A stretch of 64,000 bases of DNA, taken from positions 3,225,106-3,289,105 of the forward strand of contig CP030759.1 of the NCBI GenBank assembly GCA_003290465.1. The letters run 5' to 3'. Positions 1-64,000 of the stretch are shown in pieces; positions within the stretch are counted from its first letter, which is position 1; the number at the start of each line of letters is the position of its first letter. The DNA comes from Candidatus Sumerlaea chitinivorans. GTDB taxonomy: Bacteria > Sumerlaeota > Sumerlaeia > Sumerlaeales > Sumerlaeaceae. Both the position numbers and the translations under genes were made by a program. Under the pieces are notes generated by a model that did no database searches, was not told the origin of the DNA, and saw only the letters and a program-made list of their open reading frames with translations.

Positions 1-2465
1 ACCGATCCCCGCGCCGGATCGCGGCCGTAGCGCATGACGAATTCCCCCAGCAGATGCCAACGATGCGCATCTCCACTTTGCTGATTGCGAAGGAATGTCG
101 AACTTCCACCGTCATGGTGAACCGTCCATGTCACGTTCGTGGCATTCGCAGCGTAGCCATGCGTCACGTAGACGCGAAATATCCCATCCGTAGGTAAGAA
201 GGGGGTGAACCGTGCTGTTGCTTCGCTTGTTCCTGCTGCCACCACCAACGCCGCTCCCCCTTCCAAGCGGGGCGCCGAACTCTTGCCGGGATCTTGAGCC
301 CAGTTGCCGGTATAGTGGCACTCCGGAGCGGTCGTGACTTCGCCGAAAAAGTCCACCGTTTCCACCATCACTTCTTCGGTATACGGAACATCATTCGCGC
401 CTTCCGAGATCCGGATGTCGTCCAAATAAACGCCATCATCCACAAACTGGTTGGCGTCGGCGATCACACGGAATCGAATAAACAGGTTGGGGGACGCTGG
501 GACTTCGTCTAAGGGAAGCGTGATCCGACGCAGCGGGCTCAGCGAAGCGCGAAACCGCCGGAGTCGCTGCCATGTCGCGCCTCCATCGGGTGAGGCTTCC
601 ACCTCCAAGCGATCTCCCTCTGCGAAACGATTGGGGAAAAAGTGCTGGAGATAGAAGCTTAGCCGGGGGCGAACGAGCGGACGCACGTCGAAGGGGCCGC
701 CGGTGAGCATGGCCACGGTGCCCGAGGTGTATTGCACGCCGGGGCTATCTTGCCATGAGAGAGCGCCGGAGTGCGCATCGCCTCCCGCAAGCTCAAACCC
801 GTTTGCGATCCACGCGGAAGCCGTGGTGTCGCAAGGATCATCGAAAACGGTCGCAGCTGCTGGTGTCGCAAAGGTTGCGTAAGCGAATGGGGCTGCGTTG
901 CCGGCGGAATCCAGTGCGCGGAGCGCCACGCGGTAAGTTGTACCGGGCTCTAAGTTGGGTATCAACAACCACTCCGTCGTTCCCGGCTGGGATGGGCGTT
1001 TCCACACTGGATAAGCCTGCTGCAGAGCTTCAGTGGTGGCATCGGTCGCCGGCGCAATTTTCAATTGGTAGAAAGCTGCAGGCCCCCCGCCCGTATCAGG
1101 GGGTGCCGACCATCGAAGGATCGTTCCGCTTGGGCCGATGCTGTCCGCGGATAAGTCTTGGACAGGTTCCGGCGGACCAAGATCGGAAATAGACAGCGCG
1201 GCATGCGCGTTCAGCCGGCCGCCTGAAACGCTACGTTCCGAAAGCCCGGGAACCAGGTCTGCCGTTCCCATGAGGCGGTATTTCAGTTGAAGGGGATCGA
1301 GCAGCGGCTCGCGGGCAAGCACGAGACCACCAACGCCCGCAACCAAAGGTGCTGCGTACGAAGTCCCACTTCCCGTCCCGTAAGTGCTGGGGTAGCGTGC
1401 GAAATAGACTCCCGACGCTGGTGCCGAAAGCCCGAGGGTCGCCCGTCCATAATTGAAAATCCATTCATCGCGATTGGTCGAGCCACTCACCCCGAGCAAA
1501 TTGTCAAAGCCGAAACAGGCCGGATAGTATGGGTGTGCATCGGTGTCGAAGTGAAAGTTGCCGGCGGCAATGCTGAGAAACACGCCCTTCTCGCGCGCAT
1601 AAGCGATGGCATCGCGAAGCACGAGTGAGTAACCCGGCGTCCCCCAGCTTCCGTTGATGATACGCGCGCCATTGTTGCAGGCGTAAACAATGGCCTCGGC
1701 AAGGTCTGCCTCGGTCGCGAAGCCCTCAGGCGCAAAGCAACTCAAAATCATGAGCGGCGAGTTCCAGTTCGGAGAAGCGACTCCGATGCCGTTGTTGCTC
1801 GCTGCACCGGCTAAGCCAGCGACGTTGGTTCCGTGTCCCAAGACCGGGCCGACATTGTTGTTTTCCGCATAAAAGTTCCAACCGTTGACGTCGTCCACAA
1901 AACCGTTCCCGTCGTCGTCGATCCCATTGGCTGGAATTTCGCCGGCGTTGACCCAAATTCGTCCCGCGAGGTCTGGATGTGTGAGCTCGGTGCCGGTATC
2001 AATGATTGCGAGGATGACCGATGCACTACCGGTGGTGAGGTCCCATGCTGCGGGTGCGCGGATATCTGCGCCCGGCGTGCCTCCGCTTTGGCCTGTATTG
2101 CGCAACTGCCACTGGTTCGCGAAGAGGGGATCATTGGGCAAGGTGTCGGCGAGTTCCACGCGCCGATGGATCGTCGCCCACTCCACGTCCGGATCCGCTT
2201 TCAGGGATGCAAGTGTTGCCGAAATGTCCGAGGTGTGCGCGACGATCACAGCGCCTGGCATGCGAAGACGGCGCACAGACCCCAGCCGGTGTGTTCGCTG
2301 AAAATGGTCCAAATCCAGTTTGGTGACCTCGGACCCAGCAACGCGGAATATGACCTCCCCGCTGCTTGCCGCGCGCGCCGTGTTCGGGCCGATGCCACAA
2401 CCGAGTGCCAGCATCAACAACGTGATGCAGACTCCCCAAAGCGGTATCCTAAGATTCGTTTGCAC
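1..2465 (-). CDS. Secreted subtilisin-like serine protease (S8), 3' end outside window
   Basis: The frame is open from a GTG at 2465 to the left edge, giving about 821 residues with no stop. The catalytic triad is visible: Asp156 in IIDTGTE, His211 in GHGTN and Ser369 in GTSYAAP, with the oxyanion Asn in AAGN. The N-terminus has a hydrophobic signal-like segment (LLMLALGCG). After the protease comes an FN3-like domain, then a beta-sandwich, and at the edge a golvesin/xanthan-lyase-type domain (WHLLGEF). The GTG was chosen because AGAGG lies upstream and the signal peptide begins there. It overlaps the end of the upstream regulator gene by 17 bases, so the two are probably cotranscribed and translationally coupled. 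It likely degrades extracellular protein. The family call is firm; substrate and C-terminal anchoring are unknown because the end is missing. Confidence 0.9.
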   Translation of the reverse strand, partial: MQTNLRIPLWGVCITLLMLALGCGIGPNTARAASSGEVIFRVAGSEVTKLDLDHFQRTHRLGSVRRLRMPGAVIVAHTSDISATLASLKADPDVEWATIHRRVELADTLPNDPLFANQWQLRNTGQSGGTPGADIRAPAAWDLTTGSASVILAIIDTGTELTHPDLAGRIWVNAGEIPANGIDDDGNGFVDDVNGWNFYAENNNVGPVLGHGTNVAGLAGAASNNGIGVASPNWNSPLMILSCFAPEGFATEADLAEAIVYACNNGARIINGSWGTPGYSLVLRDAIAYAREKGVFLSIAAGNFHFDTDAHPYYPACFGFDNLLGVSGSTNRDEWIFNYGRATLGLSAPASGVYFARYPSTYGTGSGTSYAAPLVAGVGGLVLAREPLLDPLQLKYRLMGTADLVPGLSERSVSGGRLNAHAALSISDLGPPEPVQDLSADSIGPSGTILRWSAPPDTGGGPAAFYQLKIAPATDATTEALQQAYPVWKRPSQPGTTEWLLIPNLEPGTTYRVALRALDSAGNAAPFAYATFATPAAATVFDDPCDTTASAWIANGFELAGGDAHSGALSWQDSPGVQYTSGTVAMLTGGPFDVRPLVRPRLSFYLQHFFPNRFAEGDRLEVEASPDGGATWQRLRRFRASLSPLRRITLPLDEVPASPNLFIRFRVIADANQFVDDGVYLDDIRISEGANDVPYTEEVMVETVDFFGEVTTAPECHYTGNWAQDPGKSSAPRLEGGAALVVAAGTSEATARFTPFLPTDGIFRVYVTHGYAANATNVTWTVHHDGGSSTFLRNQQSGDAHRWHLLGEFVMRYGRDPARGS

Positions 2466-3843
2466 GGCTGCGCCGGACCTCTTTGAGTTTTTCTGAAATC
2501 TGCTCTTCTAAACCGTATTTCTTGATCCGGTATCCGAGCGTTCGCCGCGTGATGCCAAGGTGCGTTGCGGCTCGCGTAAAATTATATCGCGTCTTCTCTA
2601 ACGCTGCAAGGATCGCCTGTTTTTCGAGGTCTTCCAGTTTCCATTGTTCGAGAGCTTCACGCGCCAGAGGTCGTTCCTGCGACGCGTTCTGAATTTGAAT
2701 GGGAAGGTCGGCCGACTGGATCTCTTCTCCTTCACTGAGGACAACAGCATGTTCGATCGCGTTCTCCAGTTCGCGGATGTTGCCGGGGTAATCGTAACGC
2801 ATTAGGAGTTGGAAAGCGTCGCGCGAAAGCCGCTTGGGGGAGGCCCCTTGCGCGTATTTCCTTAAGAAATGCTCAATCAGGGGGGGAATATCCTCGCGTC
2901 GCTCACGCAGAGGCGGAATGTAGATCGGGATCACGTTAAGCCGGTAGTAGAGATCCTGCCGGAAGCGGCCCGCCGCAACCTCCGCCTCGAGATTTCGATT
3001 GGTTGCTGCGATCACTCGAACGTCCACTTTGCGCGGGACACTGTCACCCACACGCTGAATTTCACCCTCTTGCAGTACCCTTAAAAGCTTGACCTGCAGA
3101 TGCAGAGGAACTTCCCCGATTTCATCGAGGAAGATGGTTCCGCCGTGAGCGCTCTCGAACATCCCTTTTCGGGTTTCGATTGCGCCCGTGAACGAGCCCT
3201 TCACGTGCCCGAAAAATTCGCTTTCCATGAGCGACTCTGGGACAGCCCCGCAATTCACCACGATGAGAGGACCGGAGGCACGGGAGCTCATGAGGTGGAT
3301 CGCCTTGGCGAGGACCTCCTTGCCGGTTCCACTCTCCCCATGAAGCAGGACGCTGGAGTTTGCCGCAGCCACCTTGCGTGCTCGCTCGAGCACATCGCGC
3401 ATTGCCCGCGATACCGCCACGATGTTCTCGATTGAAAACTTCTGCCGAATGACGTCGCGCAGACGTTCGTTTTCCTCCTTCAGATGGCGCGTCTCCTCAA
3501 TGCGCTTCAAAAGCAGTTTGAGTTCATCGAAGGGGAACGGTTTGATGAGGTAATCGAGCGCTCCTTTTTTCATGCTTTCGACAGCGGTCGCAACCTCTGC
3601 GTATGCTGTCATCATGACAAAGTCGGTTGTGGGGCGTATTTGCTTCGCACGGTCGAGCACTTCGATCCCGCTCATCCCCGGCATGCGCAAATCGCACAGT
3701 ACGACGTCGAAGGCTTGTTGACCCAGCAGCGCCAGTCCCTCGTCGGGCGTGGTTGCTCGCGCCACTTCGTGGCCTTCCCTTTCAAGCATTCGGGCCAAAA
3801 CGCCTGTGATCTTTTCTTCATCATCTATGACGAGTATTTGCAT
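2449..3843 (-). CDS. Sigma-54-dependent NtrC-family response regulator
   Basis: This 464-residue protein has the full NtrC layout. Residues 1-120 are a receiver domain with acidic residues Asp7/Asp8 and phospho-acceptor Asp51 (LCDLRMPG). Residues about 140-375 are an AAA+ domain with Walker A GESGTGKE, the sigma-54 contact loop in the variant GSFTGA, and Walker B IFLDEIGE. Residues about 415-450 are a Fis-type helix-turn-helix (ATHLGITRRTLGYRIKK). It should activate sigma-54 promoters after phosphorylation by a histidine kinase. No kinase is encoded in the window, so it is an orphan here. Its 3' end overlaps the subtilase gene, suggesting the protease is in its own operon. Function class is certain; targets are unknown. 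Confidence 0.95.
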   Translation of the reverse strand: MQILVIDDEEKITGVLARMLEREGHEVARATTPDEGLALLGQQAFDVVLCDLRMPGMSGIEVLDRAKQIRPTTDFVMMTAYAEVATAVESMKKGALDYLIKPFPFDELKLLLKRIEETRHLKEENERLRDVIRQKFSIENIVAVSRAMRDVLERARKVAAANSSVLLHGESGTGKEVLAKAIHLMSSRASGPLIVVNCGAVPESLMESEFFGHVKGSFTGAIETRKGMFESAHGGTIFLDEIGEVPLHLQVKLLRVLQEGEIQRVGDSVPRKVDVRVIAATNRNLEAEVAAGRFRQDLYYRLNVIPIYIPPLRERREDIPPLIEHFLRKYAQGASPKRLSRDAFQLLMRYDYPGNIRELENAIEHAVVLSEGEEIQSADLPIQIQNASQERPLAREALEQWKLEDLEKQAILAALEKTRYNFTRAATHLGITRRTLGYRIKKYGLEEQISEKLKEVRRSRANES

Positions 3844-3949
3844 CGCCTTGATTTATCCCTTGGGGGTGAACAGAAAATCAACTTTTCATGAGACCCTCTT
3901 GGAGGTGGCAGCCGTTGCTGGGGGCTGTCGAGCAAACGAAGTTCTGTGC

Positions 3950-5695
3950 TCAGTTCTTTTCCAGTGGGGGTGGAATGCTCTCGTTCTGCGATAGACCGTT
4001 TCCCCGGCTAAAGAACTGACGCGCGGCTTCCCAAAACGTGCGGCGGGGAGCGAATGAACTCGTAAAAGGGGACTTCTTACCCTCCATCAGTTCGTGCCAC
4101 CGCACGATGTTGTCCCACAGAGCGCGATCCGCACCGAACCGTTCGTAGAGATAGAAGTGAAAGAGTGCCTCCTCATCAGTCCGGAACTCAATATGGCGGT
4201 GTCGCCGCCGGTGTGCACGGATCAGCGGCTTTTCTTCACGAAGTAACTGGTCCCACAAGTCCGGGAATCCCGCCCCCTCCGCAAACTGTCGTTTCTTGCC
4301 CCAGATGATCTCGGGTGGCAGTGCTGACTCGAATGCGAGGCGCAAGAGGTATTTGCTGATTTGGGTTCCATCTACCGGATTCTGCCCGATAAGCGCTTCA
4401 ATGGGGAGGCTCCGAGCAAAGGCAACAACGTCGCGTTGCAGGAAAGGCACTCGGCACTCCACGCCGTGCCCCATGCTCATGCGATCTACGCGCTGAAGGT
4501 TGGTCCAGTGGAGATCGCGGAGACTGCGGTCCAGTTCATTTCGAGCGGCAACTGGATCAGCGAGTGCGAGCTTTTGCCAGTAGTCGTAGCCTCCGAACAG
4601 CTCGTCAGCCCCCTCGCCCACGAGAAGAACCCGAAATGGTGCAAAGTCCATTGAGAGCTTACTCAACGCACAAAACTTGGCTCCCATTTCGGTGCCGATG
4701 CGTTGAGCAGCCAAAGCGCAGGCAAACCAGGTGGGGATTGCGTGACGGACCAAAAAGCGGTCGCAGCTTTCGAGATGGTAGGCTATGTGGGGCAGAGCTT
4801 GTTGAATTGTCACGGGTTCCAAAATCCATTCATGGTGGATGGTGCCGAGGTAGTCTGCCACACAACGCGCCGCCTCGAAATCGGGAGCCCCGGGGCAAGC
4901 CACCGTGAAGGTGTGGAGGGGGCGGATGTGTTGCGCCGCCACTGCGGCAACGACACTGCTATCCAGACCACCAGAGAGGAGCACGCCCACGGGGACATCG
5001 CTGGCAAGGTGGCTGCACACGGCCTTCTCGATCAAGCTTTGGAGTTTCGCTGCTAATCGTGGGAGTTCGATTGAGGCCTCTTGCTGGGCAGATTCTACTG
5101 CAACCCCGGCATAGCCAGCGAGAGGTGGCTGGAGTATCCCTGCTTCAGAATCGAAAACTTCGCCCGGCATAAGCGGCCGGACGGGCATGCGGGAGCCTAC
5201 CAATGCCTTTAGCTCGCTTGCAAAACGGGCACAGCAGGCCGTCCCTCGTTGACCGTTCCACGCAAGGTAAAGCGGTTTGATGCCCATCGGATCGCGAGCC
5301 AGCACCAGCCGATCGCGAGTCGCGACTGCGCACGCGTACATTCCGTCCAACTGAGCAAACCCCGACACATCCTCCTCTTCGAAGAGGTGCAGTATCGCTT
5401 CCGAATCCGCATGCGACCAAAAACGGTGGCCACGCGATCCCAGTTCGGCGCGCAGTGCCTCCAAGTTGTAGATCTCGCCGTTTGCCACGAGGGCATGGGT
5501 CCCCGTCTCGTTGACTATCGGCTGGCTGCCACGGGAGAGGTCGCGAATGGCCAGCCGAACGGACCCGATTGCAGCCGTTTCGCCACAGGGCCATACGCCG
5601 CGCCCGTTTGGGCCCCGATGAGCCAGTATGTCGAGCATTGAGTTGGCCAATTCCGATGCCTTGGCTTCGCCCCAGCATCCTGCGATTCCGCACAT
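3950..5695 (-). CDS. asnB: Asparagine synthetase, glutamine-hydrolysing
   Basis: The product (581 residues) converts aspartate, glutamine and ATP to asparagine. The start was moved 25 codons into the longest open frame, to the ATG at 5695, because class II glutamine amidotransferases need Cys directly after Met (MCGIAG) and a GGATGAGG ribosome site precedes this ATG. The N-terminal amidotransferase shows RLAIRDLS and NGEIYN. The C-terminal synthetase shows the PP-loop SGGLDSS at 241-247 and VGEGADELFGGYDYW. The C-terminal part lacks any obvious fusion. It lies alone, divergent from the secreted protein gene at 5939. Paralogues in polysaccharide loci modify sugars, but nothing nearby suggests that here. 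Confidence 0.93.
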   Translation of the reverse strand: MCGIAGCWGEAKASELANSMLDILAHRGPNGRGVWPCGETAAIGSVRLAIRDLSRGSQPIVNETGTHALVANGEIYNLEALRAELGSRGHRFWSHADSEAILHLFEEEDVSGFAQLDGMYACAVATRDRLVLARDPMGIKPLYLAWNGQRGTACCARFASELKALVGSRMPVRPLMPGEVFDSEAGILQPPLAGYAGVAVESAQQEASIELPRLAAKLQSLIEKAVCSHLASDVPVGVLLSGGLDSSVVAAVAAQHIRPLHTFTVACPGAPDFEAARCVADYLGTIHHEWILEPVTIQQALPHIAYHLESCDRFLVRHAIPTWFACALAAQRIGTEMGAKFCALSKLSMDFAPFRVLLVGEGADELFGGYDYWQKLALADPVAARNELDRSLRDLHWTNLQRVDRMSMGHGVECRVPFLQRDVVAFARSLPIEALIGQNPVDGTQISKYLLRLAFESALPPEIIWGKKRQFAEGAGFPDLWDQLLREEKPLIRAHRRRHRHIEFRTDEEALFHFYLYERFGADRALWDNIVRWHELMEGKKSPFTSSFAPRRTFWEAARQFFSRGNGLSQNESIPPPLEKN

Positions 5696-5938
5696 AGCCT
5701 CATCCAAATCTGAGGAGCAACAGGAAGGCAAAACATAATTTAAAGCGTGAGTGGACGCAAGCGGAGGCATGGCGCATTTAGGCCGGCATTTGTCAGAAGG
5801 TAGGTGCTGGCTTCCCTTGTGCCGAATCCCACCCGCAAGAGCGCAGTGCCACGTTGCCTTCTCTGAGATGCCTTAAGCTAAAGCGGTAGACGGCGATTCT
5901 CGTTGCCCTTACCATGTGCGAGTTGCAGCGGTGGAGCA

Positions 5939-7144
5939 ATGATTCGAGCCGCTTTGAGTCTGTTTGCATATTTGCTGTCAGTTTGCGCATTTGCAGCGCC
6001 AACCGCCGCACAACACGTGCGAGAAGAAAAAGGGGATCGGTCTTCAGTGAGCGAACGTAAGAAACATTTTAGCCGAACACTTCCCCACGATACCGCGGTC
6101 ACCAGTGGCGTTTTCGGCCCTACGGTGTGTGTGGACCCACAGTTTGCCTACTATTCTCATCAGCCGCTGGCGGAAACGATGGAAAAGATTCGCGCTGCGG
6201 GTTTCACAGCCGTCCAAGTAATTGATACCGGTCGTTTGGCGCACGCAACGCATCGTGAATGGGTCAAGGGTGCCCACGCCGTTGGTATGGCAGCAGTGCT
6301 GAGGATTTATCCTCCCACAGACCTTGAAATCTACGAGAGTCATCCCGAATGGCGGCAGAGAATGCTGGGCGGTGCGGAGGGCCGCTTCGACTGGCGTGTG
6401 TACGTCTGTCCGCGCGAGCCAGCAGCTCTTGATGCTTTGTGCGATAAATTGGCGACGACGTTGCAGGCTGCCTCGTACGATGGCGTGCAGCTTGCCGAGT
6501 GCTGGTTCGAGCAATGGGGAGGACCAGAAATCGCCCCCGGGCAGCCACGACCTCACTACGCCTGTGTTTGCGAGCGATGCCTTCAGGCGTTTCGCGACCA
6601 AACGGGACTCGATGCTCGTGAGATGCTTACCAACCCCGCATCGCCCTATTACTGGCGAAGGGCTGGTGTCGGTGCGGACGCGTACGCCGTGTGGGTCCAG
6701 CAGCGAGTGGATGCAGTGAGCTCGATGACCTTGCGGTTAGTTCAAGCAGCTCGGCGGGTCTCGCCCAGAATAGTTGTGAATCTCATGGTGCTGAGCGATG
6801 CCACGGTCGAGCCCGGCAAAACTCGTGAGTACCAAGGGGTAGACTGGCAGGCGCTCCTGACCTCCGTCCAGCCTGAGATCCTCACCATCCAGGACGCTTG
6901 GCAGGACTGGACGCGGGCGGATCTCCCACCGACCTTTATTCGTGAGTATGGCAAGGCGTATTGCGGCACAGCGAAGAGGTTGCTCCCCCAGGTGTTCCTA
7001 ATGACCCATGCAGATGTTGGGTCGTTGCCAGCCTCGCGCCGTTCGTCTTCGTGGGTGGCAGAGTTCCAGCAAGAGTCCATTCGCTCGGGTTTTGATGCTG
7101 CCTCGTTTTATGAGTGGAGTATCGGGCCATGGGTCCGCAGGTGA
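5939..7144 (+). CDS. Secreted TIM-barrel, glycoside-hydrolase-like protein
   Basis: The 401-residue product starts with a clear signal peptide (MIRAALSLFAYLLSVCAFAA). The ATG at 5939 is preceded by GGTGGAG and is better than the TTG 36 bases upstream. The body resembles hypothetical glycosyl-hydrolase-type TIM barrels: a strand-helix start (AAGFTAVQVIDTG), an instruction-like WRVYVCPREP segment, a DGVQLAECWFEQWGG strand with acidic residues at the expected barrel position, and a Cys pair in CVCERC. The likely role is extracellular or periplasmic carbohydrate processing. No specific GH family could be assigned. The gene is followed closely by another secreted protein gene. Confidence 0.55.
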   Translation: MIRAALSLFAYLLSVCAFAAPTAAQHVREEKGDRSSVSERKKHFSRTLPHDTAVTSGVFGPTVCVDPQFAYYSHQPLAETMEKIRAAGFTAVQVIDTGRLAHATHREWVKGAHAVGMAAVLRIYPPTDLEIYESHPEWRQRMLGGAEGRFDWRVYVCPREPAALDALCDKLATTLQAASYDGVQLAECWFEQWGGPEIAPGQPRPHYACVCERCLQAFRDQTGLDAREMLTNPASPYYWRRAGVGADAYAVWVQQRVDAVSSMTLRLVQAARRVSPRIVVNLMVLSDATVEPGKTREYQGVDWQALLTSVQPEILTIQDAWQDWTRADLPPTFIREYGKAYCGTAKRLLPQVFLMTHADVGSLPASRRSSSWVAEFQQESIRSGFDAASFYEWSIGPWVRR

Positions 7145-7288
7145 GCATCCGTAATCCCAAATGCGACACCTACGTCCGCGACCCCAACTTCAATAACAAA
7201 TTTTTTCTCTTGCTTTTGACCTCTTGAGGACCTTACAGGAATCTAGAAGGGTACACCCGTAACCAAAATTTTAGAGGAGGACAGAAGG

Positions 7289-8080
7289 ATGAAAGGAAGA
7301 CTTTTCATCGCAGGACTGGTCGCAGTCGCAGCAGCAGCTGCCAGCGGCGCAGTCATTCTGCAGGAAAATTTTACCGCGGCGCAGAATGGGACGCTGCCGG
7401 CTTCCCTGAGCGCTTCTTATGATGGCGGATCGGATGTAGTGGTGGTTCCGCTTGCAACCATGCAACCCACGATCGGGGGCGACCACACGGGTGGTGACGG
7501 CTATGTCTGCCGTGTGGGTGATTTGGGGAGTGCCGGTGGAGGATACAACTGGATTTATCCCACCTCAGCCTCGCCCCAGAGCGATGTCAGAGTGGCAGGT
7601 TGGGTTTATGTAGATTGGACGCAGTGGGATTCCACGCCCCTCGAGCGTGACTACATGATTATGGCGCGAATGACAAACACCAATCCGCAGAGCTCTCCAA
7701 CTCGTCAGGGGTATTTCTTCTTGGTAACGGCAAACTCGAGCTGGACGGGAATTTCACCCAACCCACCAAACTTTAAGCCCTTCCTGATGAAAAAGGTGAG
7801 CACCAGCCATGCGGTTATTGGCACCTATGGGACGAATGACGTGACTACCGGTTGGCACTATTTCGAGCTGGAGATCAATGGGAGCAACCTTGTGGGCAAG
7901 GTGGACGGAACCACCGTGGCCTCCGGAACAGATACTGCGTATACCGCGGGTAATGTTGCGTGGGGTTACTACGATGACAATGGTGCCGCGTCGTCCTATC
8001 CGTATGCGGCAGCGTGGGACAACATCATTTACGAGACCACGACCCCGTCGAGCGCCAGTGACTGGGCTCTTTACGAGTAA
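7289..8080 (+). CDS. Secreted lectin/LamG-like beta-sandwich protein
   Basis: The 263-residue protein has a signal peptide (MKGRLFIAGLVAVAAAAASGA) and an excellent ribosome site (GAGGAGG) before its ATG. The rest is rich in Gly, Thr, Ser and aromatic residues. It carries features of concanavalin-like jelly rolls: a paired GWVYVDW strand, a GWHYFELEINGSNLVGKVDG block typical of LamG-type folds, and a closing AAWDNIIYE strand. It ends without a PEP-CTERM or other sorting tail. It is probably an abundant extracellular binding protein, given the strong ribosome site and the strong terminator just after it. No exact family was recognised. Confidence 0.6.
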   Translation: MKGRLFIAGLVAVAAAAASGAVILQENFTAAQNGTLPASLSASYDGGSDVVVVPLATMQPTIGGDHTGGDGYVCRVGDLGSAGGGYNWIYPTSASPQSDVRVAGWVYVDWTQWDSTPLERDYMIMARMTNTNPQSSPTRQGYFFLVTANSSWTGISPNPPNFKPFLMKKVSTSHAVIGTYGTNDVTTGWHYFELEINGSNLVGKVDGTTVASGTDTAYTAGNVAWGYYDDNGAASSYPYAAAWDNIIYETTTPSSASDWALYE

Positions 8081-8130
8081 GATCTGCTGACACTTCTCAC
8101 CGGTTACATACTGGTGAGAAGGGAGATGTT

Positions 8131-8171
8131 AGCTGCAGGGAACTTGGGTGGTTCCCTGCAGCACTTTTTTT
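8131..8171 (+). terminator. Rho-independent terminator after the lectin-like gene
   Basis: A perfect 12-base-pair stem (GCTGCAGGGAAC at 8132-8143 with its complement at 8151-8162) has a 7-base loop and is followed by ACTTTTTTT. A second hairpin with a 9-bp stem (8093-8101 with 8113-8121) sits between it and the stop codon and may stabilise the mRNA 3' end. This is the cleanest terminator in the window. Confidence 0.92.
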
Positions 8172-8360
8172 GCCGAATGTTCTGCGCCAACCGCAGGGCG
8201 AGAGCGAAGAATCGCCTGCCTCTGGGGGGTAATGGTGCAAGCAAGTTTGTTTCGTTCCCTGAAAAAGCTTGCGGAAAAGGTCACCTGCGAGTGTACGCTT
8301 CGGACAAGTGGAGGCGTGTTTCGTGGCGCCCCTACCACCTAAAGCCAAGAGGTCTGGGAA

Positions 8361-9656
8361 ATGATCCATTCTGCGATTCATCAGTCCTTTGTGCGATATG
8401 CACTGTGCTTTGCGATTTTGGGCGTAACCACCTTCGCCGTGGCGGACAAACGGGCGGAAATTGCGAAGAAAATTCAGGATCTTGCACAACCCGTGACGTT
8501 GGTTTTCTGGCAAACGCACAATGCCGAGGAAACCGCGACGCTCAAGGACATCATCGCCGATTTTGAACGGGAACACCCGAAGGTGAAAATCGCGATGGAT
8601 ACGGTTGCCTTTGCGGAAGCACAGACAAAATTCAAAACCGCCGCCAAAGCTGGTAACGCTCCCGATTGCTTCCGCTGTGAGGTGGCATGGACCGCCGAAC
8701 TTGCGGAGCTCGGTTACCTTACCCCTCTCGACGACTATTTGGAGGAAGCAGACAAAGCGTCCTACCTTGAGCTTCCCATGCGGATCGCACAATACAAAGA
8801 GGAAACGTGGGGCTTACCGCAAGTTACCGATTGCCTTGCGCTTCTCTACAATAAGCGAATCCTGCGTGAAGCGGGCGTGGAGCCGCCTAAGACCATGGAC
8901 GAGCTGGTGCAGGTGGGGAAGAAAATCACGAAGCCTGAGAAAAACCTCTATGCTTTTGCATATCCCGCGACGGATAGCTACTTTACCCTCCCGTTTATTT
9001 GGGCGTTCGGCGGCGGACTGATTGACGAGAAGACAAACGAAGTGTTGATCAATAATGAAGGGTCGGTGCGGGGGCTTCAATTCATGCTCGATCTCCGCGC
9101 GAAAGAGAAGATCGTTCCGCCCAACTTCGACATCGCAAACGACTATAACAATCAGCTCGAAGATTTCAAAGCGGGGCGAATCGCCATGATCTTCATGGGA
9201 CCGTGGGCGACCGCAAACATTCTAACGGGAAGCGAATTCAAAAATGACCCGAAGAACCTCGGCGTGGCCTTGTTGCCGTCCGGCCCAGCCGGTAGCGGCT
9301 CGCCTATTGGCGGCCACTGCTATGTGGTCTCGGCTTCATGTAAGAATGCAGACGTCGCTTTCTACTTCTTGGATTGGATCAACAGCCCCAAGAACCAAGT
9401 GCGCTTTACGGTGAAGAATAATCTGTTGCCTACGCACCGTGCAGCTTACGACTTGCCCGACGTCAAATCGAACGAGATTGCGCAGGCGTTTCGCAAGCAG
9501 CTCGAGGTGGCCCGCGCCCGACCCGTGATTCCGGCGGGGGCGAGTCTTTTCCCGCCGCTTACACAAGCCTACCAAGATGCACTGCGGGGAGCGAAGACAC
9601 CTAAAGAAGCCCTCGACGCAGTCGCGAAAGAGTGGAAAAAACTACTGGAACGGTGA
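8361..9656 (+). CDS. ABC sugar transporter extracellular solute-binding protein
   Basis: The 431-residue protein is a family 1 (MalE/UgpB-like) binding protein. It has an N-terminal signal segment (ALCFAILGVTTFAVA). The mature start contains VTLVFWQTHNAEE and a DFEREHPKVKI strand, and the usual hinge features ALLYNKRILREAGV, PKTMDEL and GRIAMIFMGPWA are all present. It would deliver an oligosaccharide to a membrane transporter. No permease or ATPase is adjacent; the only sugar permease in the window is the MalG-type gene about 24 kb away at 32422. It is preceded by a strong terminator, so it should have its own promoter. Family assignment is strong; the substrate is unknown. Confidence 0.92.
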   Translation: MIHSAIHQSFVRYALCFAILGVTTFAVADKRAEIAKKIQDLAQPVTLVFWQTHNAEETATLKDIIADFEREHPKVKIAMDTVAFAEAQTKFKTAAKAGNAPDCFRCEVAWTAELAELGYLTPLDDYLEEADKASYLELPMRIAQYKEETWGLPQVTDCLALLYNKRILREAGVEPPKTMDELVQVGKKITKPEKNLYAFAYPATDSYFTLPFIWAFGGGLIDEKTNEVLINNEGSVRGLQFMLDLRAKEKIVPPNFDIANDYNNQLEDFKAGRIAMIFMGPWATANILTGSEFKNDPKNLGVALLPSGPAGSGSPIGGHCYVVSASCKNADVAFYFLDWINSPKNQVRFTVKNNLLPTHRAAYDLPDVKSNEIAQAFRKQLEVARARPVIPAGASLFPPLTQAYQDALRGAKTPKEALDAVAKEWKKLLER

Positions 9657-10155
9657 GGACGTGTCCGATTGCGGAGTCCAACGGCCGCACCGACTGCCCC
9701 CCGGAGAGTGAGCAGAGCAGCCACGTGCGGGTAGGCGAGGATGAAAAAGGTAAGATGATCTTTTTTCGTCTGCTGTCGTTAGGGGAAAGCAACCAGGCCG
9801 GAAGGGGCAATGCAAAATAGGCGAACGGGCGGTGGCTGCGCACTTCGGAACTTCAAGGCTGTGCTAGTTACCTGCTGAGAGGTGTGACTCGAGACACTGA
9901 GGGGCGACTCTTTCAAACGCACAATGAGCCTCGCCTGACTTTTGAGAATCCAAGCATGATCAGAACCCTTAGTTACCTTGGTTGCTGTCCGGGCTAAGGT
10001 TCTGGCGCTGGCTCGCTCGTCAGTTTCGCAAGTCTGATCTTGTTTTCCTTTGAAAAACGCTTTCGCTTGTGGCGTAGGGTGTTGGCCGTTGGATTTCTTT
10101 CGTGTTGCGCACGAGGGGGTGCGATTACAGGAACTCGGATGGGAGGTATGCGCGG
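9657..10155 (+). other. Non-coding stretch between the binding-protein and kelch genes
   Basis: No open frame here looks like a gene. An A/T-rich hairpin at about 9740-9771 (GATGAAAAAG pairing with CTTTTTTCGTC) may terminate the upstream gene. The remainder should hold the promoter of the kelch gene, but no convincing -35/-10 pair was seen. Confidence 0.5.
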
Positions 10156-11670
10156 ATGTGTAAACGGTTTGTTTTGCTTTGGCTAGTCTCAGTCGTATTC
10201 ATTGTTGGGGGAAATGCTCAGCGACTACCCACTGCGACCCCACGTCCCTTTTCTCTGCTCAGGTGCACGCCCCTGCCGGTGGGCACGCAAATGCATGGCT
10301 GTGCGGTTGTGGGACAGCGCGTGTATGTGATGGGGGGCAATGCGGATAACCGCGGGTGGACGATGGAGGTTTATTCCGCTCCTATTTTACCTAATTTTTA
10401 CTTGGGCGCTTGGCGCCGGGAACGCCCCCTCCCAGAATATCGCTCATACATCAGTCAGTCGGTAGAAGTTGTGAACGATCGAATCTACATTGTGGGTGGC
10501 TCGGTGGCCGACACGTCGGCGACACGGGATCAAGACCTAAAGCACGTGGATGATGTGTTATGGACTCGTGTGCGCTCGGACGGGACCCTCGACGAGTGGC
10601 GTCGCAGCGAGCGATTCACTGCGTCACCAACTTCACTCATTGCCACGTGCTCGAACGATAAACATCTGTTCGTCCTTGGTGGCTCGAGCGATGCCGGTAT
10701 CACCGCGAATACCTACGTGTGCGATTTTGACGAGAACGGTGCACCAGTCCGGTGGCGGCCGACGACTCCTCTTCCCACACCGTTGTGGTTTCACGGGGCG
10801 GCGATTCTTGAAGACACGGTGTACGTCTGGGGCGGTTTGACCGATAAATCCCCAGAAAGTATCAACCCCAAGACCTATTCTGCGACGGTTTTTGATGATG
10901 GTACGCTGGGGATTTGGCGCGAAGAAACGCCCATGCCCTATCCCACGTATTCTTCGACGTTTTGTGGGTTCAATGACTACATTGTCGCAGTGGGGGGACG
11001 TTACAAAGGGGCCATCTACACCAATGCAATCTGGTTTGCCCGTCTCGATGACAAGCGTGTGGGCCAGTGGCAGGTGCTGACCACTGATTTGGAGGCGAGA
11101 GTCTACCATGGACTCGGTCTGGACAAAGCTCACGGGGTGGTCTATGTCACCGGCGGCCGAGTGCGGGATAAACAGAACATTGGCTGGATCATTCCTACAG
11201 TTCAGGCATTTCAAATCACGCAGCCCAAGCCAAAACGCTTGGAGCTGACGCCGCTCACGCAGGCAGCGACTCCTCGCCCGGTCTCTCCCGAGCGCACGGA
11301 AACTCGTGCAGCCACTCCGTCCTCCTCGCCACAAACGGCAGGAGCGCTTGGGGATGGGTTGCGGTTGGACGTTGCCCGCCAAACGGCGAAAGCTTCGGGC
11401 AAGCAAGTCCTTGTTTTCTTCTATTCCCCCGAGGTCCCTGGCTGCAAGCGGTTCTGGGAGAGCGTCGTGCGCACCAACGAATTTGCCACATTGGCCTCGC
11501 CCTATGTGTTTGCGACTTACGACGTGACGAAGGAAGACCCGCAATTGTGCGCCCGTTACGGGATCTTCAAATTCCCGGCGTTGGCAGTGACGACTCCAGA
11601 TGGCGAGCTCATCAAGATGTCGTTCTCACTTCGTACGCTTGAGGATGCGAAAAAGCTTCTTGGACCGTAG
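10156..11670 (+). CDS. Secreted kelch beta-propeller with C-terminal thioredoxin-like domain
   Basis: The 504-residue protein starts at the ATG at 10156, which has GGGAGG nine bases upstream and begins a signal peptide (FVLLWLVSVVFIVGGNA). Residues about 35-355 are six kelch-type repeats (YVMGGN, YIVGGS, FVLGGS, YVWGGL, VAVGGR, YVTGGR). A Pro/Thr-rich linker follows (about 370-395). The final 100 or so residues are a thioredoxin-like fold (VLVFFYSPEVPGCKRF ... ARYGIFKFPALAV). The usual WCGPC is changed so that only the second Cys remains, while the cis-Pro region is kept. It is a fusion of a binding propeller and a probably non-redox thioredoxin domain. The closest relative in the window is the lipoprotein at 13292. 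Confidence 0.8.
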   Translation: MCKRFVLLWLVSVVFIVGGNAQRLPTATPRPFSLLRCTPLPVGTQMHGCAVVGQRVYVMGGNADNRGWTMEVYSAPILPNFYLGAWRRERPLPEYRSYISQSVEVVNDRIYIVGGSVADTSATRDQDLKHVDDVLWTRVRSDGTLDEWRRSERFTASPTSLIATCSNDKHLFVLGGSSDAGITANTYVCDFDENGAPVRWRPTTPLPTPLWFHGAAILEDTVYVWGGLTDKSPESINPKTYSATVFDDGTLGIWREETPMPYPTYSSTFCGFNDYIVAVGGRYKGAIYTNAIWFARLDDKRVGQWQVLTTDLEARVYHGLGLDKAHGVVYVTGGRVRDKQNIGWIIPTVQAFQITQPKPKRLELTPLTQAATPRPVSPERTETRAATPSSSPQTAGALGDGLRLDVARQTAKASGKQVLVFFYSPEVPGCKRFWESVVRTNEFATLASPYVFATYDVTKEDPQLCARYGIFKFPALAVTTPDGELIKMSFSLRTLEDAKKLLGP

Positions 11671-11754
11671 GATGCTTTTTTAAGTCCGGCAAACTTGGGT
11701 CGTGCGAATCATTTCAGCTGTCTCTTCTCTTGATGGAGGCAGCCGCAGGAGAAA

Positions 11755-12480
11755 TTACCCTAAGTGGTCTCGGGCGTTGAAAGCGCGCCCGTTCAGAGCC
11801 TTGTCTGGCAGCCGCAGGATCTTGAGAAATGCCTGTGCCACCTGCTCAGGCGAAGGAAGGGTGGATGGATCCTCTTTTGGGTAGGCGATACGTCGCATGA
11901 GGGTAGCGGCTCCACCTGGATTGATTGAGCAAGCAATCACCTTCGTTTTCTCGCATTCGAGTGCGATCAGCTGCATGAGCCCTTCAACTGCATATTTACT
12001 GACGGCGTAAGCGCCCCAACCAGCGCGGATTTGTCGAGCAACGCTTGAGGTAACAAAGACGATCCGCCCACCTTCTTGTTGCTCACGCATCCGTTGCAGA
12101 GCGCTCCGTGAGACGTAAAACGCTCCATGCAGATTTGTTGCGATGGTCGCGTTCCACTGCTCGATGTCGTATTCGTGGATAGGAGTTATTTGCCCAAGCA
12201 TGGCTGCATTGTTGATAATAATGTCGAGACGCCCAAATCGCTGGTACGCATCCTTCACCAACGTTTCTACTCGCACGGCGTCGCGTACGTCGCATGCGCG
12301 CGCCATGACCTCGACACCATAAGTGCTACGAATGTCGTAGGCTACGGCTCGCAAGGTCTCCGCATCCCGCGCAATAAGGCACAAATTTGCCCCCTCCGCC
12401 GCAATAGCATCCGCTAAAGCTGCTCCAATTCCTCGGCTTGCCCCTGTGATCAGGACCACCTTTTCCGAAAAACTGTACAT
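11755..12480 (-). CDS. Short-chain dehydrogenase/reductase
   Basis: The 241-residue protein is a classical SDR of normal length. It has the cofactor-binding TGASRGIGAALA near the N-terminus, an Asp/Arg pair suggesting NAD(P) selection, NNAAMLG after strand 4, the catalytic Ser in VTSSVA and the YAVSK catalytic pair. It oxidises or reduces an alcohol/carbonyl substrate in the cytoplasm. The gene lies 55 bases downstream of the RpiB-like isomerase gene on the same strand, so the two probably act on the same sugar-type metabolite. A GGGGAG ribosome site precedes the ATG. The specific substrate cannot be read from the sequence. Confidence 0.88.
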   Translation of the reverse strand: MYSFSEKVVLITGASRGIGAALADAIAAEGANLCLIARDAETLRAVAYDIRSTYGVEVMARACDVRDAVRVETLVKDAYQRFGRLDIIINNAAMLGQITPIHEYDIEQWNATIATNLHGAFYVSRSALQRMREQQEGGRIVFVTSSVARQIRAGWGAYAVSKYAVEGLMQLIALECEKTKVIACSINPGGAATLMRRIAYPKEDPSTLPSPEQVAQAFLKILRLPDKALNGRAFNARDHLG

Positions 12481-12535
12481 CGCTTTTCACTCCCCACCGC
12501 GGTTCTGAACTCCCAACCTCTCAAATGCGACCACC

Positions 12536-13111
12536 TTACCGAAACAGGTCGAGGACCGATGGCGTAAAGATCGTCTGTGAATCAATGAGTAGACTTTCTC
12601 GCCGTTGGATGGCGTCGCGGATGTCCTGCACTGTAATGACCTTTCGCGCGGGCTCGATTTCGGGGCGACGGTGCCGCTTGCCGATCGCTTCCACTTTTGC
12701 AACCCGGGCCGCGTATTTGCCGCCTAAGAATTTTGCCTCAAGCCATGCTTGAACGATCTCGGCAGCCACGCCATCCCCAATCACTTTTCCCCCAAGGCAC
12801 AACACATTGGCATTGGAATGCTCGCGCGATAAACGGGCACTGAACACGTCGTTTGCAACGGCTGCAAACACTCCCGGCAACATGTTTGCTACCATGCCGG
12901 AGGGATATCCTGCCCCATCCACTAAAATAGCGCGCTCACACTCGCCACGGCTCACCGCCAAGGCTGCGGGGTACACAAAATCGCAGAAGTCTACCGACTC
13001 AGCGCTGTTTGTCCCAAAATCAAGGACGTCATGGCCAAGCTTAGTCAGCTGGGCCTTGATTTTCACTTTGAGGTCGTAGCCTGCGTGATCGCACGCCAGC
13101 GCTATTTTCAT
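12536..13111 (-). CDS. RpiB/LacAB-family sugar-phosphate isomerase-like protein with altered active site
   Basis: The chosen start at 13111 gives the family N-terminus MKIALACDHAGYDLK and 191 residues; a longer frame adds 13 codons. Substrate-binding Asp8/His9, the SREHSNANVLCLG block with His98, and the GVFAAVAND strand are retained. The catalytic Cys of E. coli-type RpiB is replaced by Asp65, and the following CGTGIG loop reads DGAGYPSG. A C-terminal extension of about 45 residues ends in TPSVLDL, a segment that reminds me of microcompartment-associated proteins (an impression only). It is probably an isomerase or related enzyme on a sugar phosphate, paired with the SDR downstream. Ordinary ribose-5-phosphate isomerase activity should not be assumed. 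Confidence 0.75.
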   Translation of the reverse strand: MKIALACDHAGYDLKVKIKAQLTKLGHDVLDFGTNSAESVDFCDFVYPAALAVSRGECERAILVDGAGYPSGMVANMLPGVFAAVANDVFSARLSREHSNANVLCLGGKVIGDGVAAEIVQAWLEAKFLGGKYAARVAKVEAIGKRHRRPEIEPARKVITVQDIRDAIQRRESLLIDSQTIFTPSVLDLFR

Positions 13112-13291
13112 GGTCTTCAAATCCTGCTTCGAATTGTTCAATTTGCGCATCCTACGCTACCACACTTCGCTTGCAACGAATTTCACGCGACGCGCGCCTG
13201 ACGCCATGCCCAGCGTGCTTTTTGTTTGCTTGGCAGCCCTCAGATCGCTGACATGGAAGGCTCAGAGTGATCCTATTTGAGGGAGTGGAAC

Positions 13292-13783
13292 ATGAGGCAT
13301 CGCATTGTTATCGCGGGAGTGTTGGGGGCAGCCATGGCTATGCTGCTCGGAACGAGCGGTTGCAGCGGACTCCGTCAGCATATTCGGCAGCATGATTTTC
13401 GGGAAATCCGCCGGACCGAGGCGCGGCGTCGCGCCGCCCCTTCGCCGATTGCCGATGTCTTGGACATGAACGGCTGGACAAGTGATCTGGAAGGTGCTAT
13501 GGCGTTTGCGAGTGCGAACGGCCAACGAACGCTGGTGTTCTTTTACCGCGAGGGCGATGCCGCGTCTGAGCGCACCAAACAAACCCTCAACGCCATGGGG
13601 CGCAAACTGAGCTCAATGCAGCGAGTCGCCATTAATATTGCCAAGCGCAAGGACGTCGCGTCGCGGTTTGGCGTCGGCCGCGCCCCTGCCGTGGTAGTTC
13701 TTGAACCGTCGGGCCAGATTGTGGCGCGCGAGAGCGGCGAATTGACGCGGCTACAGCTCGTGACCCTTCTTCAGTTGAAGTAA
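13292..13783 (+). CDS. Thioredoxin-fold lipoprotein lacking redox cysteines
   Basis: The ATG at 13292 has GGGAGTGG upstream and starts a lipoprotein signal peptide ending TSGC, which leaves a mature 138-residue protein or so. The mature part has a thioredoxin-like core: TLVFFYREGD, VAINIAKRKDVASRFGVGRAPAV with the cis-Pro region, and LEPSGQIV. The CXXC site is replaced by EGDAASER, so there is no cysteine after the lipidation site. It resembles the C-terminal domain of the kelch protein 2 kb upstream more than a working thioredoxin. It probably acts as a structural or chaperone-like periplasmic lipoprotein. Family assignment is by visible motifs only. Confidence 0.7.
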   Translation: MRHRIVIAGVLGAAMAMLLGTSGCSGLRQHIRQHDFREIRRTEARRRAAPSPIADVLDMNGWTSDLEGAMAFASANGQRTLVFFYREGDAASERTKQTLNAMGRKLSSMQRVAINIAKRKDVASRFGVGRAPAVVVLEPSGQIVARESGELTRLQLVTLLQLK

Positions 13784-13993
13784 CGAAACCCGAAAAAACC
13801 GAAGTTGCTATTTAGGGTGCGCCGACGTGGGTAGAAACCGCCTCCGCATGCCCGCCAACTCACGCTCACGAACTTAGGCCGACCAGCTGTGGGCCCGTCC
13901 CGCACAGCAAGGGCGATGTGACTCGGGCTGTCCTTGTTGGCGCCACACGGGAGCTGGTGACTGGGGGTGAGTGGGACCTCGCCCGGGCTAAGC

Positions 13994-15097
13994 TCACGGG
14001 CAGAGCGCCTGCCGAATTTTCCGTGCGAGCTCGCGGAGCGTGAACTCATAAGAACCCGGCTTGCCACTACCTAAGGGGTCAAGGGTTTCGACCCGTGCAC
14101 CTGCTTCGGTAGCAAGAATTTCCGCCAGCCGAGGGTTGAACTGGGGTTCGGCGAAGATGACGCTCACCCCACGTTTTTTGACTTCACGGGTCAACTCACG
14201 CAAATAGCGCTCGGATGGAGTTTTCCCCGCGTACTCTTCAATGACCCCAGCAATACGCAGACCATAGCGGCGCGCAAAGTAAGCGAACGCGTTGTGGTAG
14301 TTGACCATTCCCTTGCCGGTGCATCCACGGAGCTCCTCGCGCAATTCGCGATCCAAAGTGGCAAGCTTGCTTACGTAGCTTTGGCAATTTGCGTCGTATT
14401 CGGCCATCCCCGTCGCATCGATCGTTTTCAACTGGTTGCGGATCTCTTCCACACATTGCTGCGCAAGGTGCGGATCCAGCCAGAAGTGGGGGTCGTAGTG
14501 GCCATGGATATGATCGGATTCATGGGAGGCATGGGCGTGATTCAGAATTTCCACGGTTCCCGAATTCAATTCGTCGATGTCAGGCAGTAGTTTGCGTTCC
14601 CGCAGATACTCCCCAAGGCTAAGCACCCGTACTTTTCCGTTTGCGACCTTTGCCAATCGCGCGCCCCAGTCGTCGAGTCCCAAGCCGACCTGAACAAACA
14701 GCTGCGCGGTCGAGATTTTCCTCATTTCTGCTGGCGATGGCTCGAAGGTATGGGGGCTTGTTCCGGGGGTAAGGAGGGTCGTCACCCGTACGCGCTCTCC
14801 CCCCACCTGCTGGACCCAGTCCGCAAGGGGTGGAATCGTGACAACCACCTCAACCGGAACGTTTTGTGCGCTTGCGAAACTCCCCCAGTGCCCAAAGGCG
14901 AGGAGAGCACTCAAAGCCATCAGGCCCACCGTGCGACCCAAGAGGGACGCCCCGAAGCGTGCCAGTGCATCCGTGATTCTTGGTGTCCGGAGAGCCGTGC
15001 CCGCGCTCACCGGTTTGGAAAGTGGCCACACTTGGCCACCATAACTTCGTAGCTGGCTTAGCTTGCTGAGATAGTTCAAAACGGCTCTTCGGAGCAC
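13994..15097 (-). CDS. Metal (zinc-type) ABC transporter substrate-binding protein
   Basis: The 367-residue protein belongs to the ZnuA/TroA (cluster A-I) group. It has the VVVTIPPLADWVQQVGGE start of the mature protein, GTSPHTFEPSP with a metal His, a His-rich loop at about residues 190-206 (HAHASHESDHIHGHYD), HFWLDP, YHNAFAYFARRYG and IFAEPQFNP. The His-rich loop is typical of zinc rather than manganese binders. The GTG start at 15097 has AAGGAG 11 bases upstream but leaves about 50 residues before the hydrophobic segment, so a later start near 14920 is possible. No ZnuB or ZnuC gene is adjacent. No Zur-like palindrome was recognised upstream. Confidence 0.88.
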   Translation of the reverse strand: MLRRAVLNYLSKLSQLRSYGGQVWPLSKPVSAGTALRTPRITDALARFGASLLGRTVGLMALSALLAFGHWGSFASAQNVPVEVVVTIPPLADWVQQVGGERVRVTTLLTPGTSPHTFEPSPAEMRKISTAQLFVQVGLGLDDWGARLAKVANGKVRVLSLGEYLRERKLLPDIDELNSGTVEILNHAHASHESDHIHGHYDPHFWLDPHLAQQCVEEIRNQLKTIDATGMAEYDANCQSYVSKLATLDRELREELRGCTGKGMVNYHNAFAYFARRYGLRIAGVIEEYAGKTPSERYLRELTREVKKRGVSVIFAEPQFNPRLAEILATEAGARVETLDPLGSGKPGSYEFTLRELARKIRQALCP

Positions 15098-15208
15098 GAC
15101 GTGCTACTCTCCTTTTATCCTTACGTTTTTTCGCTTGCACCCAGCAAGCGCTTACCATAGTCACTGATGCTTGCATAGTACAATTCGAGCCAAAAAGGTT
15201 TTCCTCGA

Positions 15209-15616
15209 ATGCTTACGAAACGACTTTTGTTGGGGTGTGTTCTGGTCGCGGTTGTTGCGGCGAGTGGTTGGGCCCGTGGCCCATTTTATGATGAGTCGGT
15301 GCCGGCTCGTTCGGGACGCAAGTTTGTTCGCGGCCTGACCAACACGCTTTTCTTCTGGGCCGAAGTGCCGAAGGAGATCAACCGCGATTGGCAGAATGTG
15401 GATCCGCTGACAGGCGTGGTTTCAGGAACCGGACGCGGCATCTTCAAAGGAGTGCAGCGTTTGGGGGCGGGTATCTATGAGATGGTCACGTTCCCCTATG
15501 ACGCCCCAGCGAACTATCAGCCAGTCGTCTACCCCGAAACGGTGTGGGAAGACGGGGTGGACTGGGGTGCTGAGGACTATTACCGCTATCAGCGGTCATC
15601 GAAGCTGACGCATTAA
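15209..15616 (+). CDS. TIGR04073-type exosortase-associated secreted protein (copy 1)
   Basis: The 135-residue protein has a signal peptide and the landmarks of the TIGR04073 family: KFVRGLTN, an aromatic-rich strand then EVPKEINRDW, a GTGRGIFKGVQRLGAGIYEMVTFP block and a terminal YQPVVYPE. Members are found in genomes with exosortase/PEP-CTERM systems. Their function is unknown, and they are thought to be envelope proteins. The gene is the first of a tandem pair; the second starts 75 bases after its stop. No exosortase gene is in the window. Confidence 0.78.
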   Translation: MLTKRLLLGCVLVAVVAASGWARGPFYDESVPARSGRKFVRGLTNTLFFWAEVPKEINRDWQNVDPLTGVVSGTGRGIFKGVQRLGAGIYEMVTFPYDAPANYQPVVYPETVWEDGVDWGAEDYYRYQRSSKLTH

Positions 15617-15691
15617 AAGAAAGGAAAGGAAGCGGCAAGCACGCCCCACCACGGGGTAAGCGCAGCCCGCAAAGCTATGGAGGGTAAACGT

Positions 15692-16114
15692 ATGAAAATC
15701 CGGCAGCTAATCCTATTGATGAGTCTTGTGGTAGGTGTGATGAGCTTGGGCAGCCTCGCAAGTGCCCAGCGTTATGGTGACGAATACCGCGAAAGCAGCG
15801 CGTTTGGGAAAATGCAGCACAAGCTCGGGCGGGGGCTCGCCAACGTCTTCACCGGCTTCATCGAAGTCCCAAAGAATATCTCACGCGAGTGGCGCAAGAG
15901 CGATCCGGTCACGGGCTTTATCGTTGGTGGCGTGAAAGGCGTCGGATGGGCAGCGACGAGAATGGCTGTCGGGGCCTACGAGACGGTAACCTTCCCGATC
16001 CCGGTGCCTGCAAATTACGAGCCGCTTATGCAACCCGAAACACCTATGCCCAGCGTGTGGGGCGAGCAGCTGCCGTACTTTGATCAAGAGGGTGACCCCA
16101 AAATCACTCAATAG
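15692..16114 (+). CDS. TIGR04073-type exosortase-associated secreted protein (copy 2)
   Basis: The ATG at 15692 follows GGAGGG and starts a signal peptide (LILLMSLVVGVMSLGSLASA). An ATG 15 bases earlier lacks spacing for a ribosome site. The mature 140-residue-class protein repeats the landmarks of the preceding gene: KLGRGLANVFTGFIEVPKNI, GGVKGVGWAATRMAVGAYETVTFP and PANYEPLMQPE. The two copies are clearly paralogous but well diverged, so the duplication is old. Function is unknown; cotranscription with copy 1 is likely. Confidence 0.78.
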   Translation: MKIRQLILLMSLVVGVMSLGSLASAQRYGDEYRESSAFGKMQHKLGRGLANVFTGFIEVPKNISREWRKSDPVTGFIVGGVKGVGWAATRMAVGAYETVTFPIPVPANYEPLMQPETPMPSVWGEQLPYFDQEGDPKITQ

Positions 16115-16302
16115 CAAGTAAAGCCCGTGCAACTCAACACCGGGTTCCCTGCTCTCTTGCGGGCACCATGTGGGGCGACACCATTCAACTCGAATGGTAT
16201 CGTCTGTTGCGGGTAAGAATCGAGAGGGGAATCTGAGCTTGGATTTCCCAACCTTTGAACGAGTGTTGTAAGGCCACGCCTTGCCTGAAGGAGTCAACCA
16301 CC

Positions 16303-16677
16303 ATGGCGCTGCATTCCCGCATTCTCCGAATCAATGAAGAACTCCGCATCGCCCTTGCTGAAATCATCATGACCGAGGTGAAAGATCCGCGTGTGACCGA
16401 GCGAATGGTCACCGTCAACCGCGTGGCCGTAAGCAAAGACCTCCATCATGCGCGGGTGTTTGTGAGCGTACTTGGTACGGATGAAGAGTGCGCTGCCGCC
16501 GTCGCAGGGCTGAACCATTCCCGTGGATTCATCAAGCACCTCTTGGGTCAACGAGTGGTGCTGAAGTATTTGCCAGATCTGCGTTTTGAGTTTGATCCCT
16601 CGGTGCGTGAGTCTGCCCACATCCTTGAGCTGCTGCGGCGCATCGAGAAAAATCGTGAGATTTCCTCTACCCAGTAA
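16303..16677 (+). CDS. rbfA: Ribosome-binding factor A
   Basis: The 124-residue product begins at the ATG at 16303 with AAGGAG ten bases upstream. It has the RbfA KH-type layout: RILRINEELRIALAEII, VKDPRV, then VTVNRVAVSKDLHHARVFVSVLG, and the C-terminal LPDLRFEFDPSVRES with trailing helix. It binds the 30S subunit during late 16S rRNA maturation. The usual neighbours infB and truB are not present in the window; nth follows after a 255-base gap. Confidence 0.95.
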   Translation: MALHSRILRINEELRIALAEIIMTEVKDPRVTERMVTVNRVAVSKDLHHARVFVSVLGTDEECAAAVAGLNHSRGFIKHLLGQRVVLKYLPDLRFEFDPSVRESAHILELLRRIEKNREISSTQ

Positions 16678-16932
16678 GGAACGACGCGTTTCTTTGGGCT
16701 GGTCCGATCACGCTATCCGGCACAGAAAGCAAAGCGCCGCGATGGCGAGCCTGAATGCCTTGGGGGCGGTCTTCGCCGGCTCCATTGCTGGCGAATCAAG
16801 TCAATGTGAATCCTCACGCTGCTGTTAAGAAGCTGGAAGGAGCCAGTGTGGTTCATGTGGGCCCAGCAAAATGTTGCCCTCTATGGTTCTTTTCGTTGAA
16901 GCTTTCGCTGGCGGCATGCAAATAACCAACGC

Positions 16933-17664
16933 ATGACACGGAAGAGTTGCGGAAAAAACGCGAGTCCAGAGGCGCTTCGCCGTCGTGGCGAACGCATCAA
17001 CGCGATCCTTGCGAAAACTTATCCCGATGCCCGTTGTTCCCTGAATTTTCGCTCGCCCTACGAATTGCTCGTTGCCACGATTCTGAGCGCCCAGTGCACC
17101 GATGAGAGGGTGAATCAGGTAACCCCGGAGTTTTTCCGTCGCTATCCAGCTCCCCAAGCGTTAGCTAAAGCCGAGCTTCCGGAGATTGAAGAGGCTATTC
17201 GCTCGACCGGATTCTATCGGAATAAAGCTCGAGCACTCAAGGGGATGGCTGAAGCGCTTGTGGAGCGTTTTGGAGGCGAAGTCCCAGGCCGGATGGAGGA
17301 TCTGGTGCAACTCCCCGGCGTTGGACGCAAGACCGCAAATGTGGTCCTCGGAAATTGTTTCGACACCCCTGGAATTACCGTCGATACTCATGTGCAGCGG
17401 GTTGCCAAGCGTTTGGGGCTCACACAGAATGAGCAACCTGAGAAAATCGAGCAGGATTTGATGCAAGTCATCCCCCAAAACGACTGGACGCATTTTAGCC
17501 ACCGAACGATTCTCCACGGCAGATATGTCTGCCAAGCTCGCAAGCCCCAATGCGATCGCTGCCCCTTGACCGAGCTATGCGATTACTATGCGGCAATTCA
17601 AATTCCGAAACCTGTGTGTGAGCCTGTGCTGGGTAAGGTAAGAAGAGGGAGGTTAAAGCGATGA
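16933..17664 (+). CDS. nth: Endonuclease III (DNA glycosylase/AP lyase)
   Basis: The 243-residue protein removes oxidised pyrimidines from DNA. It shows the EndoIII core ILSAQCTDERVN, the helix-hairpin-helix LPGVGRKTANVVLG with the catalytic Lys, the catalytic Asp in VDTHVQR, and the 4Fe-4S motif CX6CX2CX5C near the C-terminus (CQARKPQCDRCPLTELC). A basic C-terminal tail of about 25 residues extends beyond the cluster. Its TGA overlaps the ATG of the following methyltransferase (ATGA), implying a shared transcript. Confidence 0.96.
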   Translation: MTRKSCGKNASPEALRRRGERINAILAKTYPDARCSLNFRSPYELLVATILSAQCTDERVNQVTPEFFRRYPAPQALAKAELPEIEEAIRSTGFYRNKARALKGMAEALVERFGGEVPGRMEDLVQLPGVGRKTANVVLGNCFDTPGITVDTHVQRVAKRLGLTQNEQPEKIEQDLMQVIPQNDWTHFSHRTILHGRYVCQARKPQCDRCPLTELCDYYAAIQIPKPVCEPVLGKVRRGRLKR

Positions 17665-18476
17665 GTCTTAAGGAGGTGGTAAAGAGACTGCTTCGACCGT
17701 ACTCGGATCACTGGGTCTACACTGCTCGACGCGGTTTAGCGAAGGGAATGCGTCTTAAAGGTGGGCTTCAGTTTGTGCCTTCACTACGCACGTCGAAAGA
17801 AGAGCAGCACTTTTTGAATTGTGGATTCGAATGGGAGGGCAAGACCATTTATGATGTTGGAGCCAATTGGGGGATAACAACATTGTTTTTTGCGTCCCGG
17901 GTAGGCCCCCGTGGGACGGTGTACGCATTTGAGCCGGTTCCGGATCTTCTTGAGAAAGTTAATGATAATGTGCGACTCAACAACATGGTAAATGTCACCA
18001 CCTTTCCCTACGCTCTCGGGGATTACGACGGGAGCAGTGAACTTGTCTTCTTCCCAGAGGCCACCGGGATAAGCACCATGGACCCTGAATTCATGATTCG
18101 TAATTTGAAAAAACACAGAGGGGTAAAATGCCATGTGGTGGTTCGCAAATTGGATTCTATCGTCCAAGAGCTTTCGTTAAAGCCACCAGATTTGATAAAG
18201 ATAGACGTAGAAGGGTTCGAGTTGCAGGTTCTCCGTGGAGCTGAACACCTGCTTTCCACTCATTTGCCGGTCCTTATTTTGGAGGTCCATGGCGCTACCG
18301 CCCTAATTATGGCCGAAAACAAGAGTAAAGTTTTTTCTTTTTTGAACGCGTTGGGTTATCGAATCTTCGATGCACTAAATGGATTTATCGAAATCGCACA
18401 GGAACAGGCTTCTTCTACGGTGGGAAACATGTGGCATTGTGTTGCTCGTGATGAGCAATACCGCATGCTGATTTGA
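17661..18476 (+). CDS. FkbM-family methyltransferase
   Basis: The 271-residue protein has the FkbM SAM-binding core: IYDVGANWGITTLFFASR, VYAFEPVPDLLEKV and LIKIDVEGFELQVLRGAEHLL. The family O-methylates sugars or other small molecules, often in surface glycan or natural-product loci. It overlaps nth by four bases but has no functional link to it. It looks more A/T-rich than nth, by eye, and is followed by a long non-coding stretch, so it may be an inserted gene. Substrate unknown. Confidence 0.9.
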   Translation: MSLKEVVKRLLRPYSDHWVYTARRGLAKGMRLKGGLQFVPSLRTSKEEQHFLNCGFEWEGKTIYDVGANWGITTLFFASRVGPRGTVYAFEPVPDLLEKVNDNVRLNNMVNVTTFPYALGDYDGSSELVFFPEATGISTMDPEFMIRNLKKHRGVKCHVVVRKLDSIVQELSLKPPDLIKIDVEGFELQVLRGAEHLLSTHLPVLILEVHGATALIMAENKSKVFSFLNALGYRIFDALNGFIEIAQEQASSTVGNMWHCVARDEQYRMLI

Positions 18477-19152
18477 GGTGCGCTTTGCCGCATGCTTCGT
18501 GAGTCTCTGGGCCACTCAAGATGATGTGGTTTACGACTTCCTGAGTAGCCGCCGAAGGACTTTCGAGACGGCAATCTCAGACCACCTACTGGTGTGCAGG
18601 AAGCTATGACTGAGCACCTTTATGGGGATTATGGAAGGCCGGTCAGCAATTAACAAACAAGCCGCATTTACTAAGCCAAAAGGTTCTGTCATCCATGAGG
18701 TGCTCGCTGGGGAGTCTTATGATCCTTGCATGGGTTGGATGAACCAACCCGGTTCGCGCTGCACGGTTGAGTGTCTACACGCTTCTCTCCAAGAAGCTAC
18801 GGTGTCGCGTATTTGGATTTAAAGTGAGTCTAATTTGGGGATCCCAATAAGCAGGTTCTTTTCGGCACGCCGAAAGGCCTAAACCCGCCGCCGTCAGTTC
18901 CAAAAAACGTTTTAGGGCCATAATCCCCCGATATTTTCTGGGATCGCAAGAGTCGATGCCAGCAATCGATGGTTAGCAATAGAAATCACGGTTCGCAAAA
19001 CCGCTCGCCTTGGGGGATGGTTTCCCTATCACCCAAGCTACTTTGCTGAATACAAGAAAGTGCCCACACGTGGCGAATTTCAGCCGCCGGCATAGCATCG
19101 AATGGAAGTCTCTTCGAACAAAACGCCAAAGGGCACGTAAAGGTTTCACACA
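18477..19152 (+). other. 676-base non-coding stretch after the FkbM gene
   Basis: Only short open frames without recognisable motifs or good ribosome sites are present. No tRNA, inverted terminal repeats or transposase fragments were seen. It may hold decayed sequence or the promoter of the radical SAM gene. Confidence 0.4.
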
Positions 19153-20214
19153 ATGCTGCGCTCGCTGTTCGAAAATCTTGTGGATCCACTTGCCAATTAC
19201 CGGCATGAGCCCGGCGACCCGCCGCTACGCGTGCGCATGGACATCACGAACAAATGCAACTTGCTGTGCAAAATGTGTTTTTACCCGGGGACTGTCGGTG
19301 AGCCGAAGTTCGACATGGAGCCGGCACTCTTCCGCAAAATTGTCGAGCAGGTTTTCCCGTACAGCGAAACGGTCAACCTCGCCTGCCGTTACGAGCCTTT
19401 CATGTCGCGTCACGTGGACGAGATCCTCGACATCGTGGCAGAAGGGCCGTGCCGACGGGTGGGATTCGTGACAAATGGCACGTTGCTCATGGAGCGGCGA
19501 TGCCGCCGCCTGGTTGAGAACCCCGCGGTGGAGACGATCGCCGTTTCGATCGACGGGGCTACGAAAGAAACGTTCGAACGCATCCGCATCAACGCCCGGT
19601 GGGAAAAACTGGTCCAAAACCTCGAAACCCTTGCTGCGATCAAACGCGAAAAAGAGAGTCTTCGTCCCTTCATCCAGTTCAATATGGTCCTCATGAAGAG
19701 CACGGTGCGCGAGCTGCCGCTGCTCGTCGAATTTGCCCACCACGTCGGAGCGGTGCTTGTCGAGGGGATCCGTTATCTTCCCATGACAAGCGGGTTGGAC
19801 GAAGAAATTCGCGATTGGGAAGAAGTCATGCCGGCGCTGATTGAAGCCAAGCGGCTTGCTGCCCAGCACGGCATTATGCTCTTCCTCCCGATCAGCGATC
19901 CACGGCTAACAACGGGTTCCGAGAGTGATCAGGAGAAGCGTTGCAATGAAGCCGTGGTTGGGCGGTTTTCAGAGTTTTGCGAAGCGCCGTGGAGCGCTCT
20001 GCAGATCTACCCCAACGGCGATGTGCACCCGTGTGGATACTATGGCAAGGCCTTTGGCAACCTTGCGCAGCAGGATTTCCTCGAGATTTGGAATAGCGAG
20101 CCCTACCTTGAGCTTCGCCGCTCGCTGGCACGCATGCGCTTGCACCCCAAATGCGCGGAGTGCAACCCCCACGGCTACGACAACATCGAACGCAAGCGTC
20201 GCATCAATGCCTAA
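19153..20214 (+). CDS. Radical SAM protein with C-terminal SPASM domain
   Basis: The 353-residue protein has the radical SAM cluster motif CX3CX2C (KCNLLCKMCFY, about residues 35-45), a beta-alpha barrel with VGFVTNGTLL and VSIDGATKETFERIR, and a C-terminal SPASM region. That region has cysteines in FCEAPWSALQIYPNGDVHPCGYY and a final CAEC. SPASM proteins modify peptides or act in cofactor and glycan chemistry. No small precursor peptide is encoded immediately beside it, so the substrate is open. It stands alone between two non-coding stretches and has no strong ribosome site before its ATG. Confidence 0.9.
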   Translation: MLRSLFENLVDPLANYRHEPGDPPLRVRMDITNKCNLLCKMCFYPGTVGEPKFDMEPALFRKIVEQVFPYSETVNLACRYEPFMSRHVDEILDIVAEGPCRRVGFVTNGTLLMERRCRRLVENPAVETIAVSIDGATKETFERIRINARWEKLVQNLETLAAIKREKESLRPFIQFNMVLMKSTVRELPLLVEFAHHVGAVLVEGIRYLPMTSGLDEEIRDWEEVMPALIEAKRLAAQHGIMLFLPISDPRLTTGSESDQEKRCNEAVVGRFSEFCEAPWSALQIYPNGDVHPCGYYGKAFGNLAQQDFLEIWNSEPYLELRRSLARMRLHPKCAECNPHGYDNIERKRRINA

Positions 20215-20353
20215 GCAGTCGGTCTGGCTTTAAGTTTGTGCCATTTGGCAAACCGAGCTCGCTTCTGTTCTTATGCGTAACTTTTCTCCGTTCTCAACCT
20301 CTCAGCTCCTTTCTTGCATTTAGGGCTCACGCTGAGACTAGTACTCGTTATCA

Positions 20354-20749
20354 ATGGATGGTTGCCCCGACAGAAAAGAGTTTCGTTCCTCTCGCGAGAC
20401 GGGTAATTTCGGTGAGACCGCCGCCGCGCGCTTTCTCTACGATCGCGGCTACCGCATCCTCCAACGCAACTACCACTGCCCGGCGGGCGAAGTGGACATC
20501 ATTGCCGAAGATCACGGGACCATCTGTTTTGTCGAGGTCAAGACGCGGAGTCAGGATTTTCTCCGTGCCCCCGAGGATGCTGTGGACGCCGAAAAACAGC
20601 GCCGCATGCGTGCGACCGCCCGCCACTACTTATCGCGGTATCGCGATGTGGGGAGCGTGCGGTTTGACATCGTAAGTGTGGTCCTTGCGAGCACTGACAC
20701 GATCGAGCTCATTGAGCTTCGAACGGATGTATTTCCATGGGAGCCGTAA
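20354..20749 (+). CDS. YraN/UPF0102-family nuclease-like protein
   Basis: The 131-residue protein has the UPF0102 signature: RETGNFGETAAARFLYDRGYRIL, then NYHCPAGEVDIIAED and CFVEVKTRS, which form a PD-(D/E)XK nuclease-type site. VRFDIVSV follows near the end. The family is widespread, with suspected roles in DNA metabolism or uptake. Its stop overlaps the start of the next gene (TAATG), so they are translationally coupled, although the partner is an ABC ATPase. Confidence 0.9.
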   Translation: MDGCPDRKEFRSSRETGNFGETAAARFLYDRGYRILQRNYHCPAGEVDIIAEDHGTICFVEVKTRSQDFLRAPEDAVDAEKQRRMRATARHYLSRYRDVGSVRFDIVSVVLASTDTIELIELRTDVFPWEP

Positions 20750-21720
20750 TGGAAACGACCGCAATGGAAAGCACTCCGAGACCAGCAGCGTTTGCGAGCG
20801 CCGGCCAGCCGGATCCTGTGATCGAGGCACAGAGTCTTACGAAGTACTATGGCAGGGATCGTGGGATCGAGGATGTGACCTTCACTGTCCATCGGGGCGA
20901 GATATTTGGTCTGCTTGGGCCAAATGGTTCCGGCAAAACAACGACCCTACGTGTCCTTTTGAATTTTGTACGCCCGACTCGAGGCCGGGTGACAGTGTTT
21001 GGCTGTGAACCATGGTGCTGGCGGGCTGCGCGAGATCGCCAGCGAATTGGCTATCTGCCGGGGGAGCTTGTCTTGCCCGAACACGACACAGGAGCATGGT
21101 TGCTCGATTTTTATGCTCAGTTGAGCCGAACACCCCCCGTCTTGCGTGCGGAAGTATGCGAGTTGCTGAAATTGAGCGCGAGTGAACTGCGCCGCCCCGT
21201 TCGCAAGTACTCGCGTGGACAACGCCAGAAGTTGGGGCTTGTGCAAGCATTGCAGCATAATCCGGAGCTCCTGCTGCTCGATGAACCAACCACCGCACTG
21301 GATCCGCTGGCGCAGGAAGCGCTTTATCGCCTGCTATTCGAACTTAAGCAACGCGGCACAACCATCGTTTTTTCGTCCCATGTCCTTGGCGAAGTGCTGC
21401 GGCTCTGCGATCGGGTGGCTGTTCTCAAGGAGGGCAAGCTCGCTACGGTGTTCGAAGTGAGTTCATTTTTGTTGGAAGCTCCGCGGCTGGTGTTTCTCCG
21501 TTTCGCAGAGGATGCGGCGCGTGTGGCGCTCGCGCAGGTGTCGTGGTGTGAATTTGTGCGCGAAGAGCCCCCATGGAGCGTATATCGGGTTGCACCGAAG
21601 GATTTGCCCGTTCTCCTTCAGCTTCTTTCCCGCCTCGCTGTAGCTGACTTGCGCATTGAGTCGGCAGCGCAACAAGCTTTGCTCGAACTTTACCGAAGTT
21701 CCTCGGAGGGCGGCGCATGA
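20749..21720 (+). CDS. ABC transporter ATP-binding protein (ABC-2 type exporter)
   Basis: The start at 20749 overlaps the preceding stop and has GGGAG five bases upstream; an in-frame ATG 12 bases earlier is possible. The 323-residue protein has Walker A GPNGSGKTTT, the signature KYSRGQRQKLGL (variant of LSGGQ, as in many ABC-2 ATPases), Walker B LLLLDEPTTALDP and the switch SSHVL. A C-terminal region of about 90 residues follows. It powers the permease encoded next, with which it overlaps by four bases. The substrate is unknown. Confidence 0.92.
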   Translation: METTAMESTPRPAAFASAGQPDPVIEAQSLTKYYGRDRGIEDVTFTVHRGEIFGLLGPNGSGKTTTLRVLLNFVRPTRGRVTVFGCEPWCWRAARDRQRIGYLPGELVLPEHDTGAWLLDFYAQLSRTPPVLRAEVCELLKLSASELRRPVRKYSRGQRQKLGLVQALQHNPELLLLDEPTTALDPLAQEALYRLLFELKQRGTTIVFSSHVLGEVLRLCDRVAVLKEGKLATVFEVSSFLLEAPRLVFLRFAEDAARVALAQVSWCEFVREEPPWSVYRVAPKDLPVLLQLLSRLAVADLRIESAAQQALLELYRSSSEGGA

Positions 21721-22526
21721 TCGCGCTCATTCGCTATTTTGTGCGGCGCCTGCGCGTGATCTTCCTCGTGTTAGCTGCAGGACTGTTCGCATTTCACTTC
21801 GTCATGCCGTTTGTATTTCGATCGGTTCGTGCTCAGGCCGGCCAGACGCCAACCTTTTTCGCACGCTTTATTCCAAAAGGGATTCAGGAGTTTCTCGGCG
21901 TGGACCGGCTGCCCTTGGCCACCGCGGATGGGTTTGTATCGGTGATCTACCAACACCCCTTTGTGCTGATCGCTCTTCTTGCCTTCCCAATCGTGGCGTG
22001 CTCGACCCTGCTCACTGGTGAGCTTGAGCGAGGGTGGGCATCGCTCGTCCTGAGTCGCCCAGTGCGGCGATGGGTGGTGGTCGCGACGGTCACAATTTGC
22101 ACCCTTGTGGGTGAGGCCCTTTTAGTTGCGGCGATGCTTCTTGGGACCCACTGGGGCTTTGCGCAGGCAGGCGTTGCAGGGCCTGCCATCCATAGCCTGC
22201 TTCGATTGGGCGCCGGAGTCTTCGGGCTGGGCATAGCAGTTACAGGGCTGAGCCTCTTCTTTGCGGCTGCTTGCGAAGAAGTGGGTGAGGCTACAGGCTG
22301 GCCAATCACGCTCCTTTTGCTCATGTATGTGGGGAATTACTTAGCTCAACTGTGGCCAGTCCTGCGACCCTATGCGAAATACTCCTTGTTTTATCATTAC
22401 CAGCCCGTCCGGGCTTTCACAGAAGGTGCGTTTCCAACGCTGAGCTTTGAGGTGTTCGGGGCAGTGGCGATACTGGGAATGCTCGGAGCGTTGGTCGTCT
22501 ATGTGCGTCGCGATTTTCGTTTGTGA
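21717..22526 (+). CDS. ABC-2 type transporter permease
   Basis: The 269-residue membrane protein shows about six hydrophobic segments, including one near the N-terminus (VIFLVLAAGLFAFHFVMP) and a last one (VFGAVAILGMLGALVVYV). The LTGELERGWASLVLSRPVRRW stretch is typical of ABC-2 permeases of the NatB/YhfA kind. It forms an exporter with the ATPase encoded immediately upstream (ATGA overlap). A short hairpin (GCGGGAATGCTCCCGC, 22548-22563 approximately) follows the stop. Confidence 0.88.
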   Translation: MIALIRYFVRRLRVIFLVLAAGLFAFHFVMPFVFRSVRAQAGQTPTFFARFIPKGIQEFLGVDRLPLATADGFVSVIYQHPFVLIALLAFPIVACSTLLTGELERGWASLVLSRPVRRWVVVATVTICTLVGEALLVAAMLLGTHWGFAQAGVAGPAIHSLLRLGAGVFGLGIAVTGLSLFFAAACEEVGEATGWPITLLLLMYVGNYLAQLWPVLRPYAKYSLFYHYQPVRAFTEGAFPTLSFEVFGAVAILGMLGALVVYVRRDFRL

Positions 22527-22777
22527 AACCAAGGTGCCGTAGAGCGGGAATGCTCCCGCAACCACGAAGCGAGATCTCGTCGGGGCAACTTCTCTTGGAT
22601 CTTCTCCGTACTCGATACGACCCGAACTTGGGTCTCCTCCAAGAGAACCTGTCAGACAGCCAAAAGAGTACAGGGTGCGTGTCGTGACTCTTGCGTCGTC
22701 CGCTGAGGCTCGTGTCGGACTTGTCTCCTGCTGTTTTTGGGTGCCCCTTCAAATCTCCGTAAGGCCGGATGTTGCGA

Positions 22778-24271
22778 CTACACCACGGAAGGGCTCGGGT
22801 TGTTTCCGCTTAGCATTTTCTCAAAAAGCTCTACATAGAGCTTAGCGGAAGCGCGCCACGAAAAGTCCTTTTCCATGCCGGCTTTTTGAAGTTTGCGCCA
22901 GAGGGGCTTTTTTCGGTATAGCGCTAAACTGCGCGAGATTGCCTCCATCATGGCGGCCGAGTCATAAGGCCTAAACACAAAGCCGGTGGCAATTCCCCGC
23001 TCGAGGTTCTCAGGCGTGGCGTCCACTACCGAATCAGCCAACCCACCCGTCTCGCGAACCACAGGTGGTGTGCCGTATTTCATCGAATAGAGTTGGTTGA
23101 GCCCACACGGCTCAAATCGCGACGGCATGAGGAAAATATCGGCGCCGGCCTCGATGCGATGGGCCAAGGTGTTGTCGAACCGAAGATTGACACTCATTTT
23201 CTTTGGCCAACGCTGAGCCGCTTTTTCAAAAAGTTGATGGTATTCGGGGGCACCGGTGCCGAGGAGCACGAACTGAAGGTCGTTCTCCATAAGCTGATCC
23301 AGCACCTCTGCCAGCAGGTCGAAGCCCTTTTGACGGTCCAGTCGTGAAATCATACCAAACAGCGGAACATTCGCATCTACCGGCAGCCCCAGTTCCGCCT
23401 GGAGGGCCTTTTTGCAGCGGGTTTTTCCCCCGATCGAGCGGAATGAGTAACGAAAAGGAATGAGTGGATCGGTCTCTGGATTCCACACGCGTTCGTCAAT
23501 GCCGTTCATGATCCCGTGGAGGTGCTCGCTGCGTTGGCGCAAGAGGCCCTCAAGCCCACAACCGTATTCAGGGGTTTGGATTTCCTCAGCGTAGCGCCGG
23601 CTCACGGTCGAGATTTCGTCCGCGAAAAGGATTCCCCCTTTCATTAAGTTCAATTTCCCATAGAACTCCAACCCGGAGGGGTGGAAAAGCGACGGCTGAA
23701 TGCCCAGCTTCTCGACGAACTCAGGCTCAAAAAGGCCTTGGTAGGCCAAATTGTGGATCGTGTAGAGAATGCGCGGAGTGCTCAGTTGCGTGTTGGCCGT
23801 GACCTCTGGATCGGTCCGCAAGTAGACAGGAATGAGTGCGGTCTGCCAATCGTTGCAATGGATGATATCCGGCACCCAGTCGAGTGCAAGCATTAGCCAA
23901 AGGACCGCCTTGCAGAAAACCGCGAAACGCACGGCATTGTCAGGATAATCGACGCCGTTTTCCTGATAAAGTCCCGGCCGGCCGAAAAGCTGATGATTCT
24001 GGATAAAATAAACAGGCACTTCCGAGTGGGGGAAGACCGTGCGCTTGACCTGTGTTGTGTAGGCAAGGCCGTTGCCAAGCTTCACGACAATCTCTTCGAG
24101 AATGGGAATGAGATGAAAACGCTCGTCGTCCACGGCTGCATATTTCGGCATGGCAACGCGGACGTCATGCCCAAGTTCGGCGAGCGCCAATGGCAGCGCC
24201 CCCGCGACATCTGCAAGCCCACCCGTCTTCGCGAATGGGACGACTTCCGACGAGACAATCAGAATCCTCAT
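22778..24271 (-). CDS. glgA: Glycogen synthase (ADP-glucose type, GT5)
   Basis: The 497-residue protein extends alpha-1,4-glucan chains using ADP-glucose. It starts MRILIVSSEVVPFAKTGGLADVAGALP, with the KTGGLADV nucleotide-sugar loop. It contains HCNDWQTALIPVYL, a TIHNLAYQG segment, SRLDRQKGFDLL, and the C-terminal RFEPCGLNQLYSMKYGTPPVVRETGGL typical of GT5 enzymes. Length and motifs are complete. It is monocistronic, facing away from phoH across a 620-base intergenic region. No other glg gene is in the window. Confidence 0.96.
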   Translation of the reverse strand: MRILIVSSEVVPFAKTGGLADVAGALPLALAELGHDVRVAMPKYAAVDDERFHLIPILEEIVVKLGNGLAYTTQVKRTVFPHSEVPVYFIQNHQLFGRPGLYQENGVDYPDNAVRFAVFCKAVLWLMLALDWVPDIIHCNDWQTALIPVYLRTDPEVTANTQLSTPRILYTIHNLAYQGLFEPEFVEKLGIQPSLFHPSGLEFYGKLNLMKGGILFADEISTVSRRYAEEIQTPEYGCGLEGLLRQRSEHLHGIMNGIDERVWNPETDPLIPFRYSFRSIGGKTRCKKALQAELGLPVDANVPLFGMISRLDRQKGFDLLAEVLDQLMENDLQFVLLGTGAPEYHQLFEKAAQRWPKKMSVNLRFDNTLAHRIEAGADIFLMPSRFEPCGLNQLYSMKYGTPPVVRETGGLADSVVDATPENLERGIATGFVFRPYDSAAMMEAISRSLALYRKKPLWRKLQKAGMEKDFSWRASAKLYVELFEKMLSGNNPSPSVV

Positions 24272-24892
24272 TCAACCGCTTCCTTCTGCTGGTCTCTGGC
24301 CACGCATTCCGCATCCGAGAGCACAACATTTCACCATCTGGTGTTCGATCCTTACGTATGTGCCCGAGTCACGTGGCTCCCATAAGTTGGGGCATTCCGC
24401 TCCTTCTTACAGAGTGACACCGAAATGCTGCAGAGGAAAGGGTAGATTGTCGAGCAAAAGCACGTGGATCGCGAATCAGGCCGTCGGTCTTGGAAAAGCC
24501 GCTACAGGGTGAGTCAAACGCGCTCCTTCGAAAAAAACCGACCAGAGCTTTGCAAGATTTGAGAAAGAATAGATCTCTGATGACAAGTCACTTATCTGGT
24601 TTAAACCAGCCGCGGGTGTGCGCTGAGCGGGGAAGGCGGTGTCGAAAGCGGCGCGCATCGGCCCTGTAAAGATACGCCTGTGGTGGCTCTCGCACGAATT
24701 TTCGCAACAGGGCCGACTGCCCTGCTGACTCGCTGCTCCCTTGGGATCGCAGCCTCAAGGGCCTACTCAAGGGGTGAATCGCTGTCCACACTTCCTGTAA
24801 ATGATATCGGAACAAGAATCCTTTCGTGTGAGACTGTGAGCCCGTGGCAACGGGGTTCAGCGAAAGGAGAGAAGGAGGCTTACTAAAAAAGG
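24272..24892 (+). other. Divergent intergenic region between glgA and phoH
   Basis: No gene-like open frame is seen in about 620 bases. It must hold promoters for both flanking genes. A purine-rich ribosome-site region (GGAGAGAAGGAGG, about 24866-24878) precedes the phoH start by about 14 bases. No riboswitch-like structure was recognised. Confidence 0.5.
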
Positions 24893-25969
24893 TTGAGCGA
24901 GCTTTCTGAGCATGTGGTTGAGCTCAGTCAGTCTGAGCTCTTGGATTTTTGCGGCAAGAACGACGAAAAGCTGCGTGAGTTAGAGGCGCAGTTCGACGTC
25001 CGAATCGTCCCGCGGGGCAACACCATTAAGATTATGGGGGAGCCCGAGAAGGTGGGGCAAGCGTGTCAGTTGGTAGAGCATCTCCTCTCCTTTTCCCGGT
25101 CAAAAAATGGCCTCTCAAAGCATCAGGTGCGCTATGCGATTCGAAGTATCAAAGAGGAGCGAAAGGAAAATCTGCGCGAGATTTTCTCGGACCGAGTAAC
25201 CCTGCCACTAAAAAAGCGCGGAGTCTCGCCGATGACGGCGGGGCAAAAGCGCTACCTCGACGCCATTCGCACGTGTGACATTGTCTTTGGGATTGGGCCA
25301 GCGGGTACCGGCAAAACTTATTTGGCAATGGCCATGGCCGTTCATCATCTTATTGAGAAGATGGTACGTCGCATCATTTTGGTGCGGCCGGCCGTCGAGG
25401 CGGGGGAGAAGCTTGGTTTTTTGCCGGGGGATATTGCCGCGAAATTCGACCCGTTCGTCCGCCCATTGTACGATGCTCTGTTTGATATGGTGGAGCCCGA
25501 GCGCGCTCGTGAGCTTATGGAAAATGGCACGGTGGAGATCGCGCCGCTTGCATTCATGCGAGGCCGTACCCTAAACAGCGCCTTCGTCATTTTGGATGAG
25601 GGGCAGAACACCTCCATCGAACAAATGAAGATGTTCCTGACGCGCCTTGGCAATGACTCGAAGGCTGTGATTACGGGCGACATCACACAAATTGATCTTC
25701 CTGCGGGCAAGGAATCCGGGCTCGTCCATGCTCAACGAATCCTCTCTTCCATCGAAGGGATCGCGTTCGTTTACTTCGATGAGACGGATGTGGTCCGCCA
25801 TGAGCTGATTCAGAAAATCATCCGGGCGTACGACGCAGCAGACCGAGGGGGAGTCCAGCCTGAGCTCCCGCTTGACGGCGTCGGTACCGAACGCATAAAT
25901 GCGAATGGTGGTTTCGCAAACGGTAGCAAACCAATTCGCGATACTGGGCCAAAGGTGAGTTCGGAGTAA
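24893..25969 (+). CDS. phoH: PhoH-family ATPase
   Basis: The 358-residue protein starts at a TTG with GGAGG 14 bases upstream. An N-terminal KH-like region (IVPRGNTIKIMGEPEKV) is followed by the PhoH ATPase: Walker A GPAGTGKTYLAMAMAV, RRIILVRPAVEAGEKLGFLPG, Walker B FVILDEGQNTSIEQMKMFLTRLG and TGDITQIDLP. It is linked to RNA metabolism and ribosome quality. The next gene is a 7TM-HD protein, as in many bacteria. The ybeY gene that often follows is not here. Confidence 0.95.
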   Translation: MSELSEHVVELSQSELLDFCGKNDEKLRELEAQFDVRIVPRGNTIKIMGEPEKVGQACQLVEHLLSFSRSKNGLSKHQVRYAIRSIKEERKENLREIFSDRVTLPLKKRGVSPMTAGQKRYLDAIRTCDIVFGIGPAGTGKTYLAMAMAVHHLIEKMVRRIILVRPAVEAGEKLGFLPGDIAAKFDPFVRPLYDALFDMVEPERARELMENGTVEIAPLAFMRGRTLNSAFVILDEGQNTSIEQMKMFLTRLGNDSKAVITGDITQIDLPAGKESGLVHAQRILSSIEGIAFVYFDETDVVRHELIQKIIRAYDAADRGGVQPELPLDGVGTERINANGGFANGSKPIRDTGPKVSSE

Positions 25970-26016
25970 GAGGAGCGAAGGGAAAGGGAGTCGCAAAAGC
26001 GCGACCAGCCACCACC

Positions 26017-28329
26017 ATGGGGAAGCTATCTGATATCTGGCGAAGATTTGCCCATCCCTCAGAGCACCGTGCTCTTCGAAAACATCGCCTCCGAAGAGGC
26101 GACTATCCCCGTTGGCTTGCGATCGGTGTCGGGTTGCTTGTGTGGCTTTGCCTGTTACTCATGGTGGGGCCGATTCCCACATTTAAGTTTGCCGACCTCA
26201 AAGTAGGCGAGCGGTGGCTGGAGCAAGATCTCTACACCCCATTCCCGCTTCGAATCGTCGACAGCGAGCGAATGAAAGAAGAGGAGCGAATCCTCCGCGA
26301 GCGGCATCCCAAGGTTTTTGTTTATGACGACACTGTAGAAGCGTGGGCAACCCAAACCGTGCATCGTCTTCTCACGGCTGCAGCCCAAGTCGGTGACTCC
26401 AAGACATCACTGAATGACTTTGTACGCGAGACAGCCCGAACACTTGGGATCGAGTTGAGCCCACGTGCTGCTGAGGTGCTTATTACACACGCAAAGGATG
26501 CTCGCCTACGAGCGGATCTCGAACAACTGCTTCACGCCCTCTTCTACGATCGCGGCATCACCGACGATCGGCGGTTGCTTCAAGGGGCTTACTTCTCGAA
26601 TCGCCTCGTGATTGTTCGCGCGACGGCGCAGCAAGATGTTCTGACAACATTTCCCATTAGCGGTGTTCTTGAGTATCCGGAGGAGGTGCAGAACTATCTT
26701 CGTGGGCGCTTGCTTTCTCGCTCCGCGGTACCAGAGTCGTGGAAGGAACTTTACGCAGAGATCGTTTCGCAGTTAGCACGACCGAACCTTCGCTACAGCG
26801 CTGAGCTAACGAATCAGCGTCTCGAGGCCGAACTGCGCAAGCTTCGTTACGAAGTGGCGCTCGAGGCTGGCTCTAAAGTGGTCAGCCGGGGAGACCGTCT
26901 GACTCCATTTCAGGTGGCAACCCTCAAGGCTCTCGAGCGGCGACTTCGCCTTTTCAACTTCATGCGGTTCTGTGCGAATGGCGTGCTAATTGCTCTGGGG
27001 ATGCTCTTCCTTGCAGTTTATTTCCGTAAGTATCACGCCGAACTTGCCCTTTCCCCAAAGAACATTTTGATGATGGCACTACCGGTGATTTTCGCGCTGA
27101 GCGTAGTGCTGGTGGTGCGCAATGCGGGCGTGGAGCGTCCCATCGCCCTGTTTGCCTTCCCTGCGGGATTGATCGGTTTGCTGGGTGTCATTTTGTTCGA
27201 GGCGCGCTTGGCGGTCCTGCTGGTGACAATGAGCTCGGCCCTGCTCGGGCTCGCCACCGGCTTTGATTATACGTATTTTTTGATAGGATTGATTAGCGGT
27301 CTGACTGGCGTCATTAGTCTGCACTCGGTGCGGGAACGTCGGGAAGTCTTGCTCGCAGGTCTCCGGCTGAGTGGCGTGAACCTTCTGCTTGCAGCGATCC
27401 TTCTTGTGACGCAGGCGCAGCAGACCCAAATTCGCGAGGTGTTGTTGGCCGCAATCGCGAACGGATTTGGCTGTTATGTTTTTGCCGTTGGGGTGCTACC
27501 CCTTTTTGAAAGTCTCTTTGGCATCACCACCGATGTGCGCCTCATGGAGCTGACGAGCACGAATCATCCGCTGATGCGCATGCTCGAGACTGCCGCTCCG
27601 GGTTCCTATCAGCATGTGCTTAATGTCACCAAGCTCGCTGAGCCAGCTGCGGAGGCCATTGGGGCCAATTATCTCTTGGTGCGCGCCGGAGCCTATTTCC
27701 ACGACGTTGGCAAGGCGCTCAAGCCAAAGTACTTTACTGAGAACCAAGTCACTCCCGAAGAGCGGCGCATTCACACCAAGCTGTCGCCTTACATGAGCTG
27801 TTTGATTATCAAGAATCACGTCAAAGAGGGGATCGAACTGGCGCGCAAGTACGGTCTCCCCGAAAAGGTGATCGATTTCATCCCCCAACACCACGGAACC
27901 AGCCTCATCAAATACTTCTACTATGAGGCGCTAAAGCGCAATGACTCGCCTGATGTGGTTGTTCCTGAGGATGAGTTCCGCTATCCCGGTCCTAAGCCCC
28001 AAACGCGCGAAGCGGCCATTGTGATGCTCGCCGACACGGTTGAAGCGACGGCCACGGCTCGCTTCACTGGACGAAGCGTCCGCGAAGAGGAGATTTGGCG
28101 CCTTGTCCGCGATAGTGTGCAGGAGAAATTTGATGATGGGCAGTTCGACGAATGCCCGCTAACGTTTCAGGATTTGCACAGAATTAGCGAAGCTTTTGTG
28201 CGCACCTTATTGAGCCGCTACCACAAGCGTGTGGATTATCCGGATCTCGGTTCGCGCCGCGAGGTGCGCGATATCACCACCGTGCCGGCGGAAACGGTGG
28301 CAGTCACCGCAAATGGGAATGGCGACTAA
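26017..28329 (+). CDS. 7TM-HD membrane phosphodiesterase (PgpH/YqfF family)
   Basis: The 770-residue protein has one N-terminal membrane segment (WLAIGVGLLVWLCLLLMVGPI), an extracytoplasmic 7TMR-HDED-like domain (about 65-310), a seven-helix membrane block (about 310-500) and a cytoplasmic HD domain. The HD domain contains YFHDVGKALKP and FIPQHHGTSLI. Firmicute homologues hydrolyse c-di-AMP, so this protein probably does too. It is 48 bases after phoH, a conserved pairing. Length and domain order match the family. Confidence 0.93.
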   Translation: MGKLSDIWRRFAHPSEHRALRKHRLRRGDYPRWLAIGVGLLVWLCLLLMVGPIPTFKFADLKVGERWLEQDLYTPFPLRIVDSERMKEEERILRERHPKVFVYDDTVEAWATQTVHRLLTAAAQVGDSKTSLNDFVRETARTLGIELSPRAAEVLITHAKDARLRADLEQLLHALFYDRGITDDRRLLQGAYFSNRLVIVRATAQQDVLTTFPISGVLEYPEEVQNYLRGRLLSRSAVPESWKELYAEIVSQLARPNLRYSAELTNQRLEAELRKLRYEVALEAGSKVVSRGDRLTPFQVATLKALERRLRLFNFMRFCANGVLIALGMLFLAVYFRKYHAELALSPKNILMMALPVIFALSVVLVVRNAGVERPIALFAFPAGLIGLLGVILFEARLAVLLVTMSSALLGLATGFDYTYFLIGLISGLTGVISLHSVRERREVLLAGLRLSGVNLLLAAILLVTQAQQTQIREVLLAAIANGFGCYVFAVGVLPLFESLFGITTDVRLMELTSTNHPLMRMLETAAPGSYQHVLNVTKLAEPAAEAIGANYLLVRAGAYFHDVGKALKPKYFTENQVTPEERRIHTKLSPYMSCLIIKNHVKEGIELARKYGLPEKVIDFIPQHHGTSLIKYFYYEALKRNDSPDVVVPEDEFRYPGPKPQTREAAIVMLADTVEATATARFTGRSVREEEIWRLVRDSVQEKFDDGQFDECPLTFQDLHRISEAFVRTLLSRYHKRVDYPDLGSRREVRDITTVPAETVAVTANGNGD

Positions 28330-28445
28330 CCGCGATGTTTGAGGGCGTTCGGAATGAGGAGTGGGCCCACGCAGTGTTGCCCTGCGAATCGGCCTGCAGA
28401 CGATAAGCATTTAGTCTAAAACAGGAATGGCTGTGAGGAGAAAGT

Positions 28446-28697
28446 ATGGGGCTGCTCAGCGCGGTCATCTTTGGTCTTTTAGCCGGTTTAGCTGCTCGCG
28501 TCCTATTGCCCGGACCGGACCGAATGGGCTGTGTAGGTACGATAATCGTTGGGATTGTCGGGGCCGTGATTGGGCAGCTCCTAAGCGGAGCGGGCGGCGC
28601 ACCAGCGGCTGTCCTTGAGTGGAGCTGGCGAAGTTTCGGCTTTGCAATTCTTGGAGCGATCATTCTGCTTGCCTTACTGAGAATTCTTCGGCGGTGA
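28446..28697 (+). CDS. GlsB/YeaQ/YmgE-family small membrane protein
   Basis: The 83-residue protein consists of three hydrophobic segments with the family's glycine-rich motifs: ALLAGLAAR-like (GLLAGLAARVLLPG), GCVGTIIVGIVGAVIG and FAILGAIILLALLRILRR. Members are stress-associated inner-membrane proteins of uncertain function. AGGAGAAAGT precedes the ATG. Confidence 0.85.
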   Translation: MGLLSAVIFGLLAGLAARVLLPGPDRMGCVGTIIVGIVGAVIGQLLSGAGGAPAAVLEWSWRSFGFAILGAIILLALLRILRR

Positions 28698-28882
28698 AAT
28701 TGGGCTGGCCGCCAATCACAGCCACTGTCCTCCCCAATATCGTTGACTTCTTAAATCCCTGCTTTATCCTACGTGGGCTGTGCCTGCCTGTTTTAGTGGG
28801 TTCGCGTGGAAGAATGGCACTCTCCTTGTTGAGCGAGTGAGGCACGGAGAAACAACTTTGTTCTGTCGGAGGGCTCTATATC

Positions 28883-29734
28883 ATGGAAATCCCAAAGTAT
28901 TGGGGTCGAGTCGCGGCCGAAATCGAGGATCGTAAAAAGAATCTCTATAACCTTGTCGCCTATCGGTGGTCTTCTGTAAGTATGCAGGACGCATTGGCTG
29001 CGGCGCAGCGGCGACTTGACGAGCTTGTGGCTCGCGTCCAAAGCGGCGAGCGCTTACAGAGGTACGGCTATGGTGAGGCCACCCCGTTACGAGAACCCCT
29101 TGTCGAGGAGCTTGAACACCGGGGCGAAATCATCGGCGTCATCACCCGCAATTCTTATGGCGCGCTTGTCCTCAATGCGGCACGTGCGATGTTCGTGGAC
29201 ATTGACGTGACTGCCCCAGAGCGCAAGGGGGGATTCCTCGCAAGACTGTTTGGCAAAGGTAAGCCAGCTCCTGACCCAACGCTCGAAGTGCAACAACGTA
29301 TCGAGGAATGGGCGCGCCGCAATTCGCGCTACGGAATGCGTCTCTACCGGACGCGAGCAGGACTGCGCATTCTTTTTACGTCCGAAGTTTTCGATCCTTC
29401 CGGAACGACAGAAGCCCGCATCCAAGAAGAACTTGGAGCAGATCCACTCTATCGCCGACTCTGTCGCGCCCAGAAATGTTTTCGCGCACGCTTGACGCCA
29501 AAGCCATGGCGGGTGAAGACGAAGAATCCGCCGGCAACGTGGCCATTTGAGTCGCAGGCTCATGCATCACGGTTTGAGACGTGGCAAAAAAAGTATGACT
29601 CAGCGATCCAAAATTTTGCGGTCTGCGCGCTGATTACAACATTGAACACGGAAGACGTGCACCCAGAGGTCGCCCCTATATTGGCAATTCATGACCGATG
29701 GACAAAAGTGGGGGCGGAGGCGCCGCTTGCTTAA
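28883..29734 (+). CDS. Conserved protein of unknown function
   Basis: The 283-residue cytoplasmic-looking protein has a good ribosome site (GGAGGG) before its ATG. It has a leading helical region (about 1-60), a strand with two acids (MFVDIDV, about 95), a basic RLFGKGKP loop, YRTRAGLRILFTSE (about 153-166), and RLCRAQKCFRARLTPKPWR (about 190-210). I recognise the last two blocks from uncharacterised proteins of scattered bacteria but know no function. The hhhDhD strand is reminiscent of archaeo-eukaryotic-primase-type sites, but this is only a shape resemblance. There is no signal peptide. It lies between a small membrane protein gene and purA. Confidence 0.6.
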   Translation: MEIPKYWGRVAAEIEDRKKNLYNLVAYRWSSVSMQDALAAAQRRLDELVARVQSGERLQRYGYGEATPLREPLVEELEHRGEIIGVITRNSYGALVLNAARAMFVDIDVTAPERKGGFLARLFGKGKPAPDPTLEVQQRIEEWARRNSRYGMRLYRTRAGLRILFTSEVFDPSGTTEARIQEELGADPLYRRLCRAQKCFRARLTPKPWRVKTKNPPATWPFESQAHASRFETWQKKYDSAIQNFAVCALITTLNTEDVHPEVAPILAIHDRWTKVGAEAPLA

Positions 29735-29913
29735 GGGGAATTGGGGAAAAGCGAGGCCGGTGGGCAATCACTCAAGCGCCCCAAGCTCGGCCTGTGGCAT
29801 TTCGGTGACATCGGTGCCCCTCGTATTTCGTACTTGCACGGGGAACATAAGCCTTTGAACATCGACAGTCGGTGGAGCGCGCGTGGCGCAGCGCCCACCC
29901 CATTTTTGTGTGA

Positions 29914-31221
<1,308 letters not shown>

Positions 31222-31265
31222 TGGGGTCGGTGCTGGCGCGGAATCAGACGGATCCCGATGGTTGT

Positions 31266-32327
31266 TCAACCAGCGGCTAACTGTAGGTCTTGCGCCGGTT
31301 CAATGATGCGCTCTGCCGGCTCGGCAGCAGGTTCAAATGCAGCCTCCAAAGCGCAAATCGCCACTTCCAACATTGAGTCGTCGGGTTCTTTTGTTGTCAG
31401 GCGCTGAAACCAATAGCCAGGCGTAATGAGAATCCGGATAAGGGGATTGTTCGGGTACTTGCCGCCGAGACGCAGAAGTTCGAAACACACCCCCGCAATC
31501 ACCGGCATCAACAGGATATGGCTCAGAATCAGGAATGTCTTGCGCAAAGCAAAAGGCAACGTCCCGAACTCGGGCCACACAAGCATGAGAATACGCGCAT
31601 AGACTGCAAAGACGAGAATCGCGACGATGAGCACAATAGCGATGAACGTCGTGCCGCACCGCGGATGCAGGGTCGTGAAAGGCCGAACGTTTTCAACGGT
31701 AAGGGGTTTCCCCGCTTCGTATGCGCTGACGGTCTTGTGTTCCGCGCCGTGATATTGGAACAGCCTACGCACATCTGGCATCAAGGAGATGGCAGCAATG
31801 TATCCCACGGTGATCGCCACGCGGATCATACCCGAGACTAAGTTGTAGAGAATCGGGGATTGTTCTTCCAGCAATCGGCGGTCCCCTTGGCCGGTGAACA
31901 AGATGGCTGCATAGTGGGTCGCGAGGTTGGGAACCACGACAAACAACGCGATCGCGATTACCAAGCTAAGCGCCATCGTGCCTGCCATCTCAAGCTTGGA
32001 CATGCCGGTAGCTTCCTCGCCCTCTTTTTCTGAGGCCACCTTGCCTTGCTTTTGAGCTTCTGCCGCCTTTGCGTCCTTGGTCGCTTCGTCCGCGGAGAAC
32101 TGGAGGGCACGATATCCAATAGCAAGCATTTCAAATAGACTGACAGCGCCGCGAATGATGGGAAAACGCAGCCAACGAATTCGTTTCGTGATGGGACAGT
32201 AGGGCTCGGAGCGTACTACGATGCGACCGTCGGCGCGCCTCACTGCGATGGCCACCCCGCGGGCGGTACGCATCATCACCCCTTCAATCACGGCCTGCCC
32301 GCCCACAGGCGATTCATTTCCACTCAT
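31266..32327 (-). CDS. DUF1385 (YqhQ-type) membrane protein
   Basis: The 353-residue protein carries the DUF1385 features: GGQAVIEGVMMRTARGVAIAVRR at the N-terminus, FQYHGAEHKTVSAYEAG and HPRCGTTFIAIVLIV, and several membrane helices (about residues 120-290). A charged insert rich in Lys, Glu and Ala (about 82-108) lies between the first cytoplasmic domain and the membrane block. The family is of unknown function; a metal-dependent or lipid-related role has been suspected from the HCGTT-type motifs. It is monocistronic or the last gene after the malG-type gene, with about 95 bases between them. Confidence 0.88.
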   Translation of the reverse strand: MSGNESPVGGQAVIEGVMMRTARGVAIAVRRADGRIVVRSEPYCPITKRIRWLRFPIIRGAVSLFEMLAIGYRALQFSADEATKDAKAAEAQKQGKVASEKEGEEATGMSKLEMAGTMALSLVIAIALFVVVPNLATHYAAILFTGQGDRRLLEEQSPILYNLVSGMIRVAITVGYIAAISLMPDVRRLFQYHGAEHKTVSAYEAGKPLTVENVRPFTTLHPRCGTTFIAIVLIVAILVFAVYARILMLVWPEFGTLPFALRKTFLILSHILLMPVIAGVCFELLRLGGKYPNNPLIRILITPGYWFQRLTTKEPDDSMLEVAICALEAAFEPAAEPAERIIEPAQDLQLAAG

Positions 32328-32421
32328 ATTTATCCCCGGTCGTTTTGCTCGGTACCAGATCCGTCCTAAAACCTAAGAGCAAGAGAGCGCAATTATTCGT
32401 CAGAAACGCCTTCGGTGGGCC

Positions 32422-33333
32422 TTACGATTTCAGCCCGCTTCGTGCAATCCCTTCGATGAAGAACCGTTGCAGGATGAAGAAAATGATCACGATGGGCAGG
32501 ATACAAAATGTGCTCGCTGCCATGAGCAGGTGGTACTCGTTGCCTGCCTCGCTGTTCATCACCTGCAAGCCCACCATGATCGTGCGCATCTCGGGTTTGG
32601 AGGTTACGATGATGGGCCAGAGGAGGGAGTTCCACGTGCCGATGAACGAGAAAATTCCGCTCGTGATCAGAACCGGCTTCGAGAGCGGTACCATGACTTG
32701 CCAGAGGAACCGCCAGCGCCCCGCGCCGTCAATCTGCGCCGCATCCCATAAGTCGTTTGGGATGGTCATGAAGAACTGTCGCACGAGGAAGATCGTGAAC
32801 ACGCTCGCCAACCACGGCACGACCAGCGCTTTATACGTGTCGAGCCAGCCGAGGTTGGAAAGGATGATGTATTTGGGGATGAGCAGGACTTCGCCGGGAA
32901 CCATCAGCGTCGCTAAGACGATGTAGAAGAAAAGCCCTTTACCGAAAAAATTCATCCGTGCAAAGGCGTAACCTGCTAAGACACTCGTCACCAAGGTGCC
33001 GACAGTGCACACAATGGCCGTGTAGGTGCTCACGAAGAAGTATCGCCCGAATCCAACCTCCGGCTTGTTCCACGCCTCCACGTAGTTGTGCCACAAGAAC
33101 TTCTCGGGCCACCACGTCGGCGGATACGCCATCGCTTCGGCGTAGTCTTTGAAAGAAGTGATGACCATCCAATAGAAGGGCAAAACCATGACGAAGGCGC
33201 CAGCAATGAGAACGTTGTACTTCAGATGAGTCATCAGCAGACGGGGCTTGCCCCGCAGAAGGGCGTACGCAACCGTAAGCACCGCGTACGCGCCGTAGGC
33301 AAACAGCAGTTGTTTCATTCCCACTTCATTCAT
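32422..33333 (-). CDS. Carbohydrate ABC transporter permease (MalG type), orphan
   Basis: The 303-residue protein has six or seven hydrophobic segments and the permease EAA loop (DAAQIDGAGRWRFLWQVMVPLSKPVLIT). The first ATG is kept because GAGG lies nine bases upstream. It has an extra hydrophobic segment at its N-terminus (LFAYGAYAVLTVAYALL) compared with standard MalG. A MalF-type partner and an ATPase are missing from the neighbourhood. A family-1 binding protein lies at 8361, and a functional link between the two is possible but unsupported. SpmA/B genes precede it on the same strand. Confidence 0.92.
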   Translation of the reverse strand: MNEVGMKQLLFAYGAYAVLTVAYALLRGKPRLLMTHLKYNVLIAGAFVMVLPFYWMVITSFKDYAEAMAYPPTWWPEKFLWHNYVEAWNKPEVGFGRYFFVSTYTAIVCTVGTLVTSVLAGYAFARMNFFGKGLFFYIVLATLMVPGEVLLIPKYIILSNLGWLDTYKALVVPWLASVFTIFLVRQFFMTIPNDLWDAAQIDGAGRWRFLWQVMVPLSKPVLITSGIFSFIGTWNSLLWPIIVTSKPEMRTIMVGLQVMNSEAGNEYHLLMAASTFCILPIVIIFFILQRFFIEGIARSGLKS

Positions 33334-33371
33334 TGGCCAAGCCTCTTTACGGTGTAAACGAGCACCATTGC

Positions 33372-33911
33372 CTATTTGCCGGCAAAGTACATGTGAGCTA
33401 AGATTATGGAGACTACTATACCTGTGAACTCGCCCGTCAAGCCCGCAGGAATGGTGTGACGCGTATTTTTCACACCAATGGCACCGTAATACACGGCCAC
33501 CACGTAAAATGTGGTCTCGGTGCTTCCCTGGATCACGCTCGCCATGAACCCCTGCATGCTATCCACCCCGTAGCGGCTAAAGATGTCGAGCATGACGCCA
33601 CGAGCGGCGCTCCCACTCAGGGGTTTCACGAGCGAAAGAAGAATAATGTCGGGTGGCACAAGGGAAGGTGGAATCAAATACCCAATCGCGTTCGCCACAA
33701 GATTCATAGCCCCACTCACCCGGAAAATTGCGATCGCCGAGAGAATCACGACCAGATAGGGGATGATCATGACGGCCACGTTGAACCCCTCCTTGGCCCC
33801 TTCCACAAAGACTTCATAGACTTTGATCTTCCGAGCATAAGCGTAGCTAACGATGAAAAGGAAAGTCAGAGGAATTACCCAGCTATTGATGAGTTCGATC
33901 GAGCCGCTCAT
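33372..33911 (-). CDS. spmB: SpmB-like nucleoside-recognition membrane protein
   Basis: The start at 33911 (ATG, with AAAGGAGG seven bases upstream) overlaps the stop of the SpmA-like gene as ATGA; a GTG six bases earlier sits too near the ribosome site. The 179-residue membrane protein contains the Gate-domain features VMIIPYLVVILSAIAIFRVSGAM and VKPLSGSAARGVMLDIF, with GSTETTFYVVAVYYGAIGVKNTRH. In Bacillus, SpmA and SpmB serve spore core dehydration. Here they occur as a pair without any sporulation genes, so they are more likely a general transport or envelope pair. Confidence 0.88.
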   Translation of the reverse strand: MSGSIELINSWVIPLTFLFIVSYAYARKIKVYEVFVEGAKEGFNVAVMIIPYLVVILSAIAIFRVSGAMNLVANAIGYLIPPSLVPPDIILLSLVKPLSGSAARGVMLDIFSRYGVDSMQGFMASVIQGSTETTFYVVAVYYGAIGVKNTRHTIPAGLTGEFTGIVVSIILAHMYFAGK

Positions 33912-34699
33912 TCGCACACCTCCTTTGGGTTCGCCGACGCAGTGGCAGCAATTTCCGCACTTGAGGGTGGCTCAGGGCTCAGTCGCTCGAATAGCTTGCT
34001 CGCCACGATCGCAGCGATCTTGCCGCAAGTCGTTGCAATCAGGATGGGAACGATGATGGTGGTTGGCGCCGTTGAGCCCGAAGCTACACGCCATGCGATG
34101 ACCGACGCCGGGAGCAAGGTGAGGCTCGAGGTGTTTAGCGCCAAAAACATACACATAGCGTTCGTGGCGGTGTCCTTTTGGCCGTTCAGCTCCTGAAGTT
34201 CGCGCATTGCCTTGATCCCCAAGGGCGTGGCGGCATTATCGAGCCCCAAAATATTAGCTGCGATGTTTAGCAGCATTGCTCCCGCAGCCGGATGATCCAC
34301 AGGCACACGCGGAAAAAGAAACCGAAACACCGGCGCAATCGCTTTGGCCAACGCCTGGATGAGACCCGCCGCCTCGGCAATCTTCATGAACCCGAGCCAC
34401 AGCGCCATAATCCCGATGTAATCTATGGCCAAACCCACGGCCCCGGCTTTTTCCTGCTTCGTTTCAGGATCCGTGTAACGGAACCCCGAAACGTTGATTG
34501 CTGCCTGAGTGATGCGATCCCCAGCTTTTGCGATCGCTTTGAGCTTTTCGCTTACGGTCGGATACTGCACCACTTCCGTGACCTCGCGCCCGTCCACGAC
34601 GCGTTGCACCGTTTCCCCATATTTTGCGTGATAGACCGACGAGCTTAGCCCGACGAGAATCCCAACCACGACCAAGAAAGCAAAAACATGATTGAGCAC
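33908..34699 (-). CDS. spmA: SpmA-like nucleoside-recognition membrane protein
   Basis: The GTG at 34699 is chosen because AAAGGAGG lies just upstream and it gives MLNHVFAFLVV, the usual family N-terminus; an ATG 36 bases upstream would include the ribosome site. The 263-residue product has LDNAATPLGIKAMRELQ and FLALNTSSLTLLPASVIAWR, the SpmA landmarks. An extracytoplasmic insert of about 90 residues lies after the first helix (VQRVVDGREVTEV). It forms an overlapping pair with spmB. Confidence 0.88.
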   Translation of the reverse strand: MLNHVFAFLVVVGILVGLSSSVYHAKYGETVQRVVDGREVTEVVQYPTVSEKLKAIAKAGDRITQAAINVSGFRYTDPETKQEKAGAVGLAIDYIGIMALWLGFMKIAEAAGLIQALAKAIAPVFRFLFPRVPVDHPAAGAMLLNIAANILGLDNAATPLGIKAMRELQELNGQKDTATNAMCMFLALNTSSLTLLPASVIAWRVASGSTAPTTIIVPILIATTCGKIAAIVASKLFERLSPEPPSSAEIAATASANPKEVCE

Positions 34700-34939
34700 T
34701 TCGAATCCTCCTTTGTGCGCAGTTTCGTTTGGCACGAAAAGCCATCGTAGATCGCGCGTGAACGGTGCTGCGCGTTCCGAGCAGAATTTTCAACTGCTGG
34801 ATTCGGAGGCGTCTCAGCGCTGCGGTCGATCGACCCGCCTTGAGTAGAATGGTAACGACGGGTTGAACCGATGTGTCGGAGCGCAAGGCTCTTCTTCCTT
34901 TGATGCGCGAGTGGAGGACACTGGGAAATAACCGGCGAG

Positions 34940-34981
34940 AATAAAAATGGAACACCGCGGGCGCAACCTCCCGCGGTGTTT
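34940..34981 (-). terminator. Rho-independent terminator downstream of the Cys-rich protein gene
   Basis: An 11-base-pair stem (AACACCGCGGG with its complement, 34951-34961 and 34970-34980) has an 8-base loop and is followed on the minus strand by CCATTTTTATT. It lies 26 bases after the stop codon at 35007. The rest of 34700-34939 shows nothing recognisable apart from the spmA ribosome site. Confidence 0.9.
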
Positions 34982-35006
34982 AAAAGAGGGTTTATCGTGA
35001 GGCGCT

Positions 35007-36578
35007 TTAGTAACGAACGACCTTCACGGGCTGAGTTCCCTCAAGGAATTGCTTATCACCAACCGCTTTCCGAAGCTCTTCGCCAAATTTAGGCAGCGTT
35101 TCTTCCGTTTGGCCGAACGTCAACACCACGACCCTACAACCAAATTTCGATGGTAACGTAAAGGGCGGAACCGAATCGTCGTGCGTCCCTAATGTGGGGA
35201 ACTCACCCGGGTTGAGGAAACAAAAACAAAAGTAATCATCCTTCTTCGCATCCCGACACACGCAGGTGCAACCCGGGCCGCATTTACAGGAGCACGTCGG
35301 TTGCTTAGCTGCGGCGCTACCGTCAGTAGCAGAACCATTGGCTGCGTCCGACGCGGGTTGTCGGTGATGCGTGACGTTGATGATAAGCAGCTCGAGAGGA
35401 CTCTTCCCCAGTTTCACGAATCCTTGCTTGAGCGGAATGTCCGCAAGATCTCCCGCCGAGCGTGCTGCGTCGGCTTTCGTAAGCTTGCTGCCCAACGCAA
35501 CAATTCGCGCGAATTCGTCTAAGGTGAGGGAGGCGACATCAACGGCACCTTCGTCGGCGGTGCGTTTCACGCTCCGCTGTCCAGTTTCCCCTGCCTTCCT
35601 CAGGATAAGCTTTGAAAAATTGCGGCTGAATTCTTCGGCGATGTCGTTCGGCACGGACCCGTTCGGATAGATTACCAAGCCGCGCCACTCGAACTGCTGA
35701 TCGACGGTTGCGTTCGACGCCTGCTGCTGAGAGGTGTGTCGGGGGGCTTCCGCTCGGGGCGATGTGAAGCTCGACGGCTTCGGTGTCCACGTCGGTGCCG
35801 GCTCAGTGGGTGGCGTCGGATCCACCGGATGGCGTGGTGTTTCGGTTGGGTCCTGCGTTTGCGTTGGCGTACGCGCTGGCACAGCGCCCGACGGTTTTGG
35901 CTGGCCCGCCACGTCCGAGGACGCCTCCAACGCAATCGGATCGTTGGGTTTGGTTGGTGATACGGTTGGGCCGGGAGATGGAGTGCCAGCGATCAGGGCC
36001 TTGCCGCGTTCAGGAGATTGGGGCGTCTCAGAGGCCCCCGTCTCTTTAAGCTGGAGGCGAGTACCGAGAGGGCGATCCTTTCGTGGCTCCGTTTCGCGAG
36101 GGGTTTGGGGGGCCTTCTGCTTCTCGCTCGACCCGCTTGCTGAACTCCACGGGTTTTCTTCGTCTTCGGCTGGCAGTGGGGACGCCTTAGGCGCAACGGC
36201 CCGCCCATCGGCATCCACATCCTGCCCCGCCTTTGTTGGCTGTTTCGTTCGGGAAGGTTTATCTTTATCGCGAGGCGGTAGGCCTACCTGTCCCCTGTTC
36301 TTTGTCTGCTCTATATCGCTTGGGTTGGTGGACGTGGCTCGATCTTGTGAAGTCCGCGCAGTTCCTGCATTTGTTTGGGTCTGCCACTCGACGTCTTGTT
36401 TGTTCGGTCTGTCGGCCTTTGCTGCAGGCGCTTCGTTCGCAGAAAGAAGCCCGGCTTGGATGCTCGTCGAGTGGACATGGGGCTTGCCTGTTTCATGACA
36501 CAGGGCAGCAAGCGGGATGCTGACCGTGCACAATAGGAAGCACCCAATCTTGATGGATTGCTTAGAGTACCTCATCAT
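35007..36578 (-). CDS. Secreted Pro/Thr-rich protein with Cys-rich segment, unknown function
   Basis: The 523-residue protein starts with a signal peptide (IGCFLLCTVSIPLAALC) after AAAGGA. Residues about 30-300 are a low-complexity region rich in Pro, Thr, Lys and Ala, with PTPTQTQDPT-type runs and no predicted fold. The C-terminal 220 residues look folded: RGLVIYPNGSVPNDIAEEFSRN, a helical section, and a segment of nine closely spaced cysteines (CSCKCGPGCTCVC then CFCF, about 425-450). The end is an alpha/beta unit (FGCRVVVLTFGQTEE). The Cys segment could bind metal. It is monocistronic with a strong terminator. A hairpin (8-bp stem, 36608-36627) lies in its leader. Confidence 0.7.
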   Translation of the reverse strand: MMRYSKQSIKIGCFLLCTVSIPLAALCHETGKPHVHSTSIQAGLLSANEAPAAKADRPNKQDVEWQTQTNAGTARTSQDRATSTNPSDIEQTKNRGQVGLPPRDKDKPSRTKQPTKAGQDVDADGRAVAPKASPLPAEDEENPWSSASGSSEKQKAPQTPRETEPRKDRPLGTRLQLKETGASETPQSPERGKALIAGTPSPGPTVSPTKPNDPIALEASSDVAGQPKPSGAVPARTPTQTQDPTETPRHPVDPTPPTEPAPTWTPKPSSFTSPRAEAPRHTSQQQASNATVDQQFEWRGLVIYPNGSVPNDIAEEFSRNFSKLILRKAGETGQRSVKRTADEGAVDVASLTLDEFARIVALGSKLTKADAARSAGDLADIPLKQGFVKLGKSPLELLIINVTHHRQPASDAANGSATDGSAAAKQPTCSCKCGPGCTCVCRDAKKDDYFCFCFLNPGEFPTLGTHDDSVPPFTLPSKFGCRVVVLTFGQTEETLPKFGEELRKAVGDKQFLEGTQPVKVVRY

Positions 36579-36827
36579 GATGTTCCTTTCTTGACCAACT
36601 TACTGAGACTGCTTTGGCAAAAGCAGTACTTTTTCAGTATAGTTTTTCTCATGAACATATAGAATGTCAACACGGAGGCATCGAATCGGACGACCCGTCG
36701 ATTGGTTTCCTAAGTAGAGACGCTGAGCGCTGCACGCTCGCGCGATATTTGTAATCGCTGACGAACGCGTAGCGCTCACCGTCACAACGCTTATCTCCGG
36801 TTTCGCTTTTTCTGCTCAGCGACGACC

Positions 36828-38027
36828 TTAAATGCCCGCACCCTCGCTTTGCTGAGCGTAGCCCTCGATAAGGATCTGAGCGACTTCAGGCCGCGTGAAT
36901 TCTGGTGGCGGCATGACGCCCGCCGAGAGCATCTCGCGGACCTTCGTCCCGCTCAGTGTCACGTGATGCTCTTTCGAGTGCGGGCAGGTTTTTACGCTCG
37001 CCATGTTCCCGCACGCCCGGCAGTAAAACGTGTAGTCGAAGAATAGGGGGGTGATCCCAATCGCTTGCGGGTCAAAGTTGTCGAAGATATAGTGCGCGTC
37101 GAAGGTTCCGTAGTAGCTTCCGACCCCCGCGTGGTCGCGCCCCACGATGAAATGCGTGCAGCCGTAGTTTTTGCGGATGAGGGCATGAAAAATCGCCTCG
37201 CGTGGTCCTGCGTAACGCATCGCCGCCGGATTCACACCTATGATCACGCGCTCGCGCGGATAGTACTTCTCCACGATCACTTCGTAGGTACGCATGCGGA
37301 GCTCGGCGGAAACGTCGTCGCCCTTCGTTTGGCCCACCAGCGGATGGAGAAAGAGGCCGTCCGTGATCTCCATCGCCACTTTTTGCATGTATTCATGGGC
37401 GCGATGGATGGGGTTGCGGGTCTGAAATGCCACGATGCGGCGCCAGCCGCGCTTGCGGAACGCCTCGCGGCTTTGGGCTGGCGTGAGGCGGTATTCCACG
37501 AAATCATCGTGCGGGGGCAGATTGATCACATCCAAAGTCCCACCCAACGCAAACTCCCCGCGTTTCATAAGCGCGGCAACCCCCGGGTGCTTTTCATCGT
37601 CGGTCCCGTAAACCTGCACCGCTTCGTTTGCTTTATTGTAGCGGAATTTGGACTCCACATGGAGGATAGCCAGTAACGTTCCGTCCGGACCGTAAATTGC
37701 GACGTCATCGCCTTCTTTCACTCGGCCGGCGAAGTCCTCCGTCACCGTCAGGGTGAGCGGGATCGTCCAAGGCAGCCCCGAGGTGAGGTGCATGCTGTTG
37801 ACGACGCTTTCGTAGTCGTCGAAGTTCAAAAAGCCTTCGAGGGGAGATGCGGCCCCCACAGCGATGATCTCAATATCTGAGGCTTCCCACTCCCCGACGT
37901 TGAGTTTGGGTAAATGCTCGGCGCGCGCAATTGCTTCTTCGCGCGCCTCCCCCTCGAGTAAGCGGTTTACAAGCTTTCCGCCATGGGGCGAGATTGACGA
38001 GACTGGACCGGGCTGAAGTGGACTCAA
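36828..38027 (-). CDS. sat: Sulfate adenylyltransferase (ATP sulfurylase)
   Basis: The 399-residue enzyme makes adenosine 5'-phosphosulfate from sulfate and ATP. It begins at a TTG with AAGGAG nine bases upstream. It carries the PUA-like N-terminal domain (PHGGKLVNRLL), the active-site QTRNPIHRAHEYMQK, HPLVGQTKGDDV, and GRDHAGVGSYY. It also contains a zinc-ribbon-like CRACGNMASVKTCPHSKEHH segment typical of dissimilatory/bacterial Sat. It is the single-chain type, unrelated to CysDN. No APS reductase or kinase is nearby. The promoter and a candidate operator are described separately. Confidence 0.97.
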   Translation of the reverse strand: MSPLQPGPVSSISPHGGKLVNRLLEGEAREEAIARAEHLPKLNVGEWEASDIEIIAVGAASPLEGFLNFDDYESVVNSMHLTSGLPWTIPLTLTVTEDFAGRVKEGDDVAIYGPDGTLLAILHVESKFRYNKANEAVQVYGTDDEKHPGVAALMKRGEFALGGTLDVINLPPHDDFVEYRLTPAQSREAFRKRGWRRIVAFQTRNPIHRAHEYMQKVAMEITDGLFLHPLVGQTKGDDVSAELRMRTYEVIVEKYYPRERVIIGVNPAAMRYAGPREAIFHALIRKNYGCTHFIVGRDHAGVGSYYGTFDAHYIFDNFDPQAIGITPLFFDYTFYCRACGNMASVKTCPHSKEHHVTLSGTKVREMLSAGVMPPPEFTRPEVAQILIEGYAQQSEGAGI

Positions 38028-38622
38028 TGTTCGTTACTCCTTATCGATACGCAAATGTCGCCTAAGTAAGCTGCTGAAGACTCAAACCGCACTACGCAGG
38101 CGCATTAGTGCTATTAGTCTACTAAACTAATAGATTATTATTCGCTACCTACGAAACTTTATTCAAGGGGCCACCGCGCAGCACGGTTCCCATTGCGGCT
38201 CCCAAGACAAAAATTCCTCACTCGAAGCGTCGCGTACTTCCAATGCACTTTTTGGGACTCCACGAATCTGATCGAACCCGAACCCTTGATGCGACCGGTC
38301 AATAATGGTGGCTCCGAGATGGTAAAAATCGCCTTTTGTCCCTACCGGGGCGCGTTAGTGGCCGCCCTTATTGAGTCCTTCTCGTGGTATCGTGACTGCT
38401 CTTGGTCACGTACTGGGTCGCTCGTCACCCACCGGTTTTTTGAGTGGGCAGAATCTGAAAAAAATCTGAAAAAATCGGTGTTCAACTTCCACTCGCGTCT
38501 TGCTTCAGAGCACGCGCTGACCCAGCCAAGGATTCTACTCTTGATCGTTTCTCCAAGAGTTCCCTATGCGAGTCTTACGAGGGAAGCGTAGCTTCAACTG
38601 CCCCCAAGGAGTATTCCGAACC
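38028..38622 (-). other. Intergenic region between sat and the ligase gene
   Basis: About 595 bases separate the divergent sat and ligase genes. The sat-proximal half holds the promoter/operator described separately. The ligase-proximal half contains a 132-codon open frame without ribosome site, motif or plausible composition, which I leave out. AAGGAG at about 38606 is the ribosome site for the ligase GTG. Confidence 0.5.
38111..38166 (-). promoter_or_regulatory. Candidate sat promoter with overlapping operator palindrome
   Basis: On the minus strand TTGAAT (38166-38161) and AATAAT (38142-38137) are separated by 18 bases and match -35/-10 elements at four and five of six positions. Directly downstream, across the expected start site, lies a perfect inverted repeat: CTATTAGT (38111-38118) and its complement (38126-38133) around a 7-base spacer. 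This is a classic repressor position, about 85-105 bases before the sat start codon. The cognate regulator is unknown. Confidence 0.6.
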
Positions 38623-40839
38623 GTGATTTGGAAACTCGCCCGCATTCTCGCGTTTGGAAGCGCCGTACTCTTAGCCGTCCTCGCTGCTTCGTCTTTCATC
38701 GTCATCCCTTACTCGCTTTTTGAAGCGTACCCGAGAGCCATCTGGTTGCTGACGGCGTGTGCGCTTCTCGGGGCAATGCCACCCCGCCGCTGGGTGCCAG
38801 TCCTATGTCTGCTCACCGTCCTTTATCTGGCCTCGTTCAAATTTCTCTCTGATAGCCGTTGGGCATCACTGAGCACTGTGACCGCTGACCCGACAACTTA
38901 TCCAAACTCATCTGTAGGGCACTTTGCGATCATCCTGCTTGTCGCCGGCGTGTATGCGATCGCGTGTCGAATCTTGCCCGACATGCGCACTTACGTGCGG
39001 CGGTTCTTCGTCGGTTACGTGGCGTGCCTAAGTGCCCTTGCCTTGGCCGACTTCGCAAGCGTACAATTCGCCAATTCCTCTCTTGTCCTCTCCGGGCGAG
39101 ATTTTAACAAGATTGACTGGGTGGTACCCCGCGACAGCATGGGGTTCTACACGGGAGCCTACCGAAGTGCTGCAATCGCACTTTACCCGAACCTTATGGG
39201 GAATTTGATTTTGCTTATCTGGCCTCTGACCGTAGCGGGGTTGGCGCAGCGTCGTTCCTCGCTCGAACCTCTTGGCCGGAGTCTTTATCGGCGCGTGGCA
39301 CGCTTTCTTCCGTTGATCTTGCTCGTACTCATGGTCGGCGCGCTGCTCGTCACTTACAGCCGGTCGGCGTATGTCGGATTCCTCCTTCAGTGCTTCGCCC
39401 TCCTTTGTGTTGCGGGGCGAGGAGCTTCCCCCCGTGAGAAGGCGTTGTCCCGGACGCTTATCGTTGGCGCGTGCGGCGTGTTTGTGATTGGCTTAGCGGT
39501 GGTACCTTATGGACTGCGGCGCCTCATCGCTTCTGTGGATCTCCAAGACGCCTCGGTTACCAACCGACTTTCCGCGTGGGAGACAATTTTGTGGGCGGTC
39601 GCGGAGCGCCCTTACAGCGGTTGGGGAAATCTCGCCCCCTCCGTGCTCCTACCTCGTTATACGTTAGCACCGGGGCTTCCCGAGGGCCCGTATCTTTTGG
39701 TACATAGCGAGCTTGCGTCGCTCCTTTGTGCCACGGGAGTTCCAGTCTTAGGGCTTATCGCCCTTGCTGTTTTCGGGTTTGCCTGGCGTTGGCATTGGAG
39801 TTTTCTCCTGCCGCGGTTGGCAGTCGCGGGGAGCTTGGTCTCGTTGTCTGCGGAGAACATGTGGCAGATCGGGATGTATGTATTCATCCTTGGCTTTGTA
39901 TTGGGGGAAGTCTTGCGGACCGGCGGCGAGGTCGAGGCGAGTGTTACGAGGGGATTGAGGTTGGCTGCACTACGCAGACGGGGCGACTGGCTGCTGTGGT
40001 TGCGGCGTCCGGGGATATTGTCGGGTGCCCTGAGCCTCGCGCTCTTGTGCCTTTATCTCGCTGAGTGGCGCCGCCCGTTGCCTTCACCCGATGAGTGGTT
40101 TGCGAAACGCTTGTCGTCGCTCCTTCCGCGCTGGTCAGCGCGCTATGCGTACTGGGTCGAGGACTACACGACGGGCCGGCATTGGAGCTCCGGGGAAGGC
40201 AAAGCTTTTGAAGCGTGGGGGCTGCGCGACCTTGCGGTCGCGTGTGCAGTGGCACAGGTAGAGTTGGAAAAGGAGACGACAGCGTCGTGCCAGATGCCCG
40301 TGCTTGGCGTCGAGCCGGGGTCTCGAGATTGTTCCACGAGTTCCCAGCTGACGTTGGCGAGAGCGCTGAGGAGTGGCTTGAGTGGGGGGGACGAGGCTGC
40401 AATGCGGGCGGTGGAGAGGTGGCTCCGAAATCGACCGCTTCCTGAGTTTATGCGTGAGACCACAGGCAGTTTGTTTAGCGGAGAGGGCGGTTTGGTCTTG
40501 GAGGCTCGCGAGGTTGCACGTCTGATGGAAGGACTCACGAAATCGGATCGTTTGCTCGGAGCGGTGGCGCGGGATGCGCTCCTCAACCGCGAACCGCGGC
40601 TGGGTTTAGCCCGGTGGTTGGACGGACAGTTCGCAGCGCGAGCTTATTCCTACACGGACGGTGGGGATACGTACGTCTACGATGTGGTGAGGGTCAAGGG
40701 GGCTGGGGCCGATTGGATCGCGGTAGTGCTGATGGAGACGCGACGGGAAATCCCCACACGCGACTCTCCGGAATGGAGAGCGCTTGCACGGTTCGGCTGG
40801 ACCTGTGCCCGATATCTTGGCGGCGTATATTCCAACTAA
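38623..40839 (+). CDS. O-antigen-ligase-like membrane protein fused to a degenerate beta-lactamase-like domain
   Basis: A GTG at 38623 with AAGGAG upstream gives 738 residues. Residues 1 to about 490 are a polytopic Wzy/WaaL-type unit: a LLVTYSRSAYVGFLLQ motif, NRLSAWETILWAVAERPYSGWG, and a loop before the last helices. Residues about 503-738 look like a class-A beta-lactamase fold: YWVEDYTTGRHWSSGEGKAF, then where SXXK should be AWGLRDLA, SGGDEAAMRAVERWL in the SDN-helix region, LEAREVARLMEGL, and a final strand pair (TYVYDVVRVKGAGADWIAVVLME). All catalytic positions are substituted. It likely polymerises or attaches a surface glycan, with the C-terminal domain as a binding module. The beta-lactamase assignment is my reading of the pattern. 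Confidence 0.72.
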   Translation: MIWKLARILAFGSAVLLAVLAASSFIVIPYSLFEAYPRAIWLLTACALLGAMPPRRWVPVLCLLTVLYLASFKFLSDSRWASLSTVTADPTTYPNSSVGHFAIILLVAGVYAIACRILPDMRTYVRRFFVGYVACLSALALADFASVQFANSSLVLSGRDFNKIDWVVPRDSMGFYTGAYRSAAIALYPNLMGNLILLIWPLTVAGLAQRRSSLEPLGRSLYRRVARFLPLILLVLMVGALLVTYSRSAYVGFLLQCFALLCVAGRGASPREKALSRTLIVGACGVFVIGLAVVPYGLRRLIASVDLQDASVTNRLSAWETILWAVAERPYSGWGNLAPSVLLPRYTLAPGLPEGPYLLVHSELASLLCATGVPVLGLIALAVFGFAWRWHWSFLLPRLAVAGSLVSLSAENMWQIGMYVFILGFVLGEVLRTGGEVEASVTRGLRLAALRRRGDWLLWLRRPGILSGALSLALLCLYLAEWRRPLPSPDEWFAKRLSSLLPRWSARYAYWVEDYTTGRHWSSGEGKAFEAWGLRDLAVACAVAQVELEKETTASCQMPVLGVEPGSRDCSTSSQLTLARALRSGLSGGDEAAMRAVERWLRNRPLPEFMRETTGSLFSGEGGLVLEAREVARLMEGLTKSDRLLGAVARDALLNREPRLGLARWLDGQFAARAYSYTDGGDTYVYDVVRVKGAGADWIAVVLMETRREIPTRDSPEWRALARFGWTCARYLGGVYSN

Positions 40840-41439
40840 AAGAAGAGAACCGTTAAACCATGGAAACGAAATCTGAATCTATTCGTAAATGGACCACGCC
40901 TGCGACTCTTTTGTTTTGCATAAGTTTTGATATCTTGTTATCATTACATCAAGTTGATTATCAAAACTCAACGTGCTTAGAAGTTGCGCTTGAGGGGTGA
41001 AGTGGGCGTGTTACTTCGGAGAGACCTTGCTCGCAGACTGACTTTTGTCAGTGCTGTAGGGTTCTGCAAGAAGTTCCATCGGACACAAGAAGGAAATTCA
41101 ACGCGCGACCGCAGACGGTGAACTTGACCGCTAAGGTGAATCTCTGGAAACGGGTGGTAGCGCCCCGCCGTAGGTGAAGGTCCCGCTTCGTAGCTCTTGG
41201 CCTGTGGCGCTTGAGGGCATGCTCGACGTGGAAGCTGAGAAACCCGGTGCTTCCTCCTCCGCTTCCGCCTGCAAGTCCTCGGCGCCTGCCCGTGAGGAAG
41301 GAGACAGAACAAACTCTGCCTTGTCGCGGTCCAGCGGAAAAAAACAGAAAAATGACACGGGATGTGAATTGTTTTTACCTTGTACGCGAGCGACGAGGGG
41401 GAAATCGAAACGTTTTATTTCATTCAGGAGGGTCGACCC
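40840..41439 (+). other. Non-coding stretch after the ligase gene, carrying a gene fragment
   Basis: About 600 bases have no intact gene. The A/T-rich section near 40910-40980 could hold a promoter. The section 41145-41303 is a decayed fragment of the downstream gene family, described separately. The ribosome site GGAGGG at about 41426 belongs to the next gene. Confidence 0.5.
41145..41303 (+). pseudogene. Decayed 3' fragment of the DUF1573-associated gene family
   Basis: The DNA matches the last 150 bases or so of the genes ending at 43983 and 46725, including GTGAAGGTC, CTTGAGGGCATGCTCGACGT and CTTCCGCCTGCAAGTCCTCG. In frame, the Gln codon CAG has become a TAG stop (near 41172). A one-base deletion in the GGTGGCCCC run shifts the frame before the end. 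Similarity to the 43983 copy continues about 40 bases past the stop codon (GAGGAAGGAG). The rest of the copy is absent. Confidence 0.8.
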
Positions 41440-41874
41440 ATGAGAACCCAGCGAATCCCGGAAGCAGTGAAGGAAGGTAAAACGTCAGTAATTGTGCAAG
41501 GGGGACAGGCTAAGAGTCTTGTGCTTCCTGCCTTCGGAAAAATGCCCAAGGCCTTTCTTAGGATCTTTTTGCTATACGTGGGTTTTTTGTGCACCCATAA
41601 CATCGCGACGGCTGGGAAGGTCGGTTTCTGCACGTGGTCAGGGGATGATCAGATTTGTGCGTCTTGGATCTGGAAAGATCCCGGAGCTGACTGTCCAAAG
41701 ACCTACGTGCCACGCATTACTTGTGGGGTTTGCTATGAGTTTCCCTGGTGGTATGAGGAGTGTCCATGGTGCGAGAAGCAGACATATTGGTGTCGTTACG
41801 TCCCTGAAAGCTATGAGATCTGCAGAAAACAATTTGAGGTGCCCTTCGACATAATCACGGGCGATTGCCCATGA
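41440..41874 (+). CDS. Secreted Cys-rich protein of unknown function
   Basis: The ATG at 41440 follows AGGAGGG. The 144-residue product has a basic, hydrophobic leader (FLRIFLLYVGFLCTHNIATA, about residues 38-57), after which comes a short mature part of about 85 residues. It contains about ten cysteines among many Trp and Tyr (GVCYEFPWWYEECPWCEKQTYWCRY). Cys spacing suggests a disulfide-rich extracellular domain. I know no family. A later start (ATG at about 41542) would give a standard signal peptide. It is 21 bases before the next gene, so the two are probably one operon. Confidence 0.65.
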   Translation: MRTQRIPEAVKEGKTSVIVQGGQAKSLVLPAFGKMPKAFLRIFLLYVGFLCTHNIATAGKVGFCTWSGDDQICASWIWKDPGADCPKTYVPRITCGVCYEFPWWYEECPWCEKQTYWCRYVPESYEICRKQFEVPFDIITGDCP

Positions 41875-41895
41875 AAAAAGGATACATGAGCTGAG

Positions 41896-42915
41896 ATGAT
41901 AAGCATGCGAAAAAGCAAGGTGGTGTTACTTTCTGTCTTAGCCATGTGTGCTGTGAAGGTGGGGGCTGGCGAGTTGAAGTTTTTTCAGGTGCCACCCAAA
42001 GCAGTTTATTGGTACACCACCGTAGACTCTAACGGGGAGACGTGGGAAAACGCTGTTGCCTGTTACGAACCTTACTATCTTCGTGGTCAGGGGATCCGTT
42101 TGCAAACCCGTTCCCAATCTTACACGTTTCCACTGAATGCGAAGGGATTCGTAAGTAGCTTCGCATTCTCGCTTCCCATTGGATGTGGTGCCTTGACGGT
42201 GTCTCCCAAAGGGTTTTCGTTCCTAACATTTCACAACTCCGACGAATGTTCAGGCTATGAGCTCAAGGACGGGCAAAAGGTGTTCTTGCCAAACGGGTGG
42301 TGGGATAGTGTGCTCAGCCACGTTGTTCCAACTCGCCAAAACCTCCATCGAATTGAAGAGAGAGGGGAGAGAACCCTCGCGGTGGGGGTGAACCGTTACG
42401 GGGAAGATCTAACCTGTGAGTTTGATCAAGGTGGGTACTTGGTGGCAAGTGTGGCGAAACGACCTGCCAAGCGTGACCCATCGAATTGGGTCGCGGAGGG
42501 GCGTTTTGTGTGGTCGCCTCAGCAGTGCGCGGATTTCCCCGCGCAAATTGCAATTTCACTGCAGTGGAACGGGCGAGTGCAGAGCCAAAGCACGATGACG
42601 ATCACTCGCTATCAGCCTTTGAACAGCGTGGAGGATCTTCTCGCGCTGACGGAGGTTCCCAAAGGAACACGCGTAAGGGATGTTCGCTACCGTACCGAAT
42701 GGACGCTTCAGGATAAAGGTTGGCCGACGGAGTCTGAGGTCCGGGCAGCAGCTCGTCATTCGGTACGAACCACGCCCGTAGATCAGCCGCCATGGTGGCT
42801 TGCTATTTATCGGTTCACTTTAACCCATGGAGTGACGCTCCTGATTGCAGCGGGTGTTGTCCTTTTGGGCTTTGGAGCTATCCAATTACTATTGAGGCGC
42901 AAAAAAAGAGATTAG
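41896..42915 (+). CDS. Periplasmic domain with C-terminal membrane anchor, paralogue of the first half of the 44569 gene
   Basis: The 339-residue protein has a signal peptide (VVLLSVLAMCAVKVGAG), a body of about 270 residues and a C-terminal helix plus basic tail (LLIAAGVVLLGFGAIQLLLRRKK). The body aligns with the N-terminal half of the protein at 44569: ACYEPYYLRG with ACYEPYWARA, PLNAKGFVSSFAFSLPIGCG with PLNAKGFAKSFSFSLPIGAG, RYGEDLTCEFD with WFGEEITCYFN, and SVEDLLALTEVPKGT with SVDELLDLLEVPAGT. Function is unknown. It ends 7 bases before the frameshifted DUF1573 gene. Confidence 0.72.
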   Translation: MISMRKSKVVLLSVLAMCAVKVGAGELKFFQVPPKAVYWYTTVDSNGETWENAVACYEPYYLRGQGIRLQTRSQSYTFPLNAKGFVSSFAFSLPIGCGALTVSPKGFSFLTFHNSDECSGYELKDGQKVFLPNGWWDSVLSHVVPTRQNLHRIEERGERTLAVGVNRYGEDLTCEFDQGGYLVASVAKRPAKRDPSNWVAEGRFVWSPQQCADFPAQIAISLQWNGRVQSQSTMTITRYQPLNSVEDLLALTEVPKGTRVRDVRYRTEWTLQDKGWPTESEVRAAARHSVRTTPVDQPPWWLAIYRFTLTHGVTLLIAAGVVLLGFGAIQLLLRRKKRD

Positions 42916-42922
42916 CCATACT

Positions 42923-43983
42923 ATGATGCGTCAGACTGAGGAAAGTGGGTGGCAGAAGAGCGGGACACTTCTGTTTCTGCTCGTCGGGAGTCTTCTAATC
43001 GCTTTCGGAATTGGGCTTCAAGTCTTGCGATCGGCTGCCCAACATAAACAAGTTCCTTATCAGGTAAATGTAAATGAGCCGCCTAACAGGATTGATTGCG
43101 ACCTTGGTGTTTTGCAGATTGGCGACGATGTGACCACGGAAATCGAAGTTGTAAACACGACCTCGCGAGTTCTTAGCTACCAGAGGGCGGGATGTAGATG
43201 CAGTAATCTTCGCGTTGTCAGCTCGGCGACCAGAATTTCACCAAATCAGAGCGCAACGCTCAAAGTCCATCTTATACCGCAAAGAAGCGCCCCCTGCTTG
43301 AGCAACTTTTGTTCGTTGACGATGAGGGGGCAGTACGCCTCAGGGTAGACGTGACAGCTCGGGTGTTGGCGTCGTGTGAGCCGGATCCGGCGCTGCTGGA
43401 GATTCGGGTGGATCCCGCATATCAGCGCCCTGACGTGGTGCTGGGTGAGTTTGCGTTGGTGTGTCGTGAGGAGTCGTTAGCGCCGCGGGGGATGGAGTTT
43501 TGTGTGGAGCAGCCGTGGGTGAAGTGCCGCCGAATCGCGAAAGAGGGGGATCGGGTTCGTTATCAGTTGCGTCTGACGGATGTTCCGCCGGTGGGTGAGC
43601 ATGAGCTTGTGTGGTGTTCGCCACGCGGGCAGGGTCGGCGGTCGTTTCAGCCGGATTTGCCGGTGGTGCGTTTGCGTGTGGTTTCGCCGGTGAAGGTGGA
43701 GCCAGCGGTGTTGGATTTGGGGATTGGTCGGGTAGGGAAGGAACTGGTGGGTCGGGTTTCGGTGGGTGACTCGGCGACGAGTGTGACGGTACGTCCGGGC
43801 CCGGGGTGGGATGGGGAGGTCGCGAGCTACCGGGTGGAACGCGAGGGAGGAGTGCCGCAGGTGAAGGTCACGCTTCGCAGTTCGCGGCCAGAGGCGCTTG
43901 AGGGGATGCTTGATGTGGAGGCCGAGCAGCCCGGTGGCCCCCTCCACCGCTTCCGCCTGCAAGTCCTCGGCGCCTGCCAGTGA
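42923..43983 (+). pseudogene. Frameshifted membrane-anchored DUF1573 gene
   Basis: The first part (42923 to about 43290) encodes a membrane helix (TLLFLLVGSLLIAFGIGLQVL) and a DUF1573-type domain (CDLGVLQIGDDVTTEIEVVN ... GCRCSNLRVVSS). The frame then breaks. One added base in the CCCCC run at 43290-43294 would rejoin it as SAPLLEQLLFVDDEGAVRLRVDVTARV, matching GPFGEQLYFKNSKGQAFIVLDVTARV in the intact gene at 44569. The second part (to 43983) is open to its own stop and nearly identical to the end of that gene. It may be a true pseudogene, an assembly indel or a slippage site; the two reading frames could also be separate proteins. Confidence 0.8.
43348..43983 (+). repeat. Near-identical 0.64-kb direct repeat, copy 1
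   Basis: This segment begins sharply at GACGTGACAGCTCGGG and runs to the stop codon. It matches 46087-46725 almost base for base, with scattered substitutions and one 3-base indel near 43848. The translations differ at roughly 15 of about 211 positions by my count. DNA before the boundary is only distantly similar between the two genes. Confidence 0.92.
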
Positions 43984-44568
43984 GGAAGGAGGCAAGGCGA
44001 AACCTGCGTTGTCACAGGGGGATCGAGTGGGAAAAGGGAAAGAAGACAACAGACGGGACCCTTATCCGGTCGGTCAGGAGCCAGACGAAAAGAAACAAAA
44101 CAAGCAGTATTCGTGCGAGCGACTGATAATAGTTCAAATAGCCGTCGTGTGAGGGCAAAACAATTCTTATTGTGCTTGACCTCGGCGTCAGAATTGCTGC
44201 CTTGCCAGTTGCTCTTATCTCCATGCAACCGGTGTCTTCCGGTGAGTGTGATGACCTCATTTACCTGAGTATCGTTCACCCGACCCCACTTGGGAGTCTT
44301 CTCTGATTCAGTGCCCACAAATAGTCTACCTAAGCAGTCTTGGAATTTTGTGGACTTGTCTCAGCATTGAGTGTTTACACTGTCATGTGCTGTGGTGAGC
44401 CTACAGTCTTTATCCAGATGGGGCAGGCACATCTGGATCTTTGTTCGGTCCCGTACGAGTTCAGGCATGATTGCAAGGAACTATTGTCGGCCGGATTGGT
44501 GATCTTATACCTTTGAAGGTGTTTGCCCCTACTCTGGTTTTGGGTGGCGTGGGAGGTCCTCAGATGCC
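43984..44568 (+). other. Non-coding stretch between the two DUF1573-family genes
   Basis: About 585 bases have no supported gene. The first 40 bases resemble the sequence after the decayed fragment at 41303. GGGAGG at about 44551 is the ribosome site of the next gene. No tRNA or terminator with a T-run was found. Confidence 0.45.
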
Positions 44569-46725
44569 ATGAGGGTTGGGCTTATCGCAAAAGCGGTCTT
44601 ACTCTCGTCATTCGTGAGTTTGATGTCAACGGGAGGGCATTGCCGAGACGTTACGTTGTTGATCCCCGAAATACCAACTCGTGCGGTAGTAGAATGTGAG
44701 AGCGTGAGAGCCTCGGAGCTCAATTGGTCCAATGCATCACCACCGTTTGTTAGATCGGCGCCCTACATGATATGGGCTTGTTACGAGCCGTACTGGGCGC
44801 GAGCCATTGGCGTAGCCGATTTACGCCGTGGTGAGAGCACGGTACCTCTGAACGCGAAAGGCTTTGCGAAAAGTTTTAGTTTTTCGCTCCCCATTGGTGC
44901 GGGCGACTTCTCTGCACCGGCCGGGAAAGCTCAACTACCGATTCTTCAGTTTACTGGGGATCCTCAAGGTGGATACGTAACCAGTGAGGATGGTGTTCGG
45001 TTATTTGGGCCCGTGCCATTTGTCTACGAGATCCTATACATGATGTTGCCACAATCACGGACCCTGAAAGGGCTTACGGATACCCATTCCGAGCGTAGCT
45101 GCACGGCGAAAAATTGGTTCGGAGAAGAAATAACATGCTATTTTAATGCGGACCGAAAACTTAGCCGCACCACCGTAAGTGGGAGCAAAGACCCTCGGTG
45201 GAATCGCGAGGCCCATTTTGAGGGGGTGGGAACGTTCGTAGGGAATTTCCCGTCAAAGATCATCTATAGTTGGAGAGCGGGAGAACGTGGTAATATCACA
45301 ACGATAACAGTCAAAAGCCTGAGGCCTCTTGCATCGGTCGATGAGCTTCTTGATTTGCTTGAAGTGCCGGCCGGGACGTGGGTGCAAGATTACGGGACAG
45401 GTTGGGAAACGACGAAACCGGGGCTACCAACCCTGCAAGAACGTCACGCGCACGCTCGAAAAAGGTTAAAATCTTCTCCACAAACCACTGCGGGAAAAGT
45501 GCTCTTCGCGGTCGTTGTGTGGGGCTATTCGTACGGTTATGTGGTCCCACTGAGTCTCGGCGCGGTTTACATAATCCTAGCAGTTGCGCGGGTATTTCGC
45601 AGACGGTTCATCTATCGCTCTGCAGGCGATTCCCTGGGCTCATTGCAGGAAAATAATCGAACTCGCGGAAACGTTGGCTTGGTTCGGTTGTCGCTCGGTG
45701 TCCTCCTATTGTTTTGTGGAGGTGCACTCTGGTTTCTCACAAGGCCACAAGGAAGCACTGCGTCGTTTCCCTCTTCTGATCACGAGGAGCAAATCCGAGC
45801 AATGATCGAAGCGGCGCGCAAGCGTGTGGAGGTGGAGTTAGACTTAGGCGTTGTGGGGAGTCGGGAGGGAGCGACGACGGAGGTTGTGGTGCGCAATCCG
45901 GTGCCCGAGCCGCTGACGTTTGAGCGCGCGATGCGCTGTGATTGTCTGAGTGTTCAAGTGGACCCGTCGCCGATTCCGCCGCTCGGGGAGGCAAAAGTGA
46001 CGGTTTCGCTCAAGCCACGCGAAAGCGGTCCTTTCGGCGAACAGTTGTACTTCAAGAACTCGAAGGGGCAGGCATTTATCGTGCTCGACGTGACAGCTCG
46101 GGTGTTGGCATCGTGTGAGCCGGATCCGGGGCTGCTGGAGATTCGAGTGGATCCCGCGTACCAACGCCCTGACGTGGTGCTGGGTGAGTTTGCGTTGGTG
46201 TGTCGTGAGGAGTCGTTAGCGCCGCGGGGGATGGAGTTTTGTGTGGAGCAGCCGTGGGTGAAGTGCCGCCGAATCGCGAAAGAGGGGGATCGGGTTCGTT
46301 ATCAGTTGCGTCTGACGGACGTTCCGCCGGTGGGGGAGCATGAGCTTGCGTGGTGTTCGCCACGCGGGCAGGCTCGGCGGTCGTTTCAGCCGGATCTGCC
46401 GGTGGTGCGTCTGCGTGTGGTTTCGCCGGTTAGGGTGGAGCCAGCGGTGTTGGATTTGGGGATTGGTCGGGTAGGGACGGAACTGGTGGGTCGGGTTTCG
46501 GTTGGGGACTCAGCGACGAGTGTGACGGTATGTCCGGGCCCCGGGTGGGATGCGCAGATCGCGAGCTATTGCGTGGAACGCGACGGCAGTGGTCCGCCGC
46601 AGGTGAAGGTCACGCTTCGGAGTTCGCAGCCAGTGGCACTGGAGGGCATGCTCGACGTCGAAGCCGAGCAGCCCGGCGGCCCCCTCCACCGCTTCCGCCT
46701 GCAAGTCCTCGGCGCCTGCCAGTGA
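44569..46725 (+). CDS. Membrane-anchored DUF1573 protein, fused form
   Basis: The 718-residue protein looks like a fusion of the two upstream genes. Residues 1 to about 300 follow the 41896 protein (signal peptide, ACYEPYWARA, PLNAKGF). Residues about 308-345 and 375-395 are membrane helices. Residues about 424-510 are DUF1573 (LDLGVVGSREGATTEVVVRN ... RAMRCDCLSVQVDPSP), and the remainder is two further beta-sandwich units ending RLQVLGACQ. The last 212 residues are nearly identical to the end of the frameshifted gene. It is probably a surface or periplasmic scaffold of unknown role. The ATG is 12 or so bases after GGAGG. Confidence 0.78.
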   Translation: MRVGLIAKAVLLSSFVSLMSTGGHCRDVTLLIPEIPTRAVVECESVRASELNWSNASPPFVRSAPYMIWACYEPYWARAIGVADLRRGESTVPLNAKGFAKSFSFSLPIGAGDFSAPAGKAQLPILQFTGDPQGGYVTSEDGVRLFGPVPFVYEILYMMLPQSRTLKGLTDTHSERSCTAKNWFGEEITCYFNADRKLSRTTVSGSKDPRWNREAHFEGVGTFVGNFPSKIIYSWRAGERGNITTITVKSLRPLASVDELLDLLEVPAGTWVQDYGTGWETTKPGLPTLQERHAHARKRLKSSPQTTAGKVLFAVVVWGYSYGYVVPLSLGAVYIILAVARVFRRRFIYRSAGDSLGSLQENNRTRGNVGLVRLSLGVLLLFCGGALWFLTRPQGSTASFPSSDHEEQIRAMIEAARKRVEVELDLGVVGSREGATTEVVVRNPVPEPLTFERAMRCDCLSVQVDPSPIPPLGEAKVTVSLKPRESGPFGEQLYFKNSKGQAFIVLDVTARVLASCEPDPGLLEIRVDPAYQRPDVVLGEFALVCREESLAPRGMEFCVEQPWVKCRRIAKEGDRVRYQLRLTDVPPVGEHELAWCSPRGQARRSFQPDLPVVRLRVVSPVRVEPAVLDLGIGRVGTELVGRVSVGDSATSVTVCPGPGWDAQIASYCVERDGSGPPQVKVTLRSSQPVALEGMLDVEAEQPGGPLHRFRLQVLGACQ
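46087..46725 (+). repeat. Near-identical 0.64-kb direct repeat, copy 2
   Basis: This is the partner of the repeat at 43348-43983. The copy lies inside an intact gene and encodes residues 507-718 of its product. The distance between the copies is about 2.7 kb in direct orientation, so recombination between them would delete the intervening gene. Confidence 0.92.
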
Positions 46726-47082
46726 GGCATGGTTGACCAAAAGCATGACGAAGCAGAGAAAACGCCTTAGGTCGCAGGCAATCTTAACCTTTCTCCGAGA
46801 TCTCTTGAGGCAGAGTTTCGCGCAGTCCCGGCTGCACGCAAAGCTCTGAGTTCGGCCGCGCATCTGGTAGCCTGACCGATACCCGTTTCTGGGCATGGGA
46901 TGTGCATGGGTATCAAGCACGACCCCTGACCGGAATCCGAGCGCACCTCGTTCACTGCTTAGCTAAAACAGCTCCCACCCCGCGCGTCTCCACCATGGCG
47001 CTGCAGCATCATGTGCCGCCGCCAGTCGCCGTGAGAAACGGTGCTGCTCTATTTATGCAGCGCGTGTGGCCACACTCGGCCG
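46726..47082 (+). other. Convergent intergenic region before the hydrogenase operon end
   Basis: No gene-like frame is seen in about 357 bases. A perfect 12-base palindrome GTGTGGCCACAC (47064-47075) lies 8 bases past the large-subunit stop, without a T-run. It could be part of the operon's transcript end. Confidence 0.45.
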
Positions 47083-48375
47083 CTATTCCCGCTCGATGTG
47101 AAGTTTCAGGAAGTGGGTCGCGCACGAAATGCACGGGTCGTAATTGCGCACGGCCTGCTCGCACACCCACGTCAGCTTCTCATCGGAAAGATTCATGTGA
47201 CGCGGCACGAAGTTTTGCAGGTCGAGTTCAATTGTGCGCTGGTTTTGAGCCGTCGGCGGCACAATGCGCGCGTCCACGATAAGCCCTTCGTCGTTGATGC
47301 GGTAGCGATGGTAAAGAATGCCCCGCGGTGCCTCCGAGCAGCCGTGTCCGATACCGGCGCGCGGATGTGTGTCCACGTATGGGCGATCGGGCGGTTCGTA
47401 CTGCTCGAGGATCCGCAACGCCTCGTAGCACGCAAACACCATTTCCACACAACGGATGACAATGCTCTTGAAGGGGTTGCGACACACAGGCTCGAGCCCT
47501 GCTTCTTTCGCGGCCTCTTGGGCCACGGGCGGGAGCTTATCGAAGTTCAGGCTGTATCGCGCGTTCGGCCCGACGAAGAAGGCTCCGCGTTTCACGATTC
47601 GCGCATGGAGGGCGTTCGAATGTGCAACGTGCTCTTCGACAATGTGCTCAGTGAATTCCGCAATTGAAATGTCCAAGCCTTTGTTTGAGACGAGCCGCCC
47701 TTCGCACAGAGGGTATTCGTCTGGATGCCGCAGCGCCACAAATTCGTAGTCTTGCTCAAAATCTGGGAAGGGCAACTTGGCGGTAAACGCCACGCTCTTG
47801 AGGGAGGCTTCGAGTGCCCATTTGAGTTTCTCGATTAGAGGGGCGAACTCGCGCTTCGTTGGCACGCGATAGAAGCCCCCAACGCGAACGTTGATCGGGT
47901 GAACCTCACGTCCGCCCAGCACCTGCACAATCTCGTTCCCGATTTTTTTGAGTTCGAGCGCCATCTTCACGACGTCCGGATGGTCCTTCGCCATTTGGAT
48001 TGCATCCTCATAGCCAAGGAAATCCGGCGCATGGAGCATGAAGACGTGGAGAGCGTGGCTCTCGATCCATTCGCCGCAGTAGAGTAAGCGACGCAGCGCG
48101 CGGAGTTGTCCACCAACCTTCACGCCACATGCGTTCTCCATGGCGTGGACCGAACTCATCTGGTACGCGACCGGGCAGATCCCGCAGATTCGGGCCGTGA
48201 TATCGGGCGCCTCGGTGTAGCGCCGGCCGCGGAGGAAGGCCTCGAAAAACCGCGGTGGCTCATAGATCTTGAGCTTTACGTCGGCGACTTGGCCGTTGCG
48301 AATCTTAACATAGATGGCGCCCTCTCCCTCGACACGGGCGAGCGCATCGACTTTGATGACACGGTTACTTTTCAT
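47083..48375 (-). CDS. hydA: NiFe hydrogenase large (alpha) subunit, group 3b sulfhydrogenase type
   Basis: The start was moved to the ATG at 48375, giving 430 residues beginning [19 protein letters not shown], the usual N-terminus. Nickel ligands are in [11 protein letters not shown] (L1 motif) and DPCISCATH near the C-terminus. A short tail after the His (FLKLHIERE) is presumably cut off by a maturation protease. It forms the catalytic core with the small subunit, whose gene it overlaps by 11 bases. The complex should couple H2 to NAD(P)H and possibly polysulfide reduction. No maturation gene is in the window. Confidence 0.94.
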
Positions 48376-49156
48376 AAGCCTCACTTTGCCTCCTGAATGC
48401 ATCGGCGTAGGCGTTGAATCCGCGATAGAGGCGGACGATATCGGGTTTGGGGATTTGGAGCGAATCGCGCATCCACTCGCTGAGTGAGTAGGTGTTGGGC
48501 GATTCTTTCGGACCAAAGCAGCCGTAGCAGCCACGATTGTACGATGGGCACAACGCGTTGCACCCCGCTTGAGTCACCGGACCCAAACATGGCGTGCCGT
48601 GGCTGACCATGACGCACACCGTCCCACGACGTTTGCACTCCACACACGTCGCATAATTTGGGATGTTTGGCTTGCGGTGGTTGAGCAGAGCGCTGACCAC
48701 TTCCACTAAGTGGTATTTGTTTACCGGACAGCCCCGCAGCTCGAAATCCACAAATACGTGGTCGGTGATTGGCGTGCTTTTGTTGAGCGTCTGGATGTAT
48801 TGCGGGGAGGCATATACGGCGCTAATGAAATCCTTCACGTTAGCGAAATTCCGCAGGGCTTGAATCCCTCCCGCTGTGGCACACGCCCCGATTGTGATAA
48901 GAAAGCGGGATGCGCGTCGAATCTGCTGGATTCGCTCTGCATCGTGAGGGGTTGTAATGGAGCCTTCGACCATGGCGACGTCGTACGGCCCCTTCACCAC
49001 GGCGCGAGATGCCTCGAGGAAGTTTGCAATCTCGACGGCGCCGGCAATGTCCAACAACTCATCTTCGCAATCGAGCAGGCTCAACTGGCAACCGTCGCAC
49101 GACGCGAACTTGAACACCGCAAGCTTTGGCCTTTTTGCTTTCTTGGTGCTTGGCAT
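48365..49156 (-). CDS. hydD: NiFe hydrogenase small (delta) subunit
   Basis: The ATG at 49156 follows GGGAGG at nine bases and gives 263 residues; the open frame upstream is not coding. Iron-sulfur ligands are in [16 protein letters not shown] and [10 protein letters not shown]. Further cysteines lie in [24 protein letters not shown] and CYGCFG, a three-cluster pattern like sulfhydrogenase delta subunits. It relays electrons between the NiFe site and the diaphorase module. The gene lies four bases after hydG. Confidence 0.94.
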
Positions 49157-49160
49157 TTGC

Positions 49161-49997
49161 TTATACCTCCCGCTTTCCGAACAGTTCCTCGATGTGGTCG
49201 AAGCGATAAACTGGTCCATTCTTGCATACGAAGGTCGGGCCGATCTGACAGTGACCGCACAGGCCAATGCCACACTTCATGTTGCGTTCCATGGAGATGT
49301 AGATTCTGTCGTTTGTCAGACCGCGCTTCTGAAGCTCTTGGACCGTGAACCGCATCATGATTTCTGGCCCGCACACAAATGCGGTCGTGCTCAGTGGGTC
49401 GAAGGGAGCTTTCGGGATCAGCGCCGTTACGACCCCCACGTTGCCCCGCCAATCGCCGGTGGCGCGGTCAACGGTCACATAGACTTCCATATCGAACTGG
49501 GCACGCCACTGCTTGAGCTCTTTTTGGTAGAGGATGTCGTTTGGGCTTCGCGTTCCGTAAAGAAGAACGATTTTGCCGAACTTCTCTCGGTTCGCAATGA
49601 GCTGATACAATGCCGGACGCAGGGGAGCTAAACCGATGCCGCCCGCGACGATGACGACATCGTTCCCCGCTGCCTCTTCTACTGGCCAAGCCGTGCCAAA
49701 AGGGCCTCGCACACCAAGGTAGTCGCCCTTGCGCAGTTGGCGCATGGCTTTCGTCACCAAGCCCACTTCGCGCGTCGTATGCGTTAGCCCCTTTGGTGAT
49801 GTGGGATCGCCGCTAATCGAGATCGGAACTTCTCCCACGCCAAACACGTAAAGCATGTTGAATTGTCCCGGCAAGAAAGCGAACGGCTTTGCGCCGTCTA
49901 CAGCGTCGAGCTCGAGTGTGAACGTGTCATGGGTTTCTTGGATGAATCGGCGAACCCGGAACGGCCTTGGCAGCATGGGATCAATCCACTCGCTCAT
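49161..49997 (-). CDS. hydG: Sulfhydrogenase gamma subunit, FAD/NAD(P)-binding oxidoreductase
   Basis: The 278-residue protein is of the ferredoxin-NADP reductase superfamily. It has an FAD-binding barrel ([15 protein letters not shown]), a pyrophosphate loop [22 protein letters not shown]-site residues [13 protein letters not shown], and a C-terminal 2Fe-2S-type [19 protein letters not shown], as in PyrK/HydG proteins. It exchanges electrons with NAD(P)H. Its position between the cNMP-binding gene and hydD matches group 3b operons. Confidence 0.94.
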
Positions 49998-50009
49998 CGC
50001 TTCTCCTCC

Positions 50010-50474
50010 TCACTTCTTCTTTGTCCCATAGAGGTCGAGCAGTTGGAGCCGCGTAGCCTCAAGGCGAGCTGCCATCACTAACGTGAACCGCTTGAGCAAC
50101 TCGTAGCCGAGGTCGTGATCCTGTTCACATTTGGAACGCAGACAGGCTCCGTCGAGAGCGATTGCACGGGTGAGCTCGATCGCCCTTGCATCGAAGCGCC
50201 AGCGGTAGGGCGGAATGAGCCACGACCACCCCAGAACGTCGCCTTCGTCCAGCGTATCCACGATAATTGGCCCAACACCGGGCCCAGCAATTTCGATCGC
50301 AACCTTGCCGTGGCGAATCAGGTAAAACTTGTCAGCCGACTCGCCTTCTCGAAAGATGTATTTCCCGGCATCGAAGCGCACGTTGGACGCACATGAAACC
50401 AACAAGTTGAGATCGCGCTTCGGAAGGTTTTCGAAGAACTTGTGTTCAGCGAGATAGCGCTCAAGAGTTTCCAT
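50010..50474 (-). CDS. Cyclic-nucleotide-binding-domain protein in the hydrogenase operon
   Basis: The chosen ATG at 50474 has AGGAG nine bases upstream. The 154-residue protein is a single Crp-type beta-roll (LVSCASNVRFDAGKYIFREGESADKFYLIRHGKVAIEI) with a final helix, and no DNA-binding domain. The phosphate-binding loop normally containing RSA is not evident (RWRFDARAIELT), so ligand binding is uncertain. It sits inside the operon between the beta and gamma subunit genes. I infer it regulates or stabilises the hydrogenase, not transcription. Confidence 0.85.
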   Translation of the reverse strand: METLERYLAEHKFFENLPKRDLNLLVSCASNVRFDAGKYIFREGESADKFYLIRHGKVAIEIAGPGVGPIIVDTLDEGDVLGWSWLIPPYRWRFDARAIELTRAIALDGACLRSKCEQDHDLGYELLKRFTLVMAARLEATRLQLLDLYGTKKK

Positions 50475-50479
50475 GCTCC

Positions 50480-51625
50480 TCACTCCTTTCCTGCAGCTAC
50501 GGTTTGGCGCATCTGGCGCGCCTCTTCCGTGATATCAATTCCGACTGGGCACCACGTGATGCAGCGGCCGCACCCCACGCATCCGAACGTCCCGAACTGA
50601 TCCACCCATGATGCCAACTTGTGAGTCATCCACTGGCGATAGCGCGACATCGTGGACTGCCGAACACTTCCCCCGTGAATGTAGGAGAAATCGAGGTTGA
50701 AGCACGAGTCCCACCGCCGCCAGCGTTCCGCATGATTGCCCACGAGATCGGTGGTATCCTCAACCGTCGAGCAGAAACACGTTGGGCACACCATCGTGCA
50801 GTTGGCACAGGCAAGGCAGCGGTCCGCGATCGCCTCCCACCGTGGGTGTTCGAGGTTCGAAAGAAGAAGGTCTCTGAGCCCCTCTGTCTCAAGCTGTCGA
50901 GTGATCCGCCCAGCGGCTTCGCGCGTCACGGCTTCGGCCTCTTTGCGGTCCTCTTCGGTAGCTGGTTGGGTAGGAAGCTTACGCAAGAGCTCGACCCCGC
51001 GCACCGAACCCGACTCAAGGAGGAAACGGTGTTTGCCATCCGTGAGGAGTTCGGTGAGGGCGATGTCAAATCCCGCCAAAGCACGTGGGCCGGTTTTCAT
51101 TGAAGTGCAGAAACACGTGCCTGCCGGTTCCGCGCAATTGACGGCGATGATCAAAGCTGCGTGGCGCCGGCCTTGATATACGGGATCCACATACTTCGTC
51201 CCCTTAAAAATCGTGTCTTGAATTGCAATTGCTTGCAACTCGCAGGGGCGGACCCCAAGAAACGCCATTCGCGGAGGCTCTTCTTGGTCAGGAATAATCT
51301 GAAAACCTGTGCGGTTTTTCACAGCTCGCCACATTCGCAGGTGGGGCGGAAACAAAAAACGCTTCCACGAATGGGGGCCGACTACATAGCCAAACAGCGC
51401 CTGATCCGAGCGCCGGCGGAGGCGGTACTTGCCCGGCTCCTGCAGGTCCCCCCATCCAGCCGGAAGGTCATCTGGCGAGTTAATCTCGTCGTACACAATG
51501 GCCCCATCCTGGACGGTCGGGCCGATAATCTTATATCCCTCTGCGCGAAGCGCGTCAAAAAGTGCCCCAAAATTCTCGCGCAGCAGAACCACACTTTCGC
51601 CGCTTTTCAATTTTGATCCAGGCAT
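50480..51625 (-). CDS. hydB: Sulfhydrogenase beta subunit, 4Fe-4S dicluster protein
   Basis: The 381-residue protein carries two 4Fe-4S motifs near the C-terminus (CLACANCTMVCPTCFC and CVGCGRCITWCPVGID). The N-terminal part has the beta-subunit landmarks (FLGVRPCELQAIAIQD, CAEPAGTCFCTSMKTGP). It transfers electrons between hydrogenase and diaphorase and may carry the sulfur-reducing site. It is the first gene of a five-gene operon: hydB, cNMP protein, hydG, hydD, hydA. An upstream ribosome site (AAAGGA) is about 11 bases from the ATG. Confidence 0.94.
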   Translation of the reverse strand: MPGSKLKSGESVVLLRENFGALFDALRAEGYKIIGPTVQDGAIVYDEINSPDDLPAGWGDLQEPGKYRLRRRSDQALFGYVVGPHSWKRFLFPPHLRMWRAVKNRTGFQIIPDQEEPPRMAFLGVRPCELQAIAIQDTIFKGTKYVDPVYQGRRHAALIIAVNCAEPAGTCFCTSMKTGPRALAGFDIALTELLTDGKHRFLLESGSVRGVELLRKLPTQPATEEDRKEAEAVTREAAGRITRQLETEGLRDLLLSNLEHPRWEAIADRCLACANCTMVCPTCFCSTVEDTTDLVGNHAERWRRWDSCFNLDFSYIHGGSVRQSTMSRYRQWMTHKLASWVDQFGTFGCVGCGRCITWCPVGIDITEEARQMRQTVAAGKE

Positions 51626-52051
51626 GCACGACCCATCCTTTCCGAGAATGAGTTAGAGTACCAAGTTAGTACGGAGTTCCGCAAGCTGAAAGCGTAAGCG
51701 CCCTGCAGCCGTTGTCCAGCTGCAGGGCGCGCCGTGCTTCTCCTCACCGCACTACCACTTAACTTTTTGCGTTGCGGAATGCTGCACGTCATTGCTGTGC
51801 AATCCCTCTCCGCACTTTTGGATTTTCTACTTGTGAATTCTTTCACGAAATAATCTGCGGAATTTCAACAAAAATCTACAATCCGTAATGCTGCTGACAA
51901 ATTGCGTCCAGATGTTGAGACAATCCGCCCCGCGCAAATGAAAAGATTGTTGAGCTGAATCGCCCATGCGAAACCCGCGGGTTGAGATGTTGCGGGAGGG
52001 TGGGAGGATACTTGCCCCCGGCTTTCGTCATCGCACACTGGATCGCGCCCG
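51626..52051 (-). other. Intergenic region upstream of the hydrogenase operon
   Basis: About 426 bases contain no gene. A hairpin with a 9-bp stem (GCCCTGCAG at 51700-51708 with its complement at 51720-51728) lies 75 bases before hydB. An A/T-rich segment at about 51770-51890 probably holds the operon promoter. No clear FNR-type palindrome was found. Confidence 0.5.
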
Positions 52052-53056
52052 TTAAGCTACGAAAACGTAATCCGCCAATTCTGCCCATCCATGGCTATCC
52101 AGCCACTCGCGAATCTGGGGGCGAGCCTCGCCGACGCCTACGGCGATCACGCAGAACCGGCCCTTGGGGGCGCCAAGTGTCTCTGGCTCTACCACCGCGA
52201 TGCCGTGGATGCGTTGCCCAATTTTTCTTGGGTCAATATCCACCAGAAGTTCCGGCTTGCGCTCGGGCGGCCAAGCGCGAAGCCACTGTTTTCCCACCAA
52301 ACCCGCTCCCCACTGCACCAAGCGTTTGCGCAATAGCATTGGAGCTTGCAGAAGGTAGTGCATTTTGCACGCCAAAAAGGCTTCCGGGGCGTAGTGCGGA
52401 TCGCGTCGCGAGAGGCGATGGGGTGAATCGCGCCAACGTAGAATGGGGGGAGGCGGCGTGGTGGTTAGCTCGTATCCATTCAGCCAGAAACGCAGCAGAA
52501 GGTCATAATCCTCAGGCCATGGCCTTGACTCGTAGCCCCCAACGGCCCGAAACGCGGACCCTCGCATGAGGAAGGTGGGGTGAGCGAGCGGGCATTCCAC
52601 GAAGAGATTGCGAGCGATTTCCTCTGGGCTGTCCAGCGAGTTGAGCCATGCGGAATAGCGGCGTCGGCCCTCGCCCACTTCGCCAAAGTCTTCCACGCGC
52701 CCACCGCAGACCGCTGCTCGTGGGTTATCTTGCAACGCGGCGATTTGTCGCTCGAGCCGATCGGGGAGTGCTATGTCGTCGGCGTCCATTCGCGCCAAGT
52801 ATTCTCCTCGGGCATGCATTGCGGCGATTCGGAGCGCAGAGGTGATCCCATCTCCACCCGCCCGGTGTACCTTGATGCGGGGATCCTGCCTCGCATACCG
52901 GTGAGCGATTTCGGGTGTGCCGTCCACCGAACCGTCATTCACCAAAACCAGTTCCCAATTGACCCACGTTTGTGCCAAGATGCTCTCGAGGGCGTCGCCA
53001 AGGGTCGCCTCCGCGTTACGTGCCGGTAACAGAATGCTGATGAGTGGTTCTTGCAC
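52052..53056 (-). CDS. Glycosyltransferase family 2 with extra C-terminal domain
   Basis: The 334-residue protein starts with the GT-A core: ISILLPARNAEATLGDALESILAQT, VLVNDGSVDGTPEIA, the metal-binding MDADDIALPDRLERQ, and ECPLAHPTFLMRGSAFRAVGGY with WPEDYDLLLR. After about residue 245 a second unit of about 90 residues follows: VQWGAGLVGKQWLRAWP, LVDIDPRKIGQRIHGIAVVEPE and CVIAVGVGEARPQIREWL. This looks like a Rossmann-like CoA/nucleotide-binding segment, as in PglD-type proteins. It likely adds a sugar to a surface glycan. It is monocistronic. Confidence 0.85.
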   Translation of the reverse strand: MQEPLISILLPARNAEATLGDALESILAQTWVNWELVLVNDGSVDGTPEIAHRYARQDPRIKVHRAGGDGITSALRIAAMHARGEYLARMDADDIALPDRLERQIAALQDNPRAAVCGGRVEDFGEVGEGRRRYSAWLNSLDSPEEIARNLFVECPLAHPTFLMRGSAFRAVGGYESRPWPEDYDLLLRFWLNGYELTTTPPPPILRWRDSPHRLSRRDPHYAPEAFLACKMHYLLQAPMLLRKRLVQWGAGLVGKQWLRAWPPERKPELLVDIDPRKIGQRIHGIAVVEPETLGAPKGRFCVIAVGVGEARPQIREWLDSHGWAELADYVFVA

Positions 53057-53425
53057 GGAGGACAGGATTCTTTCTCTATCCCGAGGGCGTCAAGCGCGTG
53101 TTCGGCTCGCGGACTTCGGAAAAGGCGATAGTTGCAAAGAATCACCGAGACAAAGCGGCTGAGCTTACTCTTCCCATCATGGCAAGTAAACCGATTCAGC
53201 AAAAAATTAGAACCAAAAAACGCCTTATTCGCCAAAAATTTCGGAATGGATTGCTGGTTTTCATTGTTTTGTTTATTGACTTCGTGTTGCGCGCATTTCG
53301 GTGCCACCGCAGCACTTTGATGCCGTAGCGCGAAGCCAGTCCGGCGCCCGGAGTGACTGTTCACCCATGCGTCGGACCGGAGGGTGGTTCTTTGACATTC
53401 AATAGAACGGAGGTGACTGACTCCC
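53057..53425 (+). other. Leader region upstream of rny
   Basis: About 369 bases with no supported gene. An A/T-rich segment (53190-53290) may contain the promoter. A TTGACA hexamer at about 53391 overlaps the start region and is too close to the start codon to act as -35. CGGAGG precedes the ATG by about ten bases. Confidence 0.45.
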
Positions 53426-54997
53426 ATGCCTTTGGGAACGATTCTGGTGACCGCCGCCGTGACACTGGTTGTTGTGCTTCTGGTTGGCGGTGGTCTCGTA
53501 TGGTTCCTCGCAAAACGGATGGGAGTGCAGATCAGCTCAGCCCACCAAGCTGCCCAGCAGGCGTTGGAGGAAGCCCGCAAAGAAGCCGAGACGATTCGCA
53601 AGGAAGCTGAGATCGAAGCCAAAGAGCTCATCTTCCAGCGAACAAAACAAGCCGAAAAGGAAGCTCAGCGACGGCGAGCCGAACTGGATCGCATCGAAAA
53701 TCGGCTACGAAATAAAGAGCGGATTCTTGATCAGAAGATCGAAAGCTTCGAGCGGCGCGAGAAGGCTTTAGCCGACAAGGAGCAGACGCTTCAGGCAAAG
53801 CTTGAATCCATCGAGAAGCGCGAAGCGCAGCTCGAAGAGATGGAAAACGCTCTGCGCCGCAAGGCTGAAGAGATTAGTGGCTTGAGCGCTGAAGAAGCCA
53901 AACGCTACCTCCTCGAGAGTCTGGAGAACGAGGTGAAGCAAGAGGCTGCGGCGATCATCCGGCGGGTTGAAAACGAAACCAAGGAGATCGCCGAACGCAA
54001 AGCGCGCCAAATCATCACGTTGGCCATCCAGCGGTGCGCGACGGAGCAGGTGACGGAGAGTACCTGCTCAGTGCTCACGCTTCCGTCGGACGAGCTGAAA
54101 GGGCGTATCATTGGTCGCGAAGGGCGTAATATTCGGGCCCTCGAAGCGGCCACGGGTGTGAACCTCATCGTGGACGATACCCCCGAAGCGGTCGTCATTA
54201 GCTCCTTCGATCCGCTGCGGCGCGAGATTGCTCGTTTGGCGCTTGAGAAACTGATTGCCGACGGGCGAATCCATCCCGCGCGCATCGAAGAAGTCGTGAA
54301 GAAAACCGAGCGCGAGCTTCTGGAACATATTCGGCAAGAAGGCGAACAGGTCGCTTTTACACTCGGCATTGGCGACCTTCATCCCGAACTCCTCAAACTC
54401 TTAGGCAGGCTGAAATTCCGAACGTCTTATGGGCAAAATATCCTGATGCACTCGCAGGAAGTGGCAATCCTGTGCGGCAGCATGGCGGCCGAACTTGGAG
54501 CTGACATTCAGTTGGCAAAACGCGCCGGCCTGCTCCATGACATCGGGAAAGCCGTGAGCCACGAAATCGAAGGGACTCACGCGTTGATTGGGGCTGATCT
54601 GTGCAGAAAATACGGCGAAAGTGCACCCGTGGTGCATGCGATTGCCGCCCATCACAACGAGGAAGAACCTCGAACCATTGTTGCGGTTCTCGTGCAAGCC
54701 GCCGACGCCATCTCAGCGAGCCGGCCCGGTGCACGACGCGAAAGCTTGGAAGCTTACATCAAGCGGCTTGAGAAGCTTGAAGAAATCGCGAGTAGCTTCC
54801 CCGGCGTCGAAAAATCCTACGCTTTGCAAGCAGGACGAGAAATCCGCATCATGGTGGAGCCAGAGAAAATCAGCGATAACGATGCCGCTGTTCTGGCACG
54901 CGAGGTCACAAAACGCATCGAAAACGAAGTCCAATATCCCGGACAAATCAAGGTCACCGTTCTTCGCGAAACGCGAGTCGTGGAGTACGCAAAGTGA
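53426..54997 (+). CDS. rny: Ribonuclease Y
   Basis: The 523-residue endoribonuclease initiates mRNA decay. It has an N-terminal membrane anchor ([25 protein letters not shown]), a long coiled coil (about residues 35-200, rich in Glu, Lys, Arg, Ala), a KH domain ([27 protein letters not shown]), and an HD domain ([25 protein letters not shown]). Length is typical. It is probably monocistronic, with a terminator about 215 bases downstream. Confidence 0.97.
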
Positions 54998-55583
54998 GCC
55001 GGCTCCTGTTCGACGACCGGAAACGACAGTGAACCCGTTGTGTTAGTCGTCGTTTTTGGTGCGAGCAGTCCCGGCCGACGCTTCCGCTGTGGGATAAATC
55101 ACGGAGTGATCCATCTTTCCGCGATTTTCCCGTTGGGGCTGCAGCTTAGACCAAGCCCACATTCCCCACGCGGACGTCGAAAAACTTCCATTGATTCCGG
55201 ACAAACACTCACCGCCCTGTCCTCAAGCTCTTGGGGGCAGGGCGGGTTGTTTTTGGGGCCGCGATTTCGCGCTCAAGGTTCTCCACGGCCAACGCGCCTG
55301 TGCTCTGTAAGCGGGAAGGTCTGAATGTGGCTGACGAAAGCGGCCAAGACACTTCTTGTGCTCGATGCGCGCAGAGGGCGAAGCAGAGCGTAGGAAGGCT
55401 TGCGCCCGTAGCCAGTATTTGCGAGTTCCCCTTCCCTCGCTTTTGGCTTTCGGCATCGGATCAAGGCAATGCGAGGGGGCGAAACGCTCTTACGTGATTC
55501 GTTTCAAGAGAACGCTGCGGCCGCCAAGTGGCCGCGCAATCGGACAGCCCTGCACTACTGGGTCGGCTGCGGATCTCCGAGTT
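54998..55583 (+). other. Non-coding stretch downstream of rny
   Basis: About 586 bases hold no supported gene. The section before the terminator shows several short hairpins, for example ATCAC-GGA-GTGAT near 55100. The section after it (55260-55583) is G/C-rich and shows nothing recognisable. A long rny 3' untranslated region or a small RNA is possible. Confidence 0.4.
55212..55255 (+). terminator. Terminator downstream of rny
   Basis: An 8-bp stem (CCGCCCTG at 55212-55219 with its complement at 55238-55245) encloses an 18-base loop that can itself pair partly. It is followed by GTTGTTTTT. The run is interrupted by a G, so efficiency is uncertain. Confidence 0.7.
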
Positions 55584-56963
55584 TTACAAGTCCGGCCAGA
55601 GCGTTGCGCGGACTTTTCCCGCCGCTAGCGTGGAGGTAGAGCTAAGATTGCCCTCGCCAGCGGCAGTGACTGTGATTTCGCCCTCGCCAGCGCGGAATTG
55701 GTAATCGCCGAGCTTGACCCACCGGTCATGGACTTTGCGTTGGTCCACCGTGCGCGATGAAACCCCGTCGGTATGGCGAACCGTGTAGAGCACTTTCGTG
55801 CGCGAATCGCGAGCGGGATAGCGCGCGCACACCTCATATTTCCCGTCCTTCGGCACGCCAAGTCGCCATGTAGCGCTTGGCGTCGTTTGCTGCGACGCCA
55901 CTGCGACGCGTGCCGTCACCCCGCTGGTTTCTTCGTCACTCCAAACGCCGGCGCAAGCAAACGATGTTCCGTCGTCGCTGTCGGTGACGATGCGAGTGGG
56001 CGGGAGGCCGACGCCGAGGCCTGTTTTTGCGATGAGGAGTTCCATAAACTCACCGAGTTGCGAACTGTCGTGCGGATCGGGATCTGAACTGTAGGGTAGG
56101 CAAAATGCGTTACTGAAGGCCGCCACAATGCACTCTTTGCCATTGGGTAAAACCACATAGGCGATGTCCTCAAGGGTGTCGTACGCCAAACCGGGTTTGT
56201 TGTAGTAGCGGCTGCCGGGCGGGAGTCCAAAACCCAACACACTGTTGGATTTCCAGCGGTCGTGATTGAGAAGCTCCATCATGTAGTCCCGAGCGTCGGG
56301 TTCGATTGCCCCTTTTACAATCTCCAACATGAGCGAGGCGCTGAGGCGGGGTTGCATGAGATTCTTGCCGAACACGTCCCGCGCCACCTTCTCGGCTCCC
56401 CGCGGCCATTCTCCGGAATTCGTGGGGTAAGTCTTGTGCAAAATCACTTGGTTTCCGAGCAATCCCCGCTCGTCCAGCCAGCGGGCTGTATAGCGACGGC
56501 GCTCAATCCACTCACTCCAGCGTGGGTCGGTCGTTGAAGTCAGATCGTCGATGTTCGGGGCGCTGGTGATCGCGTCTACCACCACACCCGTTTGAAAATT
56601 GTCCGATTTCTCGATCATTGGCCGGACAGCGTGGTCGAGGTGAGTGTAGGGCAAACCGTGTTCTCGGCACCAGTGCATTGCGGCGGCCATATAAGCAAGC
56701 TTGACGCAGCTTGCAGGGTAAGCGACCGCGTCGCCGTTGAAGCTTCCGCGTCGCCAGGAGCCATCCTCGGCGGGAATGAGAATGGTGGCATCCAGTCGGT
56801 CGAAGGGTTTGTTGCGCATGAACTCCGCGCGCGCTTCGGCAACTGCCGCGTCCAGCAGTGGGTCATCCACAATTTTGAATGCTCTCGTGTCCGCCCTCAA
56901 TGGTGTCCACATGCTCCCCGTAAGAACAAGTAACGAAGCGACCAACGCGTTCCGCCACGCCAT
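55584..56963 (-). CDS. Secreted serine hydrolase of the class-A beta-lactamase fold with golvesin-type C-terminal domain
   Basis: The ATG at 56963 follows AAGGAG at ten bases and begins a signal peptide (NALVASLLVLTGSMWTPLRA), giving 459 residues. The catalytic motifs are intact: Ser-Lys in YPASCVKLAYMAAAM (SXXK), SDN in EKSDNFQTG, and KXG in NKPGLAYDTLEDIAYVV. The last 120 residues form a golvesin/xanthan-lyase-type domain (GVWSDEETSGVTARVAVASQ, GKYEVCARYPA, WVKLGDYQF). It could be a beta-lactamase relative or a peptidoglycan or ester hydrolase. Nothing points to antibiotic resistance specifically. The neighbours are unrelated. Confidence 0.85.
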   Translation of the reverse strand: MAWRNALVASLLVLTGSMWTPLRADTRAFKIVDDPLLDAAVAEARAEFMRNKPFDRLDATILIPAEDGSWRRGSFNGDAVAYPASCVKLAYMAAAMHWCREHGLPYTHLDHAVRPMIEKSDNFQTGVVVDAITSAPNIDDLTSTTDPRWSEWIERRRYTARWLDERGLLGNQVILHKTYPTNSGEWPRGAEKVARDVFGKNLMQPRLSASLMLEIVKGAIEPDARDYMMELLNHDRWKSNSVLGFGLPPGSRYYNKPGLAYDTLEDIAYVVLPNGKECIVAAFSNAFCLPYSSDPDPHDSSQLGEFMELLIAKTGLGVGLPPTRIVTDSDDGTSFACAGVWSDEETSGVTARVAVASQQTTPSATWRLGVPKDGKYEVCARYPARDSRTKVLYTVRHTDGVSSRTVDQRKVHDRWVKLGDYQFRAGEGEITVTAAGEGNLSSTSTLAAGKVRATLWPDL

Positions 56964-57179
56964 TTTGTGTAGTCTCCTTGAGTAGAGCTGCAAACGCCTC
57001 GACGCCAACCGGTTAGAATTGGCGAGTTGCGCACCACGCACTATTCGCTGGACTGCATACGTGGATGCTCGGCAGCCACCTCTTGTGCTCTCGCGGATCC
57101 AGGAGAGTTGTCAACAGAATCGCTTTCGAATACTTCTCAAGTGAATCACGCAACGTGACGGCGTGTGGCTTCAGGTAGC

Positions 57180-58592
57180 CTATGGCACGCGCTGTGTGTC
57201 CCCCGGGCTAAAACGCCGATGATAGGTGGTGCCAGCTTCAAAAGTGTAGTTGAACTGCTGTCGCAGAACGGTTGCGGGAGGATAACGGTTGTTCATCGCC
57301 GAGATCCGGACTTCATAGGTTCCGGGCTCAATCTCTATGCTGCGGGACTCGCCAATCCCGAGGATGACATTGATCGGTTCGGTCCCTTCCGCCGGCACGG
57401 CAACAAAAGTCACCACAGCGTCCGCAAACTCATTACTCAATGTTAGCTTTGCTTTCTCGCCACTTCCGGGTTCGGAAGTGAAGTAAGGGTCCGAATTTAC
57501 GTTTCGAAACCGCCGTCTCTCGGGGTTCTTCTCTGCCTGAGGAGAATCTCCTCGCACCTCGGGCCGGATCACCTCCACTCGAGTGGTGCGAATGCCGGCG
57601 TGTGGAAGGCTCTCGGCTTCCACGGATTTTCCGCTTTGAGTTTCTGCCTGCGTTGGCACGGCGCGCGGCGAGGTGGGCTTGCTGGGGGCTACACCGGAAC
57701 GCTCCGTCGCAGCTGGCGTACTCTCGGTGGGGTTTTCGTTCTGGGCCTTGAGCATCAATGCCTCATCGGCAGGGGATAGCGTTGCGCGAATCGGAGGGGG
57801 CGTGAACACAGGTTTCGGCGTCGGCGTTGCGTTGACCGCGGGGGAAGGGGAGCTGGCTGTCGTTGCCCTCGCTGATGGTGTGGCATCGGCAGGCTCTTGC
57901 GGTATCGCCTGATTCGCCTCGTTCGTCTTCGTGGGCTCAGCCTCCGGGGTCTCAGGAGGAAGGGTAACCTCACGGACCGCTAAGGGGTGGCGTGGAGTCG
58001 GGGTTGGCGTTGCGTGCGTCGCTCCTTTAGGAGAATCCGCCATGAGCTCCTCCGCGCTCTTCACTGCCACGCGCCGCCCGTCGGGCAACACTTTTTCGAT
58101 CACCTGTTCGGTGTGCGTCTCGGGGGTAGGCTGCGGTCGCGCTTTCTTTCCAAGGCGGCGAGCAATTTCGTCGGCCGCCTCACGGGCTCCGGCTGTCATC
58201 TCGAGCGTCTGCACCCGTTCGCGAATTTCGGGTCGCGCCTTGTTGCCGGCCAGCTCAAGATAACGCCGATAATAGTAGAGCGCAGCCCCTAACTGTCCTT
58301 TCCCGTCGTAAAGCTCGGCCAGCCGACGCTGAACAGCGGCTTCGTTGGGGTAGCGCGAATCGAGTTCGACAAAAATCCGGATTGCAGCATCCACATCGCC
58401 CGATCGCACCAGCTTTTCAGCTTCTTGAGCTCGTTGGAGCCCCTCTTCTGGAAGCCGAGCTAAGGCGGGGGCCACGAGCCCGATTACGAGCGTGAGCGCT
58501 GCAAGAAACCGTGCTTTGCGGGCAAAGGTCCCCCTCAAGGACAAGTTCGGTATAGTCGAAAAATGATCTTGGACGTTCCGCCAGAGTCTCAT
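57180..58592 (-). CDS. Secreted TPR protein with long Pro/Thr-rich linker
   Basis: The start was set at the ATG at 58592, giving 470 residues; the longer frame would overlap the upstream flavoprotein gene. After a signal segment (FLAALTLVIGLVAPALA) come two or so TPR-like helical pairs (QRAQEAEKLVRSGDVDAAIRIFVEL, AAVQRRLAELYDGKGQLGAALYYYRRYLE). A long disordered stretch follows (about 190-370, TPTPTPRHPLA-type), then a compact beta domain of about 90 residues with FADAVVTFVAVPAEG and IEPGTYEVRISAMN. Probably an envelope scaffold. The ribosome site is weak, so the exact start is uncertain. Confidence 0.7.
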   Translation of the reverse strand: MRLWRNVQDHFSTIPNLSLRGTFARKARFLAALTLVIGLVAPALARLPEEGLQRAQEAEKLVRSGDVDAAIRIFVELDSRYPNEAAVQRRLAELYDGKGQLGAALYYYRRYLELAGNKARPEIRERVQTLEMTAGAREAADEIARRLGKKARPQPTPETHTEQVIEKVLPDGRRVAVKSAEELMADSPKGATHATPTPTPRHPLAVREVTLPPETPEAEPTKTNEANQAIPQEPADATPSARATTASSPSPAVNATPTPKPVFTPPPIRATLSPADEALMLKAQNENPTESTPAATERSGVAPSKPTSPRAVPTQAETQSGKSVEAESLPHAGIRTTRVEVIRPEVRGDSPQAEKNPERRRFRNVNSDPYFTSEPGSGEKAKLTLSNEFADAVVTFVAVPAEGTEPINVILGIGESRSIEIEPGTYEVRISAMNNRYPPATVLRQQFNYTFEAGTTYHRRFSPGDTQRVP

Positions 58593-58689
58593 AGGTTTCA
58601 CAGTCTTACCACGTGGCGATGAGTTCAAGCATAGACTTGGGAAGGAACGCTCTACGAATTTTGCAGGTGGCCGCGCTGGGCATGTTGGA

Positions 58690-59979
58690 TCAGGCGACGG
58701 CTCCGCGCCCTGCAAGGAAACCGCTTGCCCACGCCCACTGAAAATTGAACCCGCCGATTCGCCCATCCACGTCCAAGATCTCGCCGCAGAAATGAAGGCC
58801 GGGGACCATTCGTGATTCCATCGTGCGCCAATCAATTTCGCGCAGATCTACGCCGCCGGCCGTGGTCTCGGCAAAGCTAAAGCCGCGGTCCCCGATCACC
58901 CGCAAGGGCAGCGCCGTCAGCAACTGAGCGACGTGCCGCCTTTCTTCGCGCGTGAGTTGCGAGACCACGCGTGGACCGAGCTCGCCAGCGAGGGCGCGTG
59001 CGAATCGTTCTGGATATAAACCAGCAAGTACATGGCCCAGCGAACGTTTGGGCGATTCGCGTGCGGCCGCTTGGAGCATCGCAATGGCGGATTCCAAAGT
59101 GGGCAGATCTCGGTGCCCGAGTTCGACCAGTGCGACTCGAGTGCCCGTGCGATCGCGGTAGGCGACCACGTGTCGCGACAGATCGAGCGTCGCCGGCCCA
59201 CTGATCCCGAAATGCGTGAAGAGCACGGGTCCCTGCGTTTCCGCCAGCGCCTTGCCCGAGTCGTCGCGCAGGACAAGCCGAGCGTCCGCGCTGAGCCCGG
59301 AGAACTCCTCAAAACGTCCTCCGACCTCGGCGCCACGCTCCAACACAAGTGGGACGAGGGCAGGCAGCGGCTTGTGGATAGTGTGACCGAACGCACGCGC
59401 CCACTCATAACCTGCGCCGTCGCTTCCCGATTTCGGGAGCGCCATGCCGCCAGTGGCGAGGATCAGTCGCTGAGCGTAAATCTCGCTGGCGTCGCCCCTG
59501 CGCTGGACAACGAACCATCCGTCGGCACGGCGCTCGATCCTCTGAACCCGCCAATTCGTGCGCAGCTCGACCCCGAGAGTGGCCATTCGCCGGAGAAGCG
59601 CCTCAAGAACCTCACGCGCCTGCCCCGACTTCGGAAAGTACTTGCCGGTGGGCTCCAGGACGAGCTCGACCCCCAGCTCGTGCATCCAACGCAGTGTTTG
59701 CTCCACCGGAAAGCTGCGAAGCACGTTGCGGATGATCGTGCGAGGTCCGCCCCAATAATCCCGCTCAGAGACCTCGCGATGGGTCACGTTGCAGCGCCCA
59801 CCCCCACTGACGAGGATTTTCGCTCCGACACGTGGCGCGCCTTCGAGCAGGACGATCCGCGGCCGCTTGCGTCGCGGGTTTCCACCACAGGTTGCCGCAA
59901 AGATCGCAGCCGTCAAACCCGCCGCGCCCGCCCCGACGATGCACACGTCGTATTCGTCACGATGAGTTGTGGACCCCAT
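58690..59979 (-). CDS. BaiN/HI0933-family FAD-dependent oxidoreductase
   Basis: The 429-residue protein (start at the second ATG, 59979, after AGGTGG) has the FAD-binding DVCIVGAGAAGLTAAIFAA. It also has VSGGGRCNVTHR, typical of the HI0933 family, LILATGGMALPKSGSDGAGYEWA, the ETTAGGVDLREIDWRTMES motif, and the end LHFCGEILDVDGRIGGFNFQWAWASGFLAG. The family includes the bile-acid reductase BaiN and many flavoproteins of unknown substrate. It is cytoplasmic. The gene precedes the TPR protein gene on the same strand by 97 bases. Confidence 0.93.
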   Translation of the reverse strand: MGSTTHRDEYDVCIVGAGAAGLTAAIFAATCGGNPRRKRPRIVLLEGAPRVGAKILVSGGGRCNVTHREVSERDYWGGPRTIIRNVLRSFPVEQTLRWMHELGVELVLEPTGKYFPKSGQAREVLEALLRRMATLGVELRTNWRVQRIERRADGWFVVQRRGDASEIYAQRLILATGGMALPKSGSDGAGYEWARAFGHTIHKPLPALVPLVLERGAEVGGRFEEFSGLSADARLVLRDDSGKALAETQGPVLFTHFGISGPATLDLSRHVVAYRDRTGTRVALVELGHRDLPTLESAIAMLQAAARESPKRSLGHVLAGLYPERFARALAGELGPRVVSQLTREERRHVAQLLTALPLRVIGDRGFSFAETTAGGVDLREIDWRTMESRMVPGLHFCGEILDVDGRIGGFNFQWAWASGFLAGRGAVA

Positions 59980-60338
59980 AGCCACCTGCCGTTCATTCAC
60001 TCAGCGAGCGGCGCACCCGCCCGCTACTACGGAATTGAGCACAATTTTAATGAAAAACAGTTACAACAGGCCGTCTAAAACCCGTTGAGGAAAGCGTAGG
60101 TCGGACCAAAAAAACAAAATGCATGAGGGGTAGATCGGCGGTTGGTGGGCTGATCCCACAACTTGCAATCACCTCACGATTCCCAAACAGACGCGGTCAA
60201 ATAACACGATATCTTAGAATGTCACAAGCGGGTATTGGAGGGTCTTACGGCTTATTGGTTCACACGATTCCGCATCCGTTTCGACAAGTCTTGCGTGAGG
60301 TGGACAAACCAGAGGCTGAAATTATGCTCTCGGGTGTG
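59980..60338 (-). other. Gap between the ligase-like and flavoprotein genes
   Basis: About 359 bases with no gene and no clear terminator. An A/T-rich patch near 60040-60060 may contain the promoter for the flavoprotein gene. Confidence 0.4.
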
Positions 60339-62714
60339 TTAGTAATCCGGTAGATTGCGGAACCATAGCCAGCTTTTGGGTTTTGGGTAAGTAGTAGATG
60401 TGCCGATAGCCACCCCGCGCTGCAGCGGGTCCATTCGCGAGTACACGCAATAAAGTAACCAGCCAATCTCGGCAAACACACGGTTTGCCACATTATCGGG
60501 GCGAGGCGCGATATTCAGACTATGGGTTGCAAAGAGTGCGGCCACCGCCCAAGAACGATCCTGATTGCGATAAATGAGGACCTCCTCGCGCATGTTGCCC
60601 GAGTACCAAGCACAGTGCTCAAGCGCTGGTCCACGCGGGAGGTAGCGGACCAGCCCCAATTCTTCTTGGCTTGCCTTCAACGCATTGCGCATAACCCGAG
60701 CGATGCTTGAGTGGTTGTCATCCGTGAGTGTCACAAAGCTGTGCACGAGCTGCTCCGCTGTCGCGCTCGTGACCCATTCCGCAGCAAGGAAGCGGCGCTC
60801 AGCGTCGTCCTGTACATTTGATCGACCACATACTGTGCAGAGTGGTAGTTCGTGAAGCCCTTGCGCAAACCATGGGTGGCCAAACCAACGCAACGCTGCC
60901 GCGGAGAGTTCCTCTCTGGGGAAGTGCCCAAGGATCGCGGGCAAATAATCCGAATATGGATTCTCTATGAGATGCGCCACCCAGTCGGGTAGAGAAAGGT
61001 TTAGCAAAAAGTGTGTTGGGGCCGCCTTTGAAACGGCGTACTGGTCGACGGCTACGGTCTGTTGTGACTTCTCAGCGGCGACCTGCGCGGCGCAAGCCAA
61101 AGTGGCAAGTACGCTCGGGAATACATAGCGGCCCTCGTTATCTCGCTTAATCCAGTTACCGATATCGACATTAGAGATCGCCTGATGATCAACTTCCCAT
61201 TGGTACCCACTAAATAGATCCATGAAGTGAACCGAAAGAGTCCCCGTGGATTTCTTAAGGATTGCTCTCACACGTTTTGGGAGGCGGTCCTGAAAACTTG
61301 TTGGTGGTAATAGGAAGTTCACGACCCAGAGTATTAGCAATCCCAGTGGCACGAGGTAATGTTTGCCAAGGGAAACATGGTGTCCGGCTGTTCCCCGCTT
61401 CCTCCAAACCTCACTGCGTGCAACCACGAGTCCCCCCATAATCCACAGAGGTAGCAGTAAGGCAAAACTATGATAAAAACTATCTGCGATTACAGGTACG
61501 ACAAGCCCCGCGATAGAAACACGCATCCATGTCGAGAACATCTTCCACGTCGTTGAAAAATGCGTTCCTATGACTACACAAAGAGCAAGTGCAATTCCCA
61601 CCAGCCCCTCGTTCCAGATCCTGAGAGCCAAATGGCTGTGGATGTCAGGATAAAGGTATGCCACGTTGGGAAGCTGGTAAAACATTCCATATAGTATAGG
61701 CCACGTCCCAGCACCGTAGCCGCAAAAAGGACGCTCCAACAAAAAGCTAAATGCTACTTTAAGTAAGTACGTACGATTCGAAAAAGAGCTATCAGAATCA
61801 CCTACCAGAAAACCAAACCGCTGAGTCAGCACGTTTTTCGTGACGACTATCCCAGCAATAAGACCGGCAATAAAGATTCCCGATGCAAAAGCCCACTTCC
61901 TCGTGCCGCCGGCGAAACCCTTCCGTCTCACGGCAACGTAAAGAATACCCACAACCTGAGTGACGAAGCCGAGAACTGCGCTTCGCGTGCCCGAAAGCGC
62001 TAAGCAGATACCGGATAAAAAGACTACGATTAGATAAGTCACCCTAAGGATTCTTTTGGACGCTCGCTGGTACAAATGAGCTGCCGCTGGCCAATAGAAG
62101 ACAGAAATGGCACCTAAAAACACTGGGGAGGGCGTAAGACCCGGCATCCTCGTTCCAGAACCATAGTGTTGTCGGGCATCTAAAAGGCCAAGGACGTAGG
62201 AGAGGCGCTCATTGGGTCCATGGGTGATCAACCAATTTTGAATCGTCGCCGCAGCAAAGTGTGCCACGAGGGCAAAGCACAAAGCGTAAAGCAGCCCACT
62301 TTCGATGCTTAGCCGAATTTCGCTGCTCTGAGCTGCCCAAGTTACGGCAAGAATGCACAACCACATAAAGATGGTGTTTCCATACCACAGATATGCAGCA
62401 ACGTTCGGAAGCGGAGTGGCTGCGACGTAAGCGCTGATTAATGAGCCATGATAAACCGCCAGTGTGCATACCAGCATCGTGCAAGCGAAAGCCACACTGC
62501 GGTAAGTTCCCATCGCAAGAAAGCCGAGGACGGCGAGGAAGGCCAACGGCGCCCATGAGAACCGACCTTGATACATTTCAAGAGGATTCGTGACCAAAGA
62601 CATACTTGTATAATACGGAAAGCTGGCGAGAAAAAGCCACGCAAAGGCGATTGCAAGTAGCCATGTTAGAAGGGGATCACCGCGTCTTTGTTTACCAGCA
62701 GATGTGGAAGTCAC
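60339..62714 (-). CDS. Second O-antigen-ligase-like protein with degenerate beta-lactamase-like domain
   Basis: The 791-residue protein has a membrane block to about residue 470 with Wzy_C features: CLALSGTRSAVLGFVTQ and NRTYLLKVAFSFLLERPFCGYGAGTW, then HSHLALRIWNEGLVGIALAL. Residues about 490-791 follow the beta-lactamase pattern: SVHFMDLFSGYQWEVDHQA, YVFPSVLATLACAAQVAAE at the SXXK site (Ser kept, Lys replaced by Ala), a long helical section, SATAEQLVHSFVTL, and YLPRGPALEHCAWYSGNMREEVLIYRNQ with no KTG. The architecture matches the protein at 38623, but sequence similarity is low. It is downstream of the secreted gene at 62763. Confidence 0.72.
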   Translation of the reverse strand: MTSTSAGKQRRGDPLLTWLLAIAFAWLFLASFPYYTSMSLVTNPLEMYQGRFSWAPLAFLAVLGFLAMGTYRSVAFACTMLVCTLAVYHGSLISAYVAATPLPNVAAYLWYGNTIFMWLCILAVTWAAQSSEIRLSIESGLLYALCFALVAHFAAATIQNWLITHGPNERLSYVLGLLDARQHYGSGTRMPGLTPSPVFLGAISVFYWPAAAHLYQRASKRILRVTYLIVVFLSGICLALSGTRSAVLGFVTQVVGILYVAVRRKGFAGGTRKWAFASGIFIAGLIAGIVVTKNVLTQRFGFLVGDSDSSFSNRTYLLKVAFSFLLERPFCGYGAGTWPILYGMFYQLPNVAYLYPDIHSHLALRIWNEGLVGIALALCVVIGTHFSTTWKMFSTWMRVSIAGLVVPVIADSFYHSFALLLPLWIMGGLVVARSEVWRKRGTAGHHVSLGKHYLVPLGLLILWVVNFLLPPTSFQDRLPKRVRAILKKSTGTLSVHFMDLFSGYQWEVDHQAISNVDIGNWIKRDNEGRYVFPSVLATLACAAQVAAEKSQQTVAVDQYAVSKAAPTHFLLNLSLPDWVAHLIENPYSDYLPAILGHFPREELSAAALRWFGHPWFAQGLHELPLCTVCGRSNVQDDAERRFLAAEWVTSATAEQLVHSFVTLTDDNHSSIARVMRNALKASQEELGLVRYLPRGPALEHCAWYSGNMREEVLIYRNQDRSWAVAALFATHSLNIAPRPDNVANRVFAEIGWLLYCVYSRMDPLQRGVAIGTSTTYPKPKSWLWFRNLPDY

Positions 62715-62762
62715 AGTTCAATGAAACTCCTGGACAAATGCATTCTTGGAAACCACCCATAA

Positions 62763-63662
62763 TTACTTGCGCTTAAGCGCAATTACACGGATTACAATGA
62801 TCGCACCCAGCAAAACACCCAAACCAACTACCCATGGGTTTACAGAATATACGTTACGGTAGCGATGACGAAAGGTGCGGTAGGTTTGGTCATTCAGAAA
62901 AGTAAGTCCCTTGGTTAGAGAGGGCAGAATACCGTTGGCGGAAATGTTTGGGCTGATGGGTTCAATATGCTGGATTTGAATGTTGGCAGCTTCAAAATGG
63001 TTACTTAGTCGAATTTGGACTTTTGTCGGAAGTCCAAAGGACCATGGCTCAAATCCTGAGAAATGGACATTAAGAACATCCACCGTTTGGTCTGGGTGCT
63101 CTTTGGTCGGAAAGCTCCGGCGAATCTCAACTAACCTCTTGCTATCAAAACTAAACGACAGTTGCCCATCGAGGAAAAATCCTGCATCTGCACCTGTAGC
63201 TGGCTCTGGGAGGCTAATATGCGTAATTGAACCAGATGACTCGAGCTTAACGGCATCTTGGTTGGCGAGTAACTTGCGCCTTGCATAGGCATAATAATGG
63301 TAGGGGTTATGAGTACTGTAAAAGAGTGTCAGAAATTGCGGGTTGGGCACAAGTTCCGATGGGGCGAAATTGACCCACGCCTGCGTGGCTGTTGTGTCAG
63401 GATGATATTTCGTGACTACGCGTCCTAGCCGATCGCGGATATCGAGAACGATCGTGTCGCCGAAATAGTATGCCGTAATCTCACGTTTGCTCGGTTGTTT
63501 GTCGTTTGGATCCTGGATCGTCGCCACCGCGCGTACTTTTACTCTGGGTACAGTGGTCTGCTCAAGGTAGGGCTGGAGTTCTTCATGGCTTGCACCAAAA
63601 AGGAATCCATTGAGGGAAAGTACTCCAGACAAGATAATGAAACGAAGATGATTTGTGCTCAT
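62763..63662 (-). CDS. Secreted protein with C-terminal membrane anchor, unknown function
   Basis: The 299-residue protein has a signal peptide (FIILSGVLSLNGFLFGAS), a beta-rich extracytoplasmic part with a YYFGDTIVLDIRDRLGRVVTKY strand pair and repeated aromatic residues, and a C-terminal helix with basic tail (VVGLGVLLGAIIVIRVIALKRK). It has the same overall build as the 41896 protein (signal, beta domain, C-terminal anchor). I could not align their bodies. It lies between the small Cys-rich gene and the ligase gene. Confidence 0.65.
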   Translation of the reverse strand: MSTNHLRFIILSGVLSLNGFLFGASHEELQPYLEQTTVPRVKVRAVATIQDPNDKQPSKREITAYYFGDTIVLDIRDRLGRVVTKYHPDTTATQAWVNFAPSELVPNPQFLTLFYSTHNPYHYYAYARRKLLANQDAVKLESSGSITHISLPEPATGADAGFFLDGQLSFSFDSKRLVEIRRSFPTKEHPDQTVDVLNVHFSGFEPWSFGLPTKVQIRLSNHFEAANIQIQHIEPISPNISANGILPSLTKGLTFLNDQTYRTFRHRYRNVYSVNPWVVGLGVLLGAIIVIRVIALKRK

Positions 63663-63691
63663 TTTCTCGCACTCTATTCGTGAAAATTAGG

Positions 63692-63735
63692 GGAAACGGA
63701 AGCGTGCGAGGTCCTCTTCCGCATGCTTCGGTTCC
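63692..63735 (-). terminator. Hairpin between the Cys-rich peptide gene and the next gene
   Basis: A 16-17-bp imperfect stem (63692-63708 with 63720-63735, one G-T pair or mismatch and a bulge) is followed on the minus strand by CCTAATTTTCA. It could act as a partial terminator, leaving the peptide transcript more abundant than the downstream genes. Confidence 0.55.
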
Positions 63736-63755
63736 GCCCCTTTTCTTTTGTGTGA

Positions 63756-63962
63756 TTAGACGCATTGACAGCGGTCGAGAGAGCCGTCGTCGCGGTAAAA
63801 TGCAGTGCAGCGCTGTTTAGGGTCGTCACAGGTTCCCGCGCAGTAGAGCATCTGCGAGCGTGGATCTATGCGTGGGCCACACTTGTCACCGCCAGCATAC
63901 GCCACAATACTCGATACGAGACAGCTTCCTGCCAGCAACCAGAAAACTACGGATCGCGTCAT
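63756..63962 (-). CDS. Small secreted Cys-rich peptide
   Basis: The 68-residue product has an outstanding ribosome site (AAAGGAGGTGA) before its ATG and a signal peptide (SVVFWLLAGSCLVSSIVAYA). The mature part of about 45 residues has six cysteines (CGPRIDP, YCAGTCDDPKQRC, CQC). The pattern suggests a disulfide-rich peptide. It is followed by a hairpin and then the two membrane-protein genes. The rest of its upstream region lies beyond the window edge. Confidence 0.75.
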   Translation of the reverse strand: MTRSVVFWLLAGSCLVSSIVAYAGGDKCGPRIDPRSQMLYCAGTCDDPKQRCTAFYRDDGSLDRCQCV

Positions 63963-64000
63963 AACAGTTCACCTCCTTTCCGCAGCGGGTACAAAAAAAA

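Follow-up and report, generated by a model that had tools for sequence, protein, structure and literature searches.

A Wzy_C membrane protein of Candidatus Sumerlaea chitinivorans fused to a domain of class A beta-lactamase fold that lacks catalytic residues

A single gene of Candidatus Sumerlaea chitinivorans joins a GT-C-type O-antigen-ligase/Wzy-like membrane protein to a C-terminal homologue of class A beta-lactamases (Beta-lactamase2) that is devoid of catalytic residues, as is shown here by computational means. As a structural statement about this protein, designated P0001, the combination of fusion, class A fold and loss of catalysis is close to certain. The architecture of domains is new, the class of system is not. 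A search of the open-access literature retrieved no published description of a ligase/beta-lactamase-fold fusion, in line with the original prediction, to which no such family was known. All coordinates refer to the window, i.e., the whole stretch of 64,000 nucleotides that was analysed.

The fusion gene and its ligase half

The gene and the features of its membrane part are as follows.

38566-40839, plus strand: Wzy_C/pseudo-beta-lactamase fusion gene, type A (P0001); intact open reading frame of 757 aa, 13 predicted transmembrane (TM) segments, C-terminus outside
39319-39759, plus strand: Pfam Wzy_C (O-antigen ligase) region, PF04932, residues 252-398, enclosing the family-invariant R266, R334, H380 and S381
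40012-40068, plus strand: last predicted TM helix, residues 483-501, placed by hydropathy and positive-inside count, with the soluble domain directly after it

The reading frame of P0001 extends without interruption from an ATG at 38566 to the stop codon at 40837-40839; this start replaces the GTG at 38623 that had been assumed before. Its identification as an O-antigen-ligase-like membrane protein holds, the protein being polytopic and matching Wzy_C with an E-value of 1.2e-14 and a score of 54.7 bits against a curated Pfam cut-off of 31.7. Among all Pfam families considered at E-values up to 10, Wzy_C is the sole match, so that the protein does not belong to the SEDS family (GT119). Hydropathy predicts the 13 TM segments, and lysine and arginine are enriched at the N-terminus as well as in a 32-residue loop (8 K/R) preceding the last TM helix. 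For these reasons, the polar invariants and the C-terminal domain are predicted to lie on the same, periplasmic side of the membrane. The residues unchanged in all six family members are concentrated in the ligase half (R200, R266, R319, R334, H380 and S381), and R200, R266, R334 and H380 fall outside according to the predicted topology, which thus provides conserved arginines and a histidine on the periplasmic face. In GT-CB O-antigen ligases, arginines bind the diphosphate and a histidine activates the acceptor (PMC10920833). The P0001 invariants resemble R191, R265 and the histidine of WaaL in kind of residue. The ligase half of the fusion protein is apparently catalytically competent, as judged from these residues. 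Eleven Wzy_C loci are present in the genome (3.29 Mb, one contig). The other Wzy_C proteins read in this genome do not carry such a domain, and two of them (L001 and L007) end in repeat-rich tails of TPR-like appearance.

Relatives and distribution

Searches with P0001 identified relatives in three more genomes from the family to which this bacterium belongs, and the window itself contains a second copy; the fusion, which the original prediction had proposed to seek in other genomes, thus recurs. The six proteins fall into two sequence types, A (P0001, L010 and L011) and B (P0002, L012 and L013), type B being represented in the window by the following features.

60339-62714, minus strand: second fusion gene, type B (P0002), 791 aa, recognised by a Wzy_C match, a domain profile match and leave-one-out homology
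60342-61310, minus strand: type B pseudo-beta-lactamase domain with PSVLA in the SxxK region and an added CxxC (CTVC), as located by alignments

Of 40 Sumerlaeota genomes, four, which belong to one family, contain the domain according to its profile; among about 345 genomes outside this phylum (386 genomes in all) it is absent, both as a free-standing copy and as a fusion. Within the phylum, no PF13354 match occurs on a frame that also matches the ligase profile. With P0001 alone as query, no related loci were found in the genome contigs searched, and the alignment of all six members was too divergent to yield patterns; the type A alignment retrieved two, both from Sumerlaeota. Not all copies are intact. 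In L011 (G006:C10, L090), an in-frame TAG cuts off roughly the first 154 residues, and a gene for a C39-like peptidase follows; L055 (8425-9599 on G001:C15) is an additional copy of the fusion gene in a decayed state, lying within a few kb of the intact type B gene. A further Wzy_C protein, L058 (6238-8418 on G003:C35), has a tail alike in length and start and is a possible third type, the homology of the tail not being demonstrated by sequence comparison. At 55584-57041 (minus strand), 3.3 kb away from the type B fusion, the window also encodes a Beta-lactamase2 protein in its own right, which has an SCVK motif and a Golvesin_C domain.

Fold of the C-terminal domain

40072-40836, plus strand: residues 503-757, a domain of class A beta-lactamase fold whose catalytic residues are lost, assigned by an AF2 model, Foldseek, VIA, profile-profile comparison and a whole-PDB profile search

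A class-A-beta-lactamase-like domain had been proposed for the C-terminus from the pattern of strands and helices. Both its nature and its C-terminal placement are borne out, whereas its start lies at 40072 rather than 40120, about 50 bases further upstream. Pfam and NCBIfam searches with the P0001 domain alone yield no significant match. The domain of L011 alone does match PF13354 (Beta-lactamase2) with E=0.002, which is below the curated cut-off, and ranks class A beta-lactamases first in a PDB sequence search, though at E=1. A profile of seven tails, aligned by hhalign to 22 genuine Sumerlaeota Beta-lactamase2 domains, reaches a probability of 96% and a score of 70 over 238 columns, whereas its shuffles score no more than 16. 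Over all reversed and column-shuffled controls, the ceiling is about 18 with six or seven members and 20 with type A only, so the beta-lactamase matches stand far above the background against which they were to be judged. Among 60 column shuffles made from the type B profile, a single one scored 139.9; this value was not reproduced, 150 fresh shuffles giving at most 18.7, and it is treated as a glitch, albeit an unexplained one. The type B profile alone matches beta-lactamases weakly (score 31.6), and the assignment of type B to this fold is based on its homology to type A (95.7% in profile-profile comparison).

Searches that were not directed at beta-lactamases point to the same fold. When a full-length family profile was compared with all PDB sequences, 59 of the 60 matches listed were beta-lactamases, aligned to the tail, with a best E-value of 0.0032. 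Outside the family, the domain profile has only two matches in the 386 genomes. These come from two genomes of other phyla and resemble serine beta-lactamases of the ordinary kind, in which SLIK or SIIK, SDN and KTG are intact. Since no beta-lactamase had been used to build the profile, this constitutes an unprompted assignment. The AlphaFold model of the P0001 domain has a pLDDT of 74.1 and a pTM of 0.77; it draws on an alignment of four sequences, and the other four of the five models scored only 53-58. The Foldseek matches listed for this model are all class A beta-lactamases, from E=1.4e-9, as the original prediction expected, and no other fold was assigned. VIA-align superimposes the model on 6v4w with a Z of 18.7 and an rmsd of 3.4 over 222 residues, PBP-A being close behind, and returns class A beta-lactamases or PBP-A exclusively. 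A second model, led by the L011 domain (L090), has a low pLDDT of 54; again, its listed matches are all class A beta-lactamases. Taken together, profile, whole-PDB and structure evidence establish the class A fold beyond reasonable chance. That the domain has some other alpha/beta fold, misread by pattern and unrelated to beta-lactamases, would fit the empty single-sequence Pfam search but is largely refuted by the convergence of profile, PDB and model evidence, with suitable controls, on one fold, and is highly improbable.

Loss of the active site

40219-40230, plus strand: SxxK equivalent, reading GLRD (domain residues 50-53), from hhalign against Sumerlaeota Beta-lactamase2
40387-40395, plus strand: SDN equivalent, reading GDE, from the same comparison
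40645-40659, plus strand: KTG equivalent within YSYTD (YSY or YTD, the alignment being uncertain by two residues), from hhalign and the sequence

The motifs S-x-x-K, S-D-N, E-x-x-L-N and K-[TS]-G were sought in the sequence of the P0001 domain and none is present; SxxK, SDN and KTG/KSG, by which a functional class A enzyme would be recognised, are all lacking. The earlier view that every active-site motif is replaced and KTG is missing is therefore correct, except that the SxxK position is occupied by GLRD, one residue later than the WGLR given before. This correction leaves the conclusion intact: as judged from its sequence, the domain is catalytically dead by class A chemistry. The relatives of type A have GWAR/NDD and TLSK/NSN at the SxxK and SDN positions, and L011 (TLSK, NSNRAANALL) looks like a halfway form. 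In type B, the SxxK position reads PSVLA, PSVIA or PSVLA; the serine may be kept one position off, and the lysine is lost. All three type B domains (60342-61310 on the minus strand, L012 and L013) contain a CxxC insert and an REE motif, both absent from type A, which possibly form a disulfide or a metal site.

Role of the domain

The reading we favour, at a probability of about 0.5, is that the domain serves as a non-catalytic docking or gating domain in the periplasm, on an active ligase or polymerase. The C-terminal domain would be positioned in the periplasm near the active face of the ligase half, which would still move an undecaprenyl-diphosphate-linked glycan onto an acceptor. The pseudo-enzyme domain would perform no chemistry but dock on the periplasmic loops and, once docked, either hold the acceptor or a partner protein or gate the activity. 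Such a layout would resemble that of a SEDS glycosyltransferase with its class B PBP, in one polypeptide and with an inactive penicillin fold. SEDS proteins and O-ligases have clan GT-C1 in common, and class B PBPs are the working partners of SEDS proteins (PMC10920833, PMC10449877), which makes the analogy a reasonable one.

The strongest competitor, though an improbable one, is that the domain is a relic, i.e., a beta-lactamase-like domain captured by chance that has become a structural cap without a specific role. The disappearance of all catalytic residues and the broken state of some copies would fit this explanation, as would the greater divergence of the domain between types (identity of about 12-20% between types A and B, compared with 19-30% for the membrane part). 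Within type A, however, two of three pairs show the domain at least equal to the ligase half in conservation: P0001 and L010 are 35% identical in the domain and 23% in the membrane part, P0001 and L011 31% and 28%, L010 and L011 23% and 26%. Within type B, both parts are about equal in identity, and an intact domain is found in both paralogue types. Since a useless appendage should outpace its carrier in divergence, conservation at about the level of the ligase half argues that the domain is not decaying debris. Few genomes carry it, an in-frame stop interrupts the G006 copy and a copy in G001 has decayed, so the domain is dispensable in places. The topology of the membrane-part tree is weakly supported and was not used.

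Somewhat less probable still is a ligand sensor that would still bind, but not be acylated by, a peptidoglycan stem, a muropeptide or a beta-lactam in the former pocket and would report the state of the cell wall to the ligase. The retained fold speaks for it, and the fusion protein has the layout of BlaR1, in which a polytopic membrane part is followed by a periplasmic domain of penicillin fold at the C-terminus. However, sensors of the BlaR1 type retain the acylating serine and lysine, and the P0001 domain, with GLRD at SxxK, has no acylatable serine of the BlaR1/MecR1 type. Moreover, KTG is lost and the SxxK position varies (GLRD, GWAR, TLSK, PSVLA). The original prediction had suggested that the domain might bind peptidoglycan stems or a lipid-linked glycan and so guide the ligase. 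As the pocket residues vary even among close relatives, binding of stem peptides in the former acylation pocket is less likely.

New chemistry in a rebuilt pocket, involving for instance the conserved PSV[LI]A and CxxC of type B, is less plausible again. P-S-V, CxxC and R-E-E are invariant among type B members, but type A has none of them, and no catalytic-looking set of residues is common to both types, R181 and W243 being the only domain residues invariant across them.

Neighbouring genes as candidate partners

If the domain is a docking or gating module, the best candidates for a partner would be the adjacent secreted, membrane-anchored proteins or the DUF1573 proteins. In the window, these are the following.

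41896-42915, plus strand: possible partner, secreted and anchored by its C-terminus, encoded 3' of the type A gene; homology to the partners of type B not demonstrable
42923-43983, plus strand: membrane-anchored protein of DUF1573-like type whose frame is apparently broken in two by a frameshift near 43310 (PF07610, E=2.2e-4 for 42923-43348, below cut-off)
44569-46725, plus strand: 718-aa protein, in part similar to 41896-42915 (30% identity to 41896-42912), followed by DUF1573 (PF07610, E=4.8e-6)
62763-63662, minus strand: secreted protein with a C-terminal TM segment and a basic tail, a putative operon partner whose gene immediately precedes the type B gene at a distance of 48 bases; partner homology weak

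The type B genes and L011 have upstream of them a gene for a secreted protein that ends in a TM segment and a basic tail, L010 and L058 one for a DUF1573 protein. Downstream of the type A gene of the window come genes for a secreted protein rich in cysteine, for an anchored protein and for DUF1573 proteins. That one family of partners is conserved next to every fusion gene is unproven: leave-one-out probabilities range from 2 to 72%, and the 41896/44569 pair of the window is unlike the others. The partner profile matches only the four genomes that carry the domain, a result that is circular to that extent, and it has no convincing match among solved structures. A shared partner of the fusion proteins is therefore only a lead. 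The 3' part of 42923-43983 shares 89% identity with the end of 44569-46725, the 5' part being only about 30% alike, which suggests gene conversion or partial duplication of these tandem DUF1573-type genes. The small protein encoded at 41380-41874 (plus strand) has a signal-peptide-like start and a Cys- and Trp-rich remainder, e.g., CGVCYEFPWWYEECPWCEKQTYWC, and belongs to no convincing family in Pfam or NCBIfam.

Comparison with known systems

With the O-antigen ligases and Wzy polymerases of the Wzy_C family (PF04932; WaaL, CAZy GT121, clan GT-C1), the fusion protein shares an above-cut-off Wzy_C match, the polytopic structure and a long periplasmic loop with invariant arginine and histidine; it adds a TM helix and a 255-residue C-terminal domain of beta-lactamase fold. 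With class A beta-lactamases and PBP-A (PF13354, Beta-lactamase2), it shares a nearly full-length, collinear profile match and the predicted fold. In contrast to these proteins, its domain lacks SxxK, SDN, ExxLN and KTG, and while class A beta-lactamases are free secreted enzymes, it is tethered to a membrane glycosyltransferase-like protein. A match to a beta-lactamase-like profile here indicates neither resistance nor a hydrolase, which should serve as a warning for annotation.

The fusion protein offers a clean natural case in which the beta-lactamase fold is kept without its chemistry and is covalently tied to a transferase of lipid-linked glycans. BlaR1 and MecR1 are likewise polytopic membrane proteins with a C-terminal periplasmic penicillin-fold domain, yet they keep the acylated serine and a metalloprotease where the fusion protein has a glycosyltransferase-like part and no nucleophile. 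The pairing of a GT-C clan enzyme with a periplasmic protein of penicillin-binding fold is shared with SEDS proteins (RodA/FtsW, GT119) and class B PBPs. Here, the two reside on one polypeptide, the enzyme is of the Wzy_C/O-ligase kind, and the fold is of class A, without pedestal and with an inactive site; this is an analogy, not SEDS membership. Such a single-chain, chemistry-free version could allow the scaffolding role of the penicillin fold to be separated from its transpeptidase role. It is conceivable, though we would not count on it, that a glycosyltransferase of the Wzy/WaaL clan has independently gained a partner of penicillin-recognising fold in cis, as a purely non-catalytic activator or acceptor clamp. 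If so, the SEDS-PBP arrangement would have been invented in parallel for a surface glycan, and the penicillin-recognising fold would be able to regulate GT-C enzymes without transpeptidase chemistry.
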